A stretch of DNA of 36,363 nt from Candidatus Fermentithermobacillaceae bacterium (GTDB lineage: Bacteria > Bacillota > Sulfobacillia > Fermentithermobacillales > Fermentithermobacillaceae). The DNA is taken from positions 1 to 36,363 of the forward strand of contig DUUV01000015.1 of NCBI GenBank assembly GCA_012841375.1. The letters are read 5' to 3'. Made by a program: the position numbers and the translations under genes. Below the pieces are notes generated by a model. That model saw only the letters and a program-made list of their open reading frames with translations. It had not been told where the DNA came from and ran no database searches. Positions 1 through 36,363 of this stretch are shown here, one piece after another; position 1 is the stretch's first letter, and every line of letters starts with the position of its first letter.

Positions 1-73
1 TCAGAGACGTGTGGTGAGCGCCTTATTCGAACCTTATGAGGTCTCTATGGGTCTCCAGATACCGGGAAACGGG

Positions 74-1276
74 CTAGAAGTCTAATATTCTCCGGATCCC
101 GCCGCAAACAGGTCGCAATACCCGGACAAGGGGCCCCCCTCTCATTGCGAGCGCCGACGCCTCACCTTCAAGCCCGGTTGTGCCCACTTTTCCATCGGAA
201 AGATACATGGCCAGGAGTCCACGAACGACCGCCAGATGCAGCCACGAACGGGGAAGCCTTGTGGCAGCGTCCAATGAGCGGTCCACAAACCCGTGCAGTC
301 CGGCCTCTCTTGCCTCAGGCGAAGGATAGAAACTAACCAAATTAAGATCTCCGCCGCGGAGATCCTCTTCCCCATCAATGTAGTAGTCAAGCAAGATGTG
401 GAGTCCCGATATGAATGGGAAATACGCATGAAAGAGATGGGCAGCGCTATAGGGGCCCAGAAAACGACGGGACGATGCGCATATCAGCGCGAAGATCCCA
501 AGCGTCGAGCCTGTCGCGGCCGCAAACTCCCACCAGGACAATGATCGACCGGTGTCTAGCACACCCAGACCGCCGAAAGCCCTTCTAGGCAGAGGGAGTG
601 AGCACGCGGCAGGGTCCAAGTCCCCCACCCAGCGCGCGCGGTACCACTCCTCCATGAGTCCATTCCTTATGGCAGGTGAGAGATGCTTGATGGATTGGAG
701 TTCAGAGTAGAGACCTGCCAGGGAGTTCACCCATGGTAGCGCGGCGTCGTACGAAGGAAGACTTCGGAGCACCTCCCTGGACGCCTCGACCAGCCCGGCG
801 AGATATCCCCCATCGCCGTCGGGGTGTGCCACAGGGTACAGCCGGTAGAATGGGGTGAGCGGGCGTGTGGGGTCCACCGCGCACCGAAAGGCCTCGTGAA
901 GAGACATGCACGACAGGAAGCCCTTGCGGGCCGCCTCCATCGACGGATCGTTGGCCCATATGGATGACTGAGATGCCCTGTCGCACAGGTTGTCAAGGTA
1001 ATCGCTGACTGTCTGGATGGCAACGATGGCCTTGACGAGCTCTTCGAGGCTCGCAAGGTTCTCCAGCGCCAAGACGGAGCCACCCATACAATGAAACGCC
1101 TTGGAAGAGATGCTGGATAGCGCCTGCAGGCGGAGTTCATCATCGGGAATACCGGCTGCCCGGCGCTTCCACGCTGCGAGCTCTCGGCGGACGACGGGAA
1201 AGACCCGGACTACCAGACGCGGATAGACCGTCAACTCCGATAGTAGGCGGTACGACCCGGCTTGGCGGCAACCCAC
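74..1276 (-). CDS. ytpB: DUF2600 family protein, YtpB-like (tetraprenyl-beta-curcumene synthase)
   Basis: Probable class I terpene synthase-like enzyme of the DUF2600 family. The characterised Bacillus member YtpB cyclises a C35 tetraprenyl diphosphate to tetraprenyl-beta-curcumene, a sesquarterpenoid precursor. Two acidic clusters look like the Mg/diphosphate-binding motifs: D92-x2-D95-x3-D99 and a second Asp/Glu-rich run at residues 297-305 (D297, D301, E303, E304, D305). The 400-residue length is somewhat above the Bacillus protein. The start given is a GTG with a GGGAGG sequence about 12 nt upstream, a long spacing, so an internal TTG near residue 16 is possible. It diverges from the radical SAM gene. 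The family call is from recalled motifs; the exact substrate is unknown. Confidence 0.8.
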   Translation of the reverse strand: MGCRQAGSYRLLSELTVYPRLVVRVFPVVRRELAAWKRRAAGIPDDELRLQALSSISSKAFHCMGGSVLALENLASLEELVKAIVAIQTVSDYLDNLCDRASQSSIWANDPSMEAARKGFLSCMSLHEAFRCAVDPTRPLTPFYRLYPVAHPDGDGGYLAGLVEASREVLRSLPSYDAALPWVNSLAGLYSELQSIKHLSPAIRNGLMEEWYRARWVGDLDPAACSLPLPRRAFGGLGVLDTGRSLSWWEFAAATGSTLGIFALICASSRRFLGPYSAAHLFHAYFPFISGLHILLDYYIDGEEDLRGGDLNLVSFYPSPEAREAGLHGFVDRSLDAATRLPRSWLHLAVVRGLLAMYLSDGKVGTTGLEGEASALAMRGGPLVRVLRPVCGGIRRILDF

Positions 1277-1443
1277 GTTGAGCCATCGCCTCCCTTCTTA
1301 CAGCTCTCTCCGGCCAACCGGCGCACGCGGGGGTCTACCCCACTGCCGTCACATAGGCAGGATTCCTTTTCCAGCCCGGAGAAATACCAGCGCGTAAGAT
1401 CCCATATAGGAGACAGAAAGTCAGAAACCGACAGGAGATGCGC

Positions 1444-2862
1444 ATGGACACCGATCGCCCAAGGCTGCTCCTGGTCAGCGCCCCACACAATTTCGGCTGG
1501 CCATGGGGACAGGGCAACTTCTACAAGGGGTTTTACGAGTACCTGGGGACGGGGTACCTCGCCGCTGCTTGTCAGCAAGCAGGGATTTCCGTGGAAATAC
1601 TGGACGCCCCGTTTCAAGGTTGGGGCCCGGCCAGGACCGCCAAGGAGATCAAGGACAGACAGTTTGATGTCCTGGGAATATCCGCGAACTGGCAGGAGTT
1701 TTTTCCCCAGTGCGCCGACATGCTTGAGCGGCTCTCGGATGTCAAGGCCCCGGTAATCCTTGGCGGCCACTTCCCGACAATCGCCCGACAGGAGCTCCTT
1801 AGAGACTTTCCCATGCTCTCTGCGATATGTGTGGGAGAAGGCGAGGCAACCCTTGTAGAAGCCATGGACGCTCTTGCGGCGGGCAGAGGCCTATCAGGGC
1901 CAGACATTGCATCCTGGATTGAGGTCCCCGGTCTGGCGCTTCCTTCGGTCGAGTGGAACGGCGCCAAGAAGCGTCCGATGGTCACTGACCTGGATTCCCT
2001 CCCATTCCCCCTTCGCCCCCAAGCCGAGATGTACAGGGCCCCCAAGAACCCTGGCGCCGCTTCGGCCAACATCCTCTCGTCGCGGGGATGCGGAGGGACG
2101 TGCACCTTCTGCACCATACATGCGTTCCAAGCGACCAATCCGGGCCCCCGGTGGAGGGCACGGTCCCCTGAGAATACGGTGGATGAAATGGAAGCGCTCC
2201 AAAAGGATTACGGGTTCACAAACTTCAGGTTTGTGGACGAAGACTTCTTCGGACGCTGCGCCGAGGGCAGAGCGCGAGCCGAGGCCATCGCTCGTGAAAT
2301 CCTGAAGCGAGACCTCAAGGCAAGTCTGGAGATATACTGCAGGGCCGACGAGGTGGACCCCGATATCCTCAAGATACTGAAAGAAGCGGGACTAAGCTCA
2401 ATCTACCTGAGCCTTGACGCCGTATCCGAATCGGATATCGAGCTGTACGCCAAAGGCACGACCAGAGACCAGATGGTAGCCTCATTGCGATACGTACTGG
2501 ACAGCGGGCTGGAGTTCGGTTACAGCTTCATCTTTTGGCACCCGTACCGGAAGGTATCCGAGATCAAGCAGGCGTTTGAGCTTCTGGACAGGGCTGCCGG
2601 CGGTGATGCGAAAGCTTACTCACGCATACTCAAGGGGATGCAGACCGGGATTATCTCAGACTTGGTGGTCCTCACAGGCTCGCCCCTTGAAGAACGAATC
2701 CGCAAAGACGGCCTCTTGAAGGGGAACTACCGGGAGTATTCCTACGACTTCGCCGACCCCTCGGCCGCCGCGGCGTACGCCGTGGTTAAAGGCTACAAGA
2801 AAGCCCGCACCACCGTGGGCAACATATGGAACTCTCTGCTGCGTCCGAGAACCAAGTCCTGA
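1444..2862 (+). CDS. B12-binding domain radical SAM protein
   Basis: Radical S-adenosylmethionine enzyme with an N-terminal cobalamin-binding-like Rossmann domain (about residues 5-150, including a GGHFPT stretch) followed by a radical SAM barrel. The cluster-binding motif is C-x3-C-x2-C at about residues 216, 220 and 223. This layout is shared by BchE-like cyclases, methyltransferases and hopanoid- or lipid-modifying enzymes, so the reaction cannot be assigned. The classic DxHxxG cobalamin ligand motif is not obvious. An ATG at 1438 directly abuts AGGAG, so the ATG at 1444, 6 nt after that SD, is the better start. It is divergent from the terpene synthase gene, and a role in modifying a polyprenyl product is conceivable but unproven. 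Confidence 0.85.
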   Translation: MDTDRPRLLLVSAPHNFGWPWGQGNFYKGFYEYLGTGYLAAACQQAGISVEILDAPFQGWGPARTAKEIKDRQFDVLGISANWQEFFPQCADMLERLSDVKAPVILGGHFPTIARQELLRDFPMLSAICVGEGEATLVEAMDALAAGRGLSGPDIASWIEVPGLALPSVEWNGAKKRPMVTDLDSLPFPLRPQAEMYRAPKNPGAASANILSSRGCGGTCTFCTIHAFQATNPGPRWRARSPENTVDEMEALQKDYGFTNFRFVDEDFFGRCAEGRARAEAIAREILKRDLKASLEIYCRADEVDPDILKILKEAGLSSIYLSLDAVSESDIELYAKGTTRDQMVASLRYVLDSGLEFGYSFIFWHPYRKVSEIKQAFELLDRAAGGDAKAYSRILKGMQTGIISDLVVLTGSPLEERIRKDGLLKGNYREYSYDFADPSAAAAYAVVKGYKKARTTVGNIWNSLLRPRTKS

Positions 2863-2981
2863 GAAAGCCATAGCTTTATCGCGATTCTCACCGTCAACAC
2901 CAAACATTTCTCCGACATTTGTCGATTAAGACGTTGGTGCTGAAAATCGTCATTCACTTGAAGCGCGAAGGACGTGGTCTC

Positions 2982-4388
2982 ATGAAAGTATCAGGCAAAA
3001 TCGTTCTAAACAACGCAATCCTCCTCGCCGTGCTTGTCTTGTTGTCAGTGGCCGCTCAAGACGGGAAGATTTCCTTGGGAGCGGTCGTGATGATCGGGGC
3101 CGCCGCTGCGGGAGGCTTGGCATACGCCCTGGTGAATGCGGTGCGAGGTCCGATCCATAGACTGTCTCAGGCGCTCAAGAGTTTCGCGAGCGGTGAGGCC
3201 GACCTCACGGCCAAGATCGATGAGAGCGGCGATGACGAACTGGCTGAGATGGCTAAGGATTTCAACACGTTCGTCGGAAGACTCCGCACGCTGACCGGTG
3301 AGATCGGCGCCATCGCATCCCATGTGGCCAACACCGCGGACATGCTCACGCAAGGCGCGGAGGAGTCGGCCAGGGTCACTCAACAGATGGCCGAAGCCAT
3401 ACAACAGATAGCGGCGGGTTCCCAAGACCAGAGCGACAGCGCTTCCAAGACCGCCACGGCGGTGGACGAGTTGGGCAGGGCCATATCCCAGGTAGCACAG
3501 GGCACAGACGCTCAGACAGCGGGGCTTCAAGAGTCCTTGAACGTGTCCTCGCAAGCAGATCAGTCGCTTGTCCAGGTGATGTCCCTCCTTGAGAGGACGG
3601 GGATCGCCTCGAACAAGAACGCCGAGTACGCCTCAAGAGGGAGTCAGGCCGTCAGCAAGGTGCTTAACAGCATGGAAAGCATCAAGTCCACAACCGGGAA
3701 CATCGCTCAAAACATCCGGGAGCTTGACGGGTATTCCCAGGAAATCGGCAAGATCATCGAGGTCATAAGCAGCATCGCCACTCAGACGAACCTCCTCTCA
3801 CTGAACGCGGCCATCGAAGCCGCAAGGGCCGGCGAACACGGCAAGGGCTTCGCCGTGGTTTCCGAGGAAGTGCGGAAACTGGCCGAGGACTCGTCGAGAG
3901 AGACCAAGGCCATAGCCAACCTAGTGAGCAGCATCCGCCAGGCCATCCAAAGGGCCGTCTCGGCGTCTGAGGCAGGCGCGCAAGAAGTGGAGACCGGAAG
4001 CGTGTTGGCGCAGGAGGCTTCGGCGGCACTTGCCGAGATCGCGGAAGGGGCCGTTGAGACAGAGCGGCTGGTGCTGGAACTCAGTGAAGCCTCAACGGTG
4101 GTCAGCCAAGCCAGCTCCAGCGTTCAGGATGTCATGAAAAAGGTGGTTGAGTTGGCGGAGCAGAACGCATCTTGGGCGGTGACCATGATGTCAAGCGCGA
4201 ACGAAGTCCGCCGGCTGATCGATAGTGTGGCAGCGGTATCGGAAGAAAGCGCCGCCGCGACGGAAGAAGTATCTGCTTCGTCCCTGGAAATGCAGGGCTC
4301 CATACAGCGAGTCTACGAATCCGCGCAAACCTTGGCGGAACTGGCGAGGAGCCTTAGGGACATGGTATCCAAGTTCAGGCTGGAATGA
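2982..4388 (+). CDS. Methyl-accepting chemotaxis-type signalling protein without sensor domain
   Basis: Transducer that would signal to a CheA/CheW complex. Two predicted membrane helices (about residues 7-25 and 31-52) are joined by only a few residues, so there is no extracellular ligand-binding domain. A HAMP-like segment (about 53-110) and a long coiled-coil signalling domain follow. The conserved hairpin tip ([17 protein letters not shown] and the following [11 protein letters not shown]) starts near residue 274. The ATG at 2982 has AAGGA about 9 nt upstream. A TTG 63 nt earlier is open but has no convincing RBS. It ends just before a bidirectional terminator. It may sense an intracellular or membrane-state signal. 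No other che genes are in the window. Confidence 0.92.
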
Positions 4389-4425
4389 CCTTCCACCGTA
4401 GAACCCCGATATGAACCCCCAGACG

Positions 4426-4453
4426 AAAGCCGGACCTTCAGAGGTCCGGCTTT
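4426..4453. terminator. Bidirectional intrinsic terminator
   Basis: Perfect 12-bp inverted repeat (AAAGCCGGACCT, loop TCAG, AGGTCCGGCTTT) between the convergent methyl-accepting protein and SIMPL genes. The A/T ends of the stem provide a short U tract on either strand. Confidence 0.85.
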
Positions 4454-4477
4454 CCAGGGAGTTGAGGGGAAGTTGAG

Positions 4478-5209
4478 TTAGAACGTGAAATCCATTCGCA
4501 CCGTCGCCCTCACTGTAACGGTACCGCTTTCAATGGGCGTCGACGCATCCTTGAGCACGCGAGCGGCCGATTCGAACCCGCCAACAGTGGCATATCCATC
4601 AGAGATCTTGTAGATGCCCGTAATGGTGACTCCGGCCGCTTTGGCCATTACCTCTGCCTTCGACCGGGCGTTCTCTACAGCCAAGGCGAGGGCTTCGTTC
4701 TGCGTAGGTTCAGGATTCTGCAGGCCGAAGATGATGCCGCCGACATTCGTGGCACCTGCGTTAACAGCGGCGTCGATGATCGTTCCGGTGTTGGAGACAG
4801 TCCTTACCCTGGCCGTAACGGTGTTGTTGCACCGGTAACCGGTGAGAACCTGAGTCCCCCCCGGCCTATCGCCTTCCCACCCGTAGACGGGATACAGGCT
4901 GAAGTTGGACGTCTGGATGTCTTCGGCTTTGATCCCGGCGGCCTTAAGGGCGGCAATAACGCTGTTCATCCTGGAAGTATTGGCTTGCTGGGCTTCTTTG
5001 GCGGTAGACCCGTTGGTCTCCACACCAAAACTGACGGTGACCATGTCGGGCTTTACCGCGATGGTCGCTTCTCCGTTCACTGAGATGAGACGGGGATCCG
5101 TTACAGGGTCCTCCGCCTGCACGCTTTCGGGCCGGAGCGCAACAACCGCAAGAACGAGCGACGCAACGATGACACTCGCGAGAATGGCGTTCCGCAGGCG
5201 CTCATGCAT
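4478..5209 (-). CDS. Secreted or membrane-anchored SIMPL domain (DUF541) protein
   Basis: SIMPL/DUF541-family protein of unknown function; known members are periplasmic or cell-surface proteins. An N-terminal hydrophobic segment (about residues 8-27) followed by QAE-type residues looks like a signal peptide or anchor. The SIMPL domain fills the rest: a beta-rich start (LISVNGEATIAVKPDMVTVSFGV), then a SNFSLYPVY-like region and a C-terminal VTVRATVRMDF strand. TTG (5212) and ATG (5209) are adjacent in frame behind a GAGGAG RBS; the ATG is given. It is transcribed toward the methyl-accepting gene and divergently from yigZ. Confidence 0.88.
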   Translation of the reverse strand: MHERLRNAILASVIVASLVLAVVALRPESVQAEDPVTDPRLISVNGEATIAVKPDMVTVSFGVETNGSTAKEAQQANTSRMNSVIAALKAAGIKAEDIQTSNFSLYPVYGWEGDRPGGTQVLTGYRCNNTVTARVRTVSNTGTIIDAAVNAGATNVGGIIFGLQNPEPTQNEALALAVENARSKAEVMAKAAGVTITGIYKISDGYATVGGFESAARVLKDASTPIESGTVTVRATVRMDFTF

Positions 5210-5344
5210 CAACTATCACTCCTCGAATGGATATTCTAGGGCGCACCTGTCAGATTGGACGGTGGAAGGGAAAAAGTGTTCCCGGTTTCAGAGGACGAGC
5301 GCTCCCTTATCGGAACTTACCGAGGATATGGACGGCGACTGCTT

Positions 5345-5368
5345 GTCCGGCCACTCTCGTCCGGCCAC
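5345..5368. repeat. Short direct repeat GTCCGGCCAC x2
   Basis: The 10-mer GTCCGGCCAC occurs at 5345-5354 and again at 5359-5368 with a 14-nt period, in the region between the divergent SIMPL and yigZ genes. It could be a regulator-binding site or chance. Confidence 0.5.
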
Positions 5369-5374
5369 CCCGAC

Positions 5375-5404
5375 TTGACGTACCTGCCCAACCCTGGCGA
5401 GAAT
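5375..5404 (+). promoter_or_regulatory. Possible sigma-A promoter of yigZ
   Basis: TTGACG (5375-5380), an 18-nt spacer and GAGAAT (5399-5404) lie about 27 nt before the yigZ start. The -35 is good and the -10 is weak. Confidence 0.35.
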
Positions 5405-5430
5405 GTTGAAAACGGCGCGGAGAGTTGTCA

Positions 5431-6072
5431 ATGCAGAAGTGGCCAGATTTTCTTTGTCCAAAGACGGAAGGCTTAGGCGAGATAGTAGCCAAACGCTCCC
5501 GGTTCATTGGACGCGTGTCGCCCGCGTTTTCTCCTGAGGAGGCAGAGACATTCATTGCCCGGGTCAAGGCAGAGCACCCCACTGCCAGGCATAACGTCTG
5601 GGCCTACTCGGTCGGGCCGGGCACACCAATCGAGCGCCTGAGCGACGACGGCGAGCCACGAGGCACGGCGGGCTACCCGGTGCTGGAGGTCTTCAAGAAG
5701 CGCGGCGTCCGGAACATCGTCTGCGTCGTAACCCGGTATTTCGGAGGAATACTCCTCGGGGCCGGGGGGCTTCTCAGGGCGTACGGCCAAGCCGCCTCCG
5801 CCGCTTTGGAGGCTGCCGGCGTCGCAACCTATGCGTACCATGACATCCTCACGACCATCATTGGATATGACCAGTACGGGCGCGCTCAAAGAGAGCTGGA
5901 AGGACGGAACATCACCATCCAGTCGGTTGATTTCACTGACAAGGTCAAGGTGACGGCGCTGGTGAGACCCGCCGATTTGGATATGATCAAGGCCAGACTT
6001 CGCGATCTCACATCCGGCGGCGCGGTTATCGAAGTTGAGGAAGGCAGGTACATACCTGTGGGTCAGGGATGA
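5431..6072 (+). CDS. yigZ: YigZ/IMPACT family protein
   Basis: YigZ (UPF0029/IMPACT-like) protein. The N-terminal domain has the characteristic stretch around residues 38-105, with HNVWAYSVG, DDGEPRGTAGYPVLE and VTRYFGGILLGAGGLLRAY. A C-terminal DUF1949 domain is fused after it (about 130-210). Family members are structurally known, but the function is unsettled; eukaryotic IMPACT modulates GCN2 signalling. The ATG at 5431 is preferred over the TTG at 5425 because GGAGAG lies about 6 nt upstream. At about 213 residues it is normal length. The GNAT gene follows 4 nt after the stop, so they are probably co-transcribed. Confidence 0.93.
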   Translation: MQKWPDFLCPKTEGLGEIVAKRSRFIGRVSPAFSPEEAETFIARVKAEHPTARHNVWAYSVGPGTPIERLSDDGEPRGTAGYPVLEVFKKRGVRNIVCVVTRYFGGILLGAGGLLRAYGQAASAALEAAGVATYAYHDILTTIIGYDQYGRAQRELEGRNITIQSVDFTDKVKVTALVRPADLDMIKARLRDLTSGGAVIEVEEGRYIPVGQG

Positions 6073-6076
6073 GAGA

Positions 6077-7165
6077 ATGAAAGATCGAAGTGGAACGATA
6101 TCAAAGCCCTCTGAAAGGTCAAACGTTCTGGTTCGACGGGCCAGGGTCGAAGACAAACCGCATATCCGGGCCTTCACCGAGAACACCTTCGCCTGGGGCG
6201 ACTACGTGGCCGATGCCTTTTCCGATTGGCTTGACGGCGGAAACGACGTATACGTGGCCGAAGTGAGCGGGATTCCTGTAGGCGTCACATGCGTTGCCTA
6301 TCCCGCCGAAGGTGAAGCGTGGTTTCAGGGCATCCGCGTCAAGTCTGAACTTAGGCGCATGGGGATAGCATCCATGCTCACAAGAGCCTCAATAGCAGGC
6401 GCAAGGAAACGGGGAGCACGAGTCTGCAGGGCAAACATCGATTACGACAACTACGGATCCCAGGGACTCGCGCAGACAATGGGGTTCCGGCAGGTGGTGA
6501 GAATCGCCGAGTTGACAGTGCCTTTAGCTGGATACACCCGTCTATCTGGTGATGCGCCTTTACTCGGGGATACGTCTGTACCCAGGAAGGCTCTTGTATC
6601 TAGAGACGCTCCTGTATCTAGGAACGCCGACACTTACAGCACCATCCGAGTGACCAGGGTAACCCCTGAAGAGGCAGGTTTGCTCTTCGAGGCGGCATCC
6701 AGGGAGATTCGTTACCTTGGGTGCGAGTACGTTTGGGTATCACTCACCCGGCAGAACCTAGCGCGGGCGGCAGCGGAAGAATGGCTGCTGGCCGCCAAAG
6801 ACGAATGCGGCAAAATGCTGGCGGGCGCGCTCATGAGTAGCCCTTATGTTGAGGATCATGTACACACCGGCTCAGAGGACAGTGGAGGCCAACAGGCCGC
6901 TGAAGAGGGCGAGCCAAAATACCTCTGCGCGGGGTTGGGGTCGATCTTCGGGGCAACGGAAGGAGTGCTGGCCATCATCCGGCACGCCCTGGAACTACTG
7001 CGGGCCGAAGCAACCAAGAAAAACATCACGCCTGGAGAGTTATTCGTATCTGTGGAAGCCGAAAGCCCTGCCGCCGGGGGGATTCCCAGTTGCCTCAGAG
7101 AGGCCGGCCTGGACTTCCAGGTCCACGGCGAAACAGGCCTCTGGGAGCTCAGCCTGAGCATTTGA
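6077..7165 (+). CDS. GNAT family N-acetyltransferase with hexapeptide-repeat linker
   Basis: Predicted acetyl-CoA-dependent acetyltransferase of unknown substrate. The N-terminal GNAT domain (about residues 20-150) shows motif A as RRMGIAS (the R/Q-x-x-G-x-A acetyl-CoA loop) and ends in NYGSQGLAQTMGF, typical of motif B. A linker of five six-residue tandem repeats (about 154-183) leads to a C-terminal domain of about 175 residues that resembles a second, degenerate GNAT-like half without a clear motif A. The ATG at 6077 directly follows the yigZ stop. An upstream ATG at 6035 would overlap yigZ and is less likely. Confidence 0.8.
   Translation: MKDRSGTISKPSERSNVLVRRARVEDKPHIRAFTENTFAWGDYVADAFSDWLDGGNDVYVAEVSGIPVGVTCVAYPAEGEAWFQGIRVKSELRRMGIASMLTRASIAGARKRGARVCRANIDYDNYGSQGLAQTMGFRQVVRIAELTVPLAGYTRLSGDAPLLGDTSVPRKALVSRDAPVSRNADTYSTIRVTRVTPEEAGLLFEAASREIRYLGCEYVWVSLTRQNLARAAAEEWLLAAKDECGKMLAGALMSSPYVEDHVHTGSEDSGGQQAAEEGEPKYLCAGLGSIFGATEGVLAIIRHALELLRAEATKKNITPGELFVSVEAESPAAGGIPSCLREAGLDFQVHGETGLWELSLSI
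6536..6625 (+). repeat. 18-bp in-frame tandem repeat, five units
   Basis: Five diverged 18-nt units inside the GNAT gene encode TRLSGD, APLLGD, TSVPRK, ALVSRD and APVSRN. Units 4 and 5 are the most alike (15 of 18 bases). The pattern is a minisatellite-like linker expansion. Confidence 0.8.
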
Positions 7166-7208
7166 CTTCCGAATAGTCCCATTCGCTCCCTGGCTAGCGA
7201 TACTCCCA

Positions 7209-7270
7209 TTTCATCGAACTATCCGAGGCAACGCTTCGCTTTCGTCGAACTACCTGAGACAACCCATGGC
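7209..7270. repeat. 31-bp imperfect tandem repeat
   Basis: Two adjacent 31-nt copies, 7209-7239 and 7240-7270, match at 24 of 31 positions and share TCGAACTA cores. A third copy appears to begin with TTTCG at 7271 and then diverges. It lies between the convergent GNAT and metG genes. Confidence 0.7.
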
Positions 7271-7333
7271 TTTCGCCCGCGGATGGGGACTCTCATGAGA
7301 AAATGCCTCGCGACCACGGGTCACCGACGACTA

Positions 7334-9058
7334 TCAGACGCTTTCGCCCGCGAACTCCTTGGTCATCTTCTCTATGTCGGCTTCCTCTATCCTCTTGAAC
7401 AACACCGGAGGGACCTCGAATGGACGTCCAGGACCGAGAACCCTGAGGTCGCCTACCTGCGCCATGGAGACCGCCGCCTCTTCAGGCTTAAGCCCGAGCG
7501 CTCGCGTCACCCTTTTTGAGGTGAACGGGATGAACGGCGACGAAGCCAGGGCGAAGGTCCTCACCAAGTTGATGCACGTGCGGAGGACCATAGCTGCCTC
7601 GTCTCTGTCGGTCTTAAGTAGGCTCCAAGGCGCTCTCTCGTCGATGTAGAGATTTCCGAGAGACCACAGTTTCTTGAGTGCGAGGACACCCTTACGGAAC
7701 TCCATCTGCCGCAGGCACTTGCGATACTCTTCGAGAGCCTCGTTCACGTCCAGCTGGAGTCGTTCCTCTCTGGGGCTCCATTGGCCGCCTCCCGGGATGC
7801 CTCCGCCCTCAAAGCGCGACGCCGTGAGCTTCAGGGTCCGGTTGACGAAGTTCCCGAAATTCCCTGCCAGGTCCTTGTTTACGATTGTGGCGAACATGGG
7901 CCAGGTGAAATCGGAATCATCTGATTCCGGAGCGATGGCCATCAGGAAGTAGCGCCAGTAGTCGGGCGGGAAAATCTCCAGCGCCCTGTCGGTAAAGACA
8001 CCCCGCTTTCGGCTGGTGGAGAACTTGCCTCCGTGGTACGTGAGCCAGTTGAATCCTTTGATGTAGGAAGCCATGGTCCAAGGCTCTCGAGTTCCAAGGA
8101 GCATGGCGGGGAAAATGACGGTGTGAAACGGCAGGTTGTCTTTGGCCATGAACTGGGCGTAATGCACGTCCGAAGCGCCGAACCACCAGGACTTCCAGTC
8201 GCGTGTGCCGGGTTCACCCGAGCCGTCCTGAACCGCGTCATCTAGTAGCTTCGCCCATTCCCAGGTCGCCCCGATGTACTCGATAGGGGCGTCGAACCAC
8301 ACGTAAAACACCTTTCCCTCGTAACCCTCGCGCGGCACGGGTATCCCCCATGACAAGTCCCGGGTGATGCACCTGGGCTGGAGGCCTTCGTTCAGCCACT
8401 TCTTGGCCACGCCGCTGGTCAACCTCGGCCAGTCGGTGTGGGAGTCAACCCATTTTTCGATTTCGGGCGCCAGGAGATCAAGCCTTATGAAGAGGTGCTT
8501 GCTTTCCCGCATCTCAAGGTTGGTGCTCCCGGATATGGCGGAACGCGGCTCGATCAGGTCTTCGGGATCCAAGAGAGAGGCGCACCCATCGCACTGATCT
8601 CCCCGGGCGGCCTCGTACCCGCACTTGGAGCAAGTCCCGATGACGTATCTGTCGGGAAGAAAACGCCCGTCTTCGAGAGAGTAGATCTGACGGATGGTCC
8701 GTTCCTCAATGAAGCCGTTCTCGTTCAGCTTCAGGTAGATGTGCTTGGTCAGTTCGGCGTTCTCTCTGGAAGAACTCCGTCCGAAGTGGTCGAAAGAAAG
8801 CCCGAAGCGTCGGTAGATGTCCTTTTGACGCTCGTGCATCATGTCGCAGTACTCTCTTACGTCCATCCCGGCTTCCATGGCGGATACTTCCGCCGGGGTC
8901 CCGTGCTCGTCGGTCGCGCAGATGTACAACACTTCCTCGCCCTCCATCCTCAAGAAACGGGCATATACATCGGCGGGAAGCATCGAGCCGACCAGGTTTC
9001 CAAGATGCTTCACTCCATTGACATAAGGCAGGGCACTGGTTATCAGGTAGCGTGGCAC
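7334..9058 (-). CDS. metG: Methionyl-tRNA synthetase
   Basis: Charges tRNA-Met with methionine in the cytoplasm. The class I signature appears as HLGN near residue 18. A four-Cys zinc cluster (C143, C146, C156, C159) lies in the connective domain. The KMSKS loop is KFSTS (K345). The length (574) and lack of a C-terminal EMAP-like tRNA-binding domain indicate a compact form. The four-Cys cluster and KFS loop resemble the archaeal/MetRS2-like class more than Bacillus MetRS1. The start chosen is the GTG at 9058, 8 nt after AAGGAG, giving the typical PRYLITSALPY N-terminus; the GTG at 9067 is only 1 nt from that RBS. It is transcribed divergently from the ABC operon. Confidence 0.96.
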   Translation of the reverse strand: MPRYLITSALPYVNGVKHLGNLVGSMLPADVYARFLRMEGEEVLYICATDEHGTPAEVSAMEAGMDVREYCDMMHERQKDIYRRFGLSFDHFGRSSSRENAELTKHIYLKLNENGFIEERTIRQIYSLEDGRFLPDRYVIGTCSKCGYEAARGDQCDGCASLLDPEDLIEPRSAISGSTNLEMRESKHLFIRLDLLAPEIEKWVDSHTDWPRLTSGVAKKWLNEGLQPRCITRDLSWGIPVPREGYEGKVFYVWFDAPIEYIGATWEWAKLLDDAVQDGSGEPGTRDWKSWWFGASDVHYAQFMAKDNLPFHTVIFPAMLLGTREPWTMASYIKGFNWLTYHGGKFSTSRKRGVFTDRALEIFPPDYWRYFLMAIAPESDDSDFTWPMFATIVNKDLAGNFGNFVNRTLKLTASRFEGGGIPGGGQWSPREERLQLDVNEALEEYRKCLRQMEFRKGVLALKKLWSLGNLYIDERAPWSLLKTDRDEAAMVLRTCINLVRTFALASSPFIPFTSKRVTRALGLKPEEAAVSMAQVGDLRVLGPGRPFEVPPVLFKRIEEADIEKMTKEFAGESV

Positions 9059-9105
9059 GGTGAACACTCCTTAAGAAGCCGGATCCAGCCCGGGGGCTTT
9101 CTGCG

Positions 9106-9134
9106 ATCGTAGGTTGCGCGCGAACAGGTGTCAA
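9106..9134 (-). promoter_or_regulatory. Sigma-A promoter of metG
   Basis: On the minus strand a perfect TTGACA (9134-9129), a 17-nt spacer and TACGAT (9111-9106) predict a transcript start near 9099. The leader of about 40 nt is too short to hold a T-box. Confidence 0.7.
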
Positions 9135-9155
9135 GAATCGCCCGGACCCACGGAT

Positions 9156-9185
9156 ATTGACCGGGTGGTCAATGTCCTGTATGCT
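9156..9185 (+). promoter_or_regulatory. Promoter with overlapping palindromic operator, ABC-tetR-helD operon
   Basis: ATTGACC (9156-9162), GGGT, GGTCAAT (9167-9173) is a perfect 7-bp inverted repeat. Its left arm contains the -35 box TTGACC (9157-9162). A 17-nt spacer leads to TATGCT (9180-9185). A repressor bound here would block RNA polymerase. The TetR protein encoded third in the operon is the obvious candidate. Confidence 0.75.
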
Positions 9186-9226
9186 GACCGTGTGCATCCA
9201 TCCAGACGGAAGGGAGCGCGTGTGCG

Positions 9227-10144
9227 ATGAGCCAACGCCCGGCTGTAAACACCGAGAAACTCACCAAGTATTACGGCAAATCCCGTGGGATAATCGACGT
9301 TGACCTCAGTATTATGGACGGAGAGATCTTCGGCTTCATTGGGCCAAACGGCGCAGGCAAGACCACAACCATCCGGCTCCTTCTGAACTTCATTTTCCCC
9401 ACGGGAGGCAGCGCCACTATCTTCGGCATGGACGCCATACGGGACAGCAAAGGGATCAAGCGCGTGACGGGGTACCTGCCCGGCGACGCCGCTTACTACG
9501 GCGAGCTCCGGGGAAGAGACCTCTTGGAATACGCATCCAGGTTCTATGAAAAGGACTGCCTAGAGCGCGGGAGAGAGCTGGCAGACATATTCGATCTCGA
9601 CCTTGAGAAGCGCATTGAAACTCTATCGCTGGGTAACAAGAAGAAGATCGGCGTCGTCCAGGCACTAATGCACGGGCCCAGGCTGCTCATCCTGGACGAA
9701 CCCACAAGCGGCCTCGACCCACTCATCCAGAAACGGTTCTACGAGGTAATCCTTGAGGAGAACCGGAAGGGAACCACCGTGTTCTGGTCGTCCCACGTGC
9801 TTTCCGAAGTCCAGAAGATGTGCAACAGGGTGGCCATCCTGAAAGAGGGCAGGGTTCTGCGCGTGGAGGAAGTCGAGACGCTACGAAGCAAGCAGCTCAT
9901 GAAGGTTCAAGTTTCGTTCGCCGACCCTAGGGTCGACCTGCCCGAAGAAGTCCAAGGCGTGGTCAACCCGGAGAGGGAAAATGATACCCTCAGGTTTCTG
10001 TTCAGCGGCAACGTGGACTCTCTTGTCAAGGCTCTGGCCAAAACCAATATCAAAGGGTTGCAGATGGAAGAACCGTCTCTGGAAGAAGTGTTCATGCACT
10101 ACTACGAGAGCGACGAACCCGGGCGAAAGGAGGACTCGCGATGA
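9227..10144 (+). CDS. ABC transporter ATP-binding protein (ABC-2 exporter type)
   Basis: Nucleotide-binding subunit of an ABC-2 type exporter, similar in organisation to drug or bacteriocin efflux ATPases (CcmA/BcrA-like). Walker A GPNGAGKTT is at residues 39-47, the signature is LSLGNKKKIG, Walker B plus D-loop is LLILDEPTSGLDP, and the switch His is in SSHVLSE. The C-terminal part of about 90 residues is a regulatory extension typical of this subgroup. An ATG with GGGAG about 10 nt upstream starts the operon. Its stop overlaps the start of the permease (ATGA), so translation is coupled. The substrate is unknown; control by the nearby TetR protein is likely. Confidence 0.93.
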   Translation: MSQRPAVNTEKLTKYYGKSRGIIDVDLSIMDGEIFGFIGPNGAGKTTTIRLLLNFIFPTGGSATIFGMDAIRDSKGIKRVTGYLPGDAAYYGELRGRDLLEYASRFYEKDCLERGRELADIFDLDLEKRIETLSLGNKKKIGVVQALMHGPRLLILDEPTSGLDPLIQKRFYEVILEENRKGTTVFWSSHVLSEVQKMCNRVAILKEGRVLRVEEVETLRSKQLMKVQVSFADPRVDLPEEVQGVVNPERENDTLRFLFSGNVDSLVKALAKTNIKGLQMEEPSLEEVFMHYYESDEPGRKEDSR

Positions 10145-10941
10145 ACATTATTCGTTTTGAGTTCCGGCGAAACCTAAGGTCCTTCCTCATCTGGACTGCC
10201 GCCATCCTCGCCTTCTGCGTATGGATGCTGTCTGTATATGAGTCGTCCTTTTCCGGCCTTGGAGCGGGGATTAACGAGTTCGTCCAATATTTCCCGGAAT
10301 CCATGAAAAAGGCTTTCGGCATCGACCGGCTGGACATCACCACTATCACTGGCTACTTTGGAATGGAGGTCCACCTCTTCATAATCCTTTTCGGCTCCAT
10401 GTACTCCACCCTCCTAAGCTCCAGCCTTCTTTCAAAGGAGGAAAGCGAGAAGACGGTGGAGTTCTTACTGTCGAGGCCGATCACCAGGACGTCCGTGGTC
10501 ACTCAGAAACTGGCGGTGTACGTCATCTACGTGACCCTGTTCTCGATCATCACATGGTCGGTTAGTTACGCGGCGATGCTCCGCTCTGAGTCATCGTTTG
10601 ACAGGGCATCGTTCTGGGCCCTTGGCGGCATGACCTACTTGTCCATTCTGGCCATCGCGTCTCTGGGGTTTCTGGGTTCGGTCTTCGTCACCCGGCACCG
10701 CACGGCCTATTCGGCAGCCCTCGGGCTGGTCCTTGGGCTGTACGCGCTCCAGATCGTATCCGATATCTCCCAGAAAGCGTCGTTCTTGCGATATGTCACT
10801 CCGTTCAAGTGGGCGTCCGCCGCCGACATACTCCCCCGGGGCGGCGTGGACCCTGTCTACGCTGCACTGGCGGCCGGCGTCATCCTTGCCTCGGTCGCAG
10901 GGGCATACAGGGTCTACTCCAAGAAAGACATCGCCGTCTAG
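10141..10941 (+). CDS. ABC-2 type transporter permease
   Basis: Membrane subunit partnering the preceding ATPase. About six hydrophobic segments are visible: near residues 15-31, 75-100, 124-148, 158-182, 189-208 and 236-255. An N-terminal MNIIRFEFRRNLRSF amphipathic stretch is common in ABC-2 permeases. A cytoplasmic LLSKEESEKTVEFLLSRPITR segment is the usual coupling region between early helices. It starts on the ATGA overlap with the ATPase and is followed 18 nt later by the TetR gene. Confidence 0.9.
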   Translation: MNIIRFEFRRNLRSFLIWTAAILAFCVWMLSVYESSFSGLGAGINEFVQYFPESMKKAFGIDRLDITTITGYFGMEVHLFIILFGSMYSTLLSSSLLSKEESEKTVEFLLSRPITRTSVVTQKLAVYVIYVTLFSIITWSVSYAAMLRSESSFDRASFWALGGMTYLSILAIASLGFLGSVFVTRHRTAYSAALGLVLGLYALQIVSDISQKASFLRYVTPFKWASAADILPRGGVDPVYAALAAGVILASVAGAYRVYSKKDIAV

Positions 10942-10959
10942 AGCGAGGAGGGTTCGAGG

Positions 10960-11670
10960 TTGACGCGACGACGCCGGGATTCTAGGCCCGGCCCATTAAC
11001 GCCGCCCTGCGGAGACGCTAGAGATCCCTCCTCCGTAACCGGGACTCGGCCGGGCACTGAAGACAGCCGCCGCCGCATATTGCTGTCTGCGATCCGGGAG
11101 TTCGCGGAGAGCGGCTACACAAAGGCATCCACAAATGCTATAGTTCGGGATGCCTGTACCTCCAAAGGCTTGCTTTTCCACTATTACGGAAGCAAGAAAG
11201 ACCTGTACCTTGCCGCGCTTGAGTACTCCGTCGAGTTCCTGGTTGATTACTTTCTGAAAAACTTAGGCAGGCTGCCGAAAGACCCGGTAGACCGGTTTGT
11301 GGCGTGGGCGAACTTGAAGGTTAGAATGCTCGCGGAAGAACCGCTCATCTACAAAATAACCGTGGGCGGGATTATGGAGGCGCCGGAGGAGATCAGACCG
11401 GAGCTGCAGGCCATGGTGAACCGGGTTGGAGAGCGACTCATGCCCGTATTCCTGAGAGGGATAGACTTCTCCGGACTCCGGAAGGGCATCGATCGGGCGA
11501 AGGCGGTTCAGTACATCCTGTTGGTCTTTGGCGCCTTAGGCGAGAGATACTTGGAAGTGGCGATGAACTCGCCTGACAAAGGCCCTTCCGGATTGCCCTC
11601 GGCCATGGTAGAAATTGAGGAATACGCCGATTTCCTAAAGCATGGGTTATACCGGAACCCGCCGGAGTGA
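10960..11670 (+). CDS. TetR/AcrR family transcriptional regulator
   Basis: Probable repressor of its own operon. The TetR helix-turn-helix lies at about residues 57-82 (TNAIVRDACTSKGLLFHYYGSKKDLY), and the rest is a helical ligand-binding domain with unknown inducer. An unusual Arg/Pro-rich extension of about 35 residues precedes the domain. The TTG start at 10960 is supported by GAGGAGG 8 nt upstream; a later start would remove the extension but no better RBS is visible. Its place in an exporter operon, and the palindrome over the -35 box at 9156-9173, support local autoregulation. Confidence 0.92.
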   Translation: MTRRRRDSRPGPLTPPCGDARDPSSVTGTRPGTEDSRRRILLSAIREFAESGYTKASTNAIVRDACTSKGLLFHYYGSKKDLYLAALEYSVEFLVDYFLKNLGRLPKDPVDRFVAWANLKVRMLAEEPLIYKITVGGIMEAPEEIRPELQAMVNRVGERLMPVFLRGIDFSGLRKGIDRAKAVQYILLVFGALGERYLEVAMNSPDKGPSGLPSAMVEIEEYADFLKHGLYRNPPE

Positions 11671-11699
11671 TTTGAGTAACTGCCAGGGAGGTCCGTCGA

Positions 11700-14255
11700 G
11701 TGATAGACCGGGGCGCCGAGACCACGGCGATTGATGCAGAGCGCAAGCGGCTCCAAGAGGTCCTGAGGGAAATCGTGGACCAGATCGCGGAAGCCGAACG
11801 CCATGTTCAACAGAACAAAGCGGTGGTGACGGGGACCCAGAGTTACATATCCGATGAGTACTACTCGGTCCCCAAGTCCTTCAGCCAGCTCGTCGATCTG
11901 GCGGGAGGCATGAGCGGCTTGAGGCTCGCCGGCCTCATGTACAGGAAGAGCCTTGAGAAGCTCAAGCAGCTCAGGCGTTTGGCCCGTTCGGCGTACTTCG
12001 GGAGGATAGACTTCAGGGAGATCGCAGGGCCCGGCCGCACTGCCGGCGATAGGCAAAACGGGACAGTGCATCCCATCTACATCGGGATGTCGTCTCTCAC
12101 TCGCCAAGATACCGGCGAGCACCTGATATTCGACTGGAGAGCCCCTGTCTCCAGCGTCTACTACGACTACGAGCTCGGAGAGGCCGAATATGAGTCTCCT
12201 GCCGGTACCGTGTTCGGAGAAGTCCTCTTGAAGCGGCACTTCAAGATCAGGGACGGCGAGATCTTGCTCATGTACGATAACGACCTCACCATCTTCGATG
12301 ACATCCTCCAGGAGACACTGGGCAAGGCCACGGGCGACCGCATGAAGGCCATCGTCAACACCATCCAGCGGGAGCAGAACCGGGTTATCCGCGAGGAAGG
12401 GCGCAACCTGCTCCTGGTCCAGGGCTGCGCCGGCAGCGGCAAGACTTCCATAGCTTTGCACAGAGCCGCATACCTCCTCTACAAACACAGGGAGAATATG
12501 AGGGCCGAGGACATCCTGATGATCACTCCAAACCGCATTTTTGAAGACTACATTTCGCCCGTCCTTCCGGAACTAGGTGAGGAACCACTGGTTCAGCTGT
12601 CATTCGCCGACCTCGCGCGAGGGCTGCTGTCGCCAGGACATCCGGAAGTGGACTTGGGAGAGCAAGAACGTGGCGGCCCGGCGGAGCGAGACGGATTCGA
12701 CACGGGACACCTCCCGTACCGGTTGGAGGACTTCGCGGACCAACTTGAGTACCTCTTGGACATGAGGGGCAGGCCGGCGGCTGAGACCCGCTCACAGGGA
12801 ATAAGGCTCAAGTCCGGCGAGGCCTTCGCGCGAGTCCTGGAATCCTACGCGCAACACATTACCTCGGGCGATCTCGGTTTCCCAGGCTTGGTGTTTCGCG
12901 GCCGGGTATTGGTGCCTGCTCAGGAAGCGTCTGACTTGGTATTTAAGGAATACACCTACCTTCCTTTCCTCAAGAGAATCGAGAAGGCCAAGCGAAGGAT
13001 GATGTGGGTTCTCGACCGTGCCCGGGCTAGACGCTATGAGGAGCTCCGCAGGGAGATCGCATCGGATCCAGGGGAAGTCCACCTGCTTGAGAGGGATATC
13101 AAGGAACGGGCGGCCGCCAAGGCATCCCAAGAGTTCGAACCCTTGCGCAGGATTGTTCACTCCTGGAAACCCCTGAACCATAGGGAAGCCTATCAAAGGC
13201 TGTACGCTGAGCCCGGACTGCTCCTCAAAATGCTCGATGAAGCCGCCGCCGGTGACCTGAATGAGGGTCCAAGTCGCACGTTTGACAATGACGTCATTGA
13301 CGCGGTTAGAAGGGACACGCTGGAGCGACTGAGTTCAGGAGTCATCCCCTACGAGGACGTGGGTCCTCTCCTGTACCTCAAAGGCATACTCGAAGGATTA
13401 CCGCAATCGCCCGGTGTCCGCCACTTGATTGTGGACGAAGCCCAGGACTACGGCGCCCTCCAGTTCAGGGTGCTGAGGATGGCTTTTCCCAACGCCTCCT
13501 TTACCGTGCTGGGCGATCTCAATCAGACCCTCAGCCCGGCGAGCCGTTTCGACGGCGGGGAAACGGGCTACGAAGGCGCCATACGGGGACTTGGAGCAGG
13601 CAAGGATACCGAACTCGTGCGGCTCCAACGGAGCTACAGGTCTACGAAAGAGATAACAGAGTTCACCAAGGCCATTCTTAAGGGGGGCCAACCTGTGGAA
13701 CCGGTTGAACGTCCGGGAGAGCGTCCCCTCGTTATCCGGGCCCAAGACCGCGCTTCCCTGGCGCGCTCCATCGCTTCCGACATAAGGAGATTGCAGGGCG
13801 AAGGCTTCCAGTCAATCGCCGTTATCTGCAGGACGGCGCGAGAAAGCTGGACCGCACATGAATCCCTAAAGGCGGAACTGAGCCGGGCAGACGGCAGTCG
13901 GGAGAACAACCGGGACTCGACGGGCGAACCGGAAGACCCGGGCGTGGCAGGCGGTTCCCGCCGAGCGACAAGCAGGATTCGGTTGGTCACCAAGGAGCGG
14001 CGGAAGTTCATCCGCGGCGCGCTCGTGATCCCATCCTATCTGGCCAAGGGTCTTGAGTTTGAAGCGGTCATCATCTACAACGCGGGCGAAGGGTCCTACG
14101 GCAATCCCGACGACAGGTTGGTGCTCTACACCGCCTGCACTCGAGCGCTGCACAGGCTCCATATCTACCATACAGGGCGCCTGACGCCTGTGTTGGCAGG
14201 TATCGACCCATCCTTGTACGATGAAAGATCCGCTGACTGCGATGTATATGGCTGA
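11700..14255 (+). CDS. helD: HelD-like RNA polymerase recycling helicase (UvrD superfamily 1)
   Basis: HelD is a Gram-positive SF1 ATPase that inserts arms into RNA polymerase channels and releases stalled enzyme from DNA. The protein has an N-terminal coiled-coil arm (residues 10-40 and 60-95), then the HelD-typical IYIGMSSL and FDWRAPVSS region (about 126-152). Next come a Q-motif-like IQREQNR, Walker A GCAGSGKTS (242-250), DEAQDY and a C-terminal helicase core with YLAKGLEFEAV. A hydrophilic insertion of about 32 residues sits near 726-757 in the C-terminal core. The GTG start has AGGGAGG 8 nt upstream. It lies 29 nt after tetR in the exporter operon and ends before a strong terminator. 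Some HelD proteins (HelR) protect against rifamycins, which makes the context notable. Confidence 0.9.
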   Translation: MIDRGAETTAIDAERKRLQEVLREIVDQIAEAERHVQQNKAVVTGTQSYISDEYYSVPKSFSQLVDLAGGMSGLRLAGLMYRKSLEKLKQLRRLARSAYFGRIDFREIAGPGRTAGDRQNGTVHPIYIGMSSLTRQDTGEHLIFDWRAPVSSVYYDYELGEAEYESPAGTVFGEVLLKRHFKIRDGEILLMYDNDLTIFDDILQETLGKATGDRMKAIVNTIQREQNRVIREEGRNLLLVQGCAGSGKTSIALHRAAYLLYKHRENMRAEDILMITPNRIFEDYISPVLPELGEEPLVQLSFADLARGLLSPGHPEVDLGEQERGGPAERDGFDTGHLPYRLEDFADQLEYLLDMRGRPAAETRSQGIRLKSGEAFARVLESYAQHITSGDLGFPGLVFRGRVLVPAQEASDLVFKEYTYLPFLKRIEKAKRRMMWVLDRARARRYEELRREIASDPGEVHLLERDIKERAAAKASQEFEPLRRIVHSWKPLNHREAYQRLYAEPGLLLKMLDEAAAGDLNEGPSRTFDNDVIDAVRRDTLERLSSGVIPYEDVGPLLYLKGILEGLPQSPGVRHLIVDEAQDYGALQFRVLRMAFPNASFTVLGDLNQTLSPASRFDGGETGYEGAIRGLGAGKDTELVRLQRSYRSTKEITEFTKAILKGGQPVEPVERPGERPLVIRAQDRASLARSIASDIRRLQGEGFQSIAVICRTARESWTAHESLKAELSRADGSRENNRDSTGEPEDPGVAGGSRRATSRIRLVTKERRKFIRGALVIPSYLAKGLEFEAVIIYNAGEGSYGNPDDRLVLYTACTRALHRLHIYHTGRLTPVLAGIDPSLYDERSADCDVYG

Positions 14256-14274
14256 GGCCTTCGCCCGGTTTCTT

Positions 14275-14310
14275 GAGGAGGTAACCATCGGTGTTGCCTC
14301 CTCCCTTTTT
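14275..14310 (+). terminator. Intrinsic terminator after helD
   Basis: An 11-bp stem (GAGGAGGTAAC with GTTGCCTCCTC, one G-U pair) with a 7-nt loop is followed by CCTTTTT. Confidence 0.88.
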
Positions 14311-14431
14311 CCGAGGGGGCATCGCTGGCCGTGGGTGGAAACGCGCCTCACCGGAATCCCTAAGCGTGCATCTCCCGGCGCACTCATACTAGAATCTAGA
14401 GTGGAACACCCAAGACCTGGAGGGAATACTT

Positions 14432-15433
14432 ATGTCACTTCTCTTCTCGCCCTTCAAGATAGGAAATCTGACGCTCCGGAATCGCATAGTCATGCCTCCA
14501 ATGGCGACCGCCATCGAAGGTCCGGGAGGATCGTGCGAGGACACGGGACTTCCGAGTGAGGCCACCGTGGCCTATTACGCCGAGCGGGCTCAGAAACAGG
14601 TCGGAATGGTTATCGTCGAGCACACCTACATAACGAAGCGCGGGAAGGCCCACAAAGGCCAGTTGGGCCTGGACAACGACAGCGCTATCCCTGCGTTTGA
14701 GCGTCTCGCCCAGGCGCTAAAGACAAACGGAGCCGTCGCCGCCATTCAGTTGAACCATGTTGGCGCTTCCGGGAATCCGGATGTCACAGGCCACGGGCCT
14801 GTTGGGCCGTCGGACCAACCCAACCCCCGGTCGCAGAGAAAACCCAGGGGAATGACGAAAGAAGAGATCCTTGAGGTCCAGAACTTGTTCGCCTCTGCTG
14901 CCAAGAGGGCCGAACTCGTCGGCTTCGATGCGGTGGAGATCCACTCCGCCCACGGATATCTGGGGAGTCAATTCCTCTCCGCCCTCACCAACACCAGGAC
15001 TGATGAATACGGTGGGTCTCTCGAGAACCGCGCCAGATTTCTCCTGGAGACTGTGGCCAAAGTGAAGAGTGTGGTCGGAAGACACTTCCCCGTTTTCGTT
15101 AGGCTCGGCAGCATAGACGGCATTGACGGCGGAGTCACCCCCGAAGATGCCGCCATAGTGGCCAAGATGCTCGAAGACGCCGGCGTCGCGCTGATCGACG
15201 TATCCGGAGGATTCATGGGTTCACGCCCCCCCGGCGCCGCTCCGGGCTACTTCGTACCGGCGGCGGCCACCATTAAGAAGGCCGTGGCAGTGCCGGTCCT
15301 GGTAACAGGCGGGATAATTGAGGGCGCCTTCGCGGAGAAGGTGCTTAAGGACGGCCACGCCGACCTCATTGGAGTCGGCAGAGCACTGCTTAGGGATCCT
15401 GACTGGGTGCTGAAGGCGCGTGCAACTCTCTGA
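14432..15433 (+). CDS. Old Yellow Enzyme family NADH:flavin oxidoreductase
   Basis: FMN-dependent TIM-barrel oxidoreductase acting on enoates or related electrophiles. The N-terminus (SLLFSPFKIGNLTLRNRIVMPPM) is typical, the substrate-binding His pair is H171/H174 in EIHSAHGYLGSQFLS, and the loop RTDEYGGSLENRARF is a family hallmark. The YqjM-type redox-tuning Cys near residue 26 is absent (MPPMATA instead). There is no C-terminal FeS/FAD extension, so it is a single-domain member of about normal length. The ATG has GGAGGG 7 nt upstream. It stands alone between two terminators and is probably monocistronic. Confidence 0.92.
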   Translation: MSLLFSPFKIGNLTLRNRIVMPPMATAIEGPGGSCEDTGLPSEATVAYYAERAQKQVGMVIVEHTYITKRGKAHKGQLGLDNDSAIPAFERLAQALKTNGAVAAIQLNHVGASGNPDVTGHGPVGPSDQPNPRSQRKPRGMTKEEILEVQNLFASAAKRAELVGFDAVEIHSAHGYLGSQFLSALTNTRTDEYGGSLENRARFLLETVAKVKSVVGRHFPVFVRLGSIDGIDGGVTPEDAAIVAKMLEDAGVALIDVSGGFMGSRPPGAAPGYFVPAAATIKKAVAVPVLVTGGIIEGAFAEKVLKDGHADLIGVGRALLRDPDWVLKARATL

Positions 15434-15438
15434 ACTTG

Positions 15439-15470
15439 GAAGGTCGGCTCGACGCAACGAGCCGACCTTC
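15439..15470. terminator. Bidirectional intrinsic terminator
   Basis: Perfect 13-bp inverted repeat (GAAGGTCGGCTCG, loop ACGCAA, CGAGCCGACCTTC) between the convergent reductase and M20 genes. It is followed on the plus strand by ACGTTATTTC. Confidence 0.85.
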
Positions 15471-15483
15471 ACGTTATTTCTGC

Positions 15484-16998
15484 CTACTTGTCAAACTGGT
15501 GAAACGGCGGTTTCATATCCGGTGCCAACGGGCTCACGTACCGCCTTCCGCCCAACCTCTTCGCGAACTCAGTCTTGGCCTTTGCCAGGACTTCGGGGTC
15601 GGTCATCAGGCGCAAACCCGCTTGCACCAGGGTTCGCGCGGCCGCGATCATCCCGGCGTGCCCTATGTGCATCCCGCTCTGGGCCGTGTATTGCCACGAG
15701 TGACCCGGAGTCCCCAAAGCCGTGCAGGCCATGGAGAACTGGGCCGTAGGGACGCACCAGCTGACGTCTCCCACATCGGTAGACCCGCGGGAATCGGGCG
15801 ACACGGGGGGACGTCCCAGTACGGCATCGTTCAGGACCTTGCCGGCGAGCTTCTCTTTCATCTCCTCAGGCAAGGTCTCATCCTTCATGTGAGCCTCACT
15901 CTGGCCCGGAGGAAACGTCTTGGCGATCTCTCTGGCGAAGTCGTAGTCTTCATCTGTGAACTCCGGAGGGCCTGCTACCTCCATTGCCTCAGCTAGAACT
16001 CCCTCGAGGACAGTGTTGGGCAGCACCTCGTAGATCCCCTCGAGCAGCTCGACTTCATAAGTGGTATCGGTCATGATGGCTGCGCCTTTGGCGCACTTCA
16101 GGACGCGTTCGTAGATCTCCTCGACCTGCTCGCGTTTGGGCGCGCGCACGTAGTACCAGACTCTGGCTTCCGCGGGCACCACGTTGGGCTGGAGGCCTCC
16201 GTTGGTGGTTACGTAGTGGATCCTTGCCTTTTCGATGACGTGCTCCCGCAAGTAGTTCACACCCACATTCATGAGCTCAACGGCGTCCAGGGCGCTCCGG
16301 CCAAGGTGAGGCGCTCCCGCCGCGTGGGAAGTGACGCCGTGAAAGGTAACGTTCATTGAGTTCACGGCCAGGGAACTTCCTCCCCGGACGATGTTCATGG
16401 GTCCGGGGTGCCAGGTAAGACATGCATCCAAGTCGTCGAACAGGCCGTCCCGGGCCATGAACGCCTTTCCGCTGAAGTTTTCTTCGGCGGGACATCCAAA
16501 GTACTTGACCGTTCCCGGGAGGCCACGTTTGGAAAGTTCCTCTTTCAAGGCTATGGCGGCCCCCATGGCGGCGACTCCCAGGAGATTGTGCCCGCAGCCG
16601 TGGCCCGCCCCTCCCGGAGTGACTTCTTCTTTGACAGGGGATACTTTCTGAGAGACTCCCGGGAGAGCATCATACTCGCCGAGAAATCCTATGACGGGCT
16701 TTCCCCTACCCCATGTCGCCACAAAGGCCGTGGGCATCCCGCCCACTCCCGTGGTGACTTGGAAGCCGTTTTTCCGTAGGTAATCCACTTGGACCCGGGC
16801 CGACTTCTCTTCATGTAGCCCCAGTTCGGCGTAACTCCAAATGTCGTCGCTTATCGCGGTTAGTTCAGCGATGTGGCTTTCGACCCATTTGAATCCGTCT
16901 TGCGCCGTAAGTTCTGTCAAGGTGCCGACCTCCGCTCTGGTTTGATTGCTCGAAGTTTGGATTGCCTGTAGAGCCTTATAGGTATTTCGGTAGTTCAT
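15484..16998 (-). CDS. M20 family amidohydrolase, AbgB-like
   Basis: Metal-dependent amidohydrolase of the M20D/AbgB type. Relatives cleave p-aminobenzoyl-glutamate or other N-acyl amino acids. Metal-site elements are visible: GHGCGHNLLG, the PAEEN segment, and the later STDVGDVSW region. The dimerisation (lid) domain lies in the middle, around the HGVTSHAAGAPH stretch. The ATG at 16998 is given. However, a TTG at 16920 has GGAGG 8 nt upstream and gives the usual N-terminus, so the first 26 residues (N/T/Q-rich) may be untranslated. It diverges from the S9 peptidase gene. Confidence 0.9.
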   Translation of the reverse strand: MNYRNTYKALQAIQTSSNQTRAEVGTLTELTAQDGFKWVESHIAELTAISDDIWSYAELGLHEEKSARVQVDYLRKNGFQVTTGVGGMPTAFVATWGRGKPVIGFLGEYDALPGVSQKVSPVKEEVTPGGAGHGCGHNLLGVAAMGAAIALKEELSKRGLPGTVKYFGCPAEENFSGKAFMARDGLFDDLDACLTWHPGPMNIVRGGSSLAVNSMNVTFHGVTSHAAGAPHLGRSALDAVELMNVGVNYLREHVIEKARIHYVTTNGGLQPNVVPAEARVWYYVRAPKREQVEEIYERVLKCAKGAAIMTDTTYEVELLEGIYEVLPNTVLEGVLAEAMEVAGPPEFTDEDYDFAREIAKTFPPGQSEAHMKDETLPEEMKEKLAGKVLNDAVLGRPPVSPDSRGSTDVGDVSWCVPTAQFSMACTALGTPGHSWQYTAQSGMHIGHAGMIAAARTLVQAGLRLMTDPEVLAKAKTEFAKRLGGRRYVSPLAPDMKPPFHQFDK

Positions 16999-17098
16999 TC
17001 TTCATCCCCTTTTCTTTCGTGTCCAGAAGGTACCGGTGGCATGGATGATGAAGAATCTTAGGAAATCGTTTTCCCTTCACACAAGGAGGTTTGGGCCG

Positions 17099-19159
17099 AT
17101 GGCAGAAAAGCGGAGACTTGCTCCCGAAGACCTGTATAAGCTGGTTTTCGTCTCCGATCCGCAGATCTCACCTGACGGCAAGAAAATCGCTTTCGTGAGG
17201 TCGCACATCGACGAGAAGTCCAAGGAGTACCGGTCCAATATCTACGTAGTGCCTGCCGGCGGCGGCGAGGCCAGGCAGTTTACGTCTGGCCCGAAGTCCG
17301 ACACCAGTCCCAGGTGGTCGCCGGACGGCACCAAGTTGGCCTTTGTCTCCGACAGGGGCAGCGAGCGGCAGATCTACGTCATGCCCGTCGGGGGCGGAGA
17401 AGCCATGCAGGTCACCAAGATGCGCTACGGCGCAGGCAACCCTGTGTGGTCGCCTGACGGCACGAAGATAGCCTTCAGCGCGTCCATCGATCTGGAAGAC
17501 AAGCCGGAAGACTACGAGAAACCTCTGGACGCCAAGGCGAAGGAAGCCAGGGAGAAGAAGCGGAAAGAGGAGCCCACCCTGGTAACAAGGCTTCGCGTCA
17601 AGGCAGACGGGGCCATGGGCCTCATAAACGCCAACCGGAGGAATCACATTTTCACCATTGACTCCGAAGGCAAGGGACCGGCGGTCCACGTCACCCCCGG
17701 CAAGTATGACAGCGGGAACCCCGTGTGGTCGCCCTGCGGCAAATACATCGCCTTCACGTCCAACAGGATGCCCGATCCAGACTACGAACCCTGGTTCTCA
17801 GACATCTGGGTTGTGGGAGCCGAAGGAGGCGAGCCCCGCAAGATCACCAAGAGCGAGGGACCCTCGGGCAGTCCGAGGTGGACGCCCGACGGGAAGTTCA
17901 TCATCTACGGCGGGCACAAAATGGAGCACGGCGGGCCGACCTTCAGCAGGCTGTGGAAAATCCCGGTTGAGGGCGGTGAGCCCGTCTCTCTGACGCCCGA
18001 TTTCGACCAGTCCCTCGGAGGCCGGTGCGCGGGAGACAGCAAACTGGGCGGAGGAAACAATGGGCCGACTCTAAGCCCCGACGGAAAGACAATATTCTTC
18101 CTCTCTTCCAGCCACGGACGGTCGTCGCTGTACTCCGTGTCTGTTCAGGGCGGCATGCCGGAACCGGTGTTCGGAGGCGACCGTGAGATCTACGCGTTCA
18201 CCATGGATGACTCTGGGAAAACCCTAGCGATGGCCGTGAGCACGCCCACAGCGCCGGGTGAGGTGTTCAGCGCCGTTCTGGAGACTAAAGAGGAGAAAGT
18301 CCTTACAACTGCTAACAAGGAACTCCTCGAACAGGTCTACATTGTATCTCCCGAGACAGTGCCGTACAAGGCAAGCGACGGCCTTCCAGAGTACGGCTGG
18401 ATAATGAAGCCGGTGGGCTTCAAAGAGGGAGTCAAGTACCCGGCGGTCTTGGAGATCCACGGCGGACCCCACTCCATGTACGGCTTCGGGTTCTTTTTCG
18501 AGTTCCAGCTCCTCTGTAACCGCGGCTATGCCGTCATCTACACGAACCCCAGGGGCAGCGAAGGGTTCGGGCAGGATTTCGTAAAGGCAGTCAACGGGCA
18601 CTACGGCGAGATGGACTACGATGACATCCTCACCTGGACCGATGCCGCCTTGAAGCACACGGGATGGATTGACGAGAAGAGGATCGGCGTGACCGGTGGA
18701 AGCTACGGCGGGTTCATGACCAACTGGATAGTCGGACATACGGACAGATACGCGGCAGCGGTCACGCAGCGCAGCATATCAAACTGGACTTCGTTCCACG
18801 GAGTCTCGGACATCGGCTACACCTTCCTCGACCGCGAACTCCTGATTGACGCCTTCAAGGATTTCGAGAAAGCATGGAAGTTCTCGCCTATCGCCTACGT
18901 CGAGAACGTGAAGACGCCTCTCCTCATAATCCACTCGGAGCAGGACATGCGGTGCCCGATTGAGCAGGGCGAGCAGTTCTACGTCGCTCTTAAGAAGCTC
19001 AAGAGGGAAGTCGAGATGGCGAGGTTCCCGGGATCGAACCACGAGCTCTCCAGGAGTGGGAAGCCGGTCTTGAGGGTGGCCAGGCTTAACCAGATCCTCA
19101 GGTGGTTTGACAAGTATATCCCCAAGAATGCGGGGGATTACGAGCCGGCGCTGAACTAA
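17099..19159 (+). CDS. S9 family peptidase (acylaminoacyl-peptidase/prolyl oligopeptidase-like)
   Basis: Serine peptidase that trims oligopeptides, probably cytoplasmic since no signal peptide is seen. The N-terminal half is a beta-propeller with repeated blades (PRWSPDGTKLAF, PVWSPDGTKIAF, PVWSPCGKYIAF, PRWTPDGKFIIY). The C-terminal alpha/beta-hydrolase carries the triad S535 (GGSYGG), D616 (HSEQDMR) and H648 (GSNHEL). The ATG at 17099 is chosen because AAGGAGG lies 9 nt upstream; a GTG 63 nt earlier is open without RBS. At 686 residues it matches the family. DUF4438 and LUD genes follow in the same direction. Confidence 0.95.
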   Translation: MAEKRRLAPEDLYKLVFVSDPQISPDGKKIAFVRSHIDEKSKEYRSNIYVVPAGGGEARQFTSGPKSDTSPRWSPDGTKLAFVSDRGSERQIYVMPVGGGEAMQVTKMRYGAGNPVWSPDGTKIAFSASIDLEDKPEDYEKPLDAKAKEAREKKRKEEPTLVTRLRVKADGAMGLINANRRNHIFTIDSEGKGPAVHVTPGKYDSGNPVWSPCGKYIAFTSNRMPDPDYEPWFSDIWVVGAEGGEPRKITKSEGPSGSPRWTPDGKFIIYGGHKMEHGGPTFSRLWKIPVEGGEPVSLTPDFDQSLGGRCAGDSKLGGGNNGPTLSPDGKTIFFLSSSHGRSSLYSVSVQGGMPEPVFGGDREIYAFTMDDSGKTLAMAVSTPTAPGEVFSAVLETKEEKVLTTANKELLEQVYIVSPETVPYKASDGLPEYGWIMKPVGFKEGVKYPAVLEIHGGPHSMYGFGFFFEFQLLCNRGYAVIYTNPRGSEGFGQDFVKAVNGHYGEMDYDDILTWTDAALKHTGWIDEKRIGVTGGSYGGFMTNWIVGHTDRYAAAVTQRSISNWTSFHGVSDIGYTFLDRELLIDAFKDFEKAWKFSPIAYVENVKTPLLIIHSEQDMRCPIEQGEQFYVALKKLKREVEMARFPGSNHELSRSGKPVLRVARLNQILRWFDKYIPKNAGDYEPALN

Positions 19160-19186
19160 GCGATAGGGCTCGTCCAAAGGACAAGA

Positions 19187-19216
19187 CAGGGGTCCGGCCA
19201 GGGCGCCGGGCCCCTG
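19187..19216 (+). other. Stable intergenic hairpin
   Basis: CAGGGGTCCGG and CCGGGCCCCTG form an 11-bp stem with one G-U pair and an 8-nt loop between the S9 and DUF4438 genes. No U tract follows, so it is more likely an RNA-stability or processing element than an efficient terminator. Confidence 0.55.
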
Positions 19217-19245
19217 ACAGACAAATCTCAAGGAGGTCACAGACT

Positions 19246-20100
19246 GTGCTAAAAACTAACGAAGATAAACTGGTCATGCTCTCCGTCCAGGGGCAGATAT
19301 CGGCCCCCGCATGCCAGCCACGGATTTGCTTTGACGGCGTAGTCCGCGTCACTCCCGGGACCGGCGGCATCGCCTACAACGTGAAGGTCGGCGACCCCGC
19401 GTTCGGGTGGGCCGGCGACCACGTTGAACCCGGCGTAAGCAGCAAGAACCCTGACGAGCGCGCTAATTCCGGCTACAACACGCTCTCGTGCGTGGGCAAC
19501 ACGGCTTACGTCATATCGGGAGAAGCCAAGGGCGCCAAGGGCACCGTCACCGGGAAACACGGCGGCATCGAGCATGTCCTTATCCACTTCGATCAGGAGA
19601 CCCTTGAGAAACTCCAGATTGGAGACAAGATACAGGTGCGCGGCTACGGCCAGGGGCTTTCGCTCACCGACTATCCCGAAGTGAAGGTCATGAACCTTGA
19701 CCCGGCGCTCCTCCACAAGATGGGCATCATCGAGAAGGACGGCGTGCTGGAAGTGCCCGTTGCCCACATCGTCCCCCCTGAGTTCATGGGTAGCGGCCTG
19801 GGAGCCAACTCGGCGGAGCGAGGAGACTACGACATCACCTCAATGGAATGGGGTCGGCTTCAGGAACTCGGGCTGGACAAGATACGGTTCGGGGACATTG
19901 TGGCCATCGCCGATTCCTCGTCCTTCTACGGACGCAGCTATCGCAAGGACGCGGTCATCATCGGCATCGTGGTCCACTCCAACTCCTTTGTATCGGGACA
20001 CGGCCCGGGCGTCACAAGCCTTCTGACGGCGCTCAACAAGAAGATCCGGCCGGTTAAGGTCGACAAGGCCAACATCGCGGAGTACCTGGACCTAAAGTAA
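19246..20100 (+). CDS. DUF4438 domain-containing protein
   Basis: Member of the DUF4438 family, which is found in Thermotogae and Bacillota and whose biochemical role is, to my knowledge, undetermined. The protein is almost all domain. Glycine-rich conserved stretches include GDPAFGWAGDHVEPGVSS, SCVGNTAYVISGEAKGAKGTVTGKHGG and a C-terminal IADSSSFYGRSYRKDAVIIGIVVHS with SGHGPGV. No signal peptide or membrane helix is seen. The GTG start has AAGGAGG 9 nt upstream. Its position between a peptidase and a LUD protein suggests, but does not show, a role in amino-acid or peptide catabolism. Confidence 0.85.
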   Translation: MLKTNEDKLVMLSVQGQISAPACQPRICFDGVVRVTPGTGGIAYNVKVGDPAFGWAGDHVEPGVSSKNPDERANSGYNTLSCVGNTAYVISGEAKGAKGTVTGKHGGIEHVLIHFDQETLEKLQIGDKIQVRGYGQGLSLTDYPEVKVMNLDPALLHKMGIIEKDGVLEVPVAHIVPPEFMGSGLGANSAERGDYDITSMEWGRLQELGLDKIRFGDIVAIADSSSFYGRSYRKDAVIIGIVVHSNSFVSGHGPGVTSLLTALNKKIRPVKVDKANIAEYLDLK

Positions 20101-20164
20101 GTAAGTGATATAGATCAAGTAGCATCACTGGCTGGGTTTCTTTAAGTCAAGTATCCGGTCGTTT

Positions 20165-20218
20165 GGTTGAAGCTCACCGTCAGGCGGGAGAGCAGGCTCT
20201 CTGTAGGTCTCTTCAACC
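20165..20218 (+). other. Structured leader before the LUD gene
   Basis: GGTTGAAG (20165-20172) pairs perfectly with CTTCAACC (20211-20218), enclosing a smaller GAGAG/CTCTC hairpin (20188-20201). The structure ends about 20 nt before the gene's GGGAGG ribosome binding site. It matches no riboswitch class I recognise. A smaller AGTGAT/ATCACT hairpin lies nearer the DUF4438 stop. Confidence 0.45.
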
Positions 20219-20251
20219 TGGGCGACTGGCTAGGCAAGGGAGGTAAGCATC

Positions 20252-20896
20252 ATGACGGAAGAGAAGCCCCTTGACCCAGAAACATGGTTCCACACCAAGA
20301 GGGCGAGGGCGTGTGTCGAAGCCTTGAACAGGGTGGGCTTCACAGGAATCTACGCGGCGAACAGAGAGGACGCCCTGAAGGCAGTGCTTGAGGCCATTCC
20401 ACAAGGGGCATCGGTGGGTATCGGAGGGTCGGTCACCGTCCGGGCGTTGGGGATTCATGAGGCGCTGAAGGCCCGCGGCAACAAGGTATTTGACCATTGG
20501 GATTCGTCTTTGAGCCCCGAGGAAAGGACAAGAGCGCGTGACGGCCAGATCACGGCTGACGTTTTCCTATCGAGCACCAATGCCCTTACCATGAAGGGCA
20601 CTCTCATCAACATCGACGGCACCGGAAACCGGGTCGCGGCCATGATCTTCGGGCCGAAGACAAGCATCGTCGCGTGCGGGTACAACAAGATCGTCGCGGA
20701 CGTCGAGGAAGGACTAGCCCGTGTCCGCGATTACGCCGCGCCCGTAAACTACAAACGTCTTGGCCGGGAAATGGACGAAGCCGACGATGAAATCGCAAGG
20801 GCAAGGGCCTACGCTATAACCACCGTCCTCGAAGCCAAACCCGGTGGAAAGGAGAAGTTCGTGGTAGTGGTCGTAGGCGAGAAGCTGGGCTACTAG
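20252..20896 (+). CDS. LUD domain protein (LutC/YkgG-like)
   Basis: Single-domain LUD (DUF162) protein, the fold of LutC and part of LutB in the Bacillus lactate-oxidising complex. The conserved GIGGSVTVRALGI loop is at about residues 51-63. DVFLSSTNALTMKGTLINIDGTGNRVAAMIFGP, typical of the stand-alone group, lies in the middle. LutA and LutB are not in the window, so a lactate role cannot be claimed; stand-alone LUD proteins are common in anaerobes. The ATG has GGGAGG 8 nt upstream. The gene ends before a hairpin terminator. Confidence 0.9.
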   Translation: MTEEKPLDPETWFHTKRARACVEALNRVGFTGIYAANREDALKAVLEAIPQGASVGIGGSVTVRALGIHEALKARGNKVFDHWDSSLSPEERTRARDGQITADVFLSSTNALTMKGTLINIDGTGNRVAAMIFGPKTSIVACGYNKIVADVEEGLARVRDYAAPVNYKRLGREMDEADDEIARARAYAITTVLEAKPGGKEKFVVVVVGEKLGY

Positions 20897-20927
20897 GTTA
20901 CCAGAAACCTCCAGGTGTTACCTGAGT

Positions 20928-20964
20928 CGCCCTTCCTTGGTATATATTAGTACCGGGAAGGGCG
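20928..20964 (+). terminator. Hairpin terminator after the LUD gene
   Basis: CGCCCTTCC (20928-20936) pairs with GGAAGGGCG (20956-20964), extended by GGTA/TACC inside, and is followed by CTTGATTTGTT. Confidence 0.75.
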
Positions 20965-20970
20965 CTTGAT

Positions 20971-21242
20971 TTGTTGGACAAAGGGATCTCTCCCCGGACC
21001 CTGATGGAGGCGACAAGGGATATACTCTTTATCGACCTAATTGTCGTAATGAATACAGACAAGAGATTCCTTGATAGACCCATGAGCTTTACGCATTAGT
21101 CCAACCGAGAGTGGCGGTGGATTTCCTGGCTTACACTCCTGTGGAGCTATCTAGATTGAAGAAAACGAGTGCTTTCGTGAGAAAAGCCCTTCTGGAAGGA
21201 AAGGTCTTGTATTCGAAGGAACGGACATCGCCCGAGTTCTGA
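20971..21242 (+). pseudogene. Decayed nucleotidyltransferase (MNT/Pol-beta superfamily) fragment
   Basis: Two frames together read as a minimal nucleotidyltransferase. Frame one from 20971 gives IDLIVVMNTDKRFLDRP and stops at TAG 21097-21099. From about 21087 the next frame continues as LYALVQPRVAVDFLAYTPVE and LKKTSAFVRKALLEGKVLY up to TGA 21240-21242. The order (acidic IDL strand, VDFLAYTP strand, RKALLEGKVLY tail) matches stand-alone MNT domains, which often pair with HEPN toxins. The catalytic GSRARG-type loop expected before IDL is missing. A frameshift near 21085 and loss of the N-terminus make it non-functional. No HEPN partner is seen nearby. Confidence 0.75.
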
Positions 21243-21282
21243 GTGTTCTCGAAGGAAATTGACTCGGAGAGGAGATGGTCCC

Positions 21283-22149
21283 TTGCTTCCCACTCATGCT
21301 GAGAGTCTTCTCGTTGCCCAGTCCCTCTACAAAGAGTATGACAGACACCCCGTTGTTAGAGATCTGAACTTGGCAATAAGGCCGGGGGAAGTCTACGGAC
21401 TTCTGGGGCCCAATGGTTCGGGCAAGTCGACAACAATCCGGATGCTCACCGGTATTCTGGAGCCCACGTCCGGGAACGTGTCGGTCTCCGGACATGACAT
21501 GAGGCGGGAGCCTGAGAAGGCAAAGGCCTCTCTGGGCTACGTCCCTGATGAACCTGTCCTCTATGAGAAACTCACGGCTTTGGAATTCCTGGACTTCGTA
21601 GGCGAGCTGTACTCGCTGCCGAAATCCTCAAGGCGAGCCGCGATGAACGACACGCTACGCATGCTCGACCTTGAGAACAGGGCCGGCGACCGCATCGAGT
21701 CCTACTCCAGAGGGATGAAGCAGAAAGTCGCCATCTCGGCTGCTCTACTCCACAACCCGCGGGTTCTCATCATGGATGAACCCATCACCGGGTTGGACCC
21801 CATCGCAGTGCGTGTGCTGAAAGGCATGCTCAGGAAGATGGCTAGGTCCGGAGCGGCGATCCTCCTATCGACCCATATCCTGGAGGTGGCGGAACGCCTC
21901 TGCGACAGGATAGGCATTCTAGTAGACGGGTTCCTGATCGCGGAAGGAACCATGGCCGAACTAAGCGCAAAGGCCCCGGAGATGTCTGTGGGCGGGACGA
22001 CTCTCGAAGACATATTCGTGGGACTGGCGGCCGGCGAGGAGCACAAGGACATAATAGCTTCTCTGGAGGCCGAGGAGAAAGAACCTGCAAAACAGGCGGG
22101 AAACGGCGATCTAAGGCCCACCGGACAGGAAAGGAACGTCGGCACATGA
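21283..22149 (+). CDS. ABC transporter ATP-binding protein (exporter with M16 protease operon)
   Basis: Nucleotide-binding subunit of a second ABC-2 type exporter. Walker A is GPNGSGKST, the signature region is YSRGMKQKV, Walker B is VLIMDEPITGLDP, and the switch His is in STHILEV. The C-terminus has an acidic and Gly-rich tail. A TTG at 21283 is chosen since GAGAGGAG lies about 8 nt upstream. A TTG at 21259 is open, but AAGGA is only about 2 nt before it. The stop overlaps the permease start (ATGA). It starts 40 nt after a nucleotidyltransferase pseudogene. Confidence 0.92.
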   Translation: MLPTHAESLLVAQSLYKEYDRHPVVRDLNLAIRPGEVYGLLGPNGSGKSTTIRMLTGILEPTSGNVSVSGHDMRREPEKAKASLGYVPDEPVLYEKLTALEFLDFVGELYSLPKSSRRAAMNDTLRMLDLENRAGDRIESYSRGMKQKVAISAALLHNPRVLIMDEPITGLDPIAVRVLKGMLRKMARSGAAILLSTHILEVAERLCDRIGILVDGFLIAEGTMAELSAKAPEMSVGGTTLEDIFVGLAAGEEHKDIIASLEAEEKEPAKQAGNGDLRPTGQERNVGT

Positions 22150-23900
22150 GAGCCTCCCTGCGCATGCTGTGGATCAGTCTGAAGGTAAGGGTTCGCCTAA
22201 CAAGCCCGACATCGTGGCTCTTCATTGCTATAGCAGCGGTCATTGTGCCGCTGTTCTCCTTCTCTTTGGGAAGCATGGTGGGTATCCCTTCGATGGTGCC
22301 GCAAGACCTTCTGCCGTTCCTCACGGGTTTCCTAAACGTGATCCTTTTCATGCAGATAAGCACTTCTTTCAGTTCGGCTTTCTACCACTTGTACCTATCG
22401 AGGGATCTCCCTCTCCTCTTGGCCTCTCCTTCACGCCCCAGGTCCGTGATACTGGCCAAAATGCTGGAGGTGGCCGGCTCGGGGGTTCTGACCTACCTGG
22501 CTGCGGGAATCCCCTTGTTGGTCGCCTTAGGAAAAGCGTGGTACGCACCTGCATGGTATTACATCCTTGCGGCCGCGGCAGGGCTGCCTTTCGCCATGCT
22601 GCCGACAGTGCTGGCCGTCTTGGCAACTCTTGCGGTGTGCAGGATACTCCCTGCGTACGGAACCAAAGAGATCAGCGCCGCCTTGGGAACGCTGGTCGGT
22701 GGCCTTACGTATTTCTTCTTGCGTGTCGCAGGCTCATCCGAGATGTGGGGTCAGGCCAGAAACCCCTCCCGAGTCTCGCTTTTCTTTGGTAAACTGGGAC
22801 CCTCGTGGTCGCCATCCACTCTCTTGGCCAGGGCCGTCGTTGAAGGTCTGTACGAAAGATGGCTCCCGCTGCTTGCGTCGGGTGTGCTGTTTGCGGGAGC
22901 GACCTTTGGTGTCTTTAGACTCGTTGTAGCGGCGACCGAGAAGGCTTACCTCAGCGGGTGGGCCACATCTCGAGAGGGGCGCAGGGGACGAAAGACCCAT
23001 CCTGTGTTTGACGATCCCGTGCTGGACAGTGCGCCAGGCCGTTTGTCGCGTCCCGCGTTGGGTGACACATCGGACTCCGCCTTGCGTCCTACTCCGGGGC
23101 ACACCGGAGGTCCGGCTACGGATTGCGTCCAACCGGTGAGCAGTGCGATTGGAACGGCAAGAGATCTGGTTCGACCCTCTCGCCTGGCAGTAGAGCTCAA
23201 AGCCCTCTCGGTCGAATCGAAGCTCTTGTTCAGGGACCTTCAGAGCCAATCTCAGCTCTTGTACCTCCTAATCATGATCGTGGCATGGCGGCTCTTCCCC
23301 GGAGGGAACAGGGAGCCTACCGAGAACGGACTGTTTGCCCTGATCCCCTTCTTTTTCCTGGCGCTCAGCGGGTCTAACTCTTGGTCTTTGAAGAACATGT
23401 CTCAAACGGTCCGGATACTCCGGCAGTTACCGTGCGATCCGGCGAGGGTAATGAGGGGAAAGGCCTTCTTCTACGGGATCATCCAAACCGGCTGCATCGC
23501 TTTTCTTGTGGGAGTTCTGAAGACATTTGGACGGTTTAGCGTGAGCGGCTTGCCTGTCCTCGGCACCCTGTGGACTGCCCTGTCCTTTTCCACATCTGCG
23601 ACCACAGTGGCCGCTGCTGCTTACAGACCGGAGGTATCGTCGGCCACAGGGATCCCGAGGCTCGACTTGGGAGCAGGCGTTGCCGCATTCTTGGCAAACA
23701 TAGTCCTCTGCGTGATTTCCGGTTTTCTGTATGTGGGTGCGCTGACCCAGTCGTCTCCTGTCGTTGTCTGGGTGTTCACGGGAATTGCGCTGGCAGTGAA
23801 TGCCGTCGCCTTTGTCATCGCCACGAATATGGCCGGGAACATGACAAGAAGCTCCCCAACGGCAGTGAGCTCCAGCCCGGGAACGGGGGGATCGAAGTGA
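22146..23900 (+). CDS. Large ABC-2 type exporter permease
   Basis: Membrane subunit for the preceding ATPase, 584 residues, about twice a simple ABC-2 permease. An N-terminal half with about six hydrophobic segments (residues 20-255) and a C-terminal half with about six more (about 375-570) suggest a fused or duplicated layout like that of large exporter permeases. The halves are separated by a hydrophilic Pro/Ser/Asp-rich linker at about residues 278-340. The start is on an ATGA overlap. Its last codons overlap the GTG of the M16 gene (GTGA), so all three genes look translationally coupled. The substrate is unknown; the coupled protease hints at a peptide. Confidence 0.85.
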   Translation: MRASLRMLWISLKVRVRLTSPTSWLFIAIAAVIVPLFSFSLGSMVGIPSMVPQDLLPFLTGFLNVILFMQISTSFSSAFYHLYLSRDLPLLLASPSRPRSVILAKMLEVAGSGVLTYLAAGIPLLVALGKAWYAPAWYYILAAAAGLPFAMLPTVLAVLATLAVCRILPAYGTKEISAALGTLVGGLTYFFLRVAGSSEMWGQARNPSRVSLFFGKLGPSWSPSTLLARAVVEGLYERWLPLLASGVLFAGATFGVFRLVVAATEKAYLSGWATSREGRRGRKTHPVFDDPVLDSAPGRLSRPALGDTSDSALRPTPGHTGGPATDCVQPVSSAIGTARDLVRPSRLAVELKALSVESKLLFRDLQSQSQLLYLLIMIVAWRLFPGGNREPTENGLFALIPFFFLALSGSNSWSLKNMSQTVRILRQLPCDPARVMRGKAFFYGIIQTGCIAFLVGVLKTFGRFSVSGLPVLGTLWTALSFSTSATTVAAAAYRPEVSSATGIPRLDLGAGVAAFLANIVLCVISGFLYVGALTQSSPVVVWVFTGIALAVNAVAFVIATNMAGNMTRSSPTAVSSSPGTGGSK

Positions 23901-25351
23901 GAAGCCGCCTTCTACGCCCCAGGGCGATACGGCTCTTCTTAATGGCAGCCACAGTCCTGTCATTATCCCTAGGCGCGATTCCGCAAGAAGTTGCCGCCCA
24001 CTCTTTATTGCCCGGCTACTCTTTGTTCGAGATAAACGGCGTCAAGGTCTACTTCCGAAAGCCACCAAGCGAGGAAAGAGCACAACTTGCCCAAATCGGA
24101 GCGATCATGATGGCCGGCATTGGAAACCAAGAGCCGGATGAGGCCCACTGCGCTCACATGGCCGAGCACATGGTGTGTATGTATCCCGGTCCATCCGGCG
24201 AGTCCGTGTGGTCGATATCGGCAAAGGACTACCAGTTAGGAAGTCCTTTGCCGCTCAATGGACATGTAAGCCTTGACACCACTGAGTGGGCCGTTTCGGC
24301 CGCCCACAGCGATACCCTCCGGGTCCTCACGGCCCTCTTAGGTTCCATGTTCAGAAGCACTCTGGAGTCCGACGAGGCCTTCAAGACCGAGATAAAGCGC
24401 GCTCGCCGTGAAGTAGATGCCATGACCGGAAGCGATATTACGGCCCTCGCCAACAAGATGAAGGCCTCGGCATTCCACGGGACAAGGTACTACGAGACCC
24501 TGTTCGAAACCCCACTACCGGAAGTTACCGCCGAAAAGATCCGGGGCTTTATAGAGAGGGAATACACACCGGCCAGGCTTACGCTGATCATCGCGGCTGA
24601 CGTGGACGAAAGCGAACTCCTTAACCACATTGCGAGATGCCTGGTAGGTATTGACCCGGGGAGAGGACCTGCCGACCACTCAGACGTCTACCTCGATCCC
24701 CCTTCCCAGGCAACGCTTGAAGTCGGAGCAAAGAAGCAATATGCCGGTCTGGCAGTCGGTATCTCGCGGATTCTTCCTGAAGACAGGCCCACCGTCCTGG
24801 CCCTCCTAAACATCCTGACGAGGCGCCTGTATGCAGTCCCCCAAACGGGATCCATCAGGTTTCTCAGGGATTTGCACACGATCTTTGTAGCCCAGAGCGC
24901 TCTTGTGGCAACCTACGGCTACACGGACGCCCGGGGTTCGGACATGAGTTCTGAGGTTCAGCGTTACCAGGAGGCGCTCTCGTCGATCCTGGCGTCTCTG
25001 GCTTCAGACGGACCCAGCATGGAAGAGCTGTCCTACTACGTGATACCCGGCACACCGCGCGTTTCGGTAGATCTATCCTCTATTCCCTATGCCGGGGCGT
25101 CACAGACAGTGTCCACTCTCTTGTACAACGGCCTCATGGAGACCTCAATCTGGGACCGGGCAGAGGCCTACCCAGAAGAAACGCGAAAAATCCTCAAAGC
25201 GGCAGCCGCCAAGTACCTCCCGAACGCCAAGATCACGGTGGTATACCAGAAGCAGCCGTCCAACTCCGGAACAGTGTTGGGGCTGAGCATTGCAGCTCTC
25301 ACTGCGTGCATCGCTTTGGGCGTCTTTTTCTGGCGGAGGGCGACCGTATGA
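23897..25351 (+). CDS. Secreted, membrane-anchored M16 family metallopeptidase
   Basis: Zinc peptidase of the M16 (pitrilysin/insulinase) family acting outside the membrane. Residues 1-35 form a signal peptide or anchor (RLFLMAATVLSLSLGAIPQ, then VAA). The inverted zinc motif HxxEH is intact at H87, E90, H91. E165 and E172, spaced seven apart, fit the downstream catalytic Glu and third zinc ligand. A C-terminal hydrophobic helix (about 460-478) followed by RR anchors the tail. At 484 residues it is a single M16 unit. The GTG start overlaps the permease stop; the frame is open further upstream but that part is permease antiframe. Coupling to an ABC exporter recalls peptide-maturation operons. 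Confidence 0.85.
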   Translation: MRSRLLRPRAIRLFLMAATVLSLSLGAIPQEVAAHSLLPGYSLFEINGVKVYFRKPPSEERAQLAQIGAIMMAGIGNQEPDEAHCAHMAEHMVCMYPGPSGESVWSISAKDYQLGSPLPLNGHVSLDTTEWAVSAAHSDTLRVLTALLGSMFRSTLESDEAFKTEIKRARREVDAMTGSDITALANKMKASAFHGTRYYETLFETPLPEVTAEKIRGFIEREYTPARLTLIIAADVDESELLNHIARCLVGIDPGRGPADHSDVYLDPPSQATLEVGAKKQYAGLAVGISRILPEDRPTVLALLNILTRRLYAVPQTGSIRFLRDLHTIFVAQSALVATYGYTDARGSDMSSEVQRYQEALSSILASLASDGPSMEELSYYVIPGTPRVSVDLSSIPYAGASQTVSTLLYNGLMETSIWDRAEAYPEETRKILKAAAAKYLPNAKITVVYQKQPSNSGTVLGLSIAALTACIALGVFFWRRATV

Positions 25352-25443
25352 GGCGACCCGAACCGATGTGGGCATGGCGCACCATCAAGTCGCGCCCGGT
25401 GGCACTTCCATGAGGTTCCATGGGCGGTAGTGGCTATCGAGAT

Positions 25444-26361
25444 TCAGACGACAACCGGCAAGAGTGCCGGGTCGAAGACGATTTCCCTCGGAGATACGCT
25501 GCACCGGTATGCCAGGAGACGGACTCCCCTCCTGGCCGCTTCCGCAAGCGCCTCGGCGAACTTGGGGTCGGTATTCCGGTTGGGCGAGACCGTAAGAATA
25601 TCCTCGCGTTGGGCGATAAATACTGCGTATGCCCGGTACCCAATGGAGACTGCTTCGGCAAGCTCCCTGAGGTGCCTGGCACCCCTCTCCGTGGGAGCGT
25701 CGGGAAAAAGCCCCTTGCCGTTCACACACAAGGTAACCGACTTGACTTCTACGAGGGCCGGAGCGACGCCTGAACCCTCCAAGTAGAAGTCGAAGCGACT
25801 TCTGGGCTGCTTCCTAACTTTAGTTTTCTCCCCCAAGCCCTTGTCCGGGATCCCAGTTGTCAGGAGTCTCTCGCCGGCGTGTTCTGATTCTTCAGGTACA
25901 CGGGTCTTTCTTCTTACGCCATTACGTTCGTGGGTGTAGAGAGAATACTCGGGCCGCACCACACCATACTCGGCAAACTCGGGTACTCCTCGTGCCCGCA
26001 ATGCCTGGCCAAAAAGGCGCGTAGGGTACCGGGTGTCAACAGAAACCCACGTCGTACGGTCGTGCTCCGGGCCCCCGGACCCGTAACCCGTGAGCGGGCC
26101 ACCCGCAGACGCCAGCACCAGGTCAAAAGAGGTCTTGCGGGAGGGCAATCCTTGCCCAGTCTTCTCCCGCCCGTCCCCCACGGAACGCACCATCACCCTG
26201 TTTCCGGGGTAGATGAGTTCCTTAAGCCTCCCTGAGTCCGCTACGTGACAACGGACTTCCTTGCCATCTAGCATGACAATCGCGACAAAGCGGTTGGGGC
26301 GGTCCACAACTATGCCCTCGAGGAGATCACCCAGCAATACGCGAAAAGGGTCCGCAACCAT
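25444..26361 (-). CDS. sfsA: DNA/RNA nuclease SfsA-like protein
   Basis: SfsA-family protein. The family was named for stimulation of sugar fermentation and contains a PD-(D/E)xK-like nuclease core. Core pieces are present: FVAIVMLDGKEVRCHVADSGRL, WVSVDTRYPTRL, RFDFYLEG, VEVKSVTL and FPDAPTERGARHL. At 305 residues it is about 70 longer than usual, because of two hydrophilic insertions (about 62-102 and 137-187). The ATG shares one base with the stop of the upstream mscS gene (TGATG), so the two are translationally coupled. It is convergent with the M16 gene. Confidence 0.93.
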   Translation of the reverse strand: MVADPFRVLLGDLLEGIVVDRPNRFVAIVMLDGKEVRCHVADSGRLKELIYPGNRVMVRSVGDGREKTGQGLPSRKTSFDLVLASAGGPLTGYGSGGPEHDRTTWVSVDTRYPTRLFGQALRARGVPEFAEYGVVRPEYSLYTHERNGVRRKTRVPEESEHAGERLLTTGIPDKGLGEKTKVRKQPRSRFDFYLEGSGVAPALVEVKSVTLCVNGKGLFPDAPTERGARHLRELAEAVSIGYRAYAVFIAQREDILTVSPNRNTDPKFAEALAEAARRGVRLLAYRCSVSPREIVFDPALLPVVV

Positions 26362-27182
26362 CAGCTCTCGGTCCGGATCTTCAGAGGTGGATAAGGCCTC
26401 TTGATCCCTTCCCTATCCAGGGCCTCTTTGATCCTCAGTCTGAGTTCCCGCTCAATGGCCCATTGCTGCATTGGTTTCGTCCGGGCCCAAACGTTGACGG
26501 TGACACCAAAGGCATCCATATTACCAATCCCCAGAGGCCTTGGGCCGTCCACGATCACGGGGAACTCCTTGCGGACTTCATCGCAGACCTCTTGCATTAT
26601 GGCCATGGCGCGACGGATATCCTCATCATGGGCCAAAGGAATCTGCACAAGTGCCCTTGCCTCGGCGGCGCTGGAATTTGTGGTCTTGTCAACTAATCCG
26701 TTGGGGATTACATGTATGTCGCCGGAAAAGGCCCGGAGCTTGGTGGTTCTCAGGCCCACCTCCTGCACCACGCCGGACAGTCCGGCTACGGTGATGAAAT
26801 CACCGACATCATACTGCCTCTCGTATATGATAAAGAAACCGGTGATCACGTCTTTGACGAGGCTTTGGGCTCCGAAACCTACGGCGAGGCCGACTATGGC
26901 AACGCCGCCAAGCAAGGCCTTAATGTCAATACCCAAGAGCTGCAGCACGGTCAAAGCAGCTACTGTGCCGGCCACGTAGCGGAGGGCGCTCTTGAGTAGA
27001 CTGCCAAGAGTCTTCGCCCTTGACTCATCGAAGTGTGATCCTCCGATTTTCGCGCTACGGGCGAGCAGACGGCCTATGAGTGAGTCCCCCAGCCTCACGG
27101 CCATACCCGCTCCGAAAACCACAAGGGCGATTCGTACGGCTGTGCCTCCCAGGGCAATCAACTCCACAGACTCCAGTCCCAC
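26361..27182 (-). CDS. MscS family mechanosensitive ion channel
   Basis: Small-conductance mechanosensitive channel of the inner membrane, which relieves turgor on hypo-osmotic shock. Two N-terminal membrane helices (about residues 9-30 and 65-90) are followed by the Gly/Ala-rich pore helix GGVAIVGLAVGFGAQSLVKDVITGFF and the beta domain (YDVGDFITVAGLSGVVQEVGLRTTKL). A cytoplasmic alpha/beta domain completes a typical short MscS. The GTG at 27182 has GGAG about 10 nt upstream. A GTG at 27239 is open but without an RBS. It leads the sfsA gene in a two-gene operon. Confidence 0.93.
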   Translation of the reverse strand: MGLESVELIALGGTAVRIALVVFGAGMAVRLGDSLIGRLLARSAKIGGSHFDESRAKTLGSLLKSALRYVAGTVAALTVLQLLGIDIKALLGGVAIVGLAVGFGAQSLVKDVITGFFIIYERQYDVGDFITVAGLSGVVQEVGLRTTKLRAFSGDIHVIPNGLVDKTTNSSAAEARALVQIPLAHDEDIRRAMAIMQEVCDEVRKEFPVIVDGPRPLGIGNMDAFGVTVNVWARTKPMQQWAIERELRLRIKEALDREGIKRPYPPLKIRTES

Positions 27183-27506
27183 ATTTCTCACTCTCCTGCT
27201 GGTCGATGGTTTGTCTTTACCAATGTATCGGAGGAGCACGGAGGGGGCAACCCGACGCTTGGCACCCGGGACTTGAGATCCACGTCCGGATCAGACTCAT
27301 GACACCCGGCCCACCAGGCATTCGCCCCTAGTCCCCCGGCGTGTAACATCTGCAGAACCAGGACTCATTCGGCACGCGACACCCGGTACCCGACACTGAA
27401 CTCGGACTGGGCAAGAGAATCCGTTGATCCCATTGGGAAGGACTGGACATGAGCACCTGTAGAAGACTAAGACCACTCTCATTGTCAGGAGGTGTCGACC
27501 ACGACC

Positions 27507-28883
27507 ATGACAACCCAGAAGGCCGAATGGCAGTACATAGATGACCACTTCGAGGACTTCGTGTCCCAACTCAGGGAGGCAGTCAGAAAACCGAGCATAG
27601 CGGCTCAGAACATCGGAATGGACGAGTGCGCCGAGTACTTCAGAGCGCTCCTTGAGAGCTACGGGATACGGGCGCGCATCATCCCGACTGCCGGCCACCC
27701 GGTGGTGTTTGGCGAGATAGAAGGCAAAGACAGGGGCAAGACAGTGCTGTTCTACGACCATTACGATGTCCAACCGCCGGATCCCCTGGATGAATGGGAG
27801 TCGGACCCCTTTGCCGGGGAAATCCGTGACGGCAAGATGTACGGGAGGGGTGTCTCCGACAACAAGGGGAATGCCTGTGCGAGAATCCAGGCCGTAGGCA
27901 CACTTCTGCGACTCCGCGGCGAGCTTCCCGTAAACGTCAAGTTTCTCATCGAGGGCGAAGAGGAGATCGGCAGTACTCATCTGGCCGAGTTCATCCGCGA
28001 CAACAAGGACCTCCTGAGGGCCGACTACGGCGTCTGGGAATCGGGCTACATGTCCCCGGACGGACGCCCCGGGATGTACCTGGGAGTAAAGGGCATCCTC
28101 TACATCGAACTGGAGGCCCAAGGACCCTCCAGGGACATGCACTCGGGAAGCGCAGCCACCGTGCCCAATCCCGCATGGAGACTGGTGTGGGCGCTGTCAA
28201 CCATCAAGAATGAGAAAGAGGAAATCCTGATACCCGGGTTCTACGATGCAGTCCTCTCTCCCACCGAACGTGAAATGGAGCTCATTCGGGCTGCGGTCGA
28301 GGGTCGAGAGGGCCGAACGACCGGACATACGGCCTCAACACCTAGGCGTCAGTACGGGATACACTCTCCTCTTGCAGACCTCTCTCCGCTTGACCTCCGG
28401 GTGAGGTCTCTCTTCGGCCCGACAGCCAACATCTGTGGGTTCAGAAGCGGTTACCTTGGCGAAGGACAGAAGACCGTGTTGCCGGCTAAGGCCCTGGTGA
28501 AGATGGACTTCCGTCTCGTGCCAGAACAAGACCCTGAAGACATATATAGGAGGCTCCGCAAGCACCTGGACGACAACGGCTTTGATGACATTAAGACCCG
28601 TGTCATAACCATGGACTATCCCGTGAAGACCTCGGCCGACCACCCCGTCGTGAAGGCCGCGGAGGAAGCGGCCCTGGCGGTGTACGGGAAACCGCCCTCA
28701 ATAGCGCCTACCCAGGGCGGCTCGGGACCCATGCATCCTTTCAAGGAGTACTTGAACTTGCCCATGGTCGCCTTCGGTGTCGGATACTGGGGTTCCGGTA
28801 ACCACGGGCCGAATGAGAACATCCGTCTGGAGGACTACCGGCAGGGCATCAAGATGGCCATGGACTTCATAGACAGGCTCTGA
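27507..28883 (+). CDS. M20 family dipeptidase (CNDP-like)
   Basis: Zinc peptidase cleaving dipeptides in the cytoplasm. Metal-site segments are visible: FYDHYDVQP (H85), GRGVSDNKGN, EGEEEIGS, and the C-terminal GSGNHGPNEN. The lid domain follows DMHSGSAATVPNPAWRLVWAL. At 458 residues it matches CNDP-like dipeptidases. The AGGAGG upstream is about 14 nt from the ATG at 27507 and directly abuts a GTG at 27492, so the exact start is unresolved. It converges with the EamA transporter gene. Together with the S9 and AbgB-like enzymes it points to peptide use. Confidence 0.93.
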   Translation: MTTQKAEWQYIDDHFEDFVSQLREAVRKPSIAAQNIGMDECAEYFRALLESYGIRARIIPTAGHPVVFGEIEGKDRGKTVLFYDHYDVQPPDPLDEWESDPFAGEIRDGKMYGRGVSDNKGNACARIQAVGTLLRLRGELPVNVKFLIEGEEEIGSTHLAEFIRDNKDLLRADYGVWESGYMSPDGRPGMYLGVKGILYIELEAQGPSRDMHSGSAATVPNPAWRLVWALSTIKNEKEEILIPGFYDAVLSPTEREMELIRAAVEGREGRTTGHTASTPRRQYGIHSPLADLSPLDLRVRSLFGPTANICGFRSGYLGEGQKTVLPAKALVKMDFRLVPEQDPEDIYRRLRKHLDDNGFDDIKTRVITMDYPVKTSADHPVVKAAEEAALAVYGKPPSIAPTQGGSGPMHPFKEYLNLPMVAFGVGYWGSGNHGPNENIRLEDYRQGIKMAMDFIDRL

Positions 28884-29038
28884 TTGCAGAACATCAGGCG
28901 AGTCCAGAGCATCAGTCGTGTGGCGGCATCAGTAGCCGGAAGAGTGATCTCCGCACGAGCCATGTGGAGGGTGTTACGTAGATAAGGTTTGTGTGGTGCA
29001 GAAGGTGAAGTCGTATCTTTGCTTCATACATTATTCGG

Positions 29039-30016
29039 TCATGGACCGCAACCGACGGTTGAACGCAAACCGCGCAAGTTTCTCGCCTCGGCAACGAGCA
29101 TGCCGGCCAGAATCAGGCCTGCTCCGGCCATTTCTCTGGGCAAGAGGACTTCGCCGGCGAGAAGCCATGCGAAAAGCGCGCCGAAGACGGGTTCGGCCGC
29201 GAAAATCAAAGCCGTGTGCGTGGCGGAGGTGTACTGTTGAACCGTGGACTGCACGAGAAACGCAAAGGCGGTTGTCACGATGGAAGTGAACAAGATGGCG
29301 GGCCATGCACCGCTAGGGATTACCAACGGCCTTTCGATTGCGAGGGCTGCCACGGACGAACCCAAGGCGACTACCAACAGCTGTACTCCGGTGTACAGGA
29401 CGGTATCGCCACGGCCGGAGTACCGACTGACCAGCAGGATGTGGGCCGAAAACCCAACCGCGCACAGGAAAGTGAGGAAGTCGCCGCGGGCAACCTGGAA
29501 GGGAAGATTGAGAGACATGAGACCCAATCCAACTGCAGCCAGGATTACCCCTACAACTGTTGCCCTGTCGGGCGCCTCACGAGCAATAGCCCTGGATGCG
29601 ATAGGAACAATCACGATATACAGGCCGGTTATGAAGGCTGCCTTGCCGGCAGCGACGGTCACAAGGCCTAGGGTCTGAGTGGCGTAGGAGAAGAACAGAG
29701 CCAATCCCGTCAGCAAGCTTCCTATGTAGAACCCCCGAGAAGCTTCATACCATGCGTGACCTGGTGGAAGTCCTCTGGCCCGAGTATCTTCCCGACGTGA
29801 TACGGATGAAGCGCCTTCTGCCCCTGCGTTCCTTGCCGACGGTCTTCCTGCCCTCGCAATATGCCATATTAGAAGGATCAAACCTGCGATTAGAAACCTC
29901 ACCGCTAGATAGGTCAAAGGTCCCATCGTCTCGATGGTGTTCTTCACTACTACGAAAGTGGTACCCCACGCCAGAGTTACCAAGAGCAACAGCAAGTCTG
30001 CGACTATCTGCGACAT
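29039..30016 (-). CDS. EamA/DMT family transporter
   Basis: Drug/metabolite superfamily carrier, probably exporting an amino acid or metabolite. Ten hydrophobic segments in two EamA repeats are visible, the first starting LLLLVTLAWGTTFVVVKNTIETMGPLTYLAVRF split by the TM1-TM2 loop and the second around FLTFLCAVGFSAHILLVSRYSG. An extra polar loop (about residues 56-92, Arg/Ala/Gly-rich) lies between helices 2 and 3, larger than usual. The ATG has GGAAG about 7 nt upstream. It follows dapF by 22 nt in the same direction, so it may act on a lysine/diaminopimelate-pathway compound, which is only inferred. Confidence 0.9.
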   Translation of the reverse strand: MSQIVADLLLLLVTLAWGTTFVVVKNTIETMGPLTYLAVRFLIAGLILLIWHIARAGRPSARNAGAEGASSVSRREDTRARGLPPGHAWYEASRGFYIGSLLTGLALFFSYATQTLGLVTVAAGKAAFITGLYIVIVPIASRAIAREAPDRATVVGVILAAVGLGLMSLNLPFQVARGDFLTFLCAVGFSAHILLVSRYSGRGDTVLYTGVQLLVVALGSSVAALAIERPLVIPSGAWPAILFTSIVTTAFAFLVQSTVQQYTSATHTALIFAAEPVFGALFAWLLAGEVLLPREMAGAGLILAGMLVAEARNLRGLRSTVGCGP

Positions 30017-30038
30017 CGGCTATCTTCCATTCTCTGTC

Positions 30039-30941
30039 TCAATCATTTCTCTGTCTCGTTCGTTCCTCATAGTAGAATACGCCGCGGTATACCTCTTTGG
30101 CAGGTCCGGTCATCCACACATGACCGTCCGTCTTCCACTCGATGGTCAGCGGACCTCCGGGCAAGTTGATGGTGGTCGGGACATCCTTGTCGGCCTTCCC
30201 GTTAAGGACGGCGGCAACCAGCACAGCGCAGGCACCCGTCCCGCAGGCCAGAGTGATCCCTGACCCTCTCTCCCACACCCTCATGTCGATCTCGCTCCGG
30301 GATTTCACCGTGGCAAACTCGATGTTGGCCCTGGCGGGAAAGAGCGGGTGCCTCTCCAGTTTGGGGCCCACCTTCTCTAGTTCAACCTCCCAGACATCAT
30401 CAACAAAGATGACAAAGTGAGGATTGCCCGTGCAGACGCCCGTGCCGTAGAACACCTGGCCCTCAACTTCTACGGGCTCGTTGATGGCCGGCACCGGTCC
30501 ATCCAACCTTGAGAGGGGAATCTCGTCTCGCTCCAAACGAGGTACGCCCATATCCACCGATATGGCTTCGACTTCGCCGTCTTTGAGGATAAGGCGCGGG
30601 CGGATGATACCTGCTCTGGTTTCCACGGCGAACTCGGTCTTCCGGGTGAGACCGTGATCGTAGACGTATCTGGCGAATGACCGCATCCCGTTCCCGCACA
30701 TGTCACCTTCGGAGCCGTCTGCGTTGAAGATGCGCATGCGGAAATGACAACCCGGGGCATTGGAAGGCTCGACCAGGATGATTCCGTCGGATCCCGCCCC
30801 GAAATGCCTCTCTGCCACTACTCGAGAGAGCCGCGACCAGTCATGTTCGACGTTGTAGGCGAACCTGTCTATGAATAGGTACTCGTTTCCTAGACCTTGA
30901 ATCTTGGTGAACGGGACTTCGACTCTCTTCTTCAATTTCAT
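30039..30941 (-). CDS. dapF: Diaminopimelate epimerase
   Basis: Interconverts LL- and meso-2,6-diaminopimelate in lysine and peptidoglycan synthesis; cytoplasmic, PLP-independent. The two catalytic cysteines are C82 (GDMCGNGMR) and C233 (ACGTGACA). The N-terminal FTKIQGLGNEYLFID and GSDGIILVEPS are family hallmarks. At 300 residues it is slightly long because of N- and C-terminal tails. The ATG follows GGGGGGCGC, a poor RBS. It is the first gene of a minus-strand pair with the EamA transporter. Note that the same window carries ddh, which makes meso-diaminopimelate by another route. Confidence 0.97.
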   Translation of the reverse strand: MKLKKRVEVPFTKIQGLGNEYLFIDRFAYNVEHDWSRLSRVVAERHFGAGSDGIILVEPSNAPGCHFRMRIFNADGSEGDMCGNGMRSFARYVYDHGLTRKTEFAVETRAGIIRPRLILKDGEVEAISVDMGVPRLERDEIPLSRLDGPVPAINEPVEVEGQVFYGTGVCTGNPHFVIFVDDVWEVELEKVGPKLERHPLFPARANIEFATVKSRSEIDMRVWERGSGITLACGTGACAVLVAAVLNGKADKDVPTTINLPGGPLTIEWKTDGHVWMTGPAKEVYRGVFYYEERTRQRND

Positions 30942-31250
30942 GCGCCCCCCGGTCGTAGAAGCTGCATTCGCAAGCTCTGCCTACCACCCAAGCAGTAACG
31001 GCGGATTCATGGTACCCTGGAACCGGCCACCTGCGGTCGTGGATGGTATCAGTGCCTGTGCCCATCATAGTATACTTGGACACGAGCGGGCGATCTCCTT
31101 TGCCCACCGGGGTCCCGGCCATGTGGCGGTTCCGCTGCGAACCCGAACGAGCGCCGTCTCCCCTTGCTCAGTATGGGTTAGAGATACGGAGGCGGTCGGA
31201 GTGCGCGAATTCAACACTGAGACGCGGCAGCAGATCCTGCGGAGGATACG
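30942..31250. other. Intergenic region between divergent dapF and AAA ATPase genes
   Basis: 309 nt without a supported gene. There is an AT-rich patch with a -10-like TATACT (31071-31076, near-palindromic) but no matching -35 box on either strand. A partial inverted repeat (GTAGAAGCT with AGCTCTGCCTAC) lies close to the dapF start. No riboswitch is recognisable. Confidence 0.5.
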
Positions 31251-32069
31251 GTGACGAGGCCTCCCATCCTGCGTAGTGTCAGGTACTCTCCTCCCGAAGA
31301 CCTGCGGGAGAGAGACCGCTTTCCGTTCTGCGTACCGGGTCTTTCCCTACTGGACGACTTGGAGTTCACCTCGCCCGTCACCATCTTCGTGGGCGAGAAC
31401 GGCTCCGGAAAATCCACAGTACTGGAGGCCATCGCCGCGGCGGCCGGCTCGATCACGGTCGGGAGCTACAGTGTCGAGTCTGATCCGTCCCTCGAACATG
31501 CCCGCAACCTGGCTTCACACCTGAGGATGACGTGGACCGTCAAGACCAAGAGGGGATTTTTCATGCGGACCGAGGACTTCTTCGGGTTCGCGCAGGGCGT
31601 GGAACACACCAGACGTGACATGGAGGAGAGGCTGTCGGAGCTCGAAGAGGAGTACAAAGGACGGTCTAGATTCGCGCTCATGCAGGCCAGGAGTCCGTAC
31701 GCCGGCTCGCTATCCGCCATCGAGTCCGACTACGGCGATGGGCTGGACGCCCAGTCCCACGGCGAAAGCATACTGAAGCTCCTGAAGACCAGGCTGGTGC
31801 CGAAAGGACTCTACATCCTGGACGAGCCCGAATCCCCGATGTCGCCCCTCACGCAACTGGCATTCGTGGCCTTGGTGAAGGACGCTATCGGCCAGGGCTC
31901 ACAATTCCTGATCGCAACGCACTCACCGGTCGTGATGGCCTGCCCCGGCGCCACCATCCTATCCCTTGACGCGTCTCCGCCGGGCCCGGTTGACTACGAC
32001 GACCTAGAGCATGTGAAGTTCATGCGAGCGTTTCTGTCGAACCCGAAAGCGTTCGTCCAGAGGCTCTGA
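31251..32069 (+). CDS. Small AAA family ATPase (ABC/SMC-like)
   Basis: Stand-alone ATPase with an SMC/ABC-like head and no transporter context. Walker A is GENGSGKST (residues 48-56), Walker B is LYILDEPE (187-194), the post-Walker-B segment has SPMSPLTQLAF, and the H-motif is in IATHSPVVM. A short helical insert (about 115-140, MEERLSELEEEYKGR) replaces a long coiled coil. Relatives are predicted ATPases of unknown function. The GTG start has GGAGG 5 nt upstream. It is monocistronic and convergent with the thioredoxin-like gene. Confidence 0.85.
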   Translation: MTRPPILRSVRYSPPEDLRERDRFPFCVPGLSLLDDLEFTSPVTIFVGENGSGKSTVLEAIAAAAGSITVGSYSVESDPSLEHARNLASHLRMTWTVKTKRGFFMRTEDFFGFAQGVEHTRRDMEERLSELEEEYKGRSRFALMQARSPYAGSLSAIESDYGDGLDAQSHGESILKLLKTRLVPKGLYILDEPESPMSPLTQLAFVALVKDAIGQGSQFLIATHSPVVMACPGATILSLDASPPGPVDYDDLEHVKFMRAFLSNPKAFVQRL

Positions 32070-32089
32070 CTCGTTTCAGTCATGTGCGG

Positions 32090-32557
32090 TCACTTGATGA
32101 ACTCGTAGTTCTTGAGGATCTCCACGATTTCATCAAACTCTCTGTAGCCCGACGCAATGGCGAGGGCGGAACCGTCAGCGTCAATAAGGACCAGAGCAGG
32201 CACGCCGGATATCCGGTACTTTCCCGCCTCAACGTAGTACTTCTCGGCGTTCATCTTGGCAACGATGATCTGTTTCCCGTAGTTTTGGCTGAGGCGCTCC
32301 AGTTCAGGTTCAATAGCGTCGCACCATGGGCAGCCGTTGGTGTAGAACTCCAGGACTATCGGCTTGCCCTGTTCGAGCATCTCGGACAAGGCATCGGGTG
32401 AGACGTCCACAACCTGTGATCCTGGGTTCTCGGTGCGTGAAAGCCTCGCTTCCCAGAGATACCAAAACCCCACGAAGGCAAGTATCATCGCAAGGCCCAT
32501 GGCCTGAAAACGCCTGCCTCCAGAGGGTTTGGTCGGTTCACTCCAGTTCGCCATCAT
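32090..32557 (-). CDS. Membrane-anchored thioredoxin-like protein
   Basis: Thiol-disulfide oxidoreductase outside the membrane. One N-terminal membrane helix (about residues 18-36) is followed by a thioredoxin fold with active site C76-P-W-C79 and the cis-Pro segment SGVPALVLID. The start is one of two adjacent ATGs (32557, 32554) behind AGGAGG. The frame extends farther upstream but without RBS. It lies downstream of a CcdA-like gene, which would supply electrons across the membrane, so the two probably form a reductive relay for surface proteins. Confidence 0.92.
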   Translation of the reverse strand: MMANWSEPTKPSGGRRFQAMGLAMILAFVGFWYLWEARLSRTENPGSQVVDVSPDALSEMLEQGKPIVLEFYTNGCPWCDAIEPELERLSQNYGKQIIVAKMNAEKYYVEAGKYRISGVPALVLIDADGSALAIASGYREFDEIVEILKNYEFIK

Positions 32558-32648
32558 GTACCCTCCTACGCCCTGAATCCCCTGTGAGCCGGGTGGCTCT
32601 CGCCGTCTTGAGACAGGGCTCAATTCTCGACCGTCGCTCCCGTAGTCT

Positions 32649-33452
32649 CTAGAGATACGGCCTTAGAATTAGATACAGCCCAAAGCCGACTATCACCGTT
32701 CCGCCCAGTTTCCTGAGAGCATCGACCGCTCTCAGTCCCCGGCTGCTCGCCAGTACCGACTGAAACCGAGACGTCGCGAGTCCGGAAGCAGCAACCAGCA
32801 CCGACTGGCCAATCGAGTAGGCAAACAGCAAGATCACTCCGCGGCTCACTGACCCACTTACGGCCACCAAGGCAAGTATCGAGATTAGTGCCGGTGTGGC
32901 GCACGGCGATGCCGACAAACCGTACAGAGCACCCATTGTCAGGCCGGATAGGGCCCGCCGCACTGCCCACGAAGGACTCGTAGTTTCGCCAGGTGGATCC
33001 ATACCCGGATTCACAACGTCTCCATGTTCTCCGGCGTCCTGCCGGGCGTCAGGACCGTGGGGATGGGCGCGCCTGCTTTCATCTCTCTCGGAGTCGTCCG
33101 GACCAATTGCAAGTGGTACTGCGCAGGTCTTCGAGCCTCCAACCAATCCCAAGTAAGAGGCCCCCGCTACTAGAAAGGCCAGTCCCGCCACCCACCTGAT
33201 CCAGGGAGCCGTAAGGATGAGCGACCTGCCCAACACCGCCGCGATGACCCCGACAAATGTGAGAGCCGATGTCATCCCAATAAGGAAGAAAAGAAGGTCA
33301 CGGACACGGGCGCCCTTTCCGGCGTTCGGCGACGTCCCGGCCATGTGGCCTATCACCAGAGGGATGGCCGCCAGGGCACACGGACTCGCCGAAGCGAGAA
33401 CCCCCGCGATCAGAGCATAAAGCGGTCCGAAATACGGGCTGGACAGGTCCAT
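32649..33452 (-). CDS. CcdA-family transmembrane thiol-disulfide electron carrier
   Basis: Carries reducing equivalents from cytoplasmic thioredoxin to the outer face of the membrane. Six hydrophobic segments in two halves each carry the family Cys in an SASPC motif: C25 and C184. The loop between the halves (about 117-160) is an unusually long, Asp/His/Pro-rich insertion. The ATG at 33452 has GGAGGAGAGG about 9 nt upstream. An ORF extension to 33608 lacks support. The thioredoxin-like gene follows 91 nt downstream on the same strand and is the likely partner. Confidence 0.9.
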   Translation of the reverse strand: MDLSSPYFGPLYALIAGVLASASPCALAAIPLVIGHMAGTSPNAGKGARVRDLLFFLIGMTSALTFVGVIAAVLGRSLILTAPWIRWVAGLAFLVAGASYLGLVGGSKTCAVPLAIGPDDSERDESRRAHPHGPDARQDAGEHGDVVNPGMDPPGETTSPSWAVRRALSGLTMGALYGLSASPCATPALISILALVAVSGSVSRGVILLFAYSIGQSVLVAASGLATSRFQSVLASSRGLRAVDALRKLGGTVIVGFGLYLILRPYL

Positions 33453-33601
33453 TAGCGTCTTCCTCTCCTCCCCAAGGGTCGTCTCCTGTTCCCGGCCGGC
33501 ATCCGACCGATATCCGGAACCGGTATCAGAATTGTACCATCCACGATGTTTCAACATCGTCAGAATAGGTAAAATGCAGGATTGGACACTGCGGTGAGTG
33601 T

Positions 33602-33619
33602 CCCCCAAGAGTTTGGGGG
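33602..33619. other. Short hairpin at the edge of the G-rich tract
   Basis: CCCCCAA (33602-33608), loop GAGT, TTGGGGG (33613-33619) is a perfect 7-bp stem. Its right arm is the first G run of the tract that follows. Confidence 0.5.
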
Positions 33620-33724
33620 TCTGGCGGTCTGGGGGGGTCTGGGGGGCCTGGGCCTGAGAGGCTGTGGGGTCCGGGAGGGTCTGGGGAGTCCGGGGCTGGC
33701 GATTGGGCGGTTGGGGATTGGGGG
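33613..33724 (+). repeat. G-run tract with degenerate GGGGTCTGG repeats (G-quadruplex potential)
   Basis: About eleven runs of three or more G within roughly 110 nt on the plus strand, many in a GGGGTCTGG-like unit of about 10 nt. It lies in the 540-nt region between the divergent ccdA and ddh genes, just upstream of the ddh promoter. Confidence 0.75.
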
Positions 33725-33742
33725 TTGACCCACCCTGATAGC

Positions 33743-33771
33743 TTGACTCCCCACGACACTAGCGGTCTAAT
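33743..33771 (+). promoter_or_regulatory. Sigma-A promoter for the Cys-rich ORF and ddh
   Basis: TTGACT (33743-33748), a 17-nt spacer and TCTAAT (33766-33771) match the consensus at 10 of 12 positions. The predicted start is near 33778, about 19 nt before the small ORF. Confidence 0.7.
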
Positions 33772-33796
33772 TAATTCCAGTGATGGAGGGCGGATT

Positions 33797-33985
33797 ATGC
33801 GTGAGTCTGCGAACCTGCGATGGTCAGCGGGATCTTGCTTGGCCTGCGGGACTCTCCAGGGTTCAGCGTGGTTCTGTGGGGTTTGTTGGAGTTACGACGG
33901 ATTCTGCGGGATTCCGCGAGATGGCTTGTCCTGGAGGAGCATGAAAAGCAGGGAAAGCACGGGAAGCACGGAAGGTGGAGGTTAG
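33797..33985 (+). CDS. Possible small Cys/Trp-rich protein or leader peptide
   Basis: A 62-codon ORF with GGAGGG 6 nt before its ATG and a good promoter immediately upstream. It has five Cys (14, 17, 27, 30, 37), the first four as C-x2-C-x9-C-x2-C, like a small zinc-ribbon knuckle, plus four Trp. The C-terminal quarter is Ser/Gly/Glu-rich. Its stop overlaps the region of the ddh ribosome binding site, so translation could be coupled to ddh. I recognise no family. It could be a real small protein, a regulatory leader, or a chance ORF in G-skewed DNA. Confidence 0.4.
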   Translation: MRESANLRWSAGSCLACGTLQGSAWFCGVCWSYDGFCGIPRDGLSWRSMKSRESTGSTEGGG

Positions 33986-33992
33986 CGTGGCG

Positions 33993-34883
33993 ATGGAGAA
34001 AGTAAGAGTCTGCGTAGTCGGCTATGGAAACGTAGGAAAAGAAGCCATTGAGTGCATTCGCCAGGCCCCCGACATGGAACTGGCGGGAGTCGTGAGGAGG
34101 AATCCCGAGAACCCCGGGCTGGACTGCCCCGTAGTGGCCTCAGTGGATGAACTGGGCAAGGTAGACGTGGCTGTCCTCACCGCACCGTCCCGGCAGATTC
34201 CAGCGATGGCACCTCTTTACCTCAAGAAGGGGATCAACACTGTAGACAGTTTCGATATCCACGGCGACCCTCTCATGGCCCTAAGGAAAGACCTCGGTCA
34301 GTGCGCCAGGGAACACGGGAGCGTGGCGGTCATTTCCGCCGGGTGGGATCCCGGCACCGATTCGGTAATCCGCATGCTGTTCCAGGCTATGGCCCCGAGA
34401 GGACTTACATACACCAACTTCGGCCCTGGAATGAGCATGGGCCATACAGTTGCCGTGAAGGCGATTCCAGGCGTGAAAAACGCCCTGTCCATGACACTCC
34501 CTGCCGGATTCGGAACCCACAAGCGGGATGTCTATGTGGAACTTGACGAAGGCGCCGACTTCGACCAGGTTGCCGAGGCCATCAAGAAAGACCCCTATTT
34601 CGTCAAGGATGAGACGAGGGTCACCAGGGTGGACAACGTCCCTGAAGTCGAGGCCATGGGACACGGCGTGCTGCTTCAGCGGTTCGGCGCAGCCGGCACC
34701 GCCGAGAATCAGGTATTGGAGCTCAAAATGAGGATCACCAACCCCTCGGCCACGGCGCAAGTGATGGTCGCCGCAGCGAGGGCTTCGACAAGGATGGCTC
34801 CGGGCTGCTACGCGCTGGCCGAAGTGCCGCCGGTCGCCCTGGTGGCGGGGGATATCGAAGAGCTCCTCAAGCAACTAGTGTAG
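33993..34883 (+). CDS. ddh: meso-Diaminopimelate D-dehydrogenase
   Basis: NADPH-dependent enzyme that reductively aminates L-2-amino-6-oxopimelate (tetrahydrodipicolinate) to meso-diaminopimelate in one step; the reverse reaction is also catalysed. The Rossmann loop GYGNVG is near residue 10. Substrate-site segments are recognisable as SFDIHGDP, SAGWDPGTDS and FGPGMSMGHTVAVKAI. At 296 residues it is the size of the Symbiobacterium-type enzyme. The ATG at 33993 gives the family N-terminus (MEKVRVCVVGYGN). GTG codons at 33975 and 33987 are in frame, the latter 5 nt after GGAGG. It may be coupled to the preceding small ORF and is followed 10 nt later by the Cys-cluster gene. Confidence 0.95.
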   Translation: MEKVRVCVVGYGNVGKEAIECIRQAPDMELAGVVRRNPENPGLDCPVVASVDELGKVDVAVLTAPSRQIPAMAPLYLKKGINTVDSFDIHGDPLMALRKDLGQCAREHGSVAVISAGWDPGTDSVIRMLFQAMAPRGLTYTNFGPGMSMGHTVAVKAIPGVKNALSMTLPAGFGTHKRDVYVELDEGADFDQVAEAIKKDPYFVKDETRVTRVDNVPEVEAMGHGVLLQRFGAAGTAENQVLELKMRITNPSATAQVMVAAARASTRMAPGCYALAEVPPVALVAGDIEELLKQLV

Positions 34884-34893
34884 CGCTGGTCAC

Positions 34894-35472
34894 ATGCTGG
34901 GGTACATCCGTAGACGACTGGTGAAGTCGACTCTCCGAAAAGAGGACTTCGAGAGGGTCTATTCACTGCTTGACGTCCCGACTATCGAATCGGACTGCGG
35001 CGACCTGTGTGGACAGAGGTGCTGCCAGGAGTATGAGCCCGGAGTAGGCATGTACCTCCTCCCCGGCGAGGAGGTCATGTTCAGCGGGCGGGAACCCTGG
35101 CTTAGGTGGAGCTACAAGTCGGCCAAGCGCCACGACTTCCCCGAGTCCTGGAAGGGTCTCGTCCCCTTCGCCATGTGCAACGGGACGTGTCCGAGAGATA
35201 AGAGACCCATTCAGTGCAGGACGTTTCCACTGATGCCGTACCTCGGTCCAAACGGAGACCTCTCTGTCAGACTGGACAGGCTCACCGGGAGCCTTGTGTG
35301 TCCTCTGGTCCGGAACCCGGAAGAACATCCCCTGAGGGACGAATTCGTGAGCAGGGTTCTTGAGGCCTGGAAGATCCTCATCCGTGACCCCCTGGTGAGG
35401 GACGACGTTGAGCATCTATCGAGAAAGATGGATGTGGATGAAAAGGCTCCTTGGAGGGGACTCCTGCTATAG
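34894..35472 (+). CDS. Cysteine-cluster protein (YkgJ-like, putative metal binding)
   Basis: Small cytoplasmic protein with eight conserved-looking cysteines: C35, C39, C43, C44, C95, C99, C108 and C136. The pattern C-x3-C-x3-CC, then a YLLPGEE segment, C-x3-C, QCRTFPL and VCPL resembles the YkgJ/zinc-or-iron-chelating domain family. The function is unknown; iron-sulfur or zinc binding is inferred from the cysteines. The ATG at 34894 lies 10 nt after the ddh stop and has only a weak RBS, so it is probably translated by coupling. No relation to diaminopimelate is established. Confidence 0.75.
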   Translation: MLGYIRRRLVKSTLRKEDFERVYSLLDVPTIESDCGDLCGQRCCQEYEPGVGMYLLPGEEVMFSGREPWLRWSYKSAKRHDFPESWKGLVPFAMCNGTCPRDKRPIQCRTFPLMPYLGPNGDLSVRLDRLTGSLVCPLVRNPEEHPLRDEFVSRVLEAWKILIRDPLVRDDVEHLSRKMDVDEKAPWRGLLL

Positions 35473-35528
35473 TTGTCGAGCGGACTTGTCCAGCCCCAGC
35501 CTGCGCCGTGTTTTCGACTGTCTCAATG

Positions 35529-35558
35529 TTGACCGTCCTCCGCCCTTGATGCTACAGT
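35529..35558 (+). promoter_or_regulatory. Promoter upstream of the FMN riboswitch
   Basis: TTGACC (35529-35534), an 18-nt spacer and TACAGT (35553-35558) place the transcript start just before the riboswitch P1 stem. Confidence 0.55.
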
Positions 35559-35572
35559 GATTCATTGGAGAG

Positions 35573-35710
35573 GATCTTCGGGGCAAGGTGAGCGGCCGAG
35601 CAGAATGTACAGGCCGCAAGTCCTGACCGGCGGTATAGCCCGCGACTCGCGTATGCGACTGACCCGGTGGAATTCCGGGGCCGACGGTATAGTCCGGATG
35701 AGAGAAGATC
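35573..35710 (+). promoter_or_regulatory. FMN riboswitch (RFN element)
   Basis: Matches the RFN consensus block by block: GGGGCAAGGTGA, then ACCGGCGGTATAGCCCGCGA, then CCGGTGGAATTCCGG, GCCGACGGTATAGTCCGGAT and GAGAGAAG. The P1 stem is a perfect 7-bp pair, GATCTTC (35573-35579) with GAAGATC (35704-35710). It is known to bind FMN and lower expression of riboflavin synthesis or transport genes. Here it precedes a RibU-like gene. Confidence 0.96.
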
Positions 35711-35739
35711 AAGTCGAGCAACAAGGCTCCCCCCGGGGG

Positions 35740-35767
35740 TCCCCCTCTATAGACAATGTGAGGGGGA
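35740..35767 (+). promoter_or_regulatory. Shine-Dalgarno-sequestering hairpin of ribU
   Basis: TCCCCCTC (35740-35747) pairs perfectly with GAGGGGGA (35760-35767), which contains the ribosome binding site of the downstream GTG. An upstream GGGGG run (35735-35739) could compete for the same C run. This suggests translational control by the FMN riboswitch rather than a terminator, as no U tract follows. Confidence 0.75.
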
Positions 35768-35773
35768 ATCGTA

Positions 35774-36319
35774 GTGAACCGTAAGTATCTACCGCTGGTC
35801 CTAACCGCCGTCCTTGCCGCAATGTCCTTTGTGTTTGAGCTCACCCTGGCTTTCTCATTCCCGCCTGCTCCCTTCCTTAAGCTCGCTCCCGGCGATGTAC
35901 CGACGATTGTGGCGGCCGTCCTTCTCGGACCATTCTCCGGAGCCGCGTGCGCCCTCGTGAACTCGGTCCTCTTTGCCGCGGTCACCGGCGAGGGAGGCCC
36001 GTGGGGCATCCTGATGCACTTCATCGCTTCCGGTGGAATGGCTGTCGTGATCGGAGTCCTGGCCAGGAAAACCCGCCACCTTCACTTGCCCATGGTGGCA
36101 GGGATCATCACCAGAGTCGCGCTCATGGTTCCTTTCAACCTGCTCGTCACTCCGATCTACATGGGCGTTTCGAGACAGACGGTGTTGGCCATGATTGTGC
36201 CGGTGATCGTCCCGTTCAACCTGGCACACGCCGGACTGAATACCCTAGTCTCCTATGCCGTTCTGAGAGCACTGCCCGACAAAGCCGCCGCGGGAGTCAG
36301 GGGCCGCGACATCTTCTAG
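35774..36319 (+). CDS. ribU: ECF transporter S component, RibU-like (riboflavin)
   Basis: Substrate-binding membrane subunit of an energy-coupling-factor transporter; it would take up riboflavin together with shared EcfA/EcfA'/EcfT, which are not in the window. About six hydrophobic segments over 181 residues. The family feature PPAPFLKLAPGDVPTIVAAVLLGPFSGA appears between helices 1 and 3. Riboflavin is assigned because of the FMN riboswitch immediately upstream and the FLK...DVP match to RibU. The GTG start is 6 nt after AGGGGGA, which lies in a sequestering hairpin. Confidence 0.9.
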   Translation: MNRKYLPLVLTAVLAAMSFVFELTLAFSFPPAPFLKLAPGDVPTIVAAVLLGPFSGAACALVNSVLFAAVTGEGGPWGILMHFIASGGMAVVIGVLARKTRHLHLPMVAGIITRVALMVPFNLLVTPIYMGVSRQTVLAMIVPVIVPFNLAHAGLNTLVSYAVLRALPDKAAAGVRGRDIF

Positions 36320-36363
36320 AGACGCCTTCTAGCAGCACCGTATGGCGGAGTCCTCTAGCGGCA

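Follow-up and report, generated by a model that had tools for sequence, protein, structure and literature searches.

Why does a gene for HelD, a predicted RNA polymerase recycling motor, stand last of four genes behind an ABC exporter and a TetR-type regulator? The question is raised by a contig of a Candidatus Fermentithermobacillaceae bacterium (DUUV01000015.1), of which a stretch of 36,363 nucleotides, here called the window, was analysed. An earlier note on this DNA had proposed a two-layer response to a polymerase inhibitor. Where control of helD is described in PMC10719064 and PMC12802891, it is linked to rifampicin, through the RAE in Actinobacteria and through convergent promoters in B. 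subtilis; for a tetR-helD operon, no description was found in the open-licence papers searched. Judged from sequence comparison, we consider it quite probable that a self-repressed exporter cassette was inserted upstream of a resident helD and that helD thereby came under cassette control.

Gene order and components

ORF and profile analysis gave an ABC ATPase, an ABC-2 permease, a TetR-family regulator and a class I HelD, arranged head to tail on the plus strand (9227-14255; Table 1) with intergenic gaps of -4, 18 and 29 bases in this order, and the four genes are predicted to be co-transcribed. With an ABC_tran and an ABC-2 membrane subunit, both parts of an ABC-2 exporter are present. The ATPase, whose closest solved relative by sequence is Rv1218c, scores 190.1 bits with the profile of DrrA-type drug exporters (TIGR01188, cut-off 312.45), so that the drug-type efflux assumed in the earlier note is not supported. 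For the regulator, the TetR_N helix-turn-helix places the protein in the TetR family, and an AlphaFold2 model (built on 4 sequences, mean pLDDT 74.5) supports the all-helical fold. The tetR ORF begins with TTG and has an N-terminal extension ahead of the helix-turn-helix.

Divergent from the operon lies a second metG, which shares 27% identity with the first one in this genome; its promoter was also found in the congeners G003 and G002 by scan and in G001 by alignment. From Shine-Dalgarno spacing, GTG at 9058 is the likelier start of this metG.

Table 1. Positions of genes and predicted control elements in the window
Feature	Position	Strand	Basis and remarks
Second methionyl-tRNA synthetase gene (metG), divergent from operon	7334..9067	-	ORF and profile
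Promoter of second metG, TTGACA-17-TACGAT	9106..9134	-	-35 about 22 bases from operator
Putative TetR operator, palindrome ATTGACC-GGGT-GGTCAAT	9156..9173	.	0 mismatches; overlaps -35 box and spacer
Operon promoter TTGACC-17-TATGCT	9157..9185	+	Consensus scan; -35 box inside palindrome
ABC exporter ATPase subunit	9227..10144	+	PF00005, 71.6 bits (cut-off 25)
ABC-2 permease (ABC2_membrane_2)	10141..10941	+	PF12679, 85.3 (cut-off 27.2); 4-base overlap with ATPase gene
TetR-family repressor (predicted)	10960..11670	+	PF00440 (TetR_N HTH), 43.7 bits (cut-off 24)
Candidate internal promoter inside tetR, TACACA-17-TATAGT, TG before -10	11116..11144	+	Scan; may be chance
helD, class I RNA polymerase recycling motor	11700..14255	+	NF041464 HelD_BACSU, 610.9 bits (cut-off 419)
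Intrinsic terminator-like stem and T-rich tail downstream of helD	14275..14303	+	z -3.66; 0/200 shuffles as good

Predicted operator and transcript limits

The claim of a promoter with an operator-like palindrome ahead of all four genes was borne out. The promoter scores just 9/12; in G003 the two hexamers occupy the same positions with the same 17-base spacer, and the -10 is again present in G001. The palindrome at 9156-9173 is the sole match in the window even at up to 3 mismatches and the sole perfect copy in the whole 2.37-Mb assembly. It is found with 0 mismatches in G003 and with 1 in G001, in both of which it is kept although the neighbouring intergenic sequence varies, while half of it is deleted in G002. 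In 8 of 8 testable related cassettes, which belong to other families of the same class, a perfect TTGACC-N4-GGTCAA also stands ahead of the ABC or TetR gene, within 400 bases; such a site is absent at one TetR relative (G086:C2) and at one weaker relative (G034). Because the identical 12 bases precede all eight testable cassettes, we regard the palindrome as almost certainly the TetR operator, and this footprint strongly supports TTGACC-N4-GGTCAA as the operator recognized by TetR proteins of this type. TetR presumably represses its own operon through this site.

Of the strong terminator claimed after helD, the stem stands and folds well, but inspection by eye did not reveal it in the congeners, and terminator-like sites as a class occur at chance in the region (5 found, 5.4 expected).

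Distribution and decay in related genomes

Adjacency of tetR and helD was found in this genus only, at 3 of 80 HelD loci, all from congeners; of 46 genes that lie next upstream of HelD in the same direction, 3 encode TetR_N, and these too come from the congeners. HelD itself occurs in 5 of the 17 genomes of the order and is thus missing from most of it, so that neither HelD nor the cassette is essential. At the same locus, the sister genus G007 has YigZ-GNAT-metG remnant-helD-OYE and no cassette, and a relative of the permease was not found in the G007 genome; an insertion in this genus, rather than a loss in the sister genus, is favoured.

Across the four species of the genus, TetR and HelD are intact in all, whereas the exporter is broken in two, G001 and G002, each congener being a single MAG in which assembly error is possible. 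In G002 a deletion has removed the ATPase gene together with the -10 and the right operator half; as tetR and helD nevertheless remain open, control by the operon promoter is not needed in that species. In the G001 exporter fragment, codon 117 is an in-frame stop and N replaces Walker A lysine 45, and with these two changes a contig break alone was rejected as the cause of the damage. Values of dN/dS (0.10-0.17 for HelD, 0.12-0.25 for TetR) point to past constraint, which cannot be dated to after the exporter loss because dS is near saturation.

These data bear on whether the placement is merely passive, with a housekeeping helD that owes most of its transcripts to an internal or a read-through promoter, and with a cassette upstream that has no functional link to it. 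The earlier note had named a sole, constitutively expressed helD as speaking against its own reading; the first half of this is what we found, as there is no second HelD in the window's genome (G000), and being the only one, the window helD may simply be the housekeeping copy. A passive placement, which would also fit HelD without the cassette in G007, its presence in just five genomes of the order, its survival of the loss of exporter and operator, and the candidate promoter inside tetR of G000 and G001, is to us a serious possibility, though a doubtful one. This internal promoter is without counterpart in G003 or G002 and was rejected for helD, not being common to all four species. That tetR is followed by helD after just 29 bases also argues against passive placement, as does tetR, which unlike the exporter is intact beside helD throughout the genus.

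Possible ligands of TetR

Alternatively, the exporter may serve an endogenous lipid or metabolite, with TetR sensing acyl-CoA or a similar hydrophobic ligand and HelD being raised in a programme tied to growth phase or membrane stress instead of an antibiotic response. Rv1218c, the nearest solved ATPase, is regulated by the TetR protein RaaS (Rv1219c), for which oleoyl-CoA is described as the ligand in PMC4155686. Among solved structures, TM1030 is the best match to the window TetR in both sequence and fold, one TM1030 entry containing octanol, and FasR and FadR with acyl-CoA are other near folds. However, TetR ligand domains diverge fast and about 22% identity to TM1030 hardly informs on the ligand, the operon has no lipid gene, and the Rv1217c permease is presumably much larger than that of the window; we consider this reading somewhat unlikely.

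HelD class and the proposed rifamycin cue

The HelD that had been claimed in the cluster, 29 bases past tetR, is genuine and of class I by NCBIfam, fold and motif. As to the primary-channel loop, which a class I HelD would lack, the HelD model and the class scores point towards class I. DWRAP is present in the translation without the extra residue of class III, which is the rule given in PMC8655204 for separating the two classes (DWR[A/S]P). Across 50 HelDs, D145, W146, R147 and P149 are invariant, as are G242, A244-T249 (Walker A) and D579-Q582 (DEAQ) of the SF1 motor. The predicted model has a long N-terminal coiled-coil secondary channel arm (helices 4-53 and 61-96; pLDDT at least 77 in each 10-residue block of residues 11-100), and the protein is likely to act as an RNA polymerase motor. 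HelR identity was ruled out by score, as the two HelR profiles gave 124.4 (NF041254, cut-off 750) and 153.2 bits (NF041258, cut-off 1100). In the window HelD and in those of the 3 congeners, the aligned arm tip contains no acidic residues, as in 8 other HelDs of the 67 aligned; in B. subtilis HelD, the acidic tip residues D56, D57 and E60 are reported to be needed for rifampicin protection (PMC12802891).

RpoB carries E516 and A/S526 (E. coli numbering) in all 17 genomes of the order, while in the rest of the class (124 matched genomes) D516 is found in all and H526 in all but three. Both are rifampicin-contact positions, for which the E. coli substitutions D516Y and H526Y show a role (PMC13404664). 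Since a literature search for RpoB H526A returned no paper, we infer rifampicin resistance of E516/A526 RpoB from the role of these positions. No match to an RAE-like element or palindrome was detected at up to 3 mismatches. In the rifampicin alarm described in PMC12802891, a sense and an antisense promoter converge ahead of the gene at a distance of 45-100 bp; a simple consensus scan of the intergenic region gave only a divergent pair. Taken together, the evidence speaks against rifamycin antibiotics as the trigger.

The two-layer response of the earlier note, in which TetR senses a polymerase inhibitor such as a rifamycin, the pump exports it and HelD frees the polymerase, has a precedent in B. 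subtilis, whose class I HelD is induced by rifampicin and protects the polymerase from it (PMC12802891). ABC ATPase genes are also somewhat commoner near helD, with 9 of 148 genes in co-directional runs within 2 genes of helD and 13 of 708 beyond (Fisher p 0.007), a count that omits the 3 congener loci and L101 and in which kin loci are counted separately and one locus twice. Such neighbours are HelD-ABC-ABC in Paenibacillus cremeus (L146), HelD-ABC-DUF1854-ABC (L098 and L145), HelD-MarR-ABC (L162) and ABC-HelD (L137); as a general rule, HelD next to ABC exporters was rejected, the excess being mild and the cases too few and partly related. Against the two-layer response stand the order-wide RpoB residues, the acid-free tip segment, the exporter broken in half of the species, and the lack of a convergent promoter pair or RAE-like element in the scans, and it is improbable in our estimate. 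Equally improbable is a ligand-gated HelD, that is, a sole rescue factor placed under an exporter's repressor and acting only with a non-rifamycin compound that both stalls the naturally altered polymerase of these bacteria and is pumped out.

Probable capture of helD by an exporter cassette

The insertion reading can be summarized as follows. A cassette of ABC ATPase, ABC-2 permease and TetR would have landed between the second metG and the resident helD in the ancestor of the genus, so that helD became its fourth gene. TetR on ATTGACC-N4-GGTCAAT would cover the -35 box and repress the whole transcript, tetR included, until a ligand, which may be hydrophobic or acyl in nature like those of the nearest TetR folds, frees it and exporter, repressor and HelD rise jointly. 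As helD ends a self-repressing set of pump genes, exporter and HelD are probably switched on together. HelD would then do its ordinary class I job, entering the secondary channel, stripping nucleic acid off stalled polymerase and leaving by an ATP-driven step.

If true, this is a clean case of regulatory capture through gene insertion, with intact and decayed states in four species, and helD behind the repressor of an exporter would follow a control logic unlike the known rifampicin-linked ones. Because RpoB of this order differs at two rifampicin-contact positions, a purpose of HelD beyond rifamycin becomes a directly testable question.

Comparison with known systems

The TetR protein resembles TM1030 of Thermotoga maritima, whose gene we take to adjoin an ABC ATPase and a permease; no HelD neighbour is known there. 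In Mycobacterium tuberculosis, the efflux pair Rv1217c-Rv1218c is likewise made up of an ATPase and a permease of ABC type controlled by a neighbouring TetR, and this unit is not known to include HelD. Cassettes elsewhere in the same class, among them G042, G025, G071 and G039, share the gene order and TTGACC-N4-GGTCAA operator of the window cassette, in these four with identities of 51-62% for the ATPase, 34-55% for the permease and 31-45% for TetR; unlike the window operon, these fetched loci gave no match to the HelD query. With HelR and other class II HelDs of Streptomyces and mycobacteria, the window HelD shares a homologous RNA polymerase motor, but by sequence and fold it is closer to class I, and no RAE-like site accompanies it. 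B. subtilis HelD (PDB 6WVK, 6ZCA) is the top fold match of the window HelD and shares its NCBIfam class, long N-terminal coiled coil, DWRAP and SF1 motifs. The arm tip of the window HelD is about 4 residues shorter and free of acidic residues, and whereas B. subtilis helD lies behind two convergent promoters, the window helD is the last of four genes in a TetR/ABC operon that has a repressor operator at its head.

Results

ORF calling returned all four genes claimed by the earlier note, in the order it had given, and Pfam and NCBIfam assigned them to the ABC ATPase, ABC-2 permease, TetR regulator and HelD families. The operon promoter reads TTGACC-17-TATGCT, its -35 falling within ATTGACC-GGGT-GGTCAAT, a palindrome whose perfect form occurs once in the 2.37-Mb assembly, at this promoter only. 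Among the congeners, G003 has it perfect and G001 with one mismatch, and spacer and -10 are preserved although the neighbouring intergenic sequence varies. The described gene set and promoter palindrome are confirmed and sharpened by these results.

Coordinates of the features described in the text
Feature	Stretch	Positions	Strand
Second metG	window	7334-9067	-
Perfect palindrome	window	9156-9173	
ABC ATPase gene	window	9227-10144	+
ABC-2 permease gene	window	10141-10941	+
tetR	window	10960-11670	+
helD	window	11700-14255	+
Second ABC ATPase, ABC_tran_2 membrane protein and overlapping M16-type peptidase-like ORF	window	21259-25351	+
Operator and truncated ATPase gene, G041	L179	6340-6925	
Direct repeats, G001	L031	7828-8007	
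helD end and OYE-family gene, G001	L031	3880-3960	minus-strand reading

The B. subtilis-type model, whose cut-off is 419, gave the HelD 610.9 bits; HelR identity was rejected, with scores far under the HelR cut-offs. Its AlphaFold2 model (50 sequences, mean pLDDT 84.4) contains the secondary channel arm as two long antiparallel helices (4-53 and 61-96), and its top fold matches are 6wvk and 6zca, both chains of B. subtilis HelD. The nearest HelDs among the best 80 of 127 in named genomes are three Candidatus Fermentithermobacillaceae records (66-76% identity), which marks the host as a Bacillota of this kind. This helD is the only copy in its genome; the separate housekeeping helD that the earlier note wanted looked for is absent. 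The second metG is 27% identical to the genome's other MetRS gene; its type occurs alone in the three genus-g4 genomes checked, the other type alone in G004, G007 and G014, and a second-type remnant adjoins helD in G007.

A search of 101 genomes for relatives of the TetR (E <= 1e-20) gave 12 outside the congeners, and nine loci were fetched. One of these (G058) stops at a contig edge; in all eight testable loci TTGACC-N4-GGTCAA lies no more than 400 bases from the start of the ABC or TetR gene. In one of the eight, G041, the operator is kept directly ahead of a 5'-truncated ATPase gene (residues 1-112 missing), a second case of exporter 5' truncation with the operator retained. The site listing places a perfect site ~2.1-2.4 kb upstream of tetR in G038 and G069, like G057; it gave none for the twelfth relative, G086:C2, and a weaker TetR relative (G034, E 1.9e-17) is likewise without one. 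The G016 contig begins within the ATPase gene. As just 51 of 154 class genomes have any perfect site, the site-cassette coincidences are not chance. Judged by this comparison, the palindrome almost certainly serves as operator for an ABC-permease-TetR cassette that is widespread, our strongest new result. In G050 the cassette is ordered differently, with TetR first.

No fetched cassette locus matched the HelD query. Named genomes yielded 127 confirmed HelD stretches; the analysis used the top 80, with neighbours called at 79 (L101 unresolved). Of the 46 co-directional upstream neighbours three carry TetR_N, all from congeners, and at L126 a weak TetR-like ORF (E 0.003) lies upstream of helD on the opposite strand. 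The tetR-helD synteny, another point raised for checking, holds in the congeners but has no co-directional case elsewhere among these 79 loci, and helD appears to have joined the cassette in one genus. In the sister genus, the G007 locus reads YigZ-GNAT-metG remnant-helD-OYE without the cassette, and a permease relative was found nowhere in that genome at E <= 1e-5. The order carries HelD patchily, in 5 of its 17 genomes. The cassette may have been lost in G007; the simplest order of events would be a resident helD and later arrival of the cassette. Around other helD genes, ABC ATPase genes account for 9 of 148 near co-directional neighbours, compared with 13 of 708 genes lying further away (p 0.007, kinship uncorrected), a result that speaks for a broader HelD-efflux link. 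helD also lies beside other ABC exporter genes in unrelated Bacillota (L146, L162, L098, L145, L137; L162 also with a MarR gene).

In the congener G002, a deletion from mid-operator to permease codon ~100 has removed the -10 and the entire ATPase gene, with no close ATPase copy elsewhere in the genome. The G001 ATPase fragment has Walker A lysine 45 changed to N, a stop at codon 117 and the contig end at codon 144, its remainder being absent from the assembly; the permease match begins at ~codon 68. Ahead of it stand three copies of a 53-base repeat and a stretch that, by eye, looks like an RNase P RNA gene. The repeats are direct, spaced 63-64, and lie between permease stump and apparent RNA gene. 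Assembly error in these MAGs may account for the broken exporters. As the exporter is decayed in G002 and G001 while tetR and helD stay open in all four species, it is not the stable partner of the unit. The TetR HTH is well conserved. HelD dN/dS is 0.10-0.17 at dS 0.9-1.5 and therefore cannot show constraint dating after exporter loss. In G001, helD ends ~30 bases ahead of an OYE-family oxidoreductase gene with no terminator visible, and the transcript may therefore extend into that gene.

Discussion

The earlier interpretation was a two-layer response to a polymerase inhibitor. Its regulatory half is well supported by cross-genome comparison, but a defence role is weakly supported and rifamycins are disfavoured as trigger. 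Of the 154 class genomes, 141 contain an RpoB rifampicin-region pattern (E. coli numbering). Every one of the 17 order members has E516 together with A526, or S526 in G008, and the remaining 124 have D516 and H526 bar three with N526 (list read by eye). The RpoB matches of the window's genome (L217) sit in a single open frame. D516Y and H526Y are E. coli rifampicin resistance changes (PMC13404664), and we infer an effect of E516/A526 on rifampicin from these positions. Mutating arm-tip D56, D57 and E60 of B. subtilis HelD abolishes rifampicin protection (PMC12802891); compared with that protein, the aligned tip of the window HelD and its congeners has no acidic residues and is ~4 residues shorter, an acid-free tip shared by 8 others of 67 HelDs. 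Neither an RAE-like element (up to 3 mismatches to the assumed consensus) nor, by simple consensus scan, a convergent promoter pair was found. RpoB, HelD tip and promoter architecture together argue against the rifamycin cue.

The closest solved TetR, by sequence and fold, is TM1030, with the acyl-CoA regulators FasR and FadR lower in the fold list, and the closest solved ATPase is Rv1218c, whose regulator RaaS responds to oleoyl-CoA (PMC4155686). By these likenesses a hydrophobic or acyl TetR ligand is at most plausible. What is new is the wiring of known parts in a narrow lineage.

Follow-up and report, generated by a model that had tools for sequence, protein, structure and literature searches.

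A PF16949 ABC-2 exporter unit with a predicted outer-face, membrane-tethered M16B metallopeptidase half in rare uncultured Bacillota

Does a metallopeptidase whose gene overlaps those of an ABC exporter work together with that exporter, and on which side of the membrane? The question is raised by three consecutive genes in the window analysed here, a stretch of 36,363 nucleotides from the metagenome-assembled genome of a Candidatus Fermentithermobacillaceae bacterium. The initial annotation had described them as an ABC-2 exporter coupled stop to start with a secreted, tail-anchored M16 protease. The three ORFs were recovered on the same strand, each with a Pfam match, with ATPase and permease overlapping through ATGA and permease and M16 through GTGA (Table 1). 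The permease scored 58.5 bits against PF16949 (cut-off 25.7) and is overlapped by the ATPase gene, as in a PF16949 ABC-2-type exporter. The triplet is flanked by LUD on one side and SfsA on the other. Values of dN/dS against the congener G003 were approximately 0.10 for the ATPase, 0.26 for the permease and 0.22 for the M16 gene, indicating purifying selection. Because these values are low, and because gene order and overlaps are conserved in G003, the triplet is not a chance arrangement.

Table 1. Features of the exporter-M16 triplet in the window (nucleotide positions; aa, amino acids of the M16 protein).
Feature	Position	Strand	Basis
Ribosome-binding-like site GGAGAGGAG	upstream of ATPase TTG start	+	sequence
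ABC ATPase of exporter	21283..22149	+	TTG start; PF00005 E=1.8e-32
Two-half ABC-2-type permease	22146..23900	+	ATG start; PF16949 E=7.5e-16
M16B-type metallopeptidase half, secreted, C-terminally anchored (predicted)	23897..25351	+	GTG start; PF05193; AF2 model
Signal peptide VRSRLLRPRAIRLFLMAATVLSLSLGAIPQEVAA then H (cleavage site inferred), aa 1 to ~34	23897..23998	+	sequence, hydrophobic segment, charge
Zinc motif H87-M-A-E90-H91	24155..24169	+	alignment with canonical M16B; helix 85-95 in model
E165 and E172, spacing 7; E172 aligns with canonical third zinc ligand	24389..24412	+	alignment
C-terminal membrane anchor and positive tail WRRATV	25274..25348	+	hydropathy 2.40; helix 457-483 in model

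Two short frames of 42 and 43 aa precede the ATPase gene (20971-21242) and resemble remnants of a decayed gene; a shorter remnant lies at the same place in the congener G001. We had taken these frames to resemble a decayed nucleotidyltransferase, an identity that was dropped when Pfam gave zero matches. Elsewhere in the window (9227-11670) there is a second ABC-2 exporter, with its ATPase overlapping its permease by ATGA and followed by a TetR-family regulator, which is unrelated to the triplet.

The M16 protein scored above the cut-off for PF05193 (28.5 bits vs. 23, E=1.7e-6) and below it for PF00675 (17.1 bits vs. 22.3, E=0.0053). Its AlphaFold2 model (pLDDT 83, pTM 0.79) has the M16 fold: Foldseek matched it to the bacterial M16B structures 3HDI, 3AMI and 7V4Y at a probability of 1.00, with TMt values of 0.72 to 3HDI and 0.74 to 7V4Y. 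The signal peptide, the HxxEH motif, the pair of Glu residues seven apart and the C-terminal helix claimed for this protein were all present in the sequence and its hydropathy profile. There is a single C-terminal transmembrane segment at approximately aa 460-478, and the combination of N-terminal signal, C-terminal transmembrane segment and positive tail was found by hydropathy scanning in every complete member of the M16 subfamily defined below. The window protein is predicted to lie outside the cell, anchored by its tail.

Relatives were found in metagenome-assembled genomes (MAGs) of Candidatus Fermentithermobacillaceae and in other Bacillota or bacterial MAGs. A profile of the window M16 separated its subfamily (more than 600 bits) from ordinary M16 proteins (less than 75 bits) among 398 Bacillota genomes. 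At the strict threshold the subfamily was present in 7 of the 154 genomes of the class; further holders were G001, with a C-terminal fragment at a contig end, and G214 from the phylum sample. The total is 11 subfamily genes in nine genomes counting G001, eight of which carry the zinc-motif region. The subfamily is monophyletic (100/100). No relatives were detected in viral contigs, searched with the single sequence and with the alignment, or in plasmids, and there is thus no sign of a mobile element; PADLOC returned generic ATPase matches only. The exporter-M16 unit is confined to rare uncultured Bacillota and its general reach is limited.

The initial annotation had proposed searching related genomes for the same triplet. 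In G003 the three genes occur in the same order with the same overlaps (ATPase 86%, permease 73-76% and M16 78% identical), and ATPase orthologues 86-87% identical occupy the same place in G003 and G001. The triplet of G001 is split between contig ends, with LUD, ATPase and permease at one and the M16 C-terminus followed by SfsA at another. In a further congener, G002, the block is gone from between the same neighbours: nothing of the ATPase or of the catalytic domain is left, and little of the permease. The scar in G002 (L074, G002:C20:12000-26000, approximately 9900-10400, minus strand) contains the permease C-terminal tail, the M16 leader and the M16 anchor between LUD and SfsA, and a short open frame runs from the leader into the anchor. 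A different genus of the same family has a fusion: at G007:C5 the ATPase gene overlaps a single ORF of 1146 aa that comprises permease, linker, transmembrane segment, M16 and tail anchor. The linker (L012:5346-5470) consists of in-frame 18/36-bp tandem repeats encoding low-complexity Gly-Ala-Ser-Asp sequence between permease and M16. The fusion comes from one MAG, but a frame that stays open through the repeat speaks against an assembly artefact. Three lines therefore support coupling of exporter and M16: the synteny of three congeners, the joint disappearance of the genes from one locus in a fourth, and the permease-M16 fusion.

The fusion also bears on topology. Hydropathy scanning resolved 12 transmembrane segments in each of the G001 and G007 permeases, and fewer segments above threshold in the window copy; both termini of the permeases and their central loop are positively charged. 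With the permease C-terminus in the cytoplasm, followed by one more transmembrane segment, the M16 domain and a transmembrane segment with a positive tail, the fused M16 domain would lie outside, in agreement with the signal peptide and anchor of the unfused copies. A structure model of the G007 fusion folded poorly (pLDDT 59) and gave no usable contacts.

The proposal of a combined system stood in part; both objections foreseen in the initial annotation, unlinked M16 genes and a zinc site that is not conserved, apply to some of the sequences. Tight linkage to a PF16949 exporter was found for 4 of the 11 subfamily genes, in addition to the G002 scar, and the other seven genes are not tied to such an exporter. 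Judged from the sequences, the linkage is one association in one lineage. Outside the triplet clade, the nearest orthologous permease-ATPase pair is that of G013:C256 (ATPase 64%, permease 39%); it lacks a neighbouring M16 gene, which counts against coupling, and the other PF16949 permeases of the class are likewise without M16. One of the PF16949-type sequences (L066, G031:C12, permease match 134835-136496) carries an in-frame TGA and may be a pseudogene, a sequencing error or a frame artefact. The M16 gene of G013 (L016:6327-7793) lies approximately 540 bp after two fused membrane-ATPase ABC exporters of a different type that overlap each other (L016:1856-5786). At G040:C11 an ABC-2 pair of another family (ABC2_membrane_3) lies approximately 545 bp upstream of M16, and at G007:C39 the M16 gene follows an MFS gene by approximately 130 bp; no exporter immediately adjoins M16 at G040:C31 or in G151 and G214. 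G150, from another family of the class, has a zinc-dead M16 (L027:5152-7253, also L069:1-2102) fused to an unrelated multi-transmembrane domain without a significant Pfam match, in a frame that runs off the contig.

The zinc site was examined in the model and across the subfamily. In the window protein H87, E90, H91 and E172 provide HxxEH and a distal Glu, and the model places E172 on helix 160-178 and HxxEH on its own helix (Table 1), bearing out the predicted site. Conservation was incomplete: of the 10 copies covering the motif region, 8 retain HxxEH, and G040:C31 has Asp in place of E172. The two copies without HxxEH are the membrane-fused ones, the G007 fusion being one of them, which read R-M-A-K-D and R-L-S-R-D (R-x-x-[K/R]-D). 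They fall on different branches, one with the window clade (99/99) and the other with another clade (95/87), so that the loss of the zinc motif looks parallel in the two sequences, with the caveat that G150 is a long branch.

The M16B clamshell is built from two halves, as a homo- or heterodimer. The canonical R/Y pair is absent from all 10 aligned subfamily sequences, and no partner half adjoins M16, since every subfamily locus examined has a single M16 gene. The only other M16 genes of the host genome form a signal-less tandem pair (G000:C5), one half with HFLEH and the other zinc-less with REKQSLAY; in the same alignment, heterodimeric M16B proteins such as this pair and L103 have a zinc half without R/Y beside a partner half. 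The window protein would be a zinc half without a visible partner, acting as a homodimer, with another partner or with weak activity. Given the two-half architecture and the lack of an adjacent R/Y-bearing partner half, a homodimer on the exporter would be the likeliest active form. The R/Y pair is present in nearly all M16 proteins except the mitochondrial processing peptidase (MPP) and the bc1 core proteins (PMC12731061). Because MPP also lacks it, the missing pair does not exclude membership of the M16 family.

The remark in the initial annotation that no precursor gene was recognised nearby held. No convincing small ORF was found between LUD and the ATPase gene beyond the decayed frames, after the M16 gene, or in the gaps (540 bp) at the G013 and G040 loci, which answers the small-ORF part of the suggested search. 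By eye, the G040 gap resembles transposase remnants on the minus strand. The unit contains no modification enzyme and no radical SAM gene; a B12-binding radical SAM gene (1438-2862) lies approximately 18 kb away, outside the operon.

Comparison with known systems places the triplet among arrangements that combine proteases and transporters. AlbE/AlbF of subtilosin A are M16B halves of approximately 45 kDa encoded in an operon with peptide-handling genes. AlbEF is cytoplasmic, and is a two-gene heterodimer without secretion signals, whereas the window has one gene with signal peptide and anchor; tandem zinc and partner halves, and a precursor with its modification enzyme, are both missing from the window unit. 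The idea that secreted M16B proteases are generally tied to exporters was rejected, as the neighbourhoods of five further secreted M16Bs from Bacillota contain tandem M16 pairs but lack an attached exporter of this type. The secreted tandem pairs of other Bacillota (L128-L132) share the signal peptide and the M16B half with the window protein, but have zinc and partner halves side by side, a zinc half without C-terminal anchor and no attached exporter of this kind. The premise that exporter-linked M16 proteases are cytoplasmic was incomplete: in fusABCD of Pectobacterium and ydd-pqqL of E. coli a periplasmic M16B shares an operon with an ABC transporter (FusC/FusD, PqqL/YddA; PMC5095587, PMC6793856). 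Those systems have a TonB-dependent receptor, a soluble two-half periplasmic M16B and a fused ABC protein. By contrast, the window unit has a single-half M16 with a tail anchor and a PF16949 ABC-2 permease, the two being fused in one relative, and no TonB-dependent receptor or TonB-like protein was found among the window genes scanned. An extracytoplasmic M16B and an ABC transporter in one operon are already known, and the tail-anchored single-half M16 with PF16949 is a variant of that arrangement. No M16-ABC-2 unit of Bacillota was found in the literature searched, where a single paper named PF16949, and descriptions of fus, ydd-pqqL, NSR/NsrFP, Eep/EcsAB, AlbEF and PttP1/P2 contain no tail-anchored single-half M16, PF16949 partner or permease-M16 fusion.

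Our main reading, to which we give a probability of roughly 0.5, is a three-gene ABC-2 exporter unit with a dedicated, membrane-tethered M16B half at the outer face that cleaves or clears peptides. An ATPase dimer would drive the PF16949 permease, which would move a peptide or peptide-like substrate outward, and the M16B domain, which the tail anchor would keep on the outer face, would cleave or clear the substrate as it emerges, probably as the homodimer proposed above and resembling MPP in lacking R/Y. Trimming or clearing of peptides on the outer side would suit an M16B chamber on an exporter best. The fused zinc-less copy of G007 is probably a docking or substrate-binding half; it could form a heterodimer with the unfused active copy that G007 also carries, by analogy with MPP, which is a heterodimer (PMC11266112). 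A wider idea, which we regard as unlikely, is an exporter class that uses an M16 half-clamshell as outer-face chamber or gate. At least twice, after fusion to membrane parts, the half would have lost catalysis through an equivalent charge swap (HxxEH to R-x-x-[K/R]-D) and become a receptor, which either pairs with an active half encoded separately or retains peptides for export.

Among the alternatives, self-protection is rather unlikely. Antimicrobial peptides would be pumped out of the membrane by the exporter and broken down outside by the tethered protease, in the way that NSR and NsrFP act on nisin. That pair sets a precedent, its operon encoding an ABC transporter alongside a membrane-associated outside protease (PMC5583591), and a dispensable trait of resistance would agree with the patchy distribution, the loss in G002 and the absence of a matching peptide gene; however, NSR is a serine protease unrelated to M16 that works with a BceAB-type transporter and a two-component system, whereas the window unit has a PF16949 permease and no regulator. 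We also find it unlikely that the exporter sends out a RiPP or pheromone precursor encoded elsewhere, from which M16 removes the leader outside. M16B proteases do process RiPPs (AlbEF, PttP1/P2; PMC12731061, PMC10885120), and in the making of linear peptides a membrane metalloprotease, Eep, and an ABC exporter, EcsAB or PptAB, act on the same peptides (PMC7157817). Eep, however, is an intramembrane protease, unlike the window M16 with its one N-terminal and one C-terminal hydrophobic segment, and the absence of a convincing small ORF at the locus or in the G013 and G040 gaps, of a modification enzyme in the unit and of a radical SAM gene inside the operon speaks against maturation.

The loss of the zinc motif in both membrane-fused copies on separate branches, together with the missing R/Y pair, raises a further reading, in which M16 serves the exporter chiefly as an outer receptor, lid or chamber and not as a protease, catalysis being secondary. 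It is improbable: MPP works without R/Y (PMC12731061), and at approximately 25% identity HxxEH and the third acidic ligand persist in 8 members, which implies that metal binding is under selection. That an unrelated exporter and surface protease are simply co-transcribed neighbours is very improbable. Most subfamily M16 genes are unlinked to PF16949 exporters, and in G040 and G013 more than 500 bp separate M16 from the ABC genes in its vicinity; against this stand the one-ORF fusion, the conserved overlaps and the joint loss of the three genes.

The best-known proteases linked to exporters act within the cell, such as the C39 domains of PCATs, or are periplasmic M16 proteins of import systems. 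An M16 half tethered outside the cell with an ABC-2 exporter, together with a natural fusion and a fused pseudoprotease, would offer a handle on how single-half M16 proteins work, and the exporter-M16 unit a handle on how exporters gain outer domains.
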